From positions 1-41,113 of IMG/VR virus record IMGVR_UViG_3300044714_000138: 41,113 nt of DNA, one strand, 5' to 3'. The position numbers and the translations under genes are program-made. The first letter of the stretch is position 1. Each line of letters starts with the position of its first letter. The stretch is from a virus. Of the stretch, positions 1 to 41,113 are shown piece after piece. The notes under the pieces are model-generated. The model made no database searches. It saw nothing but the letters and a program-made list of their open reading frames with translations, and was not told the DNA's origin.

Positions 1-127
1 GCGGATCATTAGCAACTACGCCACTCACAAAGTTTTTAGCTACATCCGACTCAATAGCTGAACCTAACTCTTTAATGGCAGCTTCATCGAAGCGATCCAT
101 ATATGACCGGGCATTAAATATAAATTG
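1..127. repeat. Terminal direct repeat closing the circle (left copy)
   Basis: These 127 bases recur exactly at 40987-41113. The repeat lies inside the coat gene and its reading frame continues through the join, so this looks like the k-mer overlap of a circular assembly and not a phage terminal repeat. The true genome is then circular or circularly permuted, about 40,986 bp, as expected for headful packaging. Confidence 0.95.
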
Positions 128-406
128 TTGATCCGTGAAAGAACTTGAAATGTTATAAGCTTGCGAACAAATCAACGATACCACTTGTTGCACTGAAGGC
201 TGCATGGTTACAACCAAACCGTTATAACCAATGTAACGTGCAGGAGCATCGAATGTTACGGTATCACCTAAATTCGCAGTTAAATCATTAAAGTCTTTGT
301 ACTTTTTATTAGCATTGCTAATAATTCCAAACGTGTTTAGTAAATAAGCAAGCTCGGTTTTTTGATATGTTTGCACATTCTGCAAACCATTTTGCGGGAC
401 AGCCAT
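1..406 (-). CDS. Major coat protein, N-terminal part (P22 gp5-like), cut by the window edge
   Basis: Reads MAVPQNGLQNVQ... from an ATG at 406, with a GAGGA Shine-Dalgarno site about 9 bases upstream. The frame is open to base 1 and continues at 40986 through the duplicated 127 bases. The joined protein is about 447 aa, close to the roughly 430 aa of P22 coat. It is a HK97-fold shell protein by family expectation. It sits directly after the scaffold gene, as in P22. The family assignment rests on gene order, length and general sequence character; no short diagnostic motif is visible. Confidence 0.8.
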   Translation of the reverse strand, partial: MAVPQNGLQNVQTYQKTELAYLLNTFGIISNANKKYKDFNDLTANLGDTVTFDAPARYIGYNGLVVTMQPSVQQVVSLICSQAYNISSSFTDQQFIFNARSYMDRFDEAAIKELGSAIESDVAKNFVSGVVANDP

Positions 407-458
407 TGTAAAATTCCTCGAATCTTTGACAATGGCTTGCTAATCTTTGCGAGGTTAG

Positions 459-1175
459 TTATCTCTTCCAGGGTGTAATTTTTCTTAATTCACCAATAGA
501 AGGATCTGAGCCATCATCAATACCAACATTTGACTGTGTTATTTGACGCAATGGCTCTTGAGCACGTTTCACATCTTTGGCTCTATCATTAACTTTGATA
601 GATTCGGATAATTCACGTAACGCTTGACGAGCTAAATTTGGCTGTTTGGCCGCTAAGTTCTCCAACTCCATCAACTGAAGAGGACGATTCTTAGCTAAGT
701 CATAAAGTACATCGGCTACATTATCAACTTCAGCAGTTAACCTTTCTATTACATTAGGTATCGTGCTGTATTCGATATTTTTAGCCACATCTTCAAAATC
801 CTGATACTTCTCTTTTCCAATTTGCATTTTAGATTTAAAAGTATTGACGATCCCATTAACATGTTGTTCTTGCGCTTGTGCTTCAGCTTGTCGGGTTAAT
901 CTATCCAACTGCTCTTGCACAGCCCTGGCAACATCATCTTTGGTAGCAAATTGAGGCTGTTCCAGTCTCTGATTATTTTGAGCACTACTCTCATACTGCT
1001 TTCTATAATCATCAAATCTGCGATCAGCATCAAATTTTACTGTCTTAACAATTTCATCTACTTTGCTTTGGGGAATCATCTTTTCAGTAGAAGTTGAATA
1101 AGAACTCTCTGAACTTGAAGATTCCGAAGCCGGAACTGAACTTTGCTGTACTTCAGCTAAATTTTCTTGTGTCAT
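459..1175 (-). CDS. Scaffolding protein (P22 gp8-like role)
   Basis: About 238 aa, strongly charged and rich in Glu, Gln, Lys and Ala, with predicted long helices and a Ser-rich N-terminal segment. This is typical of internal scaffolds that guide coat assembly and then leave the procapsid. The frame is open up to 1220, but the ATG at 1175 (MTQENLAEVQQ) is preceded by an AGAGGG Shine-Dalgarno site and is the likely start. The C-terminus is short and basic (KITPWKR), where P22 scaffold binds coat. Its place between portal and coat supports the role; sequence alone would not prove it. Confidence 0.7.
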   Translation of the reverse strand: MTQENLAEVQQSSVPASESSSSESSYSTSTEKMIPQSKVDEIVKTVKFDADRRFDDYRKQYESSAQNNQRLEQPQFATKDDVARAVQEQLDRLTRQAEAQAQEQHVNGIVNTFKSKMQIGKEKYQDFEDVAKNIEYSTIPNVIERLTAEVDNVADVLYDLAKNRPLQLMELENLAAKQPNLARQALRELSESIKVNDRAKDVKRAQEPLRQITQSNVGIDDGSDPSIGELRKITPWKR

Positions 1176-1222
1176 AAACACCCTCTTGTTGACTATTGCC
1201 CCGTCACGGTTACGCCCCAAAT

Positions 1223-1288
1223 ACGCATGGGTCTCGACTAGTTATGCCCGATAGCTCGGTAATACCCCACATAACGCATGGGTCTCGA
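1223..1288. repeat. Direct repeat pair in the scaffold leader
   Basis: The 15-mer ACGCATGGGTCTCGA occurs at 1223-1237 and 1274-1288, within a longer imperfect repeat with a 51-bp period. A small hairpin (CCGA-GCTA-TCGG on the minus strand) lies between the copies. The repeat falls in the untranslated leader expected for the scaffold transcript, so a role in setting scaffold or coat expression is possible. No protein or RNA family is recognised. Confidence 0.6.
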
Positions 1289-1320
1289 TTATTTAAAGAA
1301 TAATTCCTTAGCTATGCAAT

Positions 1321-1383
1321 GTTATAACATAACAACTATTTATTGTAAAGCATTTGTAAATAAATAGTAAATTTATTGTAAAT
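1321..1383 (-). promoter_or_regulatory. Candidate late promoter with 11-bp-phased repeats (upstream of scaffold/coat)
   Basis: On the minus strand, TTTACA (1349-1344) is separated by 17 bp from TATAAC (1326-1321), giving a plausible sigma-70 promoter for scaffold and coat. Upstream and overlapping its -35 are four repeats at exactly 11-bp steps on the plus strand: TTGTAAAG 1343, TTGTAAAT 1354, TAGTAAAT 1365 and TTGTAAAT 1376. The same array occurs at 5904-5956. One-turn phasing suggests an activator or repressor binding one face of the helix. Confidence 0.55.
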
Positions 1384-1568
1384 TATTTCTTTTTATTAAG
1401 TTTTTTTAATGTTTTAGCTAGATTGGCTCTAGCTCTAGTTTTAGGATTTTCAGAATGTTCTGCTTTTTCTAGTTTCTTTTCTGGGATCTTCTCCCCTTTC
1501 TTGACATGTAAGGATTTACGTAAAGCCCCTGGTTTTTTAATTGCTTTTTGAATGAAATTTTTAGACAT
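1383..1568 (-). CDS. Small basic phage protein of the portal region
   Basis: 61 aa, about one third Lys/Arg, with the segment KKPGALRKSL followed by KKGEKIPEKKLEKA and a C-terminal Lys-rich tail. Small proteins of this kind (a KKPGAL motif and a conserved Lys/Ala helix) are common beside structural genes of phages, but no function is known to me. It overlaps the end of the portal gene by 8 bases and is probably translated with it. Its charge suggests nucleic-acid contact or a packaged internal protein; that is inference. Confidence 0.7.
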   Translation of the reverse strand: MSKNFIQKAIKKPGALRKSLHVKKGEKIPEKKLEKAEHSENPKTRARANLAKTLKKLNKKK

Positions 1569-3663
1569 TCGTATTCCCCTTCTGATTAGTTTGTTTTTTG
1601 TTCATATTGTTATGATGTAAATTTAATAAATCCATCGCGTGCCGATGCTTAACATCAGCCACATCAACAGCAGCTTCCGATGCGGTTCTGGCATTTTCAG
1701 CTTGTACTTTATCGCGCTCTAGCGTCACTTTATCGGTCATCTCGCCAATTTGAGCTAGCGCTAATATTCTATCGGTTGCTGTAGATTCTTGTTCATTAGC
1801 AATTCGTGCGGCATCTAATTGAGCATCAATTTGCATTTTGCGATCTTTCTGATCTAACTCTTGCTTCTTGAGAATAGCGGGATTCATGGCTTGAGCCATC
1901 TGGGCTTGCTGTGCTTGTTGCTGTTGTAATTGCTTCATGAACTCGGCAGCGGATTGCTTGAGCTGATCAATACCTCGAATATCAATATTATCCAGCAATA
2001 CTTCTAATCCGTATTGATTGATAAACTGCTGGAATAAAGGTGATTCCTTAGCTAAGGATAAAATAGCATTAAGTGCCTGCTGTTGCTGAATAGCAAAGTT
2101 AACTCCAGCACTAACTTTTATTTGCAATGCATTAGAGTTATATTGCAAGGGAATACCTTGTTGATGATTTACCAGAACATAGTCACGCTTTCCATCCTGT
2201 TTCACAATAGGTACTGTTCGCGGAGTATTAATATACTTGGGTATCAAATCAACGATTATTTGTGCTGTTTGGTTCTTGCCACGCAAGTAACCAATAATAT
2301 AAGGCATTGCAGTGGCATTAGACTGCGTCGCTCCTTCTTGAATGGCCACGCCACTCAATTGATTATTATTAATTCCCAGTTGAGCATCATAACTTCCCAA
2401 CACACTTTGCATAATTTGGCTAGCGCTCATAAAGGTATTAGCAACTTCTGGCGGCGCAGGAGCCCGCTGTACCTCTCTGGGCTGCGGGATTTCTTTGCCA
2501 TTTTCATCAATATCATTAAAGATCACAACATTGGGTACTTGATTATTTCGATAAGCATCTTGATAGTTCTTGGGAATAGCTCTTTTGGCAACTATCCATT
2601 TATGTTGCACAATATTTTCAAGTTCATTAGCCAAACTTTGACCCGCAAAGTTCATGAGCTTTTGAATGCCCATAGCATTTTTAATATAAGAGCGCGTTAT
2701 TTCTTTATAATTACCTTGCGCGCCTTCTCTTATTCGTGCAGAATTTCCGGCAAAAAATACCAGAGGTAAGTGGCGAAAATCGGTGTCCTTTTCAAAGATA
2801 ATCTTGTCTTGAATGATATGCGATTGTTTAACAGTAACAATCTTGGTGCGACGGGGCTTTCCTACAATACCAGGAGCTTGCATAAAAAATCCAAGTTTCT
2901 TAAAAGACTCCATCTGCTGTTCGTAATCATCGACAGTCATCGTTTGACCTGTCACTAATTGAACTATAGTAGCATCTTTATATTGCTTCTCATAATAATC
3001 CCCAACTAACGCAATAGGTTCTTGCGCACCGGAAAAACACCAATTGAAGCCACCAATATCTTTAGTGGGCTTTATTCCATCTAGTATCTTTGAACCAAAC
3101 TCTTTTTCTAAAGTAGATAGAGGTTTAGGGAATAGTTCGAAACAATACCGACCATCCGCTTTTGAAGATTCTTTGGCCATGATATCAAATCCACATAAAG
3201 TAGGGTCAAACACCCGCTGCACTTTTATGTCTTGATTAAATGACATATCATTAGACCAGTCTGTAAATACCTTCCATACATCAAACCCTCCGGCCATCAT
3301 ATTACGATAGGTTTCATACTCAAGATAATCATTCCGTGCATCATCAAATATTGCTCGCGTTATTCCTTCTACTAATTGCGGTAATCGAGGATCTGTTTGC
3401 TGGAACATATCTTCTTGTCTTACAACTATAGACGGTTCCTGTTTTGAGAACTCACCACATAATCGTGATACATACGCCTCCATGATATTAAACTCTAGTG
3501 TGGGTCTTCCCAATTGTTTAAGTAATGAGACCTCATCCTCGGTAAGCGTACTTTTGTACAAAAATCGCATAGAATTATGATAATCGATATAATTGTGCCG
3601 ATTACTCATATAGCTTTCTTCAATATTCTTTTGAATACTTTTTAATTTGTCGGACTTATCCAT
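1561..3663 (-). CDS. Portal protein (P22 gp1-like)
   Basis: 700 aa, close to the roughly 725 aa of P22 portal. The N-terminal 100 residues (RPTLEFNIMEAYVSRLCGEFSKQEP) match the usual start of P22-type portals. The C-terminal third is a long, Gln/Ala-rich helical region with coiled-coil character (residues about 590-690), as in the P22 barrel. The dodecameric portal forms the DNA channel at the unique capsid vertex, binds terminase during packaging and the neck proteins afterwards. It overlaps the large terminase gene by 8 bases. Confidence 0.9.
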   Translation of the reverse strand: MDKSDKLKSIQKNIEESYMSNRHNYIDYHNSMRFLYKSTLTEDEVSLLKQLGRPTLEFNIMEAYVSRLCGEFSKQEPSIVVRQEDMFQQTDPRLPQLVEGITRAIFDDARNDYLEYETYRNMMAGGFDVWKVFTDWSNDMSFNQDIKVQRVFDPTLCGFDIMAKESSKADGRYCFELFPKPLSTLEKEFGSKILDGIKPTKDIGGFNWCFSGAQEPIALVGDYYEKQYKDATIVQLVTGQTMTVDDYEQQMESFKKLGFFMQAPGIVGKPRRTKIVTVKQSHIIQDKIIFEKDTDFRHLPLVFFAGNSARIREGAQGNYKEITRSYIKNAMGIQKLMNFAGQSLANELENIVQHKWIVAKRAIPKNYQDAYRNNQVPNVVIFNDIDENGKEIPQPREVQRAPAPPEVANTFMSASQIMQSVLGSYDAQLGINNNQLSGVAIQEGATQSNATAMPYIIGYLRGKNQTAQIIVDLIPKYINTPRTVPIVKQDGKRDYVLVNHQQGIPLQYNSNALQIKVSAGVNFAIQQQQALNAILSLAKESPLFQQFINQYGLEVLLDNIDIRGIDQLKQSAAEFMKQLQQQQAQQAQMAQAMNPAILKKQELDQKDRKMQIDAQLDAARIANEQESTATDRILALAQIGEMTDKVTLERDKVQAENARTASEAAVDVADVKHRHAMDLLNLHHNNMNKKQTNQKGNTNV

Positions 3664-5197
3664 AAAGTTGCCCCCTTAATCGTTGTTCTTGCTTATATCC
3701 TTTATAAATATTGTCAACTATTTCATCGAAATCATTGTTGTAATCTACATAAATAACCGACTTATCAATAAGGGCTATTTTTACAGCATCATAAAGTGTG
3801 TCAGCGATATCATCAAAACGATGAGAGTTATTAGCGGTTATTTTTGAACAATGGATAAGACACATTTCAGTATGTCTAGCATATTTAGGAAGGGATATAA
3901 GACCTCGGGAAACATAAGATTGTACATTAAGAAATCGGTCTGTCTTGCTACCACTATTTGCCGGACGCTCAATATCACGTACAGATAATCCACGTATTTT
4001 CTTTAAAGTCGCCAAAAGTGTCACTCCTGTGGATTTCTTTTCAATAGCAACAAAAGAAGGTTTCATTTTATAGGTCATGGCACGAGCATAAAACTGCAAA
4101 AATTCGTCCTCAAGATCACCGGGCTCTACGCGGATTTCTTCGCAATCAATCCAGTGCAATGCATATTCATCCATTTCTCTATGGAAATTATTAATCTTGT
4201 AAAGCCCCCAGAAACTAAAGACCGTAGCATCATTATATTTTTTCTCCGTTTCTGCCGTATCTGCGGTAATGAAAGTGGCAATAAACTTAGGATCATCATC
4301 CATAAGATAAAAGTTATCGCGCTTAAATATTCCTCCTCCTGCTGGTTGAGGATTAAGCTGAAATTGCGCAGCAAACATATAAGGCTGATGTTTTTCCATG
4401 CGATCAAGCATTTCTTTACTGGTCGCCATGGGATTTAAAATATTTCCCGCCAAATCTCTAGCTGGAAGTGCAATGACTTTCCAGTTAGCTCCATCTTTGT
4501 TTTGCTTAAAATAATCTGTTAAGTCGCCTTCTCTCAATGGCTGCGCAATAGATAATATAGGAACCAAGGGAGAGCGCGGCCTAGGCAAAATAGTTTCCTC
4601 ATAATTTGTTATGACCTTTTCGCGCACCGCATCACTATGTACTTCATCGGGCTTGTGCATATCATCTAAGATTGGGCAGCCACTGAACCTATGTACACCT
4701 GGCAATCCCGCATTCATCCCTGTAATAGGGCCCGAACTACCAAACGCCTTTACACGTCCGCCAGCGGTTGTCTGGAAATCATCTTTAGCAGATGATGATT
4801 TATCAATTTCAACTTCAAATAATTTGCGATAATAAGCATGAGTCATTATCTTTTTAATAACGGCCGTATGACTGGTGGCTAATTCCCAGCCATAACTGAT
4901 GTAAAGAAATTGACAATCAGGATAATGGGCAAAAGCCCAAGCAACAAAATAAGACATTAGAGTGCTTTTATAATGACCAGGAGGGACATTAATAGATAAT
5001 CTATTTATTTCTAAGTTAAAAACTTGAGTAAGTGCCCGGCAGATAGTAACAATATGGCATTCCCTGCCAATGGGTTGCGGTAAAATGAATTCTCGTCCAT
5101 TAATAAGCTCATAAAATGTACGAGTAAACAAAAGGAGCGAGCCCAAAAGCATGGCCCGCTTCTCTGCTACTTGTTGGACTTGCTGTGTATCATGCAT
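3656..5197 (-). CDS. Terminase large subunit
   Basis: About 513 aa. The ATPase domain has a Walker A-like NVPPGHYKST near residue 71 and a Walker B CPILDDMHKPDE near 175. The C-terminal RNase-H-like nuclease has an acidic residue in TFITADTAE (about 314), an acidic AIEKKS (about 387) and RFDDIADTLYDAV (about 461), which would supply the metal-binding triad. It drives headful DNA packaging and cleavage. The frame extends one TTG codon further, but the ATG at 5197 overlaps the stop of the small subunit (TGATG), implying coupled translation. Confidence 0.95.
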   Translation of the reverse strand: MHDTQQVQQVAEKRAMLLGSLLLFTRTFYELINGREFILPQPIGRECHIVTICRALTQVFNLEINRLSINVPPGHYKSTLMSYFVAWAFAHYPDCQFLYISYGWELATSHTAVIKKIMTHAYYRKLFEVEIDKSSSAKDDFQTTAGGRVKAFGSSGPITGMNAGLPGVHRFSGCPILDDMHKPDEVHSDAVREKVITNYEETILPRPRSPLVPILSIAQPLREGDLTDYFKQNKDGANWKVIALPARDLAGNILNPMATSKEMLDRMEKHQPYMFAAQFQLNPQPAGGGIFKRDNFYLMDDDPKFIATFITADTAETEKKYNDATVFSFWGLYKINNFHREMDEYALHWIDCEEIRVEPGDLEDEFLQFYARAMTYKMKPSFVAIEKKSTGVTLLATLKKIRGLSVRDIERPANSGSKTDRFLNVQSYVSRGLISLPKYARHTEMCLIHCSKITANNSHRFDDIADTLYDAVKIALIDKSVIYVDYNNDFDEIVDNIYKGYKQEQRLRGQLYG

Positions 5198-5661
5198 CAA
5201 TATTCTTTTTTATGTTTTTCTATCAGCTCATCTACTTTCAAATTTCCTTTTTCCAGATCAGGATCACGTTTTAACAATAATTCTTCAGGCGCATAATGAC
5301 CCTGCATCTTATTCATCTCGCCAATAGCCTTAATAGCTACTTCGGGTCGCAATCCCAACAACCTTAAATCTTCTGTCGTACATCCCTCAGGAAAGCAAAT
5401 ACGAACAATTCTCCATAAACACTCTATTTTTTGATGAAATGAAACTTTAAATTCTTCTTCCACTTCTGCTACTCGCTTTTTTAAATAATTTTGGACATGC
5501 TCTTTATGTAAATACCTAATATAGGTACGCGCATCTTTCCCGATTTCCTTAACGGTTTGGGTTAAATCAAGCCCATTCATCAGATACGCATGACAAAACT
5601 TACGTTCCCTATGATTCAGGCCATCTTCTGCGCATAATACAGACAATTTACTATCTGGCAT
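5197..5661 (-). CDS. Terminase small subunit
   Basis: About 154 aa from the ATG at 5661 (MPDSKLSVLCAEDGLNHRERKFC...). An AAGAAG sequence just upstream favours this start over the longer frame, which would run to 5742. The N-terminal half has the helix-turn-helix pattern of terminase small subunits (LNHRERKFCHAYLMNGLDLTQTVKEIGKD). The C-terminal half is helical and charged. It would recognise the packaging site and regulate the large subunit. It overlaps the upstream zinc protein by 11 bases and the large subunit by one base. Confidence 0.85.
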   Translation of the reverse strand: MPDSKLSVLCAEDGLNHRERKFCHAYLMNGLDLTQTVKEIGKDARTYIRYLHKEHVQNYLKKRVAEVEEEFKVSFHQKIECLWRIVRICFPEGCTTEDLRLLGLRPEVAIKAIGEMNKMQGHYAPEELLLKRDPDLEKGNLKVDELIEKHKKEY

Positions 5662-5860
5662 TCTTCTTGGGTCTCCCGCGCTTTGGTATTTCCATTTTAG
5701 ATACAGCCGTAGAAACAGCATAATTAGATTGTTCAGCAGCAATAAGGGGTTTATTGCGAGTCAGGTCCCGCCCACTTCCTAAGCAATCAACACAAATATA
5801 ATCCCTAAATTGCTTAGTAACCGTTCTTTTGCCATCACATGCAGGACATTTATTATTCAT
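5651..5860 (-). CDS. Zinc-ribbon protein with a C-terminal AT-hook, first late gene
   Basis: About 69 aa from the ATG at 5860 (MNNKCPAC); three more upstream codons are open. Two CxxC knuckles (CPAC and CVDC followed by LGSG) resemble a DnaJ-type zinc ribbon. The C-terminus ends in KRGRPKK, a classic AT-hook core (GRP flanked by basic residues). It is the first gene after the phased-repeat promoter and precedes the small terminase, so it could bind AT-rich DNA during packaging or control late transcription. That role is inferred. Confidence 0.7.
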   Translation of the reverse strand: MNNKCPACDGKRTVTKQFRDYICVDCLGSGRDLTRNKPLIAAEQSNYAVSTAVSKMEIPKRGRPKKNAR

Positions 5861-5893
5861 TAAATACAAATATTTATAACAACCAAATGATAC

Positions 5894-5921
5894 ATTATAA
5901 CATTTGTAAATGAATTGTAAA
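5894..5921 (-). promoter_or_regulatory. Candidate late promoter for the terminase operon
   Basis: On the minus strand TTTACA (5921-5916), a 16-bp spacer, then TATAAT (5899-5894). The initiation region lies about 30 bases before the first late gene. The -35 is itself one unit of the phased repeat array at 5904-5956. The same layout is found at 1321-1383. Confidence 0.6.
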
Positions 5922-5956
5922 TAAATTGTAAATAAATTGTAAAATTAGTGTAAAAT
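5904..5956. repeat. Phased iteron array, five units at 11-bp spacing
   Basis: TTGTAAAT at 5904, 5915 and 5926, TTGTAAAAT at 5937, and GTGTAAAAT at 5948. The step is exactly 11 bp each time. The array lies between divergent promoters: late operon on the minus strand and the ribbon-helix-helix gene on the plus strand. A matching four-unit array is at 1343-1383. AT-hook or RHH proteins encoded on either side are candidate ligands. Confidence 0.75.
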
Positions 5957-5965
5957 TAAAAGTGT

Positions 5966-5994
5966 ATTACATTTTTAAGGTTAGAGGTTATAAT
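5966..5994 (+). promoter_or_regulatory. Candidate promoter for the RHH gene
   Basis: ATTACA (5966-5971), a 17-bp spacer and a perfect TATAAT (5989-5994), about 20 bases before the GTG start at 6014. The upstream part, AAAAGTGTATTACATTTTT, resembles the reverse complement of bases just upstream of the early promoter at 13.44 kb, with one or two differences. Confidence 0.5.
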
Positions 5995-6013
5995 TAAAAA
6001 TTTAAGAAGACAT

Positions 6014-6250
6014 GTGAAGAAGCTCAAGTCCAGAATGGGCAGGCCACGAAAAAATTATGTTGCCGAGCCCACTAAGATAATCTCATTTAGATTAAAGCAT
6101 TCTGTAATAAAAATGCTAGATGATCTGGCGGCTATTTATAGCAAGCATGTGCGTGAAAATGTGACGCGCAATGAGATGATTGAAATATTAATTAATGGAG
6201 AAATGAGACATTCGATGTCTAACATAACAAAAAAAGATGATGAAACTTAA
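6014..6250 (+). CDS. Ribbon-helix-helix (Arc/CopG-type) DNA-binding protein
   Basis: 78 aa from a GTG with AAGAAG just upstream. An N-terminal basic segment, GRPRKNY, is AT-hook-like. It is followed by TKIISFRLKHSVIKMLDDLAAIYSK, matching the beta strand plus helix of ribbon-helix-helix repressors, and a second helix, VTRNEMIEILING. It starts a two-gene plus-strand operon beside the phased repeat array, so autoregulation and control of the divergent late promoter are plausible. Confidence 0.7.
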   Translation: MKKLKSRMGRPRKNYVAEPTKIISFRLKHSVIKMLDDLAAIYSKHVRENVTRNEMIEILINGEMRHSMSNITKKDDET

Positions 6251-6437
6251 TGATATCGCCGAGTTTATAAAGAAAGTATCTCTTCCTCTTATTTATCTGG
6301 GATTGTTTTCCCTTTATGCAATGGATATTTTATGTCAACTGTATTACACGGGCAAAGTAAGTGACGGCACCGAGAAAGAACTAATAGGATTGGTGAGTGG
6401 CGCGCTTGTGCTTCATCAATCTTCTAAACGAGAATAA
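6237..6437 (+). CDS. Small membrane protein
   Basis: 66 aa. One clear membrane segment (LPLIYLGLFSLYAMDILCQLYY) and a second weaker one near the C-terminus (LIGLVSGALVL). The start overlaps the end of the RHH gene by 14 bases, so the two are co-translated. A holin-like or accessory membrane role is possible, but nothing specific is recognised. It faces the tRNA-like element and the early operon end-on. Confidence 0.6.
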   Translation: MMKLNDIAEFIKKVSLPLIYLGLFSLYAMDILCQLYYTGKVSDGTEKELIGLVSGALVLHQSSKRE

Positions 6438-6443
6438 TTAGGG

Positions 6444-6514
6444 CTCCCCTGAGCGCACTCGAACCGCTGCGCTGGCGAAAACGATCACCGCTCTACCGTC
6501 TGAGCTACAGGGGA
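6444..6514 (-). tRNA. tRNA-like element, probably degenerate
   Basis: The minus strand folds as a tRNA outline: a 7-bp acceptor stem (TCCCCTG with CAGGGGA), TA, a perfect D stem (GCTC/GAGC) with AGACGGTA loop, and GGTTCGA at the T loop. Defects are visible. The anticodon stem GGTGA/TCGCC closes a 6-base loop, the T stem has a G-G mismatch at its top, and the 3' end reads GCCC and not NCCA. No anticodon can be assigned. It may be a decaying tRNA or a tRNA mimic. Confidence 0.5.
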
Positions 6515-6516
6515 AT

Positions 6517-6723
6517 TTAGAACATGAGATCATCATAAAAATTATCATTCCATTTGCACAGTCCCCATTGTGTATATGCAAAAATTCTGCCGCATCTCTT
6601 ACAGTAACATTTTCTAACGTGAATAATTGTAGGTCGCTCCGTTATATCATACAACTTATGACCAAGCCACCAGCATTTTATTTTAATTAGGAGTCCCATT
6701 AATAATGAAAAATATTTAGTCAT
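6517..6723 (-). CDS. Small zinc-finger protein (DUF1660-like)
   Basis: About 68 aa from the ATG at 6723, preceded by AAGGA. A hydrophobic N-terminus (FSLLMGLLIKIKCWWLGHKLYD) is followed by CYCKRCGRIF. The pattern LGHK...C-x2-C is that of small phage/prophage proteins of the DUF1660 type, function unknown. Last gene of the 13-6.5 kb minus operon; its start overlaps the preceding gene's stop region closely, so translation is coupled. Confidence 0.65.
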   Translation of the reverse strand: MTKYFSLLMGLLIKIKCWWLGHKLYDITERPTIIHVRKCYCKRCGRIFAYTQWGLCKWNDNFYDDLMF

Positions 6724-6724
6724 C

Positions 6725-6919
6725 TTAATCCTTCTCCTCAACTTTCACACCAACAGGAACATTACTTTTTATGAAATCTTCATAGCATTTTATACATAAA
6801 GGAGAAATTATACCGTATGCATCAATTGATTGTGACCACATAAAAACCGTAGAGCACTTTGGGCATTTATATTTTTGTGGGACAAAATAAACCATATTCA
6901 TTGCTTCAAACTTTGACAT
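6725..6919 (-). CDS. Zinc-finger protein, paralogue 2 of a tandem pair
   Basis: 64 aa, ATG at 6919 with GGAG upstream. Contains YKCPKCS, a Trp, then CIKC, followed by DFIKSNVPVGVKVE. This is the same layout as the next gene (6906-7115), so the two are tandem duplicates with diverged N-termini. Four cysteines in two CxxC knuckles imply one zinc site. The genes overlap by 14 bases. Function unknown. Confidence 0.65.
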   Translation of the reverse strand: MSKFEAMNMVYFVPQKYKCPKCSTVFMWSQSIDAYGIISPLCIKCYEDFIKSNVPVGVKVEEKD

Positions 6920-7115
6920 TTTGTTCTACTCCGTCAGGAACATTTTCTCTGATAAAGTCATCAAAACATCTTGGACAAATTTTTAATCCTGAAAATGAAT
7001 GATAAGGAAACCATTCATAAATTAGTGAACATTTGGGGCATTTATATTGCTTGTTTCGAAATATAATGGATTTACCATTATTACCAATTATATCCCCATT
7101 TTCAAATGTTGTCAT
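6906..7115 (-). CDS. Zinc-finger protein, paralogue 1 of a tandem pair
   Basis: About 69 aa from the ATG at 7115 (MTTFENGDI), with AAGGAG about 10 bases upstream; the frame is open to 7139. Contains YKCPKCSLIYEW, CPRC and DFIRENVPDGV, closely matching its downstream neighbour. A short acidic N-terminal domain (GDIIGNNGKSIIF) is not shared. Likely a zinc-binding regulatory or host-takeover protein; no specific family is recognised. Confidence 0.65.
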   Translation of the reverse strand: MTTFENGDIIGNNGKSIIFRNKQYKCPKCSLIYEWFPYHSFSGLKICPRCFDDFIRENVPDGVEQNVKV

Positions 7116-7293
7116 TTTCGCTTGTCTCCTTAACATCAATCAATTCTTCTGATTGTTGATTAATAATATCACTAACTATTCTTCTTCTTTGTTCGTTATT
7201 AAATGTAAAAACTCTATATTCACCATAACTTATCTTCAATGAGTCTATAGTAGTTTGTAATAATACTTGTAATTGTTTTGGGGTTATTTTCAT
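7102..7293 (-). CDS. Hypothetical small phage protein
   Basis: 63 aa, helical and charged: MKITPKQLQVLLQTTIDSL, a YGEYRVFTFNNEQRRR segment, then IINQQSEELIDVKE. Small phage proteins with a similar F-T-F ... R ... NQQS ... IDVK pattern occur near replication or lysis genes, function unknown to me. It overlaps both neighbours by a few bases within the early operon. Confidence 0.6.
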   Translation of the reverse strand: MKITPKQLQVLLQTTIDSLKISYGEYRVFTFNNEQRRRIVSDIINQQSEELIDVKETSENDNI

Positions 7294-7484
7294 TTATGAT
7301 TACTCGGAGTAGATAATTCAGAACATACATTAAAAATAACTCCATCCTCATTTTGTAATTGAATTATTTCGGGATGTCCTATTTTATTTAAAGAAATATT
7401 AACTATGGTTCCCGTTATATATTTCTTTTTACGATCTTCATAATAAAAAGAAGTTGCCCTGTCTCCACATTTAAAATCATTCAT
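7290..7484 (-). CDS. Hypothetical small beta-rich protein
   Basis: About 64 aa from the ATG at 7484 (MNDFKCGDRATSFYY), preceded by GGAG at about 6 bases; the frame is open to 7517. Alternating polar/hydrophobic stretches (YITGTIVNISLNKIG, EIIQLQNEDGVIFNV) suggest a small SH3-like beta barrel, as seen in several phage accessory proteins. It overlaps the next gene by 4 bases. Confidence 0.6.
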   Translation of the reverse strand: MNDFKCGDRATSFYYEDRKKKYITGTIVNISLNKIGHPEIIQLQNEDGVIFNVCSELSTPSNHK

Positions 7485-7559
7485 GGTTACTCCGGTAGTT
7501 TTGGTAATGGCATCCAATGGGTTACATCGTTAATAGTATAAACAAACATCTATAGGCTC

Positions 7560-7736
7560 CTATTGTATCCCATACCATAACTTATAAAACCAATCATGGA
7601 TATGCTCAGGATGAAAAGCAAAATTAAAGGCAAAATTAACCACAGAACAAATACAGAAAATCATAAAAATAAATCCCAGAAACAAAAATATTCCGCATAT
7701 TAATGTTGCAATGGCGTCACCAATAGTAAAATTCAT
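7560..7736 (-). CDS. Single-TM micro-protein downstream of the endolysin (holin candidate 2)
   Basis: 58 aa: MNFTIGDAIATLICGIFLF... One long, very hydrophobic segment covers residues about 8-33, with two Cys and many Phe, followed by an aromatic, His-rich cytoplasmic-looking tail (FHPEHIHDWFYKLW). It begins 5 bases after the previous micro-gene stops. Position behind endolysin makes a holin or antiholin role plausible. It resembles no family I can name. Confidence 0.6.
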   Translation of the reverse strand: MNFTIGDAIATLICGIFLFLGFIFMIFCICSVVNFAFNFAFHPEHIHDWFYKLWYGIQ

Positions 7737-7741
7737 TTATG

Positions 7742-7885
7742 CTAATATCCCGTAATTATAATGCAATCATTTTGTATTGAATTATGCATATGTTTATCTA
7801 ATATATACCCTCCGTAAATAATAGAAAACCCTATTAAGGAGCCCAATACCATAATAAATGCAGCAATAAGAATGCCTTGAATCAT
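7742..7885 (-). CDS. Single-TM micro-protein overlapping the endolysin (holin candidate 1)
   Basis: 47 aa: MIQGILIAAFIMVLGSLIG... A single membrane helix spans residues about 3-28, with Gly and Ser on one face, followed by a short polar tail (DKHMHNSIQND). Its ATG overlaps the endolysin TGA stop as ATGA, so it is translated by reinitiation behind endolysin. Size and topology match small holins or pinholins, although the endolysin has no visible SAR signal. Confidence 0.65.
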   Translation of the reverse strand: MIQGILIAAFIMVLGSLIGFSIIYGGYILDKHMHNSIQNDCIIITGY

Positions 7886-8499
7886 CTATAACACCTCTTC
7901 AGCCATCCTTCTAACTTGTTATCTTGCGTCTTATCATGCGCCACAATGCAGCGGAAGAGGGATTCGCGTACTGCGATAAGACATGACTTAAAAACCAACT
8001 TGGTAGCATGTCCAGTAGAATGCCTATTTACCTCGCACAGTGTATACGGTCCAAATATACCATCTATCTCGACGAATCTATCTCTCCAATTTGCATTAAT
8101 CGCACGCTGCACCAGTTCAGCAGCCTTCTTATGACCATGCTGAACTGTCATATCAAAGATGTAATTGCAGATGTCTTGGTGCTCTATTTGGTCATAGATT
8201 GGGAGCCAGAAGTATTTTTGGTAGATTAGCTTTGCCTGATTAATCTCAAGAGAGATTATATATTCTTTAATAGAGCAACCGGATGATACGATATCCTCAA
8301 TAGTAATATGATTTACATGTGCCGAACTAATCTTTACCGATTTAGTAAATGGGAGATCATTTAAGTATTCCCCCTTCAATGACTCAATAAACTTCTCCGA
8401 TATTCCATACTTAGTAATCCCGCCGCGATCAGTAGGATCATTGTTTAAACCTTTTTCATTCTCGATTACGTAGTCGAAGGCGATGTCAAATTTAGTCAT
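7882..8499 (-). CDS. Endolysin, glycosyl hydrolase family 108 muramidase
   Basis: 205 aa. The N-terminus has the GH108 signature: E15-KG, DPTDRGGITKYGIS (residues 21-34), with E15 the expected catalytic acid. YFWLPIYDQI and NYIFDMTVQHG are further family blocks, and the C-terminal part (DGIFGPYTL) matches the peptidoglycan-binding domain typical of these enzymes. There is an apparent insertion around residues 37-75, longer than in usual members. It degrades murein at lysis. No signal peptide is visible, so release should depend on a holin, and the two TM micro-genes follow immediately. Confidence 0.9.
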   Translation of the reverse strand: MTKFDIAFDYVIENEKGLNNDPTDRGGITKYGISEKFIESLKGEYLNDLPFTKSVKISSAHVNHITIEDIVSSGCSIKEYIISLEINQAKLIYQKYFWLPIYDQIEHQDICNYIFDMTVQHGHKKAAELVQRAINANWRDRFVEIDGIFGPYTLCEVNRHSTGHATKLVFKSCLIAVRESLFRCIVAHDKTQDNKLEGWLKRCYR

Positions 8500-8520
8500 A
8501 ATATTACCAATAATTAGCTG

Positions 8521-8730
8521 TTAATCATACCTACCGTTTCTTCTATTCCAGGAGTTAATTGCTTCAATTTGGGTTTCTCCTCTTCTGCTAACATCACACC
8601 ATCCGCATGCAACGATATGGCAATCCGTATATAATCCGTCGCTTTCTTCGTAGTATCGCGGCACTCCTTGCTTACCTTCATCTTCAGAACAAAAAGGACA
8701 AGGTTTTAATTCATATTCTACTTTTGGCAT
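8521..8730 (-). CDS. Lar-like restriction alleviation protein
   Basis: 69 aa: LKPCPFC near the N-terminus, a second pair CGWC in the middle, and the end block ETQIEAINSWNRR. This is the signature of the Lar family (two CxxC knuckles and EAI..WNRR). Rac-prophage Lar lowers type I restriction by enhancing host modification; most phage members are untested. It precedes the endolysin in the early operon. Confidence 0.8.
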   Translation of the reverse strand: MPKVEYELKPCPFCSEDEGKQGVPRYYEESDGLYTDCHIVACGWCDVSRRGETQIEAINSWNRRNGRYD

Positions 8731-8743
8731 AACTTACTCCATA

Positions 8744-8938
8744 CTAATTCTCATATAAATCCCAAAGATTTTCATATAGGACCTTCTCAAACTCAGCTCC
8801 TAGCTCTTCTTGATTGGCAACAAGATAAGTATAAAATCTATTCTGTTGCTCATTAAACATTTGATACCATTCAAATATCTCAAGAGCCACGTCAGAGTCG
8901 TGATTCTCATGATATATAATACAGCAATATTTTTCCAT
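8744..8938 (-). CDS. Hypothetical acidic protein
   Basis: 64 aa from the ATG at 8938 (MEKYCCIIYHENHDSDVAL). The frame is open further to a TTG at 9022, which would overlap the preceding gene by 58 bases and lacks a Shine-Dalgarno site. Acidic, aromatic-rich and helical (LEIFEWYQMFNEQQNRFY). No family recognised. Confidence 0.55.
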   Translation of the reverse strand: MEKYCCIIYHENHDSDVALEIFEWYQMFNEQQNRFYTYLVANQEELGAEFEKVLYENLWDLYEN

Positions 8939-8964
8939 CAAGTTGCTCACTTCAAATAGATATT

Positions 8965-9411
8965 TTATGTATTTAGGATTATTTTGATAAACATCATTTT
9001 TATATCTAAAAAATACGGGCAATTTAGGCTAAAAGTAGGCTTAAGAATCCAAGTGATAATAATACCGTTACAAGACACAGAAGAATTATACATATAGGGC
9101 CCATGATCTTCAGTCAAAAATATTATGTCATTATATGTACTATCCATAATAAAATTTGCAAAATCATTAGCGACGCTTTCAATATCATCGTCACTTAATT
9201 GAACCTTAGAATCAGGATAGAAAACAAATTCATCATTGATAAGATGACCACTAAAATAATGAGAAATATGTCTAACATCATCTAGAGTATAAATAATTTT
9301 ATTATTCCCATTGTGAATAAACACCGATGATTTCTTCAATCTTTTATCAATAATACTTCCCATGCTCTTTATTATTTTATCTAAATTATTAGTTTTTATT
9401 GTATTATTCAT
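8965..9411 (-). CDS. Hypothetical protein
   Basis: 148 aa from the ATG at 9411, which follows two bases after the stop of the coiled-coil gene. A basic start, a region predicted as mixed alpha/beta (SVFIHNGNNKIIYTLDDVRHI), acidic centre (LSDDDIESVANDFANFIMD), then a Cys-containing beta-rich end. No family recognised. Confidence 0.6.
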   Translation of the reverse strand: MNNTIKTNNLDKIIKSMGSIIDKRLKKSSVFIHNGNNKIIYTLDDVRHISHYFSGHLINDEFVFYPDSKVQLSDDDIESVANDFANFIMDSTYNDIIFLTEDHGPYMYNSSVSCNGIIITWILKPTFSLNCPYFLDIKMMFIKIILNT

Positions 9412-9412
9412 A

Positions 9413-9790
9413 TCAATCTTTATCAATTTTTATAGAAATATTATCAATAATTTTATCGAACACCATATTGGAGACCTCGCAAATGAAATGATAATTCGTC
9501 ATTTGTTCTTTTATTCTTTTATTAATATCACTAAAACTCTTAATACGCTCATCAAAATCCCTCATGATTTTGTCACATTCAGAAAATCTCTCAAATCCCT
9601 TTATCTTCTCTGGTATATTTGCAAACTGAACTACCAGGCTATCAATATTGTTAAGTTTTCTAGCCATAAGATTATAAAGCTCTTCATGTTTTTCATATAA
9701 ATGTTTAACTTTACTAAGACTACCAAAGCTAGATAATATATCAATTTTTCGCTCTATTTCCCTAATTTTTTCTTTTATATCATAACTCAT
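9413..9790 (-). CDS. Hypothetical coiled-coil protein
   Basis: 125 aa, almost entirely charged heptad-like helix (IREIERKIDILSSFGSL, HEELYNLMARKLNNIDSL, CDKIMRDFDERIKSF). Probably a dimeric coiled coil. It overlaps the zinc protein by one base (TAATG) and is followed two bases later by the next gene, forming a tight three-gene set. Function unknown. Confidence 0.65.
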   Translation of the reverse strand: MSYDIKEKIREIERKIDILSSFGSLSKVKHLYEKHEELYNLMARKLNNIDSLVVQFANIPEKIKGFERFSECDKIMRDFDERIKSFSDINKRIKEQMTNYHFICEVSNMVFDKIIDNISIKIDKD

Positions 9791-9996
9791 TAGTTATCCT
9801 CATTCGCATCAAACCCACACCAAGCACAAAGTCCATGAATTACATTAGACTCATGATTTTCTTTCCTACATTTAGGACAACTAAGCAAAGCAATGTCCTC
9901 GGAATAAGTAAGAAAACCATTACCGACCTTATTATAATTATCATCACAATAAATAATATTGTTATCCTTTATTTGTTTAATAAATTTTACTTTCAC
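9790..9996 (-). CDS. Small zinc-ribbon protein
   Basis: 68 aa from a GTG at 9996 that overlaps the previous stop (TAGTG). The N-terminal part is beta-rich, then CPKC and CAWCG (C-x2-C twice) form a zinc ribbon near residues 40-60, ending in an acidic tail. Joins at least six other CxxC proteins in this operon. Function unknown. Confidence 0.6.
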   Translation of the reverse strand: MKVKFIKQIKDNNIIYCDDNYNKVGNGFLTYSEDIALLSCPKCRKENHESNVIHGLCAWCGFDANEDN

Positions 9997-10163
9997 TACT
10001 TATACACCATTTTATTTTTTTTGAGAGCTTGCAAACCTTCTTCCCACCGCTTCTTTTCATGCTCGGCACATCTATAAATAAATGCAGGACCCTTTTCTGT
10101 ATAATAAGAAAGAAGCTTAATTAAATCAGATTTTTTATCGCATTCTTTTACTATGCATTTCAT
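9996..10163 (-). CDS. Small Cys/His protein
   Basis: 55 aa: MKCIVKECDKKSDLIK..., with C-x4-C at the N-terminus and C-x2-H (RCAEHEKKRW) in the middle, a likely single zinc site, then a basic helix. It starts two bases after the preceding gene ends and overlaps the next start by one base, so it is a real member of the operon. Confidence 0.6.
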   Translation of the reverse strand: MKCIVKECDKKSDLIKLLSYYTEKGPAFIYRCAEHEKKRWEEGLQALKKNKMVYK

Positions 10164-10165
10164 GA

Positions 10166-10384
10166 TTATTTAACTCCAACAAACACCCAATCTTTACCCG
10201 ACCATTTTAATTTTATTTTAGAACATTTAATATCTTCATCTACTGCCTTAGTCTGTAATTCCGAACTATTAAAACAAGAACATGGCTGTGGAGTTATAGC
10301 CCAGTAGTTTCCAGTCGTAGCATAATAACAATCCGGAAGATGAGCAGCTTCAGCGGTGCGCATACTGCTTGCTGCTGCCTGCAT
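10166..10384 (-). CDS. Hypothetical protein with a Cys pair
   Basis: 72 aa, ATG at 10384 with AGAGG directly upstream. The first 15 residues are Ala-rich. Further on are CYYATTGNYWAITPQPCSC and a C-terminal beta hairpin (KIKLKWSGKDWVFVGVK). No recognisable family. First gene after a 124-base gap that follows the NAMPT-like gene; nothing convincing is seen in that gap. Confidence 0.5.
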   Translation of the reverse strand: MQAAASSMRTAEAAHLPDCYYATTGNYWAITPQPCSCFNSSELQTKAVDEDIKCSKIKLKWSGKDWVFVGVK

Positions 10385-10508
10385 GGCCTCTAATCGATCC
10401 CAAAAAAGGTGACTGACCTAACATAATTTAAACTCCAAATAACCCGTTATGAATTACTTATCATATTTATCGCAAGCATCAAAGGAAATAGTCATAATTT
10501 TAAGAAAT

Positions 10509-11924
10509 TTAGTCAGATGCTCCTTTTCCATCTTTAAAAACCAACTTTAGTTCATTATCATCTTGATGGAATTGCTTCCATGTTTGATTTTGTAAGCACT
10601 GATAATTACCATTGTTATCTTTAATAACTTTTAGCAATCCGCTATGTGATTTCTTTGTGCCATCATCCGTTTTGGGATCTTTGGTAATAGCCCTACCAAC
10701 TCCATTAATCTCGCAATAAGTGGCTTTTACAGCCCATCCTAGTGTATCGCGAGTATTATACTGATAAGTATAACTTCCAATACCGAAAATAATGTTAGTG
10801 CTCGCAAATCCTTTTTGCTTTAATCCTTCACAAATAGCCTCGCATCGCTCTAAAGTAATTGAGTCACCATATATAGCGCCAATATGTGGGTCTAGTTCTT
10901 TATAACCTTTGTTATTAATAGTGCCTCCAAATATTTCCCATAAGCATTTTATTAATCCTTTGGATTCGGATGTATCTGGATCAGGAATGGAATAATCACC
11001 GCAAATAATTTTTACTGGATCACCACTATCGGGTCGAATGACAACTTTTCCGTTGCGCGACATGATCTTATCTTTTAAAAATGGCAGTATATTATCAACA
11101 ACATGCCACAAATCCCAAGTATCACTGACAATACTAACAATACCGGAAGGGTAAATATCCTCAATAAGTCTGCGATATGTCTCATGCTCATCTTCTTTTC
11201 CTCCTGCGCTCATTACGCTATGTTCAGTAGCAGGAACACTAGTACCACATGATAACTGATTATCATAATATCGATGCCTAAATAAAATGGCCGGAATAGT
11301 ATCGGTACCCTTAAAATATTCAAGATGCGCAGCCCCCGACATCATTGCAGCTTCCAGGCCATACATTCCCCTAAAACTAAAATCATGAGCCTGATAATCA
11401 ACAAATTCTGGGCAACTGGATGTCTCGATAGCATACTTATCAAGCAATAAACGATATTCGCGAGCTATTGTGGCGCTAGTGCATGGCCCCCATAAGGTGC
11501 ATGACAATATAGTTTCTAACATATTAGTAAGCCAGTAAAACTCTGGCTTTGTATTAAACATAACAAGAGCAGGAACTCCTGATGGTACAACAGCCCCTTC
11601 AGGTAAGGCATAAATAGCTAATGGCAGAAATCCCTGATGGTGCAACTCATAAATATGAGTATGCATTCTAGATATACCTAAAGTTTCCTTGATCACATAA
11701 TGATAATTAAGATGCCCTAATCCATTGAAAAACTTCTTGAATTGCTCTATTAAATATTCATTAATAAAATATCTTAATCCAAAAAATACCGAATGGTTTA
11801 CCCCTGGCATCCTTGATTTTCTAGGAGTGAAATTACTAAATACTAATTCAGTTCCTTTAGGATATTGATCAACATGTCCAACCTTATAAAAGTCTTTTAG
11901 TAAACAAGGATTAACATACATCAT
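10509..11924 (-). CDS. Nicotinamide phosphoribosyltransferase-family enzyme (NadV/Namat type)
   Basis: 471 aa, the usual NAMPT length. Conserved blocks: HDFSFRG (about 180-186), SVPATEHSVM (229-238, holding the catalytic-type His 235), SDTWD (267-271), IRPDSGDP (296-303, phosphate binding), GDSITLERCE and a GIGSYTYQ loop, then KDPKTDDG. NAMPT joins nicotinamide to PRPP to give NMN. In phage NARP1, a NAMPT-family enzyme (Namat) instead uses ADP-ribose pyrophosphate to give NAD+ directly. The gene overlaps the PRPP-synthetase-like gene by one base (TAATG), and no NMN adenylyltransferase is encoded nearby, which favours a NARP1-like role. Confidence 0.92.
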   Translation of the reverse strand: MMYVNPCLLKDFYKVGHVDQYPKGTELVFSNFTPRKSRMPGVNHSVFFGLRYFINEYLIEQFKKFFNGLGHLNYHYVIKETLGISRMHTHIYELHHQGFLPLAIYALPEGAVVPSGVPALVMFNTKPEFYWLTNMLETILSCTLWGPCTSATIAREYRLLLDKYAIETSSCPEFVDYQAHDFSFRGMYGLEAAMMSGAAHLEYFKGTDTIPAILFRHRYYDNQLSCGTSVPATEHSVMSAGGKEDEHETYRRLIEDIYPSGIVSIVSDTWDLWHVVDNILPFLKDKIMSRNGKVVIRPDSGDPVKIICGDYSIPDPDTSESKGLIKCLWEIFGGTINNKGYKELDPHIGAIYGDSITLERCEAICEGLKQKGFASTNIIFGIGSYTYQYNTRDTLGWAVKATYCEINGVGRAITKDPKTDDGTKKSHSGLLKVIKDNNGNYQCLQNQTWKQFHQDDNELKLVFKDGKGASD

Positions 11925-12727
11925 TAAATCACCTTAAATTGAGTTATGCGCGGAATGAAAAGATCTTGGTAACTATTTGTACAATATATATGATCGAAAT
12001 ACTCTAAAAGAGTATTTATCCCATTAGTAAATAAGCCATGCGCTACAAACAAGTCCAATGGAGTATTAGGAAAATGTTCTTTGAAGCATTTAGCATCAGC
12101 AATAAATGTTCCTCCTGCATCACATAAATCATCAACAATAATCGCATGATTAATTTTTTCTAATTCGCTTTTTATATAGTGTTTACTTTCATCATCAAGA
12201 GTAACCACGATATTATCTCTTCCTTTTCGATATTTAGTAAAATGACCGATCTTTGCGCCAAAATCTATATTATTAGTATGCTGATCCCCTCCTATTATAA
12301 CACCTTCTATTTTTTTATTTGTTATATGATAAATATCCAATAAACTAGCATTATTAATTGCTTTTAAACTCAAATCACTATGAGGAGAAAAAATACCAAT
12401 ACTTTCAATATTTAATGAATTTATAATATTAGAAACAACATCCCTAAAATAATTAGGCTCACCAGGATTAAAAGCTCTATCAGAGCGCATTCCCAATAAA
12501 TAAATAATTTCCAATCTATAAATATAAAAATCATGCTTCCTAAGCGCGGAAACCAAGCACAATAAATATTCCAATGCTGCAAAAGAAGTTATTCTGCATT
12601 TAATTGCCACCAACTCTTTAACATCAAGGTTACTCAAATCCAGACGTAAACTACGCTGACCATCCGGATAAAGAATATGTTCCGCTACAGCATCACATTC
12701 AAAATCTTTTAATATTATTGTTTGCAT
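11924..12727 (-). CDS. PRPP-synthetase-family pyrophosphokinase (candidate Adps)
   Basis: 267 aa, shorter than housekeeping PRPP synthetase (about 315). Seen: LLGMRSDRAF (77-86, ATP-loop equivalent), FSPHSD (113-118), YRKGRDN (166-172) and the phosphoribosyl loop IIVDDLCDAGGT (196-207). The family transfers pyrophosphate from ATP to a ribose 5-phosphate. In NARP1, the homologue Adps acts on ADP-ribose. Tight coupling to the NAMPT-family gene suggests a dedicated two-enzyme path. Whether the substrate is ribose 5-phosphate or ADP-ribose cannot be read from sequence alone. Confidence 0.85.
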   Translation of the reverse strand: MQTIILKDFECDAVAEHILYPDGQRSLRLDLSNLDVKELVAIKCRITSFAALEYLLCLVSALRKHDFYIYRLEIIYLLGMRSDRAFNPGEPNYFRDVVSNIINSLNIESIGIFSPHSDLSLKAINNASLLDIYHITNKKIEGVIIGGDQHTNNIDFGAKIGHFTKYRKGRDNIVVTLDDESKHYIKSELEKINHAIIVDDLCDAGGTFIADAKCFKEHFPNTPLDLFVAHGLFTNGINTLLEYFDHIYCTNSYQDLFIPRITQFKVI

Positions 12728-12739
12728 TTTGCTTTATCC

Positions 12740-13054
12740 TCATTGCTTAACAGCTTGATCAGCTTCTAGTTTAACTGCTTCAGCATAAATTTTAGCCAGT
12801 TCATTTTTTAATAATGAATCAATATTTGATCCCACTAGATTACTCAACCTTTCAAGCATCCTCATTCTAAGGTGTTCCACTAATCCAATAGTATGATGGA
12901 CAGTCATCTCGCCACCGGCAAGGATTAATTCCCCATCATGGTTATACCCCATGAATATAAAATGACAGTCTTTACCTGTTTCAATAAATTCAATCATTTT
13001 ATTCATTGCATTTTTGTATTTATCTTGATCGTCATTAGTCTTTTCATTGCTCAT
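12740..13054 (-). CDS. Hypothetical protein upstream of the NAD pair
   Basis: 104 aa. A charged N-terminus, a central beta segment (CHFIFMGYNHDGELILAGG), then a helical C-terminal half (LVEHLRMRMLERLSNLV). It lies 12 bases before the PRPP-synthetase-like gene, same strand, so it is co-transcribed. No family recognised; an accessory role to NAD metabolism is only positional inference. Confidence 0.6.
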   Translation of the reverse strand: MSNEKTNDDQDKYKNAMNKMIEFIETGKDCHFIFMGYNHDGELILAGGEMTVHHTIGLVEHLRMRMLERLSNLVGSNIDSLLKNELAKIYAEAVKLEADQAVKQ

Positions 13055-13152
13055 TTATTTCTCCAAAATTTAAACATAAATCATTATTACAGCTAAATTA
13101 GACTTGCCATGCATCATTAAGAACAATTTCAAGGAGGAGGACTTATAATAAA

Positions 13153-13338
13153 TTAATTGATAACTAATGCCATATTTTCTCTTATCATCATTTGTTCAGT
13201 TTTTTTTAAGCAATGATTACACTGATAACGATGGATTTTACGATACTCTTTCGAGGCACCTGATCCTAAAGAAATAAAACGATATTTAATATCTTTTCGA
13301 TAATCGTGTATGCCGAGTCTACATAATAATTTTCGCAT
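13153..13338 (-). CDS. Small zinc-finger protein (DUF1660-like), first gene of the early operon
   Basis: 61 aa from the ATG at 13338, preceded by GGGAGAG; the frame is open to 13377. MRKLLCRLGIHDY at the start and CNHCLKK later give the C..H...C-x2-C pattern of DUF1660-type prophage proteins, also found in the last gene of the operon. It is the first gene after a strong promoter at 13414-13442. Confidence 0.65.
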   Translation of the reverse strand: MRKLLCRLGIHDYRKDIKYRFISLGSGASKEYRKIHRYQCNHCLKKTEQMMIRENMALVIN

Positions 13339-13413
13339 TATTCTCTCCCAAACATACACAAAATCGACAATAACCACTTACTTCTACTGCCGAACGGCAT
13401 TTGTGTAATTGTG

Positions 13414-13442
13414 ATGATATCTAAAGCAACTGATAATGTCAA
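13414..13442 (-). promoter_or_regulatory. Early minus-strand promoter
   Basis: TTGACA (13442-13437), 17-bp spacer, TATCAT (13419-13414) on the minus strand, close to sigma-70 consensus. It points at the operon that runs from 13338 through the NAD pair to the lysis genes. Immediately upstream of the -35 is a segment similar to the one upstream of the RHH promoter at 5966. Confidence 0.7.
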
Positions 13443-13814
13443 GAAAAATGTATTACACTTTTGTTATTATTACGTTGATTTTGACTTTATGTGCGAAGAT
13501 AGGCTCAAAGTTTGGTATTTTGTCGGCAAAGTTTAGCATTTTCACGTAATTTATTATGAGATTATTTGATCATTCGTACTAAATCAAGTTTCTAGGATGA
13601 TGACAGTCAAATGTCAATAGACTTATGGAAATCGGGAATATCCACGGAAATCGGGAAATCTGAAGGCTATTACATTAAAACTTACCTGTTCAAAATTTAT
13701 TACCGCCGATAATGTTATCTTATAGTTTCAAATATTCACTAACTAAATAGATTAATAAATAAACAGATTAATAATGAAATTACATGTTACATTTCGCAAT
13801 AAATATTTTAAAAT

Positions 13815-13857
13815 AATACATGAAATGTATTGACTATCTAATACATACAATGTATTA
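13815..13857 (+). promoter_or_regulatory. Operator pair overlying a plus-strand promoter
   Basis: Operator 1 AATACATGAAATGTATT (13815-13831) and operator 2 AATACATACAATGTATT (13840-13856) are perfect 7-bp inverted repeats with 3-base centres, 25 bp apart. The promoter is TTGACT (13830-13835), 17 bp, TATTAT (13853-13858). Operator 1 touches the -35 and operator 2 fills the spacer and reaches the -10, so a bound repressor should block transcription. The HTH protein at 14078 is the nearest candidate ligand. Confidence 0.75.
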
Positions 13858-13904
13858 TTAACTTATCAAGTCAATGAGGGCTTGATAAAAATAAGGATTA
13901 AAAG

Positions 13905-14072
13905 ATGAGACAAGAATTTTGCGAAGTAAAGACACGTAAAACAGCAATTAAACATATGCCCTGGGCGTCATGGATAGTTAAAGTTTGTGGAGGGTATCGT
14001 GGTTTTGAATCTTATTCAGACTATCATCTTTTTGTAGATGGTAAAGAAAATAAAAAACATATCGTACGGTAA
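13905..14072 (+). CDS. Small hypothetical protein, first gene of the operator-controlled operon
   Basis: 55 aa with AAGGA 7 bases before the ATG. Trp/Tyr-rich: MRQEFCEVKTRKTAIKH, then PWASWIVKVCGGYRGFESY. The alternating pattern suggests a small beta sheet. It is five bases upstream of the HTH gene and shares its promoter. No family recognised. Confidence 0.6.
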   Translation: MRQEFCEVKTRKTAIKHMPWASWIVKVCGGYRGFESYSDYHLFVDGKENKKHIVR

Positions 14073-14077
14073 AAGAA

Positions 14078-14293
14078 ATGTCTATGAATCCAATTCAAGA
14101 ATTATTAAAAAAAACCGGACTCAACCAATCCGAACTTCAACGAGAGCTAGGATTAAAAACAGTAACCACTGTCTGGCGCTGGGTCAACGAATGGGATAAG
14201 TATATCCCCAGCTATAAAAATCAAACCCTGTTGATCACAATAGCTAAAAAATATGGCATAAATTTAACTTATGACGATTTAAGTAAAAGATAG
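14078..14293 (+). CDS. Helix-turn-helix transcriptional regulator (Cro/XRE-like)
   Basis: 71 aa. LLKKTGLNQSELQRELGLKTVTTVWRWV (about residues 9-36) fits a lambda-repressor-like HTH, followed by a second helical part (LLITIAKKYGINLTYDDL). Cro size, no dimerisation or cleavage domain. It lies downstream of the two-palindrome promoter and is probably autoregulated through it. Confidence 0.7.
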   Translation: MSMNPIQELLKKTGLNQSELQRELGLKTVTTVWRWVNEWDKYIPSYKNQTLLITIAKKYGINLTYDDLSKR

Positions 14294-14347
14294 TAAACGA
14301 TATTAAATTTATCCCCATCCTATTGACTAAAATTCAGCTAAATGTAA

Positions 14348-14428
14348 AACTAGGATGTCCCTCTCATTTACCTCACCCAAATAGGCGCACACCTAGTTCC
14401 TCATAGCACCAATCCAATAGCGCCTATT
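14348..14428. repeat. Interlocked inverted repeats between convergent genes
   Basis: AACTAGG (14348-14354) pairs with CCTAGTT (14392-14398), and AATAGGCGC (14380-14388) pairs with GCGCCTATT (14420-14428). The second pair's left arm lies inside the first pair's loop, which is pseudoknot topology. The element lies in the 130 bases between the HTH gene and the VRR-NUC gene, overlapping the latter's stop. No U-run follows, so it is not a standard terminator. Confidence 0.45.
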
Positions 14429-14846
14429 TCCTGTATTGCATATAACGCTCAATTAAAACTTCAGCCTCGCACCATCCCTTGCAAACAACAGCGCAATATC
14501 CATTGTCGGTTAATAAATCAATCCATTTTTGTTGTTCCTCGGTCGTAATCCCTCCGTCTCTTCGTTTCATCTCAATGTACAGCCCATGATGATATTTGTT
14601 GGGTACGGGTATACACAGATCAGGAACACCGGCGCTTACCCCCATTTTCTTTAGCTTTGCCGCTTCAATTTTGTTCCTGCTGCCACCATTCGGTACTGCA
14701 AAATACGGTATTTTTTTATACAATAGCCATTCAACCAGCGCCATTTGCTCTTCCTCTTCCTCATTTTTTCTTTTTCTTTTCCTGAAATGCCACTCCAAAT
14801 CATTTACAGGACAAACCATACGGGGTAAATTTTGATTTTTATACAT
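14424..14846 (-). CDS. VRR-NUC domain nuclease
   Basis: 140 aa. The PD-(D/E)XK-type core of VRR-NUC is visible: NGGSRN, then AGVPDLCIP (72-80, active-site Asp), LYIEMKRRDG (89-98, E-x-K) and TTEEQQKWIDLL (101-112). An unusual basic/acidic stretch precedes it (residues 22-33). Phage members are thought to resolve branched DNA during replication, packaging or recombination. It is downstream of the O/P genes. Confidence 0.9.
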   Translation of the reverse strand: MYKNQNLPRMVCPVNDLEWHFRKRKRKNEEEEEQMALVEWLLYKKIPYFAVPNGGSRNKIEAAKLKKMGVSAGVPDLCIPVPNKYHHGLYIEMKRRDGGITTEEQQKWIDLLTDNGYCAVVCKGWCEAEVLIERYMQYRK

Positions 14847-14885
14847 GCCAGGCCACCACCCTATTACAAAAATTAAAAAGTTTAT

Positions 14886-15704
14886 TTAAGGACCCTTAAA
14901 TTCGTTATCAGCATCCAGCACCTTCTGTCTATATTCCAGCGCAGTTGAATATTTCGATGGAGCGCCTAATATCTTGTAAATTTTTTCAACATGATAAGCT
15001 CTAGCTTCATCTTCGCGCTGTTGTTCTTTAATACAATGCTCTTTAGAAATGACCTGAACAAACTCAGCACTTGAATCTGCACCAAATCCTTGAAGAACTG
15101 GAAATCGTCTACCCTCACGTAATGCTTGTTTTTTAGCGCAATCATAAATCGGCTGTAGCTTTCGTAGCGCTTCTGGCTGGGGAAGACAGCGCCAATATGA
15201 AAGCTTTGGCAAAGATTTTAATAATTCTGAGATAAAGGGGTGTGCCAGTTTTGTTTTCGAGTAAGTATAATGGCTCGAGTGAGAAAGAATATAATTAAAG
15301 CACTCATCGAAAGTAGGTATATTGAGCTCTATTTCATCCGGCAGGCACAACTCTCGGAATTGGGTAATGGTCGGTATTCTATTTGCAAAAGAGCTAAAAG
15401 GCTGTCGCAATTTTTCGCATGCATTAGCAATTCGTTCAAGCGAAAATTCTTCTAAAGATTCGCTCCACTCATTCTCAAATTGTTTGCGCATCTCAGCCGG
15501 GGAATAAAGTGAGAGAAATTGATGCTGATAAATTTCTAAGAATGTCAGGTAAAGCTTTTTGCCAACATTAGGCCTATGCGGTATAAGCTGACAGACGTTA
15601 GAATGGGGTATTATCTTCGTCCCCTCCCCTGGCCCATTCATAAGCTGCTGCGGCTCGTTGTGCGGTTGTAAGATTTTGTTCGTTAAGTCTGCTATTTTTT
15701 GCAT
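14886..15704 (-). CDS. Replication protein P-like helicase loader
   Basis: 272 aa. The middle region (a helical segment around WSESLEEFSLERIANACEKL and NRIPTITQFRELCLP, residues about 80-125) resembles the lambda P family, which recruits host DnaB to the phage origin. The C-terminus is charged and helical. It overlaps the O-like gene by 107 bases if the first ATG (15704) is used; a later ATG (MNGPGEGTK) would reduce the overlap, but no clear ribosome site favours it. Confidence 0.7.
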   Translation of the reverse strand: MQKIADLTNKILQPHNEPQQLMNGPGEGTKIIPHSNVCQLIPHRPNVGKKLYLTFLEIYQHQFLSLYSPAEMRKQFENEWSESLEEFSLERIANACEKLRQPFSSFANRIPTITQFRELCLPDEIELNIPTFDECFNYILSHSSHYTYSKTKLAHPFISELLKSLPKLSYWRCLPQPEALRKLQPIYDCAKKQALREGRRFPVLQGFGADSSAEFVQVISKEHCIKEQQREDEARAYHVEKIYKILGAPSKYSTALEYRQKVLDADNEFKGP

Positions 15705-16605
15705 TTTCTATATTTCCTATTTTGTGATAATAATCATGCCAGCCTTCATTAGCTAACCAGTTTTCTAATTTGCCGATGTAACGGGGCTCACCTTTTGCAA
15801 GTGCAGTGATCCATTCGTGATCATTGGCAACGCGAAAAGAAAGATGTTCGATAATGTGCTCGGCAATAAGTTCAAGATTATTATCGCGCCAAATAAGCGC
15901 AGATTTAGACCTGCTCTTCTTGCCAAGCCATAAGCCATAGACCTTGTTGAATTTTTCAGAAGTGAAATTTAAGAAATGACGAGAATCTAGCCCGATATTC
16001 TGTACTATTGGACTTTTGGAGGTCGACTCTCGTTCAACCAGAAATCCATCCGAATTTAGATAAACCTCGGATCTCTCCCCTTCTGCGCACATTTTGTCTG
16101 GTTCGTCAGGATGAGGGAGAGTAAGAGAGGGAGTATATAATCTATTTTTTATAATATTATTCTTATTATCTATTGTCATGGTCCGCTTTGGACTATGATC
16201 ATAGTCCACTTTGGACTGTGATAAGGATCCACTTTGGACTGTGACAATTTCTTGACAGTCCAAAGTGGACTGTGACAAAAATGTCATTTCAGTAATTTTA
16301 TAACCCAATTTGTAATTATTGACCTTCCATTTTTTTTCTTTCTCAATGAGGCCAAGAGAACATAATTTAGTCAATCTGGGAGATAATCTTTGAGGGCTAA
16401 TACGTGTAATTTTTGATAAAGTAGCGCGCTTAGCAAAACAAACTTTGCTTTCTTTATTCATATCAATGTAATTAGATATCACGACTAGAATGAGTAAATC
16501 TTGAGGATCAAGATTAAATTCCTGGCTATATTTACTCATTAAAAATGAGCTAACAAGATAGTGCGCGGTATGATTTTGGCTATTATTATTGTCTAATTTA
16601 GACAC
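15598..16605 (-). CDS. Replication initiator, lambda O-like
   Basis: 335 aa from a GTG at 16605 with AGAGGAG upstream. The N-terminal half is a winged-helix DNA-binding region (residues about 25-110: KRATLSKITRISPQRLSPRLTKLCSLGLIEKEKK). The middle is low complexity because it is encoded by the origin iterons (16181-16277). The C-terminal half (WRDNNLELIAEHIIEHL, YIGKLENWLANEGW) would contact the P-like loader. Initiator plus internal iteron origin plus overlapping loader is the lambda O/P arrangement. Confidence 0.75.
   Translation of the reverse strand: MSKLDNNNSQNHTAHYLVSSFLMSKYSQEFNLDPQDLLILVVISNYIDMNKESKVCFAKRATLSKITRISPQRLSPRLTKLCSLGLIEKEKKWKVNNYKLGYKITEMTFLSQSTLDCQEIVTVQSGSLSQSKVDYDHSPKRTMTIDNKNNIIKNRLYTPSLTLPHPDEPDKMCAEGERSEVYLNSDGFLVERESTSKSPIVQNIGLDSRHFLNFTSEKFNKVYGLWLGKKSRSKSALIWRDNNLELIAEHIIEHLSFRVANDHEWITALAKGEPRYIGKLENWLANEGWHDYYHKIGNIENAKNSRLNEQNLTTAQRAAAAYEWARGGDEDNTPF
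16130..16277. other. Replication origin with four iterons inside the O-like gene
   Basis: Four 13-bp near-palindromes: GTCCGCTTTGGAC (16181), GTCCACTTTGGAC (16204), ATCCACTTTGGAC (16227) and its inverse GTCCAAAGTGGAC (16258). Each is followed by TATGA or TGTGA. The first three are spaced exactly 23 bp. A 45-base tract of nearly pure A/T (about 16131-16176) abuts the first iteron and would be the unwinding element. This copies the lambda ori plan: initiator-binding iterons next to an AT-rich tract within the initiator gene. Confidence 0.8.
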
Positions 16606-16899
16606 AAAGAACTCCTCTTAACGAAATCTTTACAATCTCCGTCTTGAAAATGTTCTTAAGTTGTCCTATGCTGATGGAGCACGTGTAGACATAATCAAGA
16701 CGGTTGTTTTTGTATTGATTCTGTTATTTTTTGGGTACTACGCTTGCAGGCGTAGTACCGTCCGTTTAAATAGAAATCTATCTTACTCCCCTAATTTTAA
16801 AAAAATCAATGGCTAATGTCTGAAAGTTAGGTAAAATATCGTAAATAATTTGTTAAGTTATCCACAGATTATGTGGATAACTTTGTTAGTAACTTTTAT
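16606..16899. other. Intergenic region with hairpin and DnaA boxes
   Basis: About 294 bases without a gene. It contains a perfect 10-bp stem at 16734-16759 (GGTACTACGC, six-base loop, GCGTAGTACC) that is not followed by a U-run on either strand, a GTAAA-rich stretch near 16831-16856 and the paired DnaA boxes at 16858-16880. The minus-strand promoter of the O-like gene must lie here, but no good consensus match is seen. Confidence 0.6.
16858..16880. promoter_or_regulatory. Two perfect, inverted DnaA boxes
   Basis: TTATCCACA at 16858-16866 and its exact inverse TGTGGATAA at 16872-16880, separated by GATTA. Both match the strong DnaA-box consensus. They lie about 0.25 kb upstream of the initiator gene and 0.6 kb from the iterons. 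Host DnaA could control O/P transcription or assist origin firing. The pair can also form a hairpin, but without a U-run. Confidence 0.8.
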
Positions 16900-16974
16900 T
16901 GCGAAGTACGTCAATGGCAGACTATTAGGCTCATAATCTGATTGTAGATGGTTCGATTCCATCCTTCGCTACCA
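16900..16974 (+). tRNA. tRNA with anticodon CAT (Met or Ile2)
   Basis: Complete cloverleaf with encoded CCA. Acceptor TGCGAAG/CTTCGCT (first pair T-T mismatched), TA, D stem GTC/GAC, anticodon stem TTAGG/TCTGA (two wobble pairs) with loop CTCATAA (anticodon at 16932-16934), variable TTGTA, T arm GATGG-TTCGATT-CCATC, then ACCA. It lacks the three G-C pairs of initiator tRNA. With CAT it is either elongator Met or an Ile2 whose C34 is modified to read ATA, useful in an AT-rich genome. It is on the plus strand, opposite its neighbours. Confidence 0.9.
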
Positions 16975-16991
16975 AATAAGTGAGGTTTTAT

Positions 16992-17108
16992 ATGAAAAAG
17001 AAATCCATTAGTTCAAAAAATAATAAGAAAGCGGTTAACTATAAAGAAATTAAAAAAGATGTTGCCGCAACTAAAAAAGTTAAGAAAGTTACAGCTAAGT
17101 TTTATTAG
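16992..17108 (+). CDS. Small lysine-rich protein downstream of the tRNA
   Basis: 38 aa, about 40% Lys (MKKKSISSKNNKKAVNYKEIKK...), with GAGG 7 bases before the ATG. It begins 17 bases after the tRNA and probably shares its transcript. The composition suggests nucleic-acid or ribosome binding. Too short for family assignment; the ribosome site and tight spacing support it. Confidence 0.5.
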   Translation: MKKKSISSKNNKKAVNYKEIKKDVAATKKVKKVTAKFY

Positions 17109-17123
17109 GATGTGGCGCTCTTC

Positions 17124-17321
17124 TTAAAATTTATTTTTGTAAATATAATCTATTTCCTGGTAATTAATTAAACAGCTTAATGTATTTCTAATTTCACAAA
17201 TTTCATTAAAATATATATGGTTGCTATATGGATCCCACTCTTTCGGTTTTAACTTATCAAGTCTTTCGCATACTTCTATTAAAACCCCATACATAAAGAA
17301 TTTCTTATCGGTGTCGTTCAT
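17124..17321 (-). CDS. Hypothetical helical protein
   Basis: 65 aa: MNDTDKKFFMYGVLIEVCERLDKL, then a short loop and a second helix (EICEIRNTLSCLINYQ). Acidic and aromatic, no family recognised. It is the last gene of the 22.5-17.1 kb minus operon and starts one base after the preceding gene's stop. Confidence 0.6.
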   Translation of the reverse strand: MNDTDKKFFMYGVLIEVCERLDKLKPKEWDPYSNHIYFNEICEIRNTLSCLINYQEIDYIYKNKF

Positions 17322-17322
17322 C

Positions 17323-17547
17323 TTAATTCCTTATCCCAAGCGCTATCTTCCATAGCGCAACAGCTATTTGGTAATCTTCTTTGGCATCTTCTTTATTATT
17401 ATAAGTAAAGCGAGCACAAGCTCCGCCATCTAAAAGAATATTTAAATAATTGCTATCGTTTTCATGAATAACCATAACTCCAATAACTTTATCTGCGTCA
17501 TAAGTTGAATTACCGAAACTAAATAATTTCTTTTTTCTTCTAAACAT
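17323..17547 (-). CDS. Hypothetical protein
   Basis: 74 aa. A very basic start (MFRRKKKLFSFG) followed by a beta-rich part (VIGVMVIHENDSNYLNILL, ACARFTYNN) and a C-terminal helix (DYQIAVALWKIAL). The fold may be a small beta sheet plus helix. No family recognised. Confidence 0.6.
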   Translation of the reverse strand: MFRRKKKLFSFGNSTYDADKVIGVMVIHENDSNYLNILLDGGACARFTYNNKEDAKEDYQIAVALWKIALGIRN

Positions 17548-17642
17548 AAAATATCTTTTTTATAAGTTTAATAACAGCTCTAACAAAAGAGAGCCTCAGG
17601 GCACGTTTTTTATCATTCTCAGTGTGTATATCATGCCCAGGC

Positions 17643-17691
17643 GTCAATACGATTGACTCACACACATCAGTTAATTTCGGGGGAAATTAAC
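17643..17691. repeat. Two inverted repeats in a 152-base gap
   Basis: GTCAAT-ACG-ATTGAC (17643-17657) is an operator-like 6-bp palindrome with a 3-base centre. GTTAATTTC-GGGG-GAAATTAAC (17670-17691) is a perfect 9-bp stem with a 4-base loop. Both lie between the lipoprotein gene and the next minus-strand gene. Neither has a U-run, so a binding site or mRNA-processing hairpin is more likely than a terminator. Confidence 0.55.
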
Positions 17692-17699
17692 AAAACTAT

Positions 17700-18044
17700 T
17701 TATTTTTTAATTTCTATAGCATCTAGATAGCATCTCTGTGATCCCCTTAAGAAGGATGAGAACATCTCACAATGATATTTAATATTAACTTCTTTTTGTT
17801 GTTCAAGAGCTTCTTTTGCTGTGGTAATCAATGAATCATTATCTATAGAAAAATAAAACGGTTGTGTACCAAAAGATCCATTACCATTGTTCATGCCACC
17901 TCTAATCAATTCAGCTTCCCAAGTATGAAAAAAAATACCATCATGAGAAAGCCGAGTTAATACTCCCATTTTTTCGCCAACACTAGTTTTTACACATCCT
18001 GATGTCAATAATATGAGAAATAATACAAAAAGATATTTTCTCAT
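17700..18044 (-). CDS. Phage lipoprotein
   Basis: 114 aa. Signal peptide MRKYLFVLFLILLTSGC with lipobox LTSGC (Cys 17), so probably an acylated envelope protein. The mature part, GEKMGVLTRLSHDGIFFHTWEAEL and a Gly/Asn-rich loop, then SSFLRGSQRCYLDAIEI, matches a conserved phage/prophage family of unknown function that is sometimes wrongly labelled 6-phosphogluconate dehydrogenase. A superinfection-exclusion or surface role is possible. It overlaps the upstream gene by one base. Confidence 0.8.
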   Translation of the reverse strand: MRKYLFVLFLILLTSGCVKTSVGEKMGVLTRLSHDGIFFHTWEAELIRGGMNNGNGSFGTQPFYFSIDNDSLITTAKEALEQQKEVNIKYHCEMFSSFLRGSQRCYLDAIEIKK

Positions 18045-18304
18045 TATTTACCTACCTTCTTCTTGCGTCCGCGTTTATGAGTTTTATCCTCGCCAACAAA
18101 TATCTCTTTTAGTGCATTTCCTGTCCCAGAACTATAATGGACTACATTATTATTTTCCTCAGATAGATCATTGATTTGCCGCTGCTTTCGTCGGTATATT
18201 TCATTGGCAATCTCATTAAGATTATGCCTAAAATAATACTCCGATAAGTCTAGCTCCCTATCAGTCATTTCTTTTACTTGTTCTTGTGTTAAAATTTCAA
18301 ACAT
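18044..18304 (-). CDS. Hypothetical charged protein with basic C-terminal tail
   Basis: 86 aa. The N-terminal 50 residues are helical and acidic/basic mixed (EQVKEMTDRELDLSEYYF, IYRRKQRQINDL). The C-terminus ends in THKRGRKKKVGK, an AT-hook-like or nucleic-acid-binding tail. No family recognised. It follows the repeat gene. Confidence 0.6.
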   Translation of the reverse strand: MFEILTQEQVKEMTDRELDLSEYYFRHNLNEIANEIYRRKQRQINDLSEENNNVVHYSSGTGNALKEIFVGEDKTHKRGRKKKVGK

Positions 18305-18326
18305 TTTATCTCCTCTTTTTATTATA

Positions 18327-18617
18327 TTAATTTTTAAAATCCAAACCTATACCTAGACCCATACCCATACCCAGCCCCAGACCTATACCTAGACCCATAC
18401 CCAGACCTAGACCAAGACCAAGACCTAGACTCAGACCCAGGCCAATACCTGGACTCAGACCCAGGCCAAGACCTAGGGCGAGAACCAGACCAAGACCTAT
18501 ACCCAGCCCCAGACCCGGACCTATACCTAGACCCATACCCAGACCTAGACCACGACCTAGACTCATACCTAGACTCAGACCCAGACCAAGACGCAGACCA
18601 AGATCCAGACCACTCAT
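18327..18617 (-). CDS. Gly-Leu hexanucleotide-repeat protein (frame A)
   Basis: 96 aa, almost entirely (Gly-Leu/Met/Ile)n, encoded by about 45 six-base units (GGTCTA-like). Most base changes between units fall at the third position of Leu codons and keep a hydrophobic residue, which suggests selection on this frame. The ATG at 18617 has no good Shine-Dalgarno site. Alternating small and hydrophobic residues would favour beta or membrane-associated assembly. A second frame (18334-18639) is also open across the same DNA, so which frame is used is uncertain. Confidence 0.4.
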   Translation of the reverse strand: MSGLDLGLRLGLGLSLGMSLGRGLGLGMGLGIGPGLGLGIGLGLVLALGLGLGLSPGIGLGLSLGLGLGLGLGMGLGIGLGLGMGMGLGIGLDFKN

Positions 18618-18639
18618 TAGCTTTTAATATTACGATCAT
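18334..18639 (-). CDS. Ser/Tyr/Trp/Arg/Gly low-complexity protein (frame B)
   Basis: 101 aa if started at the ATG (18639) that overlaps the TGA of the upstream gene as ATGA, a typical coupled start. After MIVILKANEW the protein is a run of Ser-Gly-Ser-(Trp/Arg/Tyr) units ending GYGSRYRFGF. Aromatic and Arg spacers in a Gly/Ser matrix resemble condensate-forming low-complexity domains. Variation between repeats swaps Trp, Arg and Gly here, so it is less conserved than frame A. Only one of the two frames may be real. Confidence 0.4.
   Translation of the reverse strand: MIVILKANEWSGSWSASWSGSESRYESRSWSRSGYGSRYRSGSGAGYRSWSGSRPRSWPGSESRYWPGSESRSWSWSRSGYGSRYRSGAGYGYGSRYRFGF
18344..18613. repeat. 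Hexanucleotide tandem repeat, about 45 units
   Basis: Imperfect six-base repeats (plus strand forms such as AGACCT, ATACCC, AGACCA). Higher-order copies exist: about 34 bases starting at 18382 recur starting at 18520, a shift of 138 (23 units). The minus strand is G-rich, with GGG-TAT-GGG-TAT-GGG-type stretches that might form G-quadruplexes. The base composition is unlike the surrounding AT-rich DNA. Confidence 0.9.
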
Positions 18640-18968
18640 TTTTGTTTGCTCGGCACCTCGTGATTCCAAAAAGATACGTCAATAATTGCATTTCTGCTAA
18701 CTATAATATCTCCTATAAATGGCTCAACCTCGTTTACCTCTCCATTTTTTAATGCGTCATGAAATCTACCACTATCAGGTATCCATGATGCATTAGATAA
18801 TATGAGTTCATTATCAAAAACTTTTTTTAAAATACCAATGTGATACATTGTTACTGTTCTAATAAAATAAGCCTTTCCTATCTCATAAGGATGCGCCGAT
18901 TTATTATTAAGATTTAAAGCAAGTTCTTTAATTTGACCCAGTGTCAAATCGTTAATATCTATTTTCAT
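18636..18968 (-). CDS. Hypothetical protein upstream of the repeat gene
   Basis: 110 aa. Acidic N-terminus (MKIDINDLTLGQIKELALNL), a beta-rich middle (YFIRTVTMYHIGILKKVFDNELILSNASW) and an end with IIDVSFWNHEV. The form is that of a small phage protein with beta-barrel middle; similar small proteins occur in phages without known function. Its stop overlaps the coupled ATG of frame B. Confidence 0.6.
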   Translation of the reverse strand: MKIDINDLTLGQIKELALNLNNKSAHPYEIGKAYFIRTVTMYHIGILKKVFDNELILSNASWIPDSGRFHDALKNGEVNEVEPFIGDIIVSRNAIIDVSFWNHEVPSKQK

Positions 18969-18987
18969 TTTACCTCCTAATTTTAAA

Positions 18988-19188
18988 TTAAATACTAAAC
19001 TCTTTCACAACATTTCCATCCTTAGACATGACAAGCTCATGAGCATGTAGCTCGGCTTCTAGGGGATTATTAAATACCTCCTTTAACTTAGCCCACATGT
19101 TCTTGTCGCCTGATAAGTTGGGCGGCAATTTTCTCATGAGACGGTAAGACTTGTCATCTTCTTTGATTATTCTAAAACGTTGTTGCAT
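18988..19188 (-). CDS. Hypothetical protein
   Basis: 66 aa: MQQRFRIIKEDDKSYRLMRKL, then KNMWAKLKEVFNNPLEAELHAHEL. The pattern of a short beta hairpin followed by helix resembles small phage proteins found in early operons. GGAGAA lies upstream of the ATG. No family recognised. Confidence 0.6.
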   Translation of the reverse strand: MQQRFRIIKEDDKSYRLMRKLPPNLSGDKNMWAKLKEVFNNPLEAELHAHELVMSKDGNVVKEFSI

Positions 19189-19209
19189 GATGTTCTCCTT
19201 GTTATTATT

Positions 19210-19593
19210 TTAGTTGTTGATTTTTTCTAGTAACTCTGGGTTATCGAATTTGTTGCCGATAATCTCAATATCATCTGAACAATTACCGGCAAATATAGTA
19301 ATTATACGTCCGGCTATCCTAAATGATCCCATTGAATAAATAACTTCATGAGTAGCATAATCATTTCTAAATGGTATCCTAACAATATCACCTTCATAAA
19401 TCTCTTTTCCGTTTTTGTCTTTGAGTCCGGTATATTGGGTCAAGATAAAGCAATTAGGATCATTAAAGCGGCAATTGGTGTTATCATAAGAGTTTGGGTT
19501 AATTACACATCCATAACCATCTATAGCAAAATAATTAGGTTTAAGGAACAATCTATCTTTAACGGACCAAACTCTAAATTTAATCTCTCTCAT
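19210..19593 (-). CDS. YopX family protein
   Basis: 127 aa from the ATG at 19593. REIKFRVWS at the N-terminus, LTQYTGLKDKNGKEIYEGDIVR in the middle, and IEIIGNKFDNPELL at the C-terminus are the three conserved blocks of YopX proteins, common in phage early regions and folding as a beta barrel. Function unknown. A TTG one codon earlier is less likely as start. Confidence 0.9.
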   Translation of the reverse strand: MREIKFRVWSVKDRLFLKPNYFAIDGYGCVINPNSYDNTNCRFNDPNCFILTQYTGLKDKNGKEIYEGDIVRIPFRNDYATHEVIYSMGSFRIAGRIITIFAGNCSDDIEIIGNKFDNPELLEKINN

Positions 19594-19607
19594 CAAAAAC
19601 TATCCTT

Positions 19608-19910
19608 TTATAAATGACATATATGATTTATCATTTCTTTCACATAATCTATTAAATTATGCAGATTTTCATCTAATTGCTTATGAGTAACATAATCAGA
19701 ATCCTTAAATTTTTTCTTAACCAACTTTCGACATTGTTTGTAATGAAAATATTTGCTTAATCCATTATCTCTAACAATAAGCAATAATTTGTCTTTAGTC
19801 AGAGCATTATTATCATTATCAATAGCAGATACGTGACCTGTAAATATCCTAAGTTCTCCATGATCAACATGGTAACATTTAACTTTATCACCAACTTTAA
19901 ATTTGTTCAT
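19608..19910 (-). CDS. Hypothetical SH3-like protein with helical tail
   Basis: 100 aa from the ATG at 19910 (MNKFKVGDKVKCYHVDHG). The N-terminal half looks like an SH3/KOW-type beta barrel (GDKVKC, GHVSAID, LLLIVRDNG), followed by a basic patch and a C-terminal helix. It overlaps the preceding small gene by 14 bases. No specific family recognised. Confidence 0.6.
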   Translation of the reverse strand: MNKFKVGDKVKCYHVDHGELRIFTGHVSAIDNDNNALTKDKLLLIVRDNGLSKYFHYKQCRKLVKKKFKDSDYVTHKQLDENLHNLIDYVKEMINHICHL

Positions 19911-20067
19911 GTTCTTTATCCTCTTCAAAAGTTCTGAAAGCCTGAAAGCATAAAAAATCTTCAGGATTTTTCAGTACTATATCTCTAGCCTGTAGCTCAG
20001 CAGATGCATGATCTTCATCATTAACCACTATCCATCCTGAGAATTCAACTTTAAATGTTTTTATCAT
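19897..20067 (-). CDS. Small acidic protein
   Basis: 56 aa: MIKTFKVEFSGWIVVNDEDHASAEL..., ending in an acidic tail. A short beta hairpin followed by a helix containing Ala and Glu resembles small DUF-type phage proteins with a K-x-F-x-V-x-F strand. Two bases separate it from the preceding gene and it overlaps the next by 14 bases. Confidence 0.55.
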   Translation of the reverse strand: MIKTFKVEFSGWIVVNDEDHASAELQARDIVLKNPEDFLCFQAFRTFEEDKEHEQI

Positions 20068-20069
20068 AA

Positions 20070-20396
20070 TTATTCTCCATTTAAAATATTACTTATACAA
20101 GATAAAGTATCTAAAATTCCTTTTTCATAAAGTGTAGAAGGTGGAATAACAGAAGTTAGGCTAAATAATTTTAAAGAATTTTTTATAAAATCTTTAATTT
20201 TAACAATTCTTTCATCTTCCCCATCCTCTTCCCAGTCATTACGTTTAATATCATTTAATGAAGGTTGCCAAAAACCATAACCACGAGCCGTTTTTCCTCT
20301 AATTAGCAGCTGTCCATTTGATTCCTTAACTGAAACATATGCATCATAACCAGGAAATGTATACTCTTTATCAACCTTAAAATCTTCAATTTTCAT
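20070..20396 (-). CDS. Hypothetical protein
   Basis: 108 aa. N-terminus beta-rich (EDFKVDKEYTFPGYDAYVSVKESNGQLLIRG), an aromatic YGFWQP, then acidic (EEDGEDERIVKI) and a C-terminal helix. It sits directly after the SSB-like gene (16 bases), so a recombination or replication link is possible by position only. Confidence 0.6.
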   Translation of the reverse strand: MKIEDFKVDKEYTFPGYDAYVSVKESNGQLLIRGKTARGYGFWQPSLNDIKRNDWEEDGEDERIVKIKDFIKNSLKLFSLTSVIPPSTLYEKGILDTLSCISNILNGE

Positions 20397-20412
20397 ATTA
20401 TTTGTTCCTTAA

Positions 20413-20907
20413 TTAAAAAGGTATATCATCATCTTGCATTGAACTTTTAGGGATAGGTGAGCCACACAATGCAGTACCAGACCAGTCTGCCTCAGAATTT
20501 ATAGCAATAGGCACCGAAGTCTTAACCTCTCTTTTTACTCCATAGTCCTTTACATAAGCTTCCATTAGTTCAGTTTTTTTACTAACTTTATGGTCAATAA
20601 TTAATGTTCCTCTTCGATTAAGAAAACTTTCTAATTCTAATTCGCCATTCTCATATAATTCTAAAAGACCCATCTCATCACAGGCATGCCTCAGCTTCCA
20701 GGCATAGCTATCGCTTAAGCTAATAATATCACCCCAAGAAAAGCTATTGCCAAGATTGGAAGTAAGCTTAAGTTTTAATCGAATAAAATCCCCATAGTCA
20801 CCCGTTCTCTTTTCACATTCGATAACTTCAAAAGGATAAGGACCCTTAGGTATTAAGCGCTCTTCTTCAATTTGTTTTTCACTTTTTGGATTGTAACTTA
20901 ATTTCAT
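20413..20907 (-). CDS. Single-stranded DNA-binding protein-like (DUF669-type)
   Basis: 164 aa. An OB-fold-type pattern (IPKGPYPFEVIECEKR, DFIRLKLKLTSN) with the AWKLRHACDEMGL helix fits DUF669-type phage proteins. The C-terminus is DDDIPF, the exact kind of acidic SSB tail that recruits DNA-processing enzymes. The gene is immediately downstream of a Sak4-like ATPase, its usual partner. It would coat single strands in recombination and replication. Confidence 0.8.
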   Translation of the reverse strand: MKLSYNPKSEKQIEEERLIPKGPYPFEVIECEKRTGDYGDFIRLKLKLTSNLGNSFSWGDIISLSDSYAWKLRHACDEMGLLELYENGELELESFLNRRGTLIIDHKVSKKTELMEAYVKDYGVKREVKTSVPIAINSEADWSGTALCGSPIPKSSMQDDDIPF

Positions 20908-20974
20908 ACATTTTCTCCTGTTAATAAAAATTTAATTGTTTTGTTTATTCTTCACTATTATTAATAAAATTATT

Positions 20975-21736
20975 TTACAACTCTGCTGCTGCTAATATGC
21001 TTTCGCCAGGTGTAGGTATATCTGTAACAATTGCAGGTATAGAATTAGGTGGCTCCATAAAAATATCCATATCTTCATCATCCTCCTCAAAATTTTTAAT
21101 GCGCTCTATAACATAAGCCAAATCATTATCAATGTATTTCTTATCAAACATGCCCATGGGTGATTTGGCCGCCCTTGTTCCATCATGCTGAGTTAAAAAT
21201 AAATATTTACCATCCTGTATCACCGTATGAAGTAGGACAGTACAAAAACCTTCTGGAATGACTTTGTCATCAAGAAGCTTACCTATGGTCTTAAACTTTG
21301 ATCTTCCATGCTCGTCAATATCTGAATGAGTAAGAATAAAGCAATTTAAATCTCTTCGTAATATTGTTAATGTACTCAGTATTTCCCATGCGTTCTTACC
21401 TATTTTGGTAAACTTTTCAAATCCTCTTTCAGTGGCTTTTCTCATAAACTCATTGCACATCGTATATTGAAAATCATCAATAATTAGCACCTTAATATCG
21501 GGTCTATTATCACTGATCCATAATATTTTTTTCAAAATATCCTCATGGTTGTCACCAGAGGCATAATTACCCCCTCGATTCTCTTTTGTTCCTCTAACAT
21601 AATTCTTCTTAAATCCTTTGAAAGGTAAGGGTTTATCTAGGATATTAATAATAAAGGTCTCTTTAGGGTCAAGATTGCGCAATGACGTGCTTTTCCCAGT
21701 TCCTGTTTCCCCTATGATTAAAGTTAAATTACTCAT
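20975..21736 (-). CDS. Sak4-like recombination ATPase (RecA-fold)
   Basis: 253 aa. Walker A GETGTGKS (residues 9-16), Walker B VLIIDDFQY (83-91), LNCFILTHSD and DDKVIPEGFCTVLL motifs. Size and order match the Sak4 group of phage RecA/RAD51-like annealing ATPases, which work with an SSB. Its C-terminal 40 residues are acidic and proline-rich. It overlaps the csrA gene by 8 bases. The start is the ATG after an AAGGAG-type sequence. Confidence 0.8.
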   Translation of the reverse strand: MSNLTLIIGETGTGKSTSLRNLDPKETFIINILDKPLPFKGFKKNYVRGTKENRGGNYASGDNHEDILKKILWISDNRPDIKVLIIDDFQYTMCNEFMRKATERGFEKFTKIGKNAWEILSTLTILRRDLNCFILTHSDIDEHGRSKFKTIGKLLDDKVIPEGFCTVLLHTVIQDGKYLFLTQHDGTRAAKSPMGMFDKKYIDNDLAYVIERIKNFEEDDEDMDIFMEPPNSIPAIVTDIPTPGESILAAAEL

Positions 21737-21944
21737 TTCCCTTCTCCTGCTTATTTTGCAAAATTATTCGTTGATAAATCTCTTCTCGATGAACCGTTAT
21801 AAATTCCGGAGCATCTATCCCAATCTTTACCTGCCCCCTATCTATTTGTAGAATTTTCAACCTTATGAAGAAATCCTCACTATCAAGATGACTTTTGGGA
21901 TAAATACAGAGTGTTTGCTCAGGTTTTCTTGAAATGACTAACAT
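21729..21944 (-). CDS. csrA: CsrA/RsmA family RNA-binding regulator
   Basis: 71 aa. MLVISRKPEQTLCIY at the start, GQVKIGIDAPEFITVHREEIYQRI in the second half. Conserved features include Leu2/Arg6-like RNA-contact strand and the critical Arg of VHREEI (equivalent to Arg44). An insertion of about eight residues lies in the beta1-beta2 region (YPKSHLDSEDFF) relative to E. coli CsrA. CsrA dimers bind GGA motifs in mRNA leaders. It is expressed with recombination genes from the early operon, so it may reprogramme host translation on infection or regulate phage mRNAs. Confidence 0.9.
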   Translation of the reverse strand: MLVISRKPEQTLCIYPKSHLDSEDFFIRLKILQIDRGQVKIGIDAPEFITVHREEIYQRIILQNKQEKGNE

Positions 21945-21960
21945 AATGAATCTCCTTACT

Positions 21961-22065
21961 TTAGTTTGTTATTAAAATTAAACAGTAATACATAATTGCC
22001 ATAAGGCATAAGCAGCTTGTGATTGTGATTATTTGATTTTTAAACTTATCCTTGTCGTTTTTCAT
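21961..22065 (-). CDS. Micro-protein with one membrane helix
   Basis: 34 aa: a charged start (MKNDKDKFKNQ) then IITITSCLCLMAIMYYCLILI, one membrane helix with three Cys. It starts one base after the stop of the first operon gene. Short, but position and spacing suggest it is translated by reinitiation. No family recognised. Confidence 0.45.
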   Translation of the reverse strand: MKNDKDKFKNQIITITSCLCLMAIMYYCLILITN

Positions 22066-22066
22066 G

Positions 22067-22555
22067 TTAAAACCCCATCCCTAGTCGTTCTGATATGAGA
22101 CCATCGACATGGTTCATAGCTAAGTCACGTTCATATTCGGCGCGAGTAGCCACGATAAGGCTATTAAGATGTTCTCCCCAATACTTTATGGCATTCGCTT
22201 GCATCAAAGAAACAAAGTAGTCTCTGTCACTATTAGATAAGCAGGTCATGAACCTTCCGAGACTGGACATGATCATGTCAGCATCCTTACACTCTACGAG
22301 CCATTCGGTTTGGTCATCCAGTGCCCCTAATAATAAGCCTACCAATTGATTTTTTTCGTTCTCATCGAGCTCATAGAAGGTTAAGCAACGCTCCTCCGCA
22401 ACTAAAAACTCAATGTTATTTTTCAATTTATCGAACTCCTTTTGGCGCCTAGAACATACCGATTGTAAATGAAACATGCCAGGACCTCCATTGTTATCTT
22501 CTGCGAAAATGCTGAACTTTGCAGGTATTGTACGGTAAATGTTGTTAATTGTCAT
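22067..22555 (-). CDS. Hypothetical protein, first gene of the operator-controlled early operon
   Basis: 162 aa with GGAGA before the ATG. Starts MTINNIYRTIPAKFSIFAED, then mostly helical and acidic (FLVAEERCLTFYELDENEKNQ, CKDADMIMSSLGRFMTCL, ATRAEYERDLAMN). No DNA-binding motif or known domain is seen. It is the first product from the strong minus promoter that carries three operators, so it is made very early or upon induction. Confidence 0.65.
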   Translation of the reverse strand: MTINNIYRTIPAKFSIFAEDNNGGPGMFHLQSVCSRRQKEFDKLKNNIEFLVAEERCLTFYELDENEKNQLVGLLLGALDDQTEWLVECKDADMIMSSLGRFMTCLSNSDRDYFVSLMQANAIKYWGEHLNSLIVATRAEYERDLAMNHVDGLISERLGMGF

Positions 22556-22576
22556 GATTGTGTCTCCTGTTGTTTT

Positions 22577-22705
22577 ATCTGTAATATAGATAAATATAAT
22601 CTACGCCACAGATAATGTCAACATCTATTTCATAGATATTTTATAAATTTGACATTATTTCTTTATTTTCTTAGAATCTATCAGGCAGATATCTAAATGA
22701 GAGAT
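22577..22705. promoter_or_regulatory. Five-operator divergent switch region
   Basis: Five 15-bp sites of form ATCT-N7-AGAT lie at 22577-22591, 22599-22613, 22623-22637, 22676-22690 and 22691-22705. The minus promoter is TTGACA (22621-22616), 17 bp, TATATT (22598-22593). The second operator sits in its spacer, the first at its start point and the third just upstream. The plus promoter is TTGACA (22649-22654), 17 bp, TAGAAT (22672-22677). The last two operators cover its -10, leader and ribosome site. One repressor could thus close both directions. Confidence 0.88.
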
Positions 22706-22707
22706 TT

Positions 22708-22923
22708 ATGAATAAAGGTGAGGTAATAAAAGAGGTTCGCCAGCAAATGGGGTTGACTCAAGCGCAATTTGCCTCTTTAGTTGGATGCAAGCAAAATACT
22801 CTATCTCAATATGAGCATGGGTTAGCTAATCCATCAGTAAAAATTGCTAAAGAAATAGTAAAAGCTGCCAAAGTAGAAAAAATAGAAATAAAACTAGAAG
22901 ACCTATTTCCAGACGATAATTAA
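22708..22923 (+). CDS. XRE-family repressor
   Basis: 71 aa. IKEVRQQMGLTQAQFASLVGCKQNTLSQYEHGLANPSVKIAKEIVKAA is a textbook lambda-repressor-like HTH. The C-terminus is short and acidic, with no cleavage domain, so it is not a LexA-type repressor. The ATG follows directly on operator 5, implying autoregulation. It is the likely ligand of the ATCT-N7-AGAT sites and the master switch candidate, either cI-like or Cro-like. Confidence 0.85.
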   Translation: MNKGEVIKEVRQQMGLTQAQFASLVGCKQNTLSQYEHGLANPSVKIAKEIVKAAKVEKIEIKLEDLFPDDN

Positions 22924-22932
22924 GGAAAATTT

Positions 22933-23199
22933 ATGAAGAAAATATTATTATGCATAACATTATTATTATCTGGATGCGTACAACCTGTTCCTCAGCCAAC
23001 TATGGAACAATATTGTGGCGAGAAACTTGGTCTGCAATATGGAACCAAAGAATATGCCAAGTGCGGAATGGTTTATAGCGCTTTACTTGTTGAGATAAAT
23101 AAGTCAAATCAGGAGGCGGCTAATCAGCGTTATGCTATTTGGCAAAATGCCGTAAGTGCATCACAACCTACAAATATTAATGTGCATTATGGTTATTAA
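22933..23199 (+). CDS. Small lipoprotein in the repressor operon
   Basis: 88 aa. Signal peptide MKKILLCITLLLSGC with lipobox LLSGC (Cys 15), then Pro/Gln linker, CGEKLGLQYGTKEYAKCG (Cys pair that may form a disulfide), a helix, and a tail ending VHYGY. It starts 10 bases after the repressor stop. Envelope lipoproteins made with a phage repressor are often superinfection-exclusion factors; that is inference. Confidence 0.65.
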   Translation: MKKILLCITLLLSGCVQPVPQPTMEQYCGEKLGLQYGTKEYAKCGMVYSALLVEINKSNQEAANQRYAIWQNAVSASQPTNINVHYGY

Positions 23200-23219
23200 T
23201 TATAACAAAGGAACCAACC

Positions 23220-23423
23220 ATGACTAACTTAACGCTTTACCTTATATCAGCAACTCAAATCAATATTTGCCTAATGATATTTTTTGTCAGTAAACGTCTG
23301 GGTAAACGTCTGGATATAATAAGAAGCAACACCGAAATGTTGATGATGAGTTCTTTTCTTGGAAATCTAGAGCCAAAAAAGAGAGGAGCTATAATAGTAA
23401 ATGAATATGTAAGTTCTACGTGA
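23220..23423 (+). CDS. Small membrane protein
   Basis: 67 aa, AAAGGA upstream. One membrane helix (LTLYLISATQINICLMIFFV), then a basic, coiled-coil-like segment (RLGKRLDIIRSNTEML) and a mixed tail. Topology suggests a short periplasmic start and cytoplasmic tail. No family recognised. Confidence 0.55.
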   Translation: MTNLTLYLISATQINICLMIFFVSKRLGKRLDIIRSNTEMLMMSSFLGNLEPKKRGAIIVNEYVSST

Positions 23424-23442
23424 AACATCTTGTGAAACACTA

Positions 23443-23721
23443 ATGAAAGAAAAAAATATGAATATTCCCCTTTTTGCCCAAGAACAACAAGATTGGATTT
23501 GTTATAAAATTGACGAATGGTATTTACATTGGAATAACTATATCGTAAATTGCAATATTGAAGATAATTTAGGAGATGCTAAAGAACAGCTTAAGCGCCT
23601 GATCTGTCCCTTGCATCCCTCTTTATCTCCTGGCCGTCAGGAATTAATGAATGCTGCCACTAAATTTCTTGAAGAACAATTAGAAAAGACGCTTGACAGA
23701 ATGCTAGAAGAAAAAATTTAG
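23443..23721 (+). CDS. Hypothetical helical protein
   Basis: 92 aa; the ATG at 23458 (MNIPLFAQEQ) is an equally possible start. Trp/Tyr-rich first half (DWICYKIDEWYLHWNNY) and an acidic, Glu/Leu-rich helical second half (FLEEQLEKTLDRMLEEKI). No family recognised. Its end is followed by an inverted repeat upstream of the next gene. Confidence 0.6.
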   Translation: MKEKNMNIPLFAQEQQDWICYKIDEWYLHWNNYIVNCNIEDNLGDAKEQLKRLICPLHPSLSPGRQELMNAATKFLEEQLEKTLDRMLEEKI

Positions 23722-23736
23722 GGTGCCTTTAATAAT

Positions 23737-23768
23737 ATACTTACAGATGCTATCATATAGGTAAGTAT
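23737..23768. promoter_or_regulatory. Inverted repeat before the RHH-like gene
   Basis: ATACTTAC (23737-23744) and GTAAGTAT (23761-23768) are perfect 8-bp arms with a 16-base centre. They lie 22 bases before the ATG of the RHH-like protein and would suit a dimer or tetramer autorepressor operator. Confidence 0.6.
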
Positions 23769-23789
23769 CTAATGAATCATGGAGGTTTT

Positions 23790-23996
23790 ATGACTGAAGT
23801 TACTCTTCAATTTGATAAACAAGCAAAACAAAATATCGTGAAATTAATGCAACATTATGAAGTTGATTCTTATGCTGCAATAATTAAAAAGGCCCTTGTT
23901 CTTCTTAAAGAAGTATCGGAAGCTGAGGATAATAAATCGGATTTAGTAATAAGAAGCGATGCAGGAAAAAAATTATACATACAAAGGCACAGATAG
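23790..23996 (+). CDS. Ribbon-helix-helix-like protein
   Basis: 68 aa from the ATG at 23790 with a strong GGAGG site; the upstream in-frame ATG at 23772 lacks one. TEVTLQFDKQAKQNIVKLMQHYEVDSYAAIIKKALVLLKEV fits a beta strand plus two helices of RHH antitoxin or repressor proteins. The tail is acidic then basic. The palindrome just upstream supports DNA binding. No toxin partner is evident; the next gene is a membrane protein. Confidence 0.55.
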   Translation: MTEVTLQFDKQAKQNIVKLMQHYEVDSYAAIIKKALVLLKEVSEAEDNKSDLVIRSDAGKKLYIQRHR

Positions 23997-24261
23997 TGTT
24001 GTTGACCTCAGTGATCTTGACGCATCTATTGGAAAAATAGAAAATTCCCTAGAAAAAGGATTTGGCGGCGTAACTGAAACGCAAAAACTATTATTTGCTA
24101 AACAAATACTGTTGGGATTGGGAATATTGTTCTTTGTTGCAATGATGCTATCTTTATTTCCTACCAAAGCCAGTCATTCATTATTGGAGATTTGCAAAAT
24201 TGTCATACCTCCATTAGCGACATTAATTATTGTATTTTATTTTAAAGAAAAGGGAATATAA
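23959..24261 (+). CDS. Membrane protein with two TM helices
   Basis: 100 aa. A soluble N-terminal 50 residues (SDLDASIGKIENSLEKGFGGV), then two membrane helices (ILLGLGILFFVAMMLSLF and IVIPPLATLIIVFYF) and a short Lys-rich tail. It overlaps the RHH-like gene by 38 bases in another frame. A pairing of a small DNA-binding protein and a two-TM protein recalls toxin-antitoxin or exclusion modules, but no family match is claimed. Confidence 0.6.
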   Translation: MQEKNYTYKGTDSVVDLSDLDASIGKIENSLEKGFGGVTETQKLLFAKQILLGLGILFFVAMMLSLFPTKASHSLLEICKIVIPPLATLIIVFYFKEKGI

Positions 24262-24285
24262 TTTAATTAATAAGAAGGAAAAAAT

Positions 24286-24438
24286 ATGAATATTCCGATG
24301 CCTACTCTTTTACTTGTTATATTCCTGATCGGAATGGGTTGTCTTATAGATAATATGCAACATAAACAAGATCTGAAGTATATTAATGCGCAAATAGAAA
24401 AGAAAATTGATAAAATAATGTGCATCAAGAAAACTTAG
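24286..24438 (+). CDS. Micro-protein with one membrane helix
   Basis: 50 aa with GAAGGA before the ATG. MNIPMPTLLLVIFLIGMGCLI is one membrane helix, followed by a charged helix (YINAQIEKKIDKIM). Last gene of the plus-strand operon; its stop is about 70 bases from the convergent end of the late operon. Confidence 0.55.
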   Translation: MNIPMPTLLLVIFLIGMGCLIDNMQHKQDLKYINAQIEKKIDKIMCIKKT

Positions 24439-24506
24439 GGCGACCTTGGAAATACCCTCAAATAATACTTATTTTTTAGACTTATTCTTTTCAAAAACCT
24501 TCTTAT

Positions 24507-24875
24507 TTATTGCTGGGCAATATATTTTTCCACTCTGTATAAAATTTTAGATGCATCCACTTTGACATTGCTTCCTAATATAATTCCTATAAACATTAAG
24601 CATGATGCCCATTTTAATACATTGGTAAAGGTCAATTGAAAGAAGTTAGTAATTAAATTAGAGCGCTTTTCTTTAAGCTGCTCTCGACCTTCAAAATTGT
24701 ATAATCGTTTATTGATATCGTTAAGGGTTTCCCGAAGGTCTCGATGAGATCTAATAACCGTATCTTCAATATGATCAATAGAAGACTTACATTCTCCCAC
24801 TGAGTACGATAACTGCATCACTTCATTTAAAATGGTATCTAAAGAAATATTACCGTACTCAGGAGATTTTATCAT
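24507..24875 (-). CDS. Coiled-coil membrane protein, last late gene
   Basis: 122 aa. A long amphipathic coiled coil (residues about 10-75, GECKSSIDHIEDTVIRSHRDL) is followed by one membrane helix (VLKWASCLMFIGIILGSNV) and a short periplasmic-looking tail. It could be a holin-like, spanin-like or virion-tethering protein. It is the final gene of the late operon, overlapping the upstream basic protein by 4 bases. Confidence 0.6.
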   Translation of the reverse strand: MIKSPEYGNISLDTILNEVMQLSYSVGECKSSIDHIEDTVIRSHRDLRETLNDINKRLYNFEGREQLKEKRSNLITNFFQLTFTNVLKWASCLMFIGIILGSNVKVDASKILYRVEKYIAQQ

Positions 24876-25012
24876 TTTTTCTTTTTCTTCTTATTATCGC
24901 GAGCTTTAGTCAAGGCAATTGCGATTGCCTGATTTTTGGGCTTTCCCGCGTCTATTTCAGTTTTTATATTATCTGAAATGACCTTTTTAGACTTTCCTTT
25001 TTTAAGCGGCAT
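24872..25012 (-). CDS. Small basic phage protein (MPLKKGKS type)
   Basis: 46 aa from the ATG at 25012 (MPLKKGKSKKVISDN), with AGGTG just upstream; the longer open frame to 25081 is unlikely. KTEIDAGKPKNQAIAIALTKARD is the hallmark of a small protein family common in phages of many hosts, function unknown. It ends in six lysines, so nucleic-acid contact or packaging with DNA is possible. Confidence 0.75.
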   Translation of the reverse strand: MPLKKGKSKKVISDNIKTEIDAGKPKNQAIAIALTKARDNKKKKKK

Positions 25013-25208
25013 TTGGCACCTCTGCTGGTGGTTTTGTGGTTTCTTGAGCTTTTTGTTGTTCCTCATGTTGTTGCTTAGCATAATTAGAAAGTTGTTCTAA
25101 TCCTGATTTTACCTCTGTGATAATTTTATCTTCAATATTTCCATGTTTTGCTTCTCTAATGATATGTAAAGCAGATAATGCTAATTGGGATAATGCTAAA
25201 AAGTTCAT
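25002..25208 (-). CDS. Hypothetical small helical protein
   Basis: 68 aa. Hydrophobic start (MNFLALSQLALSALHII), a charged helix (IEDKIITEVKSGLEQL), then Gln/Glu/Pro tail. Overlaps the basic gene by 11 bases. Similar small proteins lie near phage tail-fibre genes; no function is known to me. Confidence 0.6.
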   Translation of the reverse strand: MNFLALSQLALSALHIIREAKHGNIEDKIITEVKSGLEQLSNYAKQQHEEQQKAQETTKPPAEVPNAA

Positions 25209-25226
25209 ATTTTTTCCTAGGGTTAA

Positions 25227-25820
25227 TTAAGATATTAGCTCTTGCAAATTTACAAGAGTTTGTGTGCCACTTCCAGATGTCGTTAATTTATAGTAATAAC
25301 CTGCTGGAACAACAATACTGGCAGAATAGGTACTACTATTTACAGCTTCTGAAAGATTGGCTAATGTAGATATAGTAGTAAACGTAGAATTATCAAGGCT
25401 TATTTGTAGCGCTACTGTTGATGTAGTTAAAAGTGTGTTTGTAAGGGTCACACTACAGCTTAGATAAACATCATTGGTAGTACTGGGTTGTCTAGAGGTA
25501 TTAAAACCAAGAGATGATTGATCAGAATAATTTCTAGTCGTATTAATCTGCCAACCCGCTCCTTGGATAACAAATAATATATTCGAGTCGCTTACAATAT
25601 GCTCCCAAATTAGTGGTGTACTTCCCCAGTTTGTCAATATGAATGTATCATTATTGGATTGATCCCACCAATAGACTAAGAAATTATTGCCAAATGGAAT
25701 TGTATTAATATAAGCATCATCACCAGAATTAGGAGCTCTGGTATCATAAAAATATCCCTGAGATTCACTGAAGGTTGGATCATCTAAATTATTTTTAATA
25801 AATTTGAAATCTAAAGTCAT
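25227..25820 (-). CDS. Tail-associated beta-rich protein
   Basis: 197 aa. Thr/Ser/Asn-rich beta pattern throughout. The C-terminal half, VYLSCSVTLTNTLLTTSTVALQISLDNS followed by a YYYKLTTSGSGT motif, resembles small C-terminal modules of phage fibres. It follows the main fibre gene by 14 bases. Possibly a tip or chaperone; no family is certain. Confidence 0.6.
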   Translation of the reverse strand: MTLDFKFIKNNLDDPTFSESQGYFYDTRAPNSGDDAYINTIPFGNNFLVYWWDQSNNDTFILTNWGSTPLIWEHIVSDSNILFVIQGAGWQINTTRNYSDQSSLGFNTSRQPSTTNDVYLSCSVTLTNTLLTTSTVALQISLDNSTFTTISTLANLSEAVNSSTYSASIVVPAGYYYKLTTSGSGTQTLVNLQELIS

Positions 25821-25834
25821 AAAAATTCTCCTGT

Positions 25835-27790
25835 TTAACCGTTATAATATTCTTCGATAAAAATAAGTGGAGCAGCCCCAGTTCCACCCGCTTCAGAGGT
25901 TGATCCATTTGTTACTGCTCCGCTAGCTCCTCCTCCGGGAAAATAGCCGTTAAGTCCTGGTGCAGTTCCTGACGAGCGCGCTTTTACCATTCCACCGCCT
26001 CCAGGTGAGCCGCCGCCAGTCCCCGAAGAAGGGAGAGAAGCGCTAAGGGATAAACCCAAACCTCCATCTGATCCCGTTATATTTATTAATCCTCCACTAC
26101 CTGTTCCTCCTAATCCTCCTGCTGTAATCGACGCGCTTAAACTTGCGGTTGCACCATTTCCGCCGGCGCCTCCATTAGCAGTTAATGTACCAAATGTGGT
26201 GGCACTCCCCGTGCCTCCATTATTAGCACCAGTAGCACCGGCAGAGCCAGCACTACCTAGACTATAGGCATAACCTCCGGCTGAAGGATTAATTATGATT
26301 GTCTCTACATAAGCACCACCACCGCCACCGCCTGCACCTGCACCGCTGGATACGGCGCCAGCCACACCGCCGCTTCCTCCCCCAGCCCCCCAAATTCTAA
26401 CGCGAATATGCGTGCAGTTTGCAGGAGGTATATAGGTACCAGAGCCAGCAACAAGAGATGTTGTTGTAACTTTCGCGATATTACCAAGGACTGTCGCAGA
26501 TAATGTATTGGAGCTGGCTAGATTTTTAGATCCATCCGTAACTACTAATTCGGATGCTGTTAAATTTGAAACATTTAAATTTCCATTTTTAATGTTAACA
26601 TTACCGCTACCATCGATTAAAATATCCGAGGTACTTGGAAGACCCGTACCATCTCCTCGACCGATAGAAAGAGAATTTGTGGCAATATAAGTGGAAATAA
26701 AAGCGGTATTCGCTGGAACTCCGCCAGTGACCGTATTTTTATTTATCCCAAGTAATAAAACTTCAGTACCAGTCTTACTAACCTGAACTATGAATAGATT
26801 TCCCGCTGCTGGAGAGCTAGGGCTCGTAAACATCGCCAGTACTGCATTCGGTCCGGTTGTTCCTCCGTTTCCTTGAAGCGTTAAAGGGCCACTATTTGTG
26901 GTTGTTCCCACTTGCAAAGAACCGCTAGCCTGAAGTACGCTAGTATTTAGCGTATTTGTGTTGGGGTTAAATGTCCATCCAGTTCCTAAATCAACGGCTT
27001 GATTGCTGTTAGTGCTCGAAGAAACCATTAAAGGATAATATGAAGAATTTGCGCTAGCTTGAGTAGTTGCAACATTAGTTGCATTTGTTGCCGTTGTCGC
27101 TGTAGTTGCATTGCCAGATAAAGCGGCCGTAATTGTTCCCGCAGAAAAATTCCCGCTACTATCTCTCTCAACTAATGTGCTCGCTGTATTTAAATTTGTA
27201 TATGCTAAAGAAACAAGATTTTTACTTGAATCAGTCACAACTGCTTTTGATGCCGTCAGATTTGGAATATTAATTATACCGGCATTGCTAAGGGACATGC
27301 CTACATTCCAGGTGATGTTCGCGCCTGCTGCATATCCTGATGCATAATAAAAATACATAGAAGTTCCTGCGCCTTGTATCCAATAATTTCCCGCGGAGGA
27401 AGAGGATGTATACGTATTATTTCCATTGGTGTATGCATCGAAAAATATACTTCCTGTGTTTGGTTCAAATCCAAACAAGGTTAAAATGGGCCATTGATCT
27501 AATGTAGAATATATATTTATTCCGTTTTTCCAACTTGTTCCCGTTGGAGATTGAATATTTAAAGAAGCTATTCCCTGGAATGCTTGCGATGATGAATTAG
27601 CGGCAATATATAGATTATCATTTGTGTTATCCCAGAAAAGATTCGTGTTATTCTGCTGCACGCCAGTTGAATCGTAAAACAGAACCGAACCAACTGTAGG
27701 AGTAACACTCCGTCCAATTCCTCCATTTAAGGTTGTTAATGGAGATGAGCTATTAATTGGCAATCCAATAAAATTAGTATTTCCACTCAT
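25835..27790 (-). CDS. Tail fibre with glycine-rich adhesin domain
   Basis: 651 aa. An N-terminal module (NFIGLPINSSSPLTTLNGGIG) is shared with the next gene upstream. The middle contains fibre repeats (SGNFSAGTITAALSGNATTATTA). The C-terminal 190 residues, from RVRIWGAGGGSGG on, are about 40% Gly with repeated Gly-Gly loops and end IFIEEYYNG. Such Gly-rich ends fold as polyglycine-II tips in several phage adhesins and decide host range. A block around residues 300-390 is also found in the fibre at 28661. Confidence 0.8.
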   Translation of the reverse strand: MSGNTNFIGLPINSSSPLTTLNGGIGRSVTPTVGSVLFYDSTGVQQNNTNLFWDNTNDNLYIAANSSSQAFQGIASLNIQSPTGTSWKNGINIYSTLDQWPILTLFGFEPNTGSIFFDAYTNGNNTYTSSSSAGNYWIQGAGTSMYFYYASGYAAGANITWNVGMSLSNAGIINIPNLTASKAVVTDSSKNLVSLAYTNLNTASTLVERDSSGNFSAGTITAALSGNATTATTATNATNVATTQASANSSYYPLMVSSSTNSNQAVDLGTGWTFNPNTNTLNTSVLQASGSLQVGTTTNSGPLTLQGNGGTTGPNAVLAMFTSPSSPAAGNLFIVQVSKTGTEVLLLGINKNTVTGGVPANTAFISTYIATNSLSIGRGDGTGLPSTSDILIDGSGNVNIKNGNLNVSNLTASELVVTDGSKNLASSNTLSATVLGNIAKVTTTSLVAGSGTYIPPANCTHIRVRIWGAGGGSGGVAGAVSSGAGAGGGGGGAYVETIIINPSAGGYAYSLGSAGSAGATGANNGGTGSATTFGTLTANGGAGGNGATASLSASITAGGLGGTGSGGLINITGSDGGLGLSLSASLPSSGTGGGSPGGGGMVKARSSGTAPGLNGYFPGGGASGAVTNGSTSEAGGTGAAPLIFIEEYYNG

Positions 27791-27791
27791 A

Positions 27792-28640
27792 TTAATTCCA
27801 AGTCAAAGAGCCTGAGGCAAATAATGTTAATGTTGTATTTGCAGTGCCGCATATTAAATCGGCACAATCTGTAGATTGTCCTGATTGAATAAAGCCTGAA
27901 GTTCCTGAAGTGGTCGTTCCGGTTGATGAACCGCCCCCTGAGGTAAATATAATAGATTGACTTGCGTTTTGAGCGACCTTCCAGCCGCCTGCGCCAGAGC
28001 CTATGATTCTAAATACATGACCCACCGCTATAGTTGTTGGAAGCGTTAAAATGACTTGAGAAGCATTATTTGCAATATAAATATTAATCGGCGCAGTATC
28101 CGTCATGGTTGCCGATGTGCCTGTCACATTTGTTACTGATACTCCATTAGACCCTATCGTTGCTAAAGTACCTGATGTGGGAAATGTGACAGAGGTATTT
28201 GCCGTTAAAGTGCCAGTAAAAGTAAATGCTCCCGAGAAAGCTACATTGCCACCTATTGTAATGGTACTGCTTCCGTTATTTACTCCTGTACCGCCCCATT
28301 GGCCCCCTATTAATGATCCTTGCCATGTTCCGGTGGTAATTGTTCCTACCGATTGTAGGCTCGATAATGTGGTTACCGCGGTATTTACTAATGTGCCACT
28401 TGTAGGCAGAGTAACCGTAGTCGGTGCCGTAGTTGTCAAAGTTAATGCGTTAGCGCCAGAAGTTGAAAAAGCGCCTGCTGTATTTATTGCGCCACCTAAT
28501 GTTATGCTAAAGCTATTACTAACTCCTGAGCCTCCATTTTGCGATGATAAAGGATTAGAAGAATTGATGACCAAACCAATACTGTTAGTTACGCCACCTG
28601 CCAATAAATTTTCTGGTTGAGAAATACTTGCTGATAACAT
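27792..28640 (-). CDS. Tail fibre segment protein
   Basis: 282 aa. The N-terminus (GGVTNSIGLVINSSNPLSSQNGGSG) is the same module as in the downstream fibre. It then repeats SGTLVNTAVTTL and TGTLTANTSVTFPTSGTL-like units, typical of phage tail-fibre shafts, and ends with a beta-sandwich-like domain (HVFRIIGSGAGGWKVAQNASQSIIF). Probably part of a multi-protein fibre. Confidence 0.7.
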   Translation of the reverse strand: MLSASISQPENLLAGGVTNSIGLVINSSNPLSSQNGGSGVSNSFSITLGGAINTAGAFSTSGANALTLTTTAPTTVTLPTSGTLVNTAVTTLSSLQSVGTITTGTWQGSLIGGQWGGTGVNNGSSTITIGGNVAFSGAFTFTGTLTANTSVTFPTSGTLATIGSNGVSVTNVTGTSATMTDTAPINIYIANNASQVILTLPTTIAVGHVFRIIGSGAGGWKVAQNASQSIIFTSGGGSSTGTTTSGTSGFIQSGQSTDCADLICGTANTTLTLFASGSLTWN

Positions 28641-28660
28641 ATAAATTTTTTCCTATAAAA

Positions 28661-30640
28661 TTATGATAGCGTTAAAGCCATCCCGTTACTGAGCTCTATG
28701 TTGAATTCTCCGCTGCTGTCACCTGCATAGATAATTCTTGCGCTATCATTTGCCGTTCCAGACGAGACGGAGCCCGTCGATATTGTTGTTGTAATACCGT
28801 TATATTCGATGTATTGACCACTATTTAAATTTATCTGCCATGTTGCAGACCCAGCCCCTACTATTTCTATTGCGCCTATTGATGATGATGTGGGAGGTAA
28901 TGTAAAAGTAACCGGTGACGAACTTTTAACGATATATCCTGTGTTCATTGCCATTTGTTGAGTGGTGCCAGTAACTACTTTCCAGGTAAATAAAGAAGAT
29001 GCTGGAACTCCACTATCAATTAACTGGCCTCCCGTAGAGTTAAATTCTGCTAAATTTCCAACAGTTGCGGATCCGCTGAGATATTCATAAGTTGTTCCAC
29101 CATTTTGGCTTAGATAGATATTACTGCTACCTTGTGGCACTCCATCAGTACTCGATACGCTTCCAGCAATACTAATTATGGAAAATGTAGAATAAGAGGC
29201 ATAAAAAGAGTTGGTTCCCGTTATATTTTGGACTTCTACAAATACCGAATCACCTGTATTCAATTGGACATTTCCTGTTATTGATACATCATAAAAATTT
29301 ATCAAATCACCTAATGTCAGTGTATTTCTATATTGAGTGGAAACAATAGTGCCATTTGCTAATCTTATAAAAATGCTGAAATTATAAGATGATTGAGATG
29401 GAGATGCTCCTCGGCATGAAAGATTGATATTTACATTAAACCATTGAGTATCTGTACCCGTATAAGTCATAACAGGAGTTGATGATCCGCTAATTGTTAA
29501 AAATTGATTAGTAAACTCAGAAGCATCATTTGCAGAAATACTAGTTCCCAAATAAATTGGATAAAATGTGCTTGTTACAGCAAAAGTCGTGGCTACGGTA
29601 TTATTTTGAATAGAGAAAGAGCCATAGGCCGCTGCTGGTGGAATTCCTCCGCCACTTGCATTAATAGTAACTTTTCCTGGAACTGATTTGTCTAGGGTTA
29701 CATTGGTTCCCCCGATTATATTTTGCACTGTCAAAATTTGATTTAATGCGGTGCCTGTCCAGTAATTATTAGTCAAAATAGTAGAATTAAACCACTGTAG
29801 TCCGGCATCTGATGATCCTAACAATCCAGTTAATGTTGACTCTTGTGTTGAGGTTAATATGGAAGGTAAAAACCCTTGAGTATTTGAATTAAGTTGCAAT
29901 AACGCATTAGATGAAATAACTTGTGTGCCTATGCTTAGGCTATTTGGGATATTAACCTGGCCACTACCGTTTATTATAAAATTTGCAGTACCTGGCGTGC
30001 CTACGGTAGTACTATTTCCCGTGCAAATACCAAATCCGCCCGTATCTGTATAAGTAGATAAATAGATATAATCCGGGGGCAATGTACAACCACTTAATGC
30101 TGGATTACCATTTATACCCATTAAAAAAGATTGTGTACCACTTTTATCTATAACAATTTGATAAAGATTATTGGCCCCAGCAGTAACAACACTTCCAAAA
30201 TATGCGGTAGTTGCATTTGTATAATTTGTTCCCCCTATACCTTGTATGGTAAGGGGCGCCATATTAGAAGTAGTGCCGACACTCAAATCAGCATTAATGA
30301 TTAAATTTCCGGTCATGGTATCGCCGGATTTTAAAACGTAGGGAGCGCCAGATATTGAATTATCTACATATTCTTTTGTAGCGGCTTGTAAGTTAATGGT
30401 GGGATCAGCATTTAAAATTAAATTTCCGGTCATTGTTCCGCCCGTTAAATTCAATTTTGATGCTAAATCAGCAATTAAATTAGTTACTTGCCCCTCAGAT
30501 ATTTGCGCATTGGCATTAATGTAGGTTAAGACTTGCGATAAAGTAGCCTGGATATTTATAGAGCTTTGTAATCCTACTAAGATATCATTTCCAGCTAATG
30601 ACGCTGCGGGGCTGAACTGACTAAATTTAGTTTCTGCCAT
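28661..30640 (-). CDS. Tail fibre protein
   Basis: 659 aa. N-terminus MAETKFSQFSPAASLAGNDILVGLQ is a common attachment motif of phage fibre proteins. Two copies of a YVDN/TMTGNLILNAD module follow (residues about 70-120), then a domain shared with the other fibre (residues about 125-235), and a long beta-rich end. The C-terminus (WQINLNSGQYIEYNG) echoes that of the 27792 gene. Likely the virion-proximal fibre. Confidence 0.8.
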   Translation of the reverse strand: MAETKFSQFSPAASLAGNDILVGLQSSINIQATLSQVLTYINANAQISEGQVTNLIADLASKLNLTGGTMTGNLILNADPTINLQAATKEYVDNSISGAPYVLKSGDTMTGNLIINADLSVGTTSNMAPLTIQGIGGTNYTNATTAYFGSVVTAGANNLYQIVIDKSGTQSFLMGINGNPALSGCTLPPDYIYLSTYTDTGGFGICTGNSTTVGTPGTANFIINGSGQVNIPNSLSIGTQVISSNALLQLNSNTQGFLPSILTSTQESTLTGLLGSSDAGLQWFNSTILTNNYWTGTALNQILTVQNIIGGTNVTLDKSVPGKVTINASGGGIPPAAAYGSFSIQNNTVATTFAVTSTFYPIYLGTSISANDASEFTNQFLTISGSSTPVMTYTGTDTQWFNVNINLSCRGASPSQSSYNFSIFIRLANGTIVSTQYRNTLTLGDLINFYDVSITGNVQLNTGDSVFVEVQNITGTNSFYASYSTFSIISIAGSVSSTDGVPQGSSNIYLSQNGGTTYEYLSGSATVGNLAEFNSTGGQLIDSGVPASSLFTWKVVTGTTQQMAMNTGYIVKSSSPVTFTLPPTSSSIGAIEIVGAGSATWQINLNSGQYIEYNGITTTISTGSVSSGTANDSARIIYAGDSSGEFNIELSNGMALTLS

Positions 30641-30645
30641 AATAC

Positions 30646-30831
30646 TTACTCCGTAATCATTCGTGATCCGCTTTCTGTTATGATGAAATCATCACCATTA
30701 GGATCAGTTACAATAAAAGAAGAAGATGGAGGGATAGGAAACCCTCCATCTTCAAATTGCTGGATATATAAACTTTTAATCGTAGGATTTTTTTGTATTA
30801 AATTAACTTCGCCAATATTATTGAATAGCAT
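30646..30831 (-). CDS. Small hypothetical structural-region protein
   Basis: 61 aa from the ATG at 30831 (MLFNNIGEVNLIQKN), with GGGAG upstream; the frame is open to 30855. A short acidic/beta pattern (FIVTDPNGDDFIITE). It overlaps the previous gene by 14 bases. No family recognised; between tail genes. Confidence 0.55.
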   Translation of the reverse strand: MLFNNIGEVNLIQKNPTIKSLYIQQFEDGGFPIPPSSSFIVTDPNGDDFIITESGSRMITE

Positions 30832-31162
30832 ATAAAGTTGCTCCCGCCCAATCATTGGTTTGATCGCTAGTAATAAGGCTTATTAAACTGCCAGCATTTG
30901 CTCTTCTGCATCCAGGATTCAATTCACAATTAACAGGACCAAATGTGCCAGTAGGTAATATTGCAGTTTGATTATAAGCAACCCAAACTGAAGATCCAGG
31001 AGCGAAAACAAAATGTATTTCCCAAATTTTATAATTAGAAGGGATCGTAAAATGCTGTTCTACATTTGTTGATAAGTATCCGCCCCACTTATCTTCTGCA
31101 AAAAATAGTCCATACGTAACATATCCATTGATATCGCGATTAAGAATGAGTGGTGTGGACAT
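30818..31162 (-). CDS. Small beta-rich tail-region protein
   Basis: 114 aa. Beta-strand pattern with aromatic residues (GYVTYGLFFAEDKWGGYLST, KIWEIHFVFAPGSSVWVAYN) and a Cys pair. It lies just downstream of the large collar protein and may be a small virion accessory protein. No family recognised. Confidence 0.6.
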   Translation of the reverse strand: MSTPLILNRDINGYVTYGLFFAEDKWGGYLSTNVEQHFTIPSNYKIWEIHFVFAPGSSVWVAYNQTAILPTGTFGPVNCELNPGCRRANAGSLISLITSDQTNDWAGATLYAIQ

Positions 31163-31173
31163 GCTTTTTTCTC

Positions 31174-33591
31174 CTAATATTTAATTACATAATTAAGGGC
31201 CATATTGATCGGTCTCGATTCATCACCGCCCGTAAATTGGGTATTTGCCGTAGCACCACTTGAAGGGGTGCTGATATCAAAATTATTGCCAAAAGGCGGC
31301 GTACTGGGTGGACTTCCCCCCAGCGCTTTATGATAATGAGATAAGATCTCGTCAAACTCTAATGTTCCTAATCCCTGGAATATAACGTCTGCTGCATTTG
31401 ATGAATATCTAAGAAAGAGATCAGGATCTACACCTGCCCCGCCATCTACTCCACGAATGAATAATCCTTGCAGAGGAGGTGTGGCATAATATTTAGTATT
31501 TACTGCATCGAGCATCTTTGTTCCAACTGATACATCACTATCCGAAGATAAATAAGTAACTTGTATCCCTATAGCATTAGAAAGCGATGGATTAACGCCT
31601 GTACCATTTAATGAAAACCAAACATAATAATGCTGGCCATTTGAATAAAAATTAAAATAAGAGCTATTCGGAAGAGAACTACCTGATACTGTCTGAATAG
31701 TTGTCGTCTGCCATGCATTTAATGCAGAAACAATGCATCTAGTAACCGTAATAAGACCCATAGTAGATAATAAATGAATAGGAACTCCTATACCTGGTTG
31801 AGCTGGATCAGTTCCCACCCCATCAATAAGAAACCAAAAATAATATTGCTGAGAAGGAGTTGCCATATTAAAGTAAGTGCTTGCAGCTGGGACAGTAGAT
31901 AGAGCTATTCTAACTAGTTGCTTAATGCCACCTAAATATCCCTCAGTACCATAGCCAGCTTGATCTTGACCACTTCTATATATGACTACAAAGAGTCCTG
32001 AATTTCCAGCATCAGAATTTCCTGAAACGGCACCCACACTATTATTAACACACCAAAGCGCAGTTTGACTTCCATCAGTAGCACTTGTTGAATAATAGGA
32101 AGAAAAACCTAAAGAACTTTGTCCAGTGGTTGGTGTTGTAAAAGTAAATCCGGTAGGATTAACGCCATCCGTTGTTACTGTTTGACCACCAGGTTGGTTC
32201 GTCGTCATTAATATACGATTATCAGACAAAACTTGTTCTACATACATGGCAACATATTGCTTAGCTGGACCAAACCAAGTTAATGCAGAATTATCCGCGC
32301 TAACAATTTTATTGAATAATCTAACATAAGGTATTCCATCACTAGAATATCCAGCAGTTTCAAGCATGGTTCCATCACAAGGTAATTCTCCTATAGCCAA
32401 AATATTAGATGCGCTGAAAAATACTTTTCCTATTTGGGAATCGTCGTAACCTAAACCATTTGGCGTAACTCTAATGGGCAAATAAATATCCATGCCGTTG
32501 GGATCAGGAGGCGGCAAAGTCATAGTACGAGCCATCATATCGGCATCAGTAGTAGTGGGAAATTCTGTAATAACCGTATTATTAATCGTTAATACGAAAT
32601 TAGTAAAAATACCATTAAAAGATAAATTAGTAGGAAAAGATAAGGCAACTTCAACATAATCATCATCATTATCTCCGATAGTTTGCCCAGTGTTATCACC
32701 AAAATCTAATACTGCGGTAAAAGCCGTAACTGTATTAGTTATTGTGAAAGTATTAAAATTTAATGTTATAGGTGATGATCCACCAGAACCAAAGTTCTTA
32801 ATGACCTGCACTAATACATTAAAATTAGCTGACGCTACGGTCTGTGCTTCAAAATATAAGGTATATACTTGATTTGTAACGCTGGGAGAAGGATTATCTG
32901 TAAATTTATTAACATTATCAAAAACCACACCTAAACGTTTAAAGGGATTTGTAATGTCAGGACTTGTCGTATTAATCTGTACTGCATATCTTGGGCTTTG
33001 AGTAGGCTCGTCAACAAAAGATCCGTATCGAAAAAAGGTGACAAAATCGATAGCATTACTACCTGAGGGTCGTTCAAATATCCATCCTCCTGGAGCAATC
33101 TGAGTAGTAGGCTGCGTGACCTGACCAAAGAGTATAGGCGGATTAGCTAAAGGGTCTGCCGGTAGGTTGTTATGCGCCAAGAAAAGTGGATTAGGAATAT
33201 AATTAATCAGCTCTTCGCCACTTGATGGATTAGATGATAAAGAAAAGTTCGGCCATGCTTCCCGAGTAAATTGGGGCGTAGTATCGCTAGCCGTAACAGT
33301 AACATAATAAAGCTCTACATTTCCGTTATCATCATAAGGATAATAATAAATAACAATATCATTCCCATTATATTGAGGGGTTCCTACTGCACTAAGAATT
33401 AAAGGATTAGGAAGCTCCGTATAAATATAGCTAGGAGGAGATCCGCTTAACATATATACCGGCTTTGGTTGTGTCCTGTTTACATCACTATAGAAGCTTA
33501 CGATTCCTCCGCTCAAAGGAAGTCCAGTATCTTTGTCTACAAAGTATTCTTGTAGCGACGATGCAATCATGTAGCGAGGGTCAATGGACAT
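31174..33591 (-). CDS. Large tail protein with collar domain
   Basis: 805 aa. The N-terminal 120 residues (SSLQEYFVDKDTGLPLSGGIVSFYSD and YYYPYDDNGNVELYYVTV) form a module widespread in tail proteins. The middle includes two copies of a YYxWFxxxGxG...IGIxV beta unit (residues roughly 555-690). The C-terminus, FDEILSHYHKALGG...DESRPINMALNYVIKY, is a phage tail-collar domain. It is probably a trimeric fibre or hub attached near the neck. Confidence 0.8.
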   Translation of the reverse strand: MSIDPRYMIASSLQEYFVDKDTGLPLSGGIVSFYSDVNRTQPKPVYMLSGSPPSYIYTELPNPLILSAVGTPQYNGNDIVIYYYPYDDNGNVELYYVTVTASDTTPQFTREAWPNFSLSSNPSSGEELINYIPNPLFLAHNNLPADPLANPPILFGQVTQPTTQIAPGGWIFERPSGSNAIDFVTFFRYGSFVDEPTQSPRYAVQINTTSPDITNPFKRLGVVFDNVNKFTDNPSPSVTNQVYTLYFEAQTVASANFNVLVQVIKNFGSGGSSPITLNFNTFTITNTVTAFTAVLDFGDNTGQTIGDNDDDYVEVALSFPTNLSFNGIFTNFVLTINNTVITEFPTTTDADMMARTMTLPPPDPNGMDIYLPIRVTPNGLGYDDSQIGKVFFSASNILAIGELPCDGTMLETAGYSSDGIPYVRLFNKIVSADNSALTWFGPAKQYVAMYVEQVLSDNRILMTTNQPGGQTVTTDGVNPTGFTFTTPTTGQSSLGFSSYYSTSATDGSQTALWCVNNSVGAVSGNSDAGNSGLFVVIYRSGQDQAGYGTEGYLGGIKQLVRIALSTVPAASTYFNMATPSQQYYFWFLIDGVGTDPAQPGIGVPIHLLSTMGLITVTRCIVSALNAWQTTTIQTVSGSSLPNSSYFNFYSNGQHYYVWFSLNGTGVNPSLSNAIGIQVTYLSSDSDVSVGTKMLDAVNTKYYATPPLQGLFIRGVDGGAGVDPDLFLRYSSNAADVIFQGLGTLEFDEILSHYHKALGGSPPSTPPFGNNFDISTPSSGATANTQFTGGDESRPINMALNYVIKY

Positions 33592-33594
33592 TCT

Positions 33595-34884
33595 TTAATC
33601 TCCGAATAACTTCTTGGCCCCATAGCCGCCAAGAGTGGCCCCAGCACCTAATGATCCATATTTAATGGCTGGCTTGGCTTTCTTGATAATACTTTGAGCA
33701 TTTTTCTTATTTTTAATAACTTGAGATAAGCTATCTTTTAAACTGCTGATCTCTTCAGGAATTAAAGGGATATCAACACCCCCTAATTTTGTTTTGGGAA
33801 ATGACTTTTTTATAGTTTTAGAAATAGTTCCTAAAACTTTTTGTGGAGTAGGCTCGGTAATATTATTAAGTGCCTCACTTAATTTTCTATAAGGAACAAC
33901 ATTTTTTAGATAATGCTCACCTGCTTGATCATAAAGATCAGCCGCCTGAGGAGATATATTTTTTAGAGAATTACTAATAGAATTGCTTAATTGCTCTTTA
34001 ACTGAATTAAGATTGTCTCTCATCAAACCACTAGTCCAATCAGTTCCTTTTATCGATCTTGATACAATTCCTAATTGACTTTGTAATTGATGAGCATTTC
34101 TTATTGTAGGTTCAGAAACATATTGATCATAAACTGGCTTTATATTTGCTTTTTTTAATAAAGAATTTTTTAGATTACTTACAGCACTTAAAGAATCTTT
34201 AGAAGGACCAATTTCTTTGCTATAAATTGGCTCATCGCCAAATCTGTCAATTACCTGGTTATACATTGCCTTTGATTTTAATTTTTCTTCAGCACCTTTT
34301 TGGGCAATTCCCTCTAAAGTATCTTGCATGGCTATTTCAGGATTAAACTTACGAATAGTATTCGACAATAAAGGAGAAGCCTTACTTAACGCCCCCAATC
34401 CTCCTCCTAATGCAGCTCCTTCGGTTCTATTTTCTGGATTGTCAATAGCACCAAAAGCAGCGCCTCCGGCTACTGTTTTTAACAAATCAGGCAATCCTTC
34501 TTTGCCAAGATAAGATGCCAGTTTTCCTACGGCAGGAAGACCTTCCGATGCTGCTCTTGCGGTATCTAAAGCTTCTCCACCCGCTAGAAATGTACCTACA
34601 TCACCAGCAACATTGCCTATGTCATAAGATAATCCTTGCCCACTTTTAACCGGTTTAATATTTATGCCAGGAATAAGGTTTGCTGTATTTGATAAAAAAT
34701 TTCTGGAAGAATCTCCTATTCCCAATAATCCCTGGAAAACAGGACTCCCAATTATTTTATCTAATGCTCCTCTTGGCACATTAGGCGTACTAGGAATAGA
34801 GGAAATATTATTTTCATCGAAGATATCGCGTCCAGCATTACTGTTTATTGAGATTTTATTGTCGTCAAAGATATCTCTTGGCAT
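33595..34884 (-). CDS. Ejection-type internal protein
   Basis: 429 aa. The N-terminus carries a duplicated motif, RDIFDDNKIS then RDIFDENNIS. A Gly/Ala-rich zone (AAFGAIDNPENRTEGAALGGGLGAL) is followed by long helices. This helical, Gly/Ala-rich make-up and its place after the gp10-like neck genes match P22 gp16/gp20-type proteins injected with the DNA. The Gly/Ala block could insert in a membrane. It overlaps the next gene by one base. Confidence 0.6.
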   Translation of the reverse strand: MPRDIFDDNKISINSNAGRDIFDENNISSIPSTPNVPRGALDKIIGSPVFQGLLGIGDSSRNFLSNTANLIPGINIKPVKSGQGLSYDIGNVAGDVGTFLAGGEALDTARAASEGLPAVGKLASYLGKEGLPDLLKTVAGGAAFGAIDNPENRTEGAALGGGLGALSKASPLLSNTIRKFNPEIAMQDTLEGIAQKGAEEKLKSKAMYNQVIDRFGDEPIYSKEIGPSKDSLSAVSNLKNSLLKKANIKPVYDQYVSEPTIRNAHQLQSQLGIVSRSIKGTDWTSGLMRDNLNSVKEQLSNSISNSLKNISPQAADLYDQAGEHYLKNVVPYRKLSEALNNITEPTPQKVLGTISKTIKKSFPKTKLGGVDIPLIPEEISSLKDSLSQVIKNKKNAQSIIKKAKPAIKYGSLGAGATLGGYGAKKLFGD

Positions 34885-36173
34885 TATGATATCCCCAATT
34901 TTTGTTTCACTTGTTCAACAGTAAGACCTTTATTTCTAGCTGTAAAAGCAATATCAGCATCTGTATAATTCTTACCATTGATAACGTAATTACCAGAATT
35001 ACCAGCAATATTTTGTGGGCTCTGACCTACATTACGATGTCCAGCTTGCATTAGATTTTTTTCAGCACTTCTAAATGCATCTGAAATATTTTGAGACATA
35101 TACTGTTGGGCTTTCTCATATACCTGGGGCCTAACAAGACTTTCAAAAACTTTAGAATTTCCTAATGCGCGATCAGTCATTTCTCGAATTAAACCAATGC
35201 CTACTCTGCCTCCCGCTACATTAGCGCGCATAGCAGCTAATTCCGGCTGAAGACCGCGCGCGGCAATGAAGCGTGCTTGCTTATCGGGATCATCATTTTT
35301 TATTGCATCAGCTATTTGTTTGCTTGAAAATCCTAGAACTCGCGAAGAATAAGGAGCCATTCCTTGTGAAACAAAATTATCTATAGTGTTTAATTCGTTT
35401 AAATAACCACGTCGTTTTTGTAATTGATCAATATTTCCGCGGGTAGGCGCATAATCTGGCGCAGGAGGATTGGCAGGATCAAATCCCTTATCTTTTAGAA
35501 TTTGTGATACGGTTTTCCCTGAAGATAAAAGATTTACTGCTTCATCGGGATAAAGACCCGCTCCTGCTAGTTGCGCAACCATAGCGCTTTTAACATCTAC
35601 AGGCGCAGTTGCATAAGAAAATGCATTGGATCGCTTATTTTGATAAGTTGCCTGAGCAGTAGCTTTATCTGTATTTGCCTTTAATGACTGACCAATCATA
35701 TTGGCATAATCTAAATCATTGGTATCTACACTTCCTGGCGAAGCAGTATTATTCGCCAATAATTTTTGCTCATCATCAGGATTAATAGTTAATGGAGAAT
35801 TGGATAGATTCGGCATATTAAGCGTAGATCCTTGACCGCTATCTTGAGGCATCATTCCTTTATTTTTTAAATACATTAAAGCACCGACTTGCCCTGCGCT
35901 TCCCCCCATTCCCAACAAAGGATTACTCGTCATTAATGTTTTATAAAGAGCTTCTGCCTTTTTTAAATCTAAGTCTGTTTGCGCAGTTTGAGGCGCATAC
36001 TGCAACTGAATCTGAGCCAAGGCATTTTTCAATTTCTCATTTTGCAATTGTTGCTGCATTTGTTTAGGAGCATAAGCTAGTTTCAGACCTTGTTGTAAAC
36101 CAGGAATAATTGCCGACAACATGGGATCACCTTGGACAGGAGCTTGCAAGAAATTTATAGGTTGAATTGGCAT
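34884..36173 (-). CDS. Ejection-type internal protein 2
   Basis: 429 aa, Gln/Ala/Asn-rich and largely helical (PGLQQGLKLAYAPKQMQQQL). The central part (YAPTRGNIDQLQKRRGYLNEL) and the C-terminus (KNYTDADIAFTARNKGLTVEQVKQKLGI) resemble DNA-ejection proteins of short-tailed phages; the C-terminal segment is often seen in such proteins. It starts one base before its partner ends. Confidence 0.65.
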   Translation of the reverse strand: MPIQPINFLQAPVQGDPMLSAIIPGLQQGLKLAYAPKQMQQQLQNEKLKNALAQIQLQYAPQTAQTDLDLKKAEALYKTLMTSNPLLGMGGSAGQVGALMYLKNKGMMPQDSGQGSTLNMPNLSNSPLTINPDDEQKLLANNTASPGSVDTNDLDYANMIGQSLKANTDKATAQATYQNKRSNAFSYATAPVDVKSAMVAQLAGAGLYPDEAVNLLSSGKTVSQILKDKGFDPANPPAPDYAPTRGNIDQLQKRRGYLNELNTIDNFVSQGMAPYSSRVLGFSSKQIADAIKNDDPDKQARFIAARGLQPELAAMRANVAGGRVGIGLIREMTDRALGNSKVFESLVRPQVYEKAQQYMSQNISDAFRSAEKNLMQAGHRNVGQSPQNIAGNSGNYVINGKNYTDADIAFTARNKGLTVEQVKQKLGIS

Positions 36174-36191
36174 ATTAACTCCTAATTAAAA

Positions 36192-36752
36192 TCATAGAAA
36201 TCCACCCAATACTGAAGCTAATAGACCTATCATTTGAGAATTAGCCATGTTCTGTCCGCTCTGCCCTGTGTAACCTAACGTTGCTTCACTTTGTAAATTA
36301 CTGGCAAGACTTTTGGCTAAATCAGTAGAAGCATTAAATCCCATATGATTGATTCCTTGCTCCCCCTTCAATCCCTGACCATACAAATCCAAAGCTTGTT
36401 GCAAATATTTCTGATAATCTTGATTGGCCAAATTAGACGACATACTCGCAGCTTCTTGCTGATGTTCAGGAGTTCCTAAAGTACCTCCCGCAGCAGCTGC
36501 TGCATTAGCTCCGTTAATTCCCTGGTTATATTGATATTGATAACCGGGTGATTGCTGATATCCAGCACCCGCAGAATTAATCACTTGCCCAGGATTATTT
36601 AGCAGCGTTTGATACTGCTTAATTAATGTATTAAGAGAATCACCACCTGCATCAATATAGGGCTGAAAATAAGGCGTAATGGTTCCAGGTATTTGTTGTA
36701 AATACGGCATTGCTGCATTGGCTGGATTACTGTAAAACGGATCTAGATTCAT
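36192..36752 (-). CDS. DNA-transfer protein (P22 gp7-like role)
   Basis: 186 aa. Gly/Tyr/Gln repeats (SPGYQYQYNQGINGANAAAAAGG) and an end with GYTGQSGQNMANSQMIGLLASVLGGFL, whose hydrophobic C-terminal helix could enter a membrane. Size and position correspond to gp7 of the P22 ejection set. Confidence 0.6.
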   Translation of the reverse strand: MNLDPFYSNPANAAMPYLQQIPGTITPYFQPYIDAGGDSLNTLIKQYQTLLNNPGQVINSAGAGYQQSPGYQYQYNQGINGANAAAAAGGTLGTPEHQQEAASMSSNLANQDYQKYLQQALDLYGQGLKGEQGINHMGFNASTDLAKSLASNLQSEATLGYTGQSGQNMANSQMIGLLASVLGGFL

Positions 36753-36760
36753 TAATCACC

Positions 36761-37021
36761 TCAACCATAAGGAACAAAAACACCATTCTTTTTTACAACC
36801 GGCGTATTATTGGTTGTGTCATAAAAATGTGTGCCATTAGGAGCATTTGTTAACTGAGCAATGTAAGGCGCACTTTGCTGTGGCACTTGAAATCCGCTTT
36901 CATCCGAAATTCCTTGTTGTAATTGGGACAATAATTGAGTCATCGCTAACTGCCAGGAAGGCGTTAACTTTCCATCTTTATCAACCAACGGATCATTAAT
37001 AAACAAAGGCATGTTCGCCAT
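36761..37021 (-). CDS. Small neck-region structural protein
   Basis: 86 aa: PLFINDPLVDKDGKLTPSWQLAMTQLL, then a short beta tail (GTHFYDTTNNTPVVKKNGVFVPYG). Small proteins with this W-x2-(A/F) plus FYDTT-x-N pattern are common beside neck and tail genes of short-tailed phages. Role probably accessory to tail needle or neck; unproven. Confidence 0.65.
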   Translation of the reverse strand: MANMPLFINDPLVDKDGKLTPSWQLAMTQLLSQLQQGISDESGFQVPQQSAPYIAQLTNAPNGTHFYDTTNNTPVVKKNGVFVPYG

Positions 37022-37027
37022 TACATC

Positions 37028-38542
37028 TCACTTATAAACATTTAAAACGCCATTAGTTACGGCCAAACGCGCATAACTCCAAAATCGAAACTGGGAAACA
37101 AAATCATTGGTATATCCTAGTCCCCAAACTAAAGGACGACTGATTCGATGACCTGTAAATTTCACAGGTAATGCCTGAAAGCTACTAAAATTAACGCCTC
37201 CATCCATAGACACGGATAAATCAATATGTGGGTTATAATTGGGATGACTGAGTTCAGGATAAAAAGGATCTTCACCTTGTTCTAAAGTAAAAGAACCACT
37301 ATTAATGACAAATGCATCTCCCGAATCCTCTCTAATGTTCTTACAAACTCTTCCTCGAGGAATAGGATAAAAACGAGGCGAGTCATTTTGGAAAGTACCA
37401 TAGTTATAAACGGTTATTTGTGGGCTCAACTCATATAAAGCGCCATCGTTAAAACTTACAAAGTAATATTTATTGTTGAAGAATTGAACCTTTCGAGCGA
37501 TATGATAATTCCAATTTTCATCAGTTAAAGTATAGAATTCATCATTAGTAACATCATAAAGATACGTGACATTATCTGAAGGATCATAAAATGTAATTTG
37601 ATAAAATAATCGCTTCCTATCCCCTATCCGCAAAAAGAAAGCCGAAGAAATCTCGGGATGATTTAACTGTGAAAGACGATAATTTATACCATCTGTGCCG
37701 ACAAAACGTAAAGTTCCTCCTTCAGATATCGTGATCACAGGACCAGAATCTTGGTTATATCCAAGCCATGCTATAATGGAATCTTCAGTTGCCACAGTGG
37801 CAGCGTTAATAACCCCAACATTTACATTAATATTAGAGTTACGTTTATAAGGCGATAAGGGAGGAGAACCTACATCAGTAAAATATTCCCCTACATTATT
37901 TCCTAAAACCAACAAAAGATTTCCTTTTCCTGGAAATCGACTAACGGCCATACATAAATCAGCTTTAGTAGACAAAATCTCAAAAACAGATTGCCCAGAA
38001 GAACCCCAAAACCAGTTATTCGCATCTCCTGGAGCTGACAAATACCACCGGTTAGAAAGCAAATCCACGAAAATGACATAACCGTCTTGAAAAGTTACAT
38101 ATCCTGGTAAAACACTAGGAGGTAAAGTAGGAATATTAAATTTGTCTGTATCATAATTGAAAACATACAATTTCTTTTTGTCACAGAATACTATTTGACT
38201 CGTATCATTTTCAGTAATGAAAACATCACCATTAAAAGAGTCTAAAAATCCAATGGGACGAATAAATAAATTAGAGTCTGCCGCATAAATGACATTTCCG
38301 ATCACAATGAACATCAAATTTGCGCGCGTGCTAGTATATAAAGCTCGTCCCGTATAGGTTTGGCTTAAAACCGAAATTTGTTGGTAACCTGCGAAATCAA
38401 AAAGAAAATCATCTACCCGAATCATATTGAATGTTTGTTCGTCGGATATTTTAGGAGTTCTTCCAAAATGATTTGAACCTACAATAGTCCAAGGGATAGT
38501 CTTTAAAGTCTGTGACCCTGGCCTCATGGTACTGGCCCCCAT
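37028..38542 (-). CDS. Packaged-DNA stabilisation protein (P22 gp10-like)
   Basis: 504 aa from the ATG at 38542, just after AAGG; a TTG at 38569 is less likely. P22 gp10 is about 472 aa. Beta-propeller-like repeats run throughout (ADLCMAVSRFPGKGNLLLVLGN, ATVATEDSIIAWLGYNQD). It would close the portal channel and connect gp4-like to the tail needle. It overlaps the gp4-like gene by 19 bases. Confidence 0.8.
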   Translation of the reverse strand: MGASTMRPGSQTLKTIPWTIVGSNHFGRTPKISDEQTFNMIRVDDFLFDFAGYQQISVLSQTYTGRALYTSTRANLMFIVIGNVIYAADSNLFIRPIGFLDSFNGDVFITENDTSQIVFCDKKKLYVFNYDTDKFNIPTLPPSVLPGYVTFQDGYVIFVDLLSNRWYLSAPGDANNWFWGSSGQSVFEILSTKADLCMAVSRFPGKGNLLLVLGNNVGEYFTDVGSPPLSPYKRNSNINVNVGVINAATVATEDSIIAWLGYNQDSGPVITISEGGTLRFVGTDGINYRLSQLNHPEISSAFFLRIGDRKRLFYQITFYDPSDNVTYLYDVTNDEFYTLTDENWNYHIARKVQFFNNKYYFVSFNDGALYELSPQITVYNYGTFQNDSPRFYPIPRGRVCKNIREDSGDAFVINSGSFTLEQGEDPFYPELSHPNYNPHIDLSVSMDGGVNFSSFQALPVKFTGHRISRPLVWGLGYTNDFVSQFRFWSYARLAVTNGVLNVYK

Positions 38543-39234
38543 CCTTGACTTAGATTTATCCAAGCCCAATTAGGCGCCTGTTGAGATTGCAACGTAGATC
38601 GTTTTGTATTAACCAAATCCATAGGTGCAATATCAATGATCACTTGCTCAAGCTCATAAAGTTTTTGAGATGACTGAGGCTGCATAGTGATATTGAAGTA
38701 CTGGCAAATAAATTCAGCCAAAGCATATTTCAAATAGGTGATGTAATACAGGTCAATAGTTAAAGACAAGTCCTGAAACAGTGATGTAATTTGAGATAAA
38801 CTAAACTTTCCCCATATAGTAAAGGGATAATTCGAGTCCGGATAAAAATAAACAAATAAATTACTTCCACCAAAACAGCGTTCATAATAATAAGTAAAAG
38901 GTAAGGATTGCTGATTTTCTGCTCTTCCACTGCCTTGAAAATTACGTCGATTAATAAAGGTCATGGGATAACGAACGGTTTGTATAAAGAACACTAAAGT
39001 TTCTATACTCAACAAATTGGGTATAAAATATTCTTGTACATTTTGTGCGAAGTTACTATCGTATTCAAGGTAATAAGGTATGATACGGTCATTGGCTGTT
39101 TTAATGGCAATTACTTCATTGAGCATCTGCAACCCATTATTAATGTCCAACTCAGTTGGTTCATTATAAATAGGCGTATTTTTTCCGCTCAAATAGTAAG
39201 CGCCATTGATCAGCTGCAAGACCGTATATATCAT
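38524..39234 (-). CDS. Head-completion/tail accessory protein (P22 gp4-like)
   Basis: 236 aa. Helical N-terminus (MIYTVLQLINGAYYLSG, GLQMLNEVIAIKTANDRI) followed by a mixed region and a C-terminal helix pair (LYYITYLKYALAEFICQYFN). Size, order (before gp10) and hydrophobic profile fit the gp4-type ring protein that binds the portal. The catalytic residues proposed for some gp4 proteins are not evident here. Confidence 0.75.
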   Translation of the reverse strand: MIYTVLQLINGAYYLSGKNTPIYNEPTELDINNGLQMLNEVIAIKTANDRIIPYYLEYDSNFAQNVQEYFIPNLLSIETLVFFIQTVRYPMTFINRRNFQGSGRAENQQSLPFTYYYERCFGGSNLFVYFYPDSNYPFTIWGKFSLSQITSLFQDLSLTIDLYYITYLKYALAEFICQYFNITMQPQSSQKLYELEQVIIDIAPMDLVNTKRSTLQSQQAPNWAWINLSQGWGPVP

Positions 39235-39242
39235 AAATCCTC

Positions 39243-39995
39243 TTACATATAGTCCTGAAAAGCTAAAATACTTAAACTTAAGCTTCCTGTTACTTCATAA
39301 TCAATTGCAGGAACAAGTACAGATGACACTGTAGCTAATAAGCATGGGCATTCCACAGATAATATCTGATCAATAGATGCTACGGCGCCACTTACTGTAA
39401 TGATCCCTGGACCCGATGAGCCAGATGGCCGAAGTACCGCGGTATTGCCAGCAGCCGTAGCTTTAAGATCAATACTTAATGTTACGTTGGTAGCAAGAGT
39501 AGTAGGAACACCCGTTACTAGACTAACGGCGGTAAATGTTGCAGCTATACCAGTGCTGAGAACAGAAATAGGCGTATCCCACCAACATTTACGATAACCT
39601 GCGTTGCCATATTTCCATATTTTAAGGAAATGCGAAGAGCCATCGGTACGCCATGCTCCAATATATCGAAATGCACTATAACCATAAGGCATTAAGGGCT
39701 GATTTTTAGATAGAGACAATAACGTAGCTGTAGGATTGCCGTTAACAGGATCAGAAATAACGAATAAATAATACCAAGTACTTGCTGCTAAGGTACCCTG
39801 ATCTAAACCATTCACACCCGTACTTGCCGTATTTAAAATAACTGCATTCTGTAAAACAATGTCATATATATTCGTCGAGTCTCGACATTGACCTGATGAC
39901 AAAGTTAATGTTGTATTAGATAACCAAGAATCTAATAGATTGTTGTCGTATAAAAAAGGTAAATTTTGAATAGGTATACCACTTAAAGATGACAT
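39243..39995 (-). CDS. Virion decoration-like protein
   Basis: 250 aa. The middle holds a module known in many phage virion proteins: GLDQGTLAASTWYYLFVISDP, then PYGYSAFRYIGAWRTDGSSHFL. A C-terminal Ser/Thr-rich beta region follows. It lies between coat and gp4-like genes, where head decoration or head-fibre proteins occur. Its exact role is inferred. Confidence 0.65.
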   Translation of the reverse strand: MSSLSGIPIQNLPFLYDNNLLDSWLSNTTLTLSSGQCRDSTNIYDIVLQNAVILNTASTGVNGLDQGTLAASTWYYLFVISDPVNGNPTATLLSLSKNQPLMPYGYSAFRYIGAWRTDGSSHFLKIWKYGNAGYRKCWWDTPISVLSTGIAATFTAVSLVTGVPTTLATNVTLSIDLKATAAGNTAVLRPSGSSGPGIITVSGAVASIDQILSVECPCLLATVSSVLVPAIDYEVTGSLSLSILAFQDYM

Positions 39996-40048
39996 GATAG
40001 ATATCCTTTTGTTATTCGTGAACAGGGCGGACTAGCCGCCCGCCAAAC

Positions 40049-41113
40049 TTAAAGAGGGAATAGCAATCGCTGACTATTAGGGGCATATAAAGTTGAGCCC
40101 CAAATAACATCGCGGACATAAGCTAGGGCGTTTAATCCAAACCCTTGCGAACCCCAGTAATGCCGAATAGAACACCCTGAATCTTTATCAACAGTAGTTA
40201 CTGTTTGATAAGGGTTTTGATCAGGTAATGCAGGCATTGCCAAATAGAACTGATCACCCGACATAAAGCATCCAGCTCGATGAGACGGCATAACAGTTAC
40301 TTGCATACCGGCTGCCAAGGCATAATTGATATTTTGATTTTGGTTTTGTACCCAAGTTAATCCTTGACCGGCACCACCAGCACGCAAACTAACAACAACA
40401 TTACCGGAGCCATCAGCACCTGCATTTGCTATTGCTACAAATTGAACTTTTTGTTGACAGACTTGATGACCAATGTATTGCAAAAAGCGCAAATTAGGTT
40501 GATTCATAACGCCATCATTAAATTCAAATAAATCACCCACCTTAATTGCATTGGCATCATTAGGAGTAGCGCCGCTAAAAGTAATTTGAGTAACATTAGT
40601 ACCGCTGGGATCATTAACAGAAACAATCGTTAATACATTTCCACCGCTACCTGTATTACCTACAGTTCCAGCATAATGCACAGGGAGCAAGTTGGATTTA
40701 ATCCACATTGCATCACTGAAATCGCCCAATTCCCAATAATTATCAATTTGATTATTTCGATCAGTAGCAAATTGAGTTAAACCAGAACCAATAATTTGCG
40801 GAACGCTTACGACGGGAATAAAACCCATTCGTTTATTTTTAGCTGAGCCATAATCGTCATAATTTGCTACAGCTTGCGCCAACTGAGTAAATGAATTAAT
40901 AGGACTTAAGGTTGCACCGGATAATCCAGCATAATAAAACCGATAAGGTCCTGAAGAAGATTGAACCTGACCGTATGTTGAGCCTTGCGGATCATTAGCA
41001 ACTACGCCACTCACAAAGTTTTTAGCTACATCCGACTCAATAGCTGAACCTAACTCTTTAATGGCAGCTTCATCGAAGCGATCCATATATGACCGGGCAT
41101 TAAATATAAATTG
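40049..41113 (-). CDS. Major coat protein, C-terminal part (P22 gp5-like), cut by the window edge
   Basis: Open frame running in from the right edge and ending at 40049; it is the continuation of the gene that starts at 406. An internal ATG at 41086 is not the real start. The segment contains an insertion-like stretch rich in Gly, Asn and Thr about a third of the way in, plausibly the insertion (I) domain that P22-type coat proteins carry. The gene lies between scaffold and a decoration-like protein. It is expected to be the most abundant virion protein. Confidence 0.8.
   Translation of the reverse strand, partial: QFIFNARSYMDRFDEAAIKELGSAIESDVAKNFVSGVVANDPQGSTYGQVQSSSGPYRFYYAGLSGATLSPINSFTQLAQAVANYDDYGSAKNKRMGFIPVVSVPQIIGSGLTQFATDRNNQIDNYWELGDFSDAMWIKSNLLPVHYAGTVGNTGSGGNVLTIVSVNDPSGTNVTQITFSGATPNDANAIKVGDLFEFNDGVMNQPNLRFLQYIGHQVCQQKVQFVAIANAGADGSGNVVVSLRAGGAGQGLTWVQNQNQNINYALAAGMQVTVMPSHRAGCFMSGDQFYLAMPALPDQNPYQTVTTVDKDSGCSIRHYWGSQGFGLNALAYVRDVIWGSTLYAPNSQRLLFPL
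40987..41113. repeat. Terminal direct repeat closing the circle (right copy)
   Basis: Exact copy of bases 1-127. Joining the copies restores one uninterrupted coat-protein gene of about 447 codons, which is the best evidence that the ends are contiguous in the real molecule. Confidence 0.95.

Follow-up and report, generated by a model that had tools for sequence, protein, structure and literature searches.

A probable NARP1 module for NAD+ reconstitution in the complete genome of a podovirus-type phage

Two overlapping genes of an uncultivated phage, one resembling PRPP synthetases and the other the NAMPT family, raise the question of what their products make together. They could rebuild NAD+ from ADP-ribose and nicotinamide, as in the NARP1 system, or form NMN in a simple salvage route. 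We conclude that the gene pair is very probably a NARP1 module. This assignment is based on the architecture of the locus, the clade membership of both proteins, their conserved residues, the fold of the Adps protein and the absence of an NMN adenylyltransferase from a complete genome; the two reactions and the counter-defence role are inferred from published work on relatives.

The window, by which we mean the whole stretch of DNA analysed (41,113 nucleotides), is an entire IMG/VR record. Its first 127 bp are its last 127 bp (positions 1-127 and 40987-41113, a direct repeat), and the coat-protein gene is continuous across the joined ends. The identical terminal repeat and the gene that spans the join show that the genome is complete, at 40,986 bp, and either circular or circularly permuted. 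The lack of an NMN adenylyltransferase is therefore meaningful. IMG/VR labels the record ends linear, against the terminal repeat. PHROG matches to a portal protein (phrog_156), head closure and DNA ejection proteins, terminase, Sak4, a replication initiator and a GH108 endolysin suggest a P22-like podovirus; over its first 25 kb the window has no close DNA match in INPHARED. Two tRNAs are called by ARAGORN, one at 6441-6515 (minus strand) whose two-base anticodon is unreadable and a tRNA-Met at 16900-16974 (plus strand), the tRNA-Met opposite in strand to the surrounding genes.

The pair lies in an accessory early region between the replication and lysis genes, within a putative transcription unit of its own, whose features are as follows.

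10509-11924, minus strand: namat, predicted nicotinamide ADP-ribose transferase, 471 aa; clamp residues R38, Y385, Y389, T391 and D393, catalytic H235.
11924-12727, minus strand: adps, predicted ADP-ribose pyrophosphate synthetase with a PRPP-synthetase fold, 267 aa; R81/D83, H116, K165/R167, PRPP loop DDLCDAGGTF (199-208) and variant PP loop GDQHT around D148.
12740-13054, minus strand: orphan ORF, 104 aa, probably co-transcribed with adps; its 3' end is 12 bp before adps.
13153-13377, minus strand: ORF of 74 aa with a GTG start, first gene of the putative unit with adps and namat; no Pfam match.
13414-13442, minus strand: sigma-70-like promoter, TTGACA-17-TATCAT (11/12), ahead of the putative unit; consensus match only.
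14115-14133, minus strand: terminator-like hairpin with an eight-T run that would close the upstream VRR-NUC/replication operon; consensus match only.

The one-base overlap given in the preliminary description for the genes of 267 and 471 aa holds: adps (12727-11924) and namat (11924-10509) share base 11924 (...gatttaATGatg, i.e. TAATG), and Shine-Dalgarno-like sequences precede both. The promoter is suggestive only, an equally good match occurring in 24 of 200 shuffles (12%) of the 1.6-kb region.

By its sequence the 471-aa protein certainly belongs to the NAMPT family, as had been proposed: it matches NF006629 (549.9 bits) and PF04095 (157 bits), and its best PDB match, far ahead of human Nampt, is the crystallised Namat of Bacillus phage SPbetaL1 (9W5X, E=1e-158; 52% identity). 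What distinguishes Namat from Nampt is an adenine clamp (Lan et al., PMC12774641). One part of the clamp is a helix with the motif GSX(T/S)X(Q)X(N)TRD, in which residues 3 and 7 are aromatic; the other is a stacking residue in a variable loop, R40 in SPbetaL1 (PMC12774641). The clamp helix of the window protein reads GSYTYQYNTRD, with Y385 and Y389 as the aromatics, and the stacking residue of its clamp loop is R38. When we mapped 21 residues, i.e. 20 crystal contacts and the catalytic His, 19 were identical; the differences, F392Y and A362S, also occur in other Namats, such as that of ICP1. A Nampt-like catalytic core is present as well (D11, Y13, F182, R185, D208, H235, R297 and D299). In contrast, the adenine-binding aromatics are absent from the human, Xanthomonas and phage Nampts examined, and at the clamp-helix position the Nampts of human, Xcc and the NadM-linked phages carry Gly-rich sequences such as GGGLLQ or GGALLQ; residue mapping revealed no GGGLLQ-type helix in the window protein. 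In a maximum-likelihood tree of 78 sequences (a quick tree with SH-aLRT support and without bootstrap), the split between Namat and Nampt has a support of 100 and the window protein lies on the Namat side, where it forms a clade (100) with proteins of four metagenomic phages (L002, L017, L018 and L019). This clade groups (85) with that of SPbetaL1, KKP_3916 and Staphylococcus phage K. Adps accompanies Namat at 75 of the 80 viral Namat loci.

For the 267-aa protein, HMM searches alone make a modest case for the PRPP-synthetase family (phrog_619 at E=6e-32 from the single sequence; NF002095 at 43 bits, far under the cut-off). The proposed family membership becomes firm with the predicted structure: in Foldseek, the best 50 PDB matches of the AlphaFold2 model (pLDDT 92.4, pTM 0.88) are PRPP synthetases without exception, with E=5e-12 to a Prs. 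At the time of the January 2026 paper, no structure of an Adps was available. A profile that we built from the other Adps separates poorly, the window protein scoring 164.5 bits and E. coli Prs reaching 143.9 bits, and we therefore dropped it as a discriminator and used trees and signature residues for the assignment. In a tree that includes 12 Prs (E. coli, Bacteroidota and archaea), the Adps/Prs split has an SH-aLRT of 100 and the window protein falls on the Adps side. It keeps the catalytic positions R81, D83, H116, D148, K165, R167, D199, D200 and T207. A Phe directly after the PRPP-loop Thr, F208 in the window, is found in every aligned Adps (128/128; 87 viral and 41 bacterial), and this position is Leu, Ile, Val or Met, never Phe, in the Prs examined. 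We found no published statement of this regularity; the residue appears to be a marker of Adps and is not proven as a determinant. Tree, signature residue and Namat partner together support the identification of the window protein as an Adps. Both enzymes thus cluster by sequence with Adps and Namat rather than with Prs and Nampt, and the Namat clamp motif is present, which bears out the NARP1-like reading of the preliminary description; the clustering with Prs and NadV that it had named as part of a refuting outcome was not observed, both splits having an SH-aLRT of 100.

These assignments bear on plain NMN salvage, in which a PRPP synthetase and a Nampt or NadV would form NMN and a host NMN adenylyltransferase would complete NAD+. 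An NMN adenylyltransferase had been said to be invisible anywhere in the genome, and indeed PF01467, which matches all 14 control genomes, has no match at E<=1 in the complete genome. The records of the four nearest phages lack a PF01467 match as well. Three sampled phage Nampts (L178, L182 and L183) adjoin a NadM gene. Although the first enzyme has a PRPP-synthetase fold, the Adps profile score is poorly separated from that of Prs and the characterised Namat keeps some PRPP activity, the clamp is wholly present, both trees place the pair outside Prs and Nampt, and the partner gene found beside the sampled phage Nampts is missing here. We consider salvage scarcely credible as the function of the pair, and rejected it on the clamp residues, both trees and the missing adenylyltransferase. 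It may nonetheless occur as a side activity of the module, since Namat also produces some NMN from PRPP in vitro (PMC12774641).

The NARP1 assignment suggests a route by which the phage would withstand NAD+ depletion. Immune NADases with TIR, SIR2 or SEFIR domains would cleave NAD+ and leave ADP-ribose; Adps would transfer pyrophosphate from ATP onto ADP-ribose to give ADPR-PP, and Namat would combine ADPR-PP with nicotinamide to give NAD+ directly, without an NMN step. In other words, the phage would recycle the waste of NAD+-depleting immunity into NAD+, so that the cell would still support replication. Relatives of the two enzymes form NAD+ in vitro and give protection from KomABC and SPARSA (PMC12774641), NARP1 of SPbetaL1 and of Paenibacillus having been co-expressed with such systems in laboratory E. 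coli. In Vibrio phage ICP1 the corresponding pair, NrsAB, increases NAD+ in the course of infection and defeats Nezha. By analogy, counter-defence is the likeliest purpose of the module. The same chemistry might instead serve as a general NAD+ booster for replication, as the chromosomal Namat and Adps relatives of Bacteroidota and the position of the module among accessory early genes could suggest. However, the pathway requires ADPR, which builds up when NADases act, and the ICP1 pair is costly in the absence of a NADase defence; we regard a purpose other than countering immunity as unlikely.

NARP1 is already established as a system, and the window is, on its sequence, clearly another member. 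The new part of the finding, as judged from the alignments, is a variant clade of Adps, long-stemmed in the tree (1.42 changes per column for the window stem) and made up of the window, L002, L017, L018, L019 and the later-found L208 and L209. P147 and G150 of the PP loop, PDxGA, are shared by 122 of the other 124 Adps and by E. coli Prs, a regularity found in this analysis rather than a published definition, and both are lost in all members of the clade. The loop reads GDQHT in the window and (G/A)Dx(S/H) in most members; in addition, the flexible loop has lost its TG and NY(F/M)RD has gained a residue. The catalytic His is retained in the window (H116). All seven members pair with an intact, clamp-bearing Namat. 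The podovirus-type contigs form one clade in the Namat and Adps trees alike, and adps and namat therefore travel as a pair. The conservation of the pattern within the clade favours a stable variant over decay. Synonymous sites are saturated, which precludes an estimate of selection; dN between L002 and L017 is about 0.33. Two of the Adps, at L002:3467-4294 and L017:3189-4004, have Phe in place of the nearly invariant catalytic His, each beside an intact Namat. A shortened Adps of the variant clade (119 aa) occurs at L217:4956-5315, with Namat absent from the fetched stretch, and is perhaps a decayed module.

Such remodelling could mean that the Adps of this clade has changed substrate, e.g. 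to another ADP-ribose derivative, or works less well. The replacement of PDxGA in most of the clade, the extra residue, the lost TG and the change of His to Phe in L002 and L017 would fit this idea. Yet every other catalytic residue is kept, the window retains H116, the non-synonymous divergence between L002 and L017 is modest, and Namat with its clamp is unchanged, so that the product must still suit ADPR-PP; we find a changed or impaired enzyme quite improbable. To the more specific proposal, that the Adps rebuilt at the PP and flexible loops has another ADP-ribose species as the substrate that it phosphorylates, or works by an altered chemistry, we give very little credence. If it were true, NARP1 would extend to an immunity product that the standard Adps cannot recycle. 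These proteins form a natural group whose PP loop differs, which makes them useful for learning how Adps recognises ADP-ribose.

Comparison with known systems places the NARP1 module of the window more closely. SPbetaL1 NARP1 (Namat structures 9W5W and 9W5X) has the same adps-namat order and overlapping genes, its Namat is 52% identical to that of the window with all NAD+ contact positions conserved, and its Adps belongs to the same clade as the window Adps. The two Adps, however, share only 24% identity, the PP and flexible loops being remodelled in the window, and the small 41-kb podovirus-type genome differs from the large SPbeta phage. ICP1 NrsAB comprises the same two enzyme families with the same clamp motif, and its Namat is about 47% identical to that of the window, but its genes do not overlap. 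In ICP1, nrsB is reported to have a stop at Y29 in many isolates, whereas the gene is intact in the window; the namat ORF of one ICP1 isolate (L176:2648-3967) starts late, consistent with this stop. The Nampt and NadM modules of Caulobacter phage Ccr34 and Brevundimonas phage Domovoi resemble the window in the fold and Nampt-like catalytic core of the second enzyme, but lack the adenine clamp and Adps and have an adjoining NMN adenylyltransferase. Clamp-bearing chromosomal Namat relatives, 57-61% identical to the window protein, occur in many Bacteroidota (L096-L175), with a full-length Adps within 4 kb at 41 of the 80 loci. We tested whether Namat might be a housekeeping gene of Bacteroidota and dropped the idea, a close Namat being found in only 8 of 198 sampled Bacteroidia genomes.

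With this assignment, NARP1 is located in a phage genome that is both complete and compact and that comes from an uncultivated lineage. The analysis also yields two markers of practical use: the Namat clamp, already known, and the Phe that follows the PRPP-loop Thr and sets every Adps examined apart from Prs. Database labels on both enzymes, ribose-phosphate pyrophosphokinase and nicotinate or nicotinamide phosphoribosyltransferase, conceal the system.

An extra small gene near the NARP1 operon is a feature that the window shares with mycobacteriophage DyoEdafos (NARP1 with RyDEP). In DyoEdafos this gene encodes a RyR-domain glycosidase, whereas neither an RyR-domain (PF02026) nor a macro-domain (PF01661) gene was matched in the window. 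The 104-aa ORF had been put forward as a possible partner of the two enzymes. Its position alone favours this; INPHARED, IMG/VR and the fetched loci contain no homologue, and the ORF matches nothing in Pfam, PHROG or NCBIfam and is absent beside NARP1 in the four nearest phages (L002, L017, L018 and L019), which leaves the suggestion unsupported. A single-sequence model of the ORF is poor (pLDDT 54.6). An RNA ligase gene (PF09414) directly follows namat at L002:5707-6525, and a putative RtcB-like protein, read by eye, lies near NARP1 at L019:350-1516. Several annotated phages (L014, L015 and L179) likewise have RNA-repair genes close to the module. Just upstream of NARP1, L018:64-1644 and L002:246-1010 hold ORFs with short tandem repeats, HLASHVASHVA-like and GDAVGDAV-like, which can be read on both strands.
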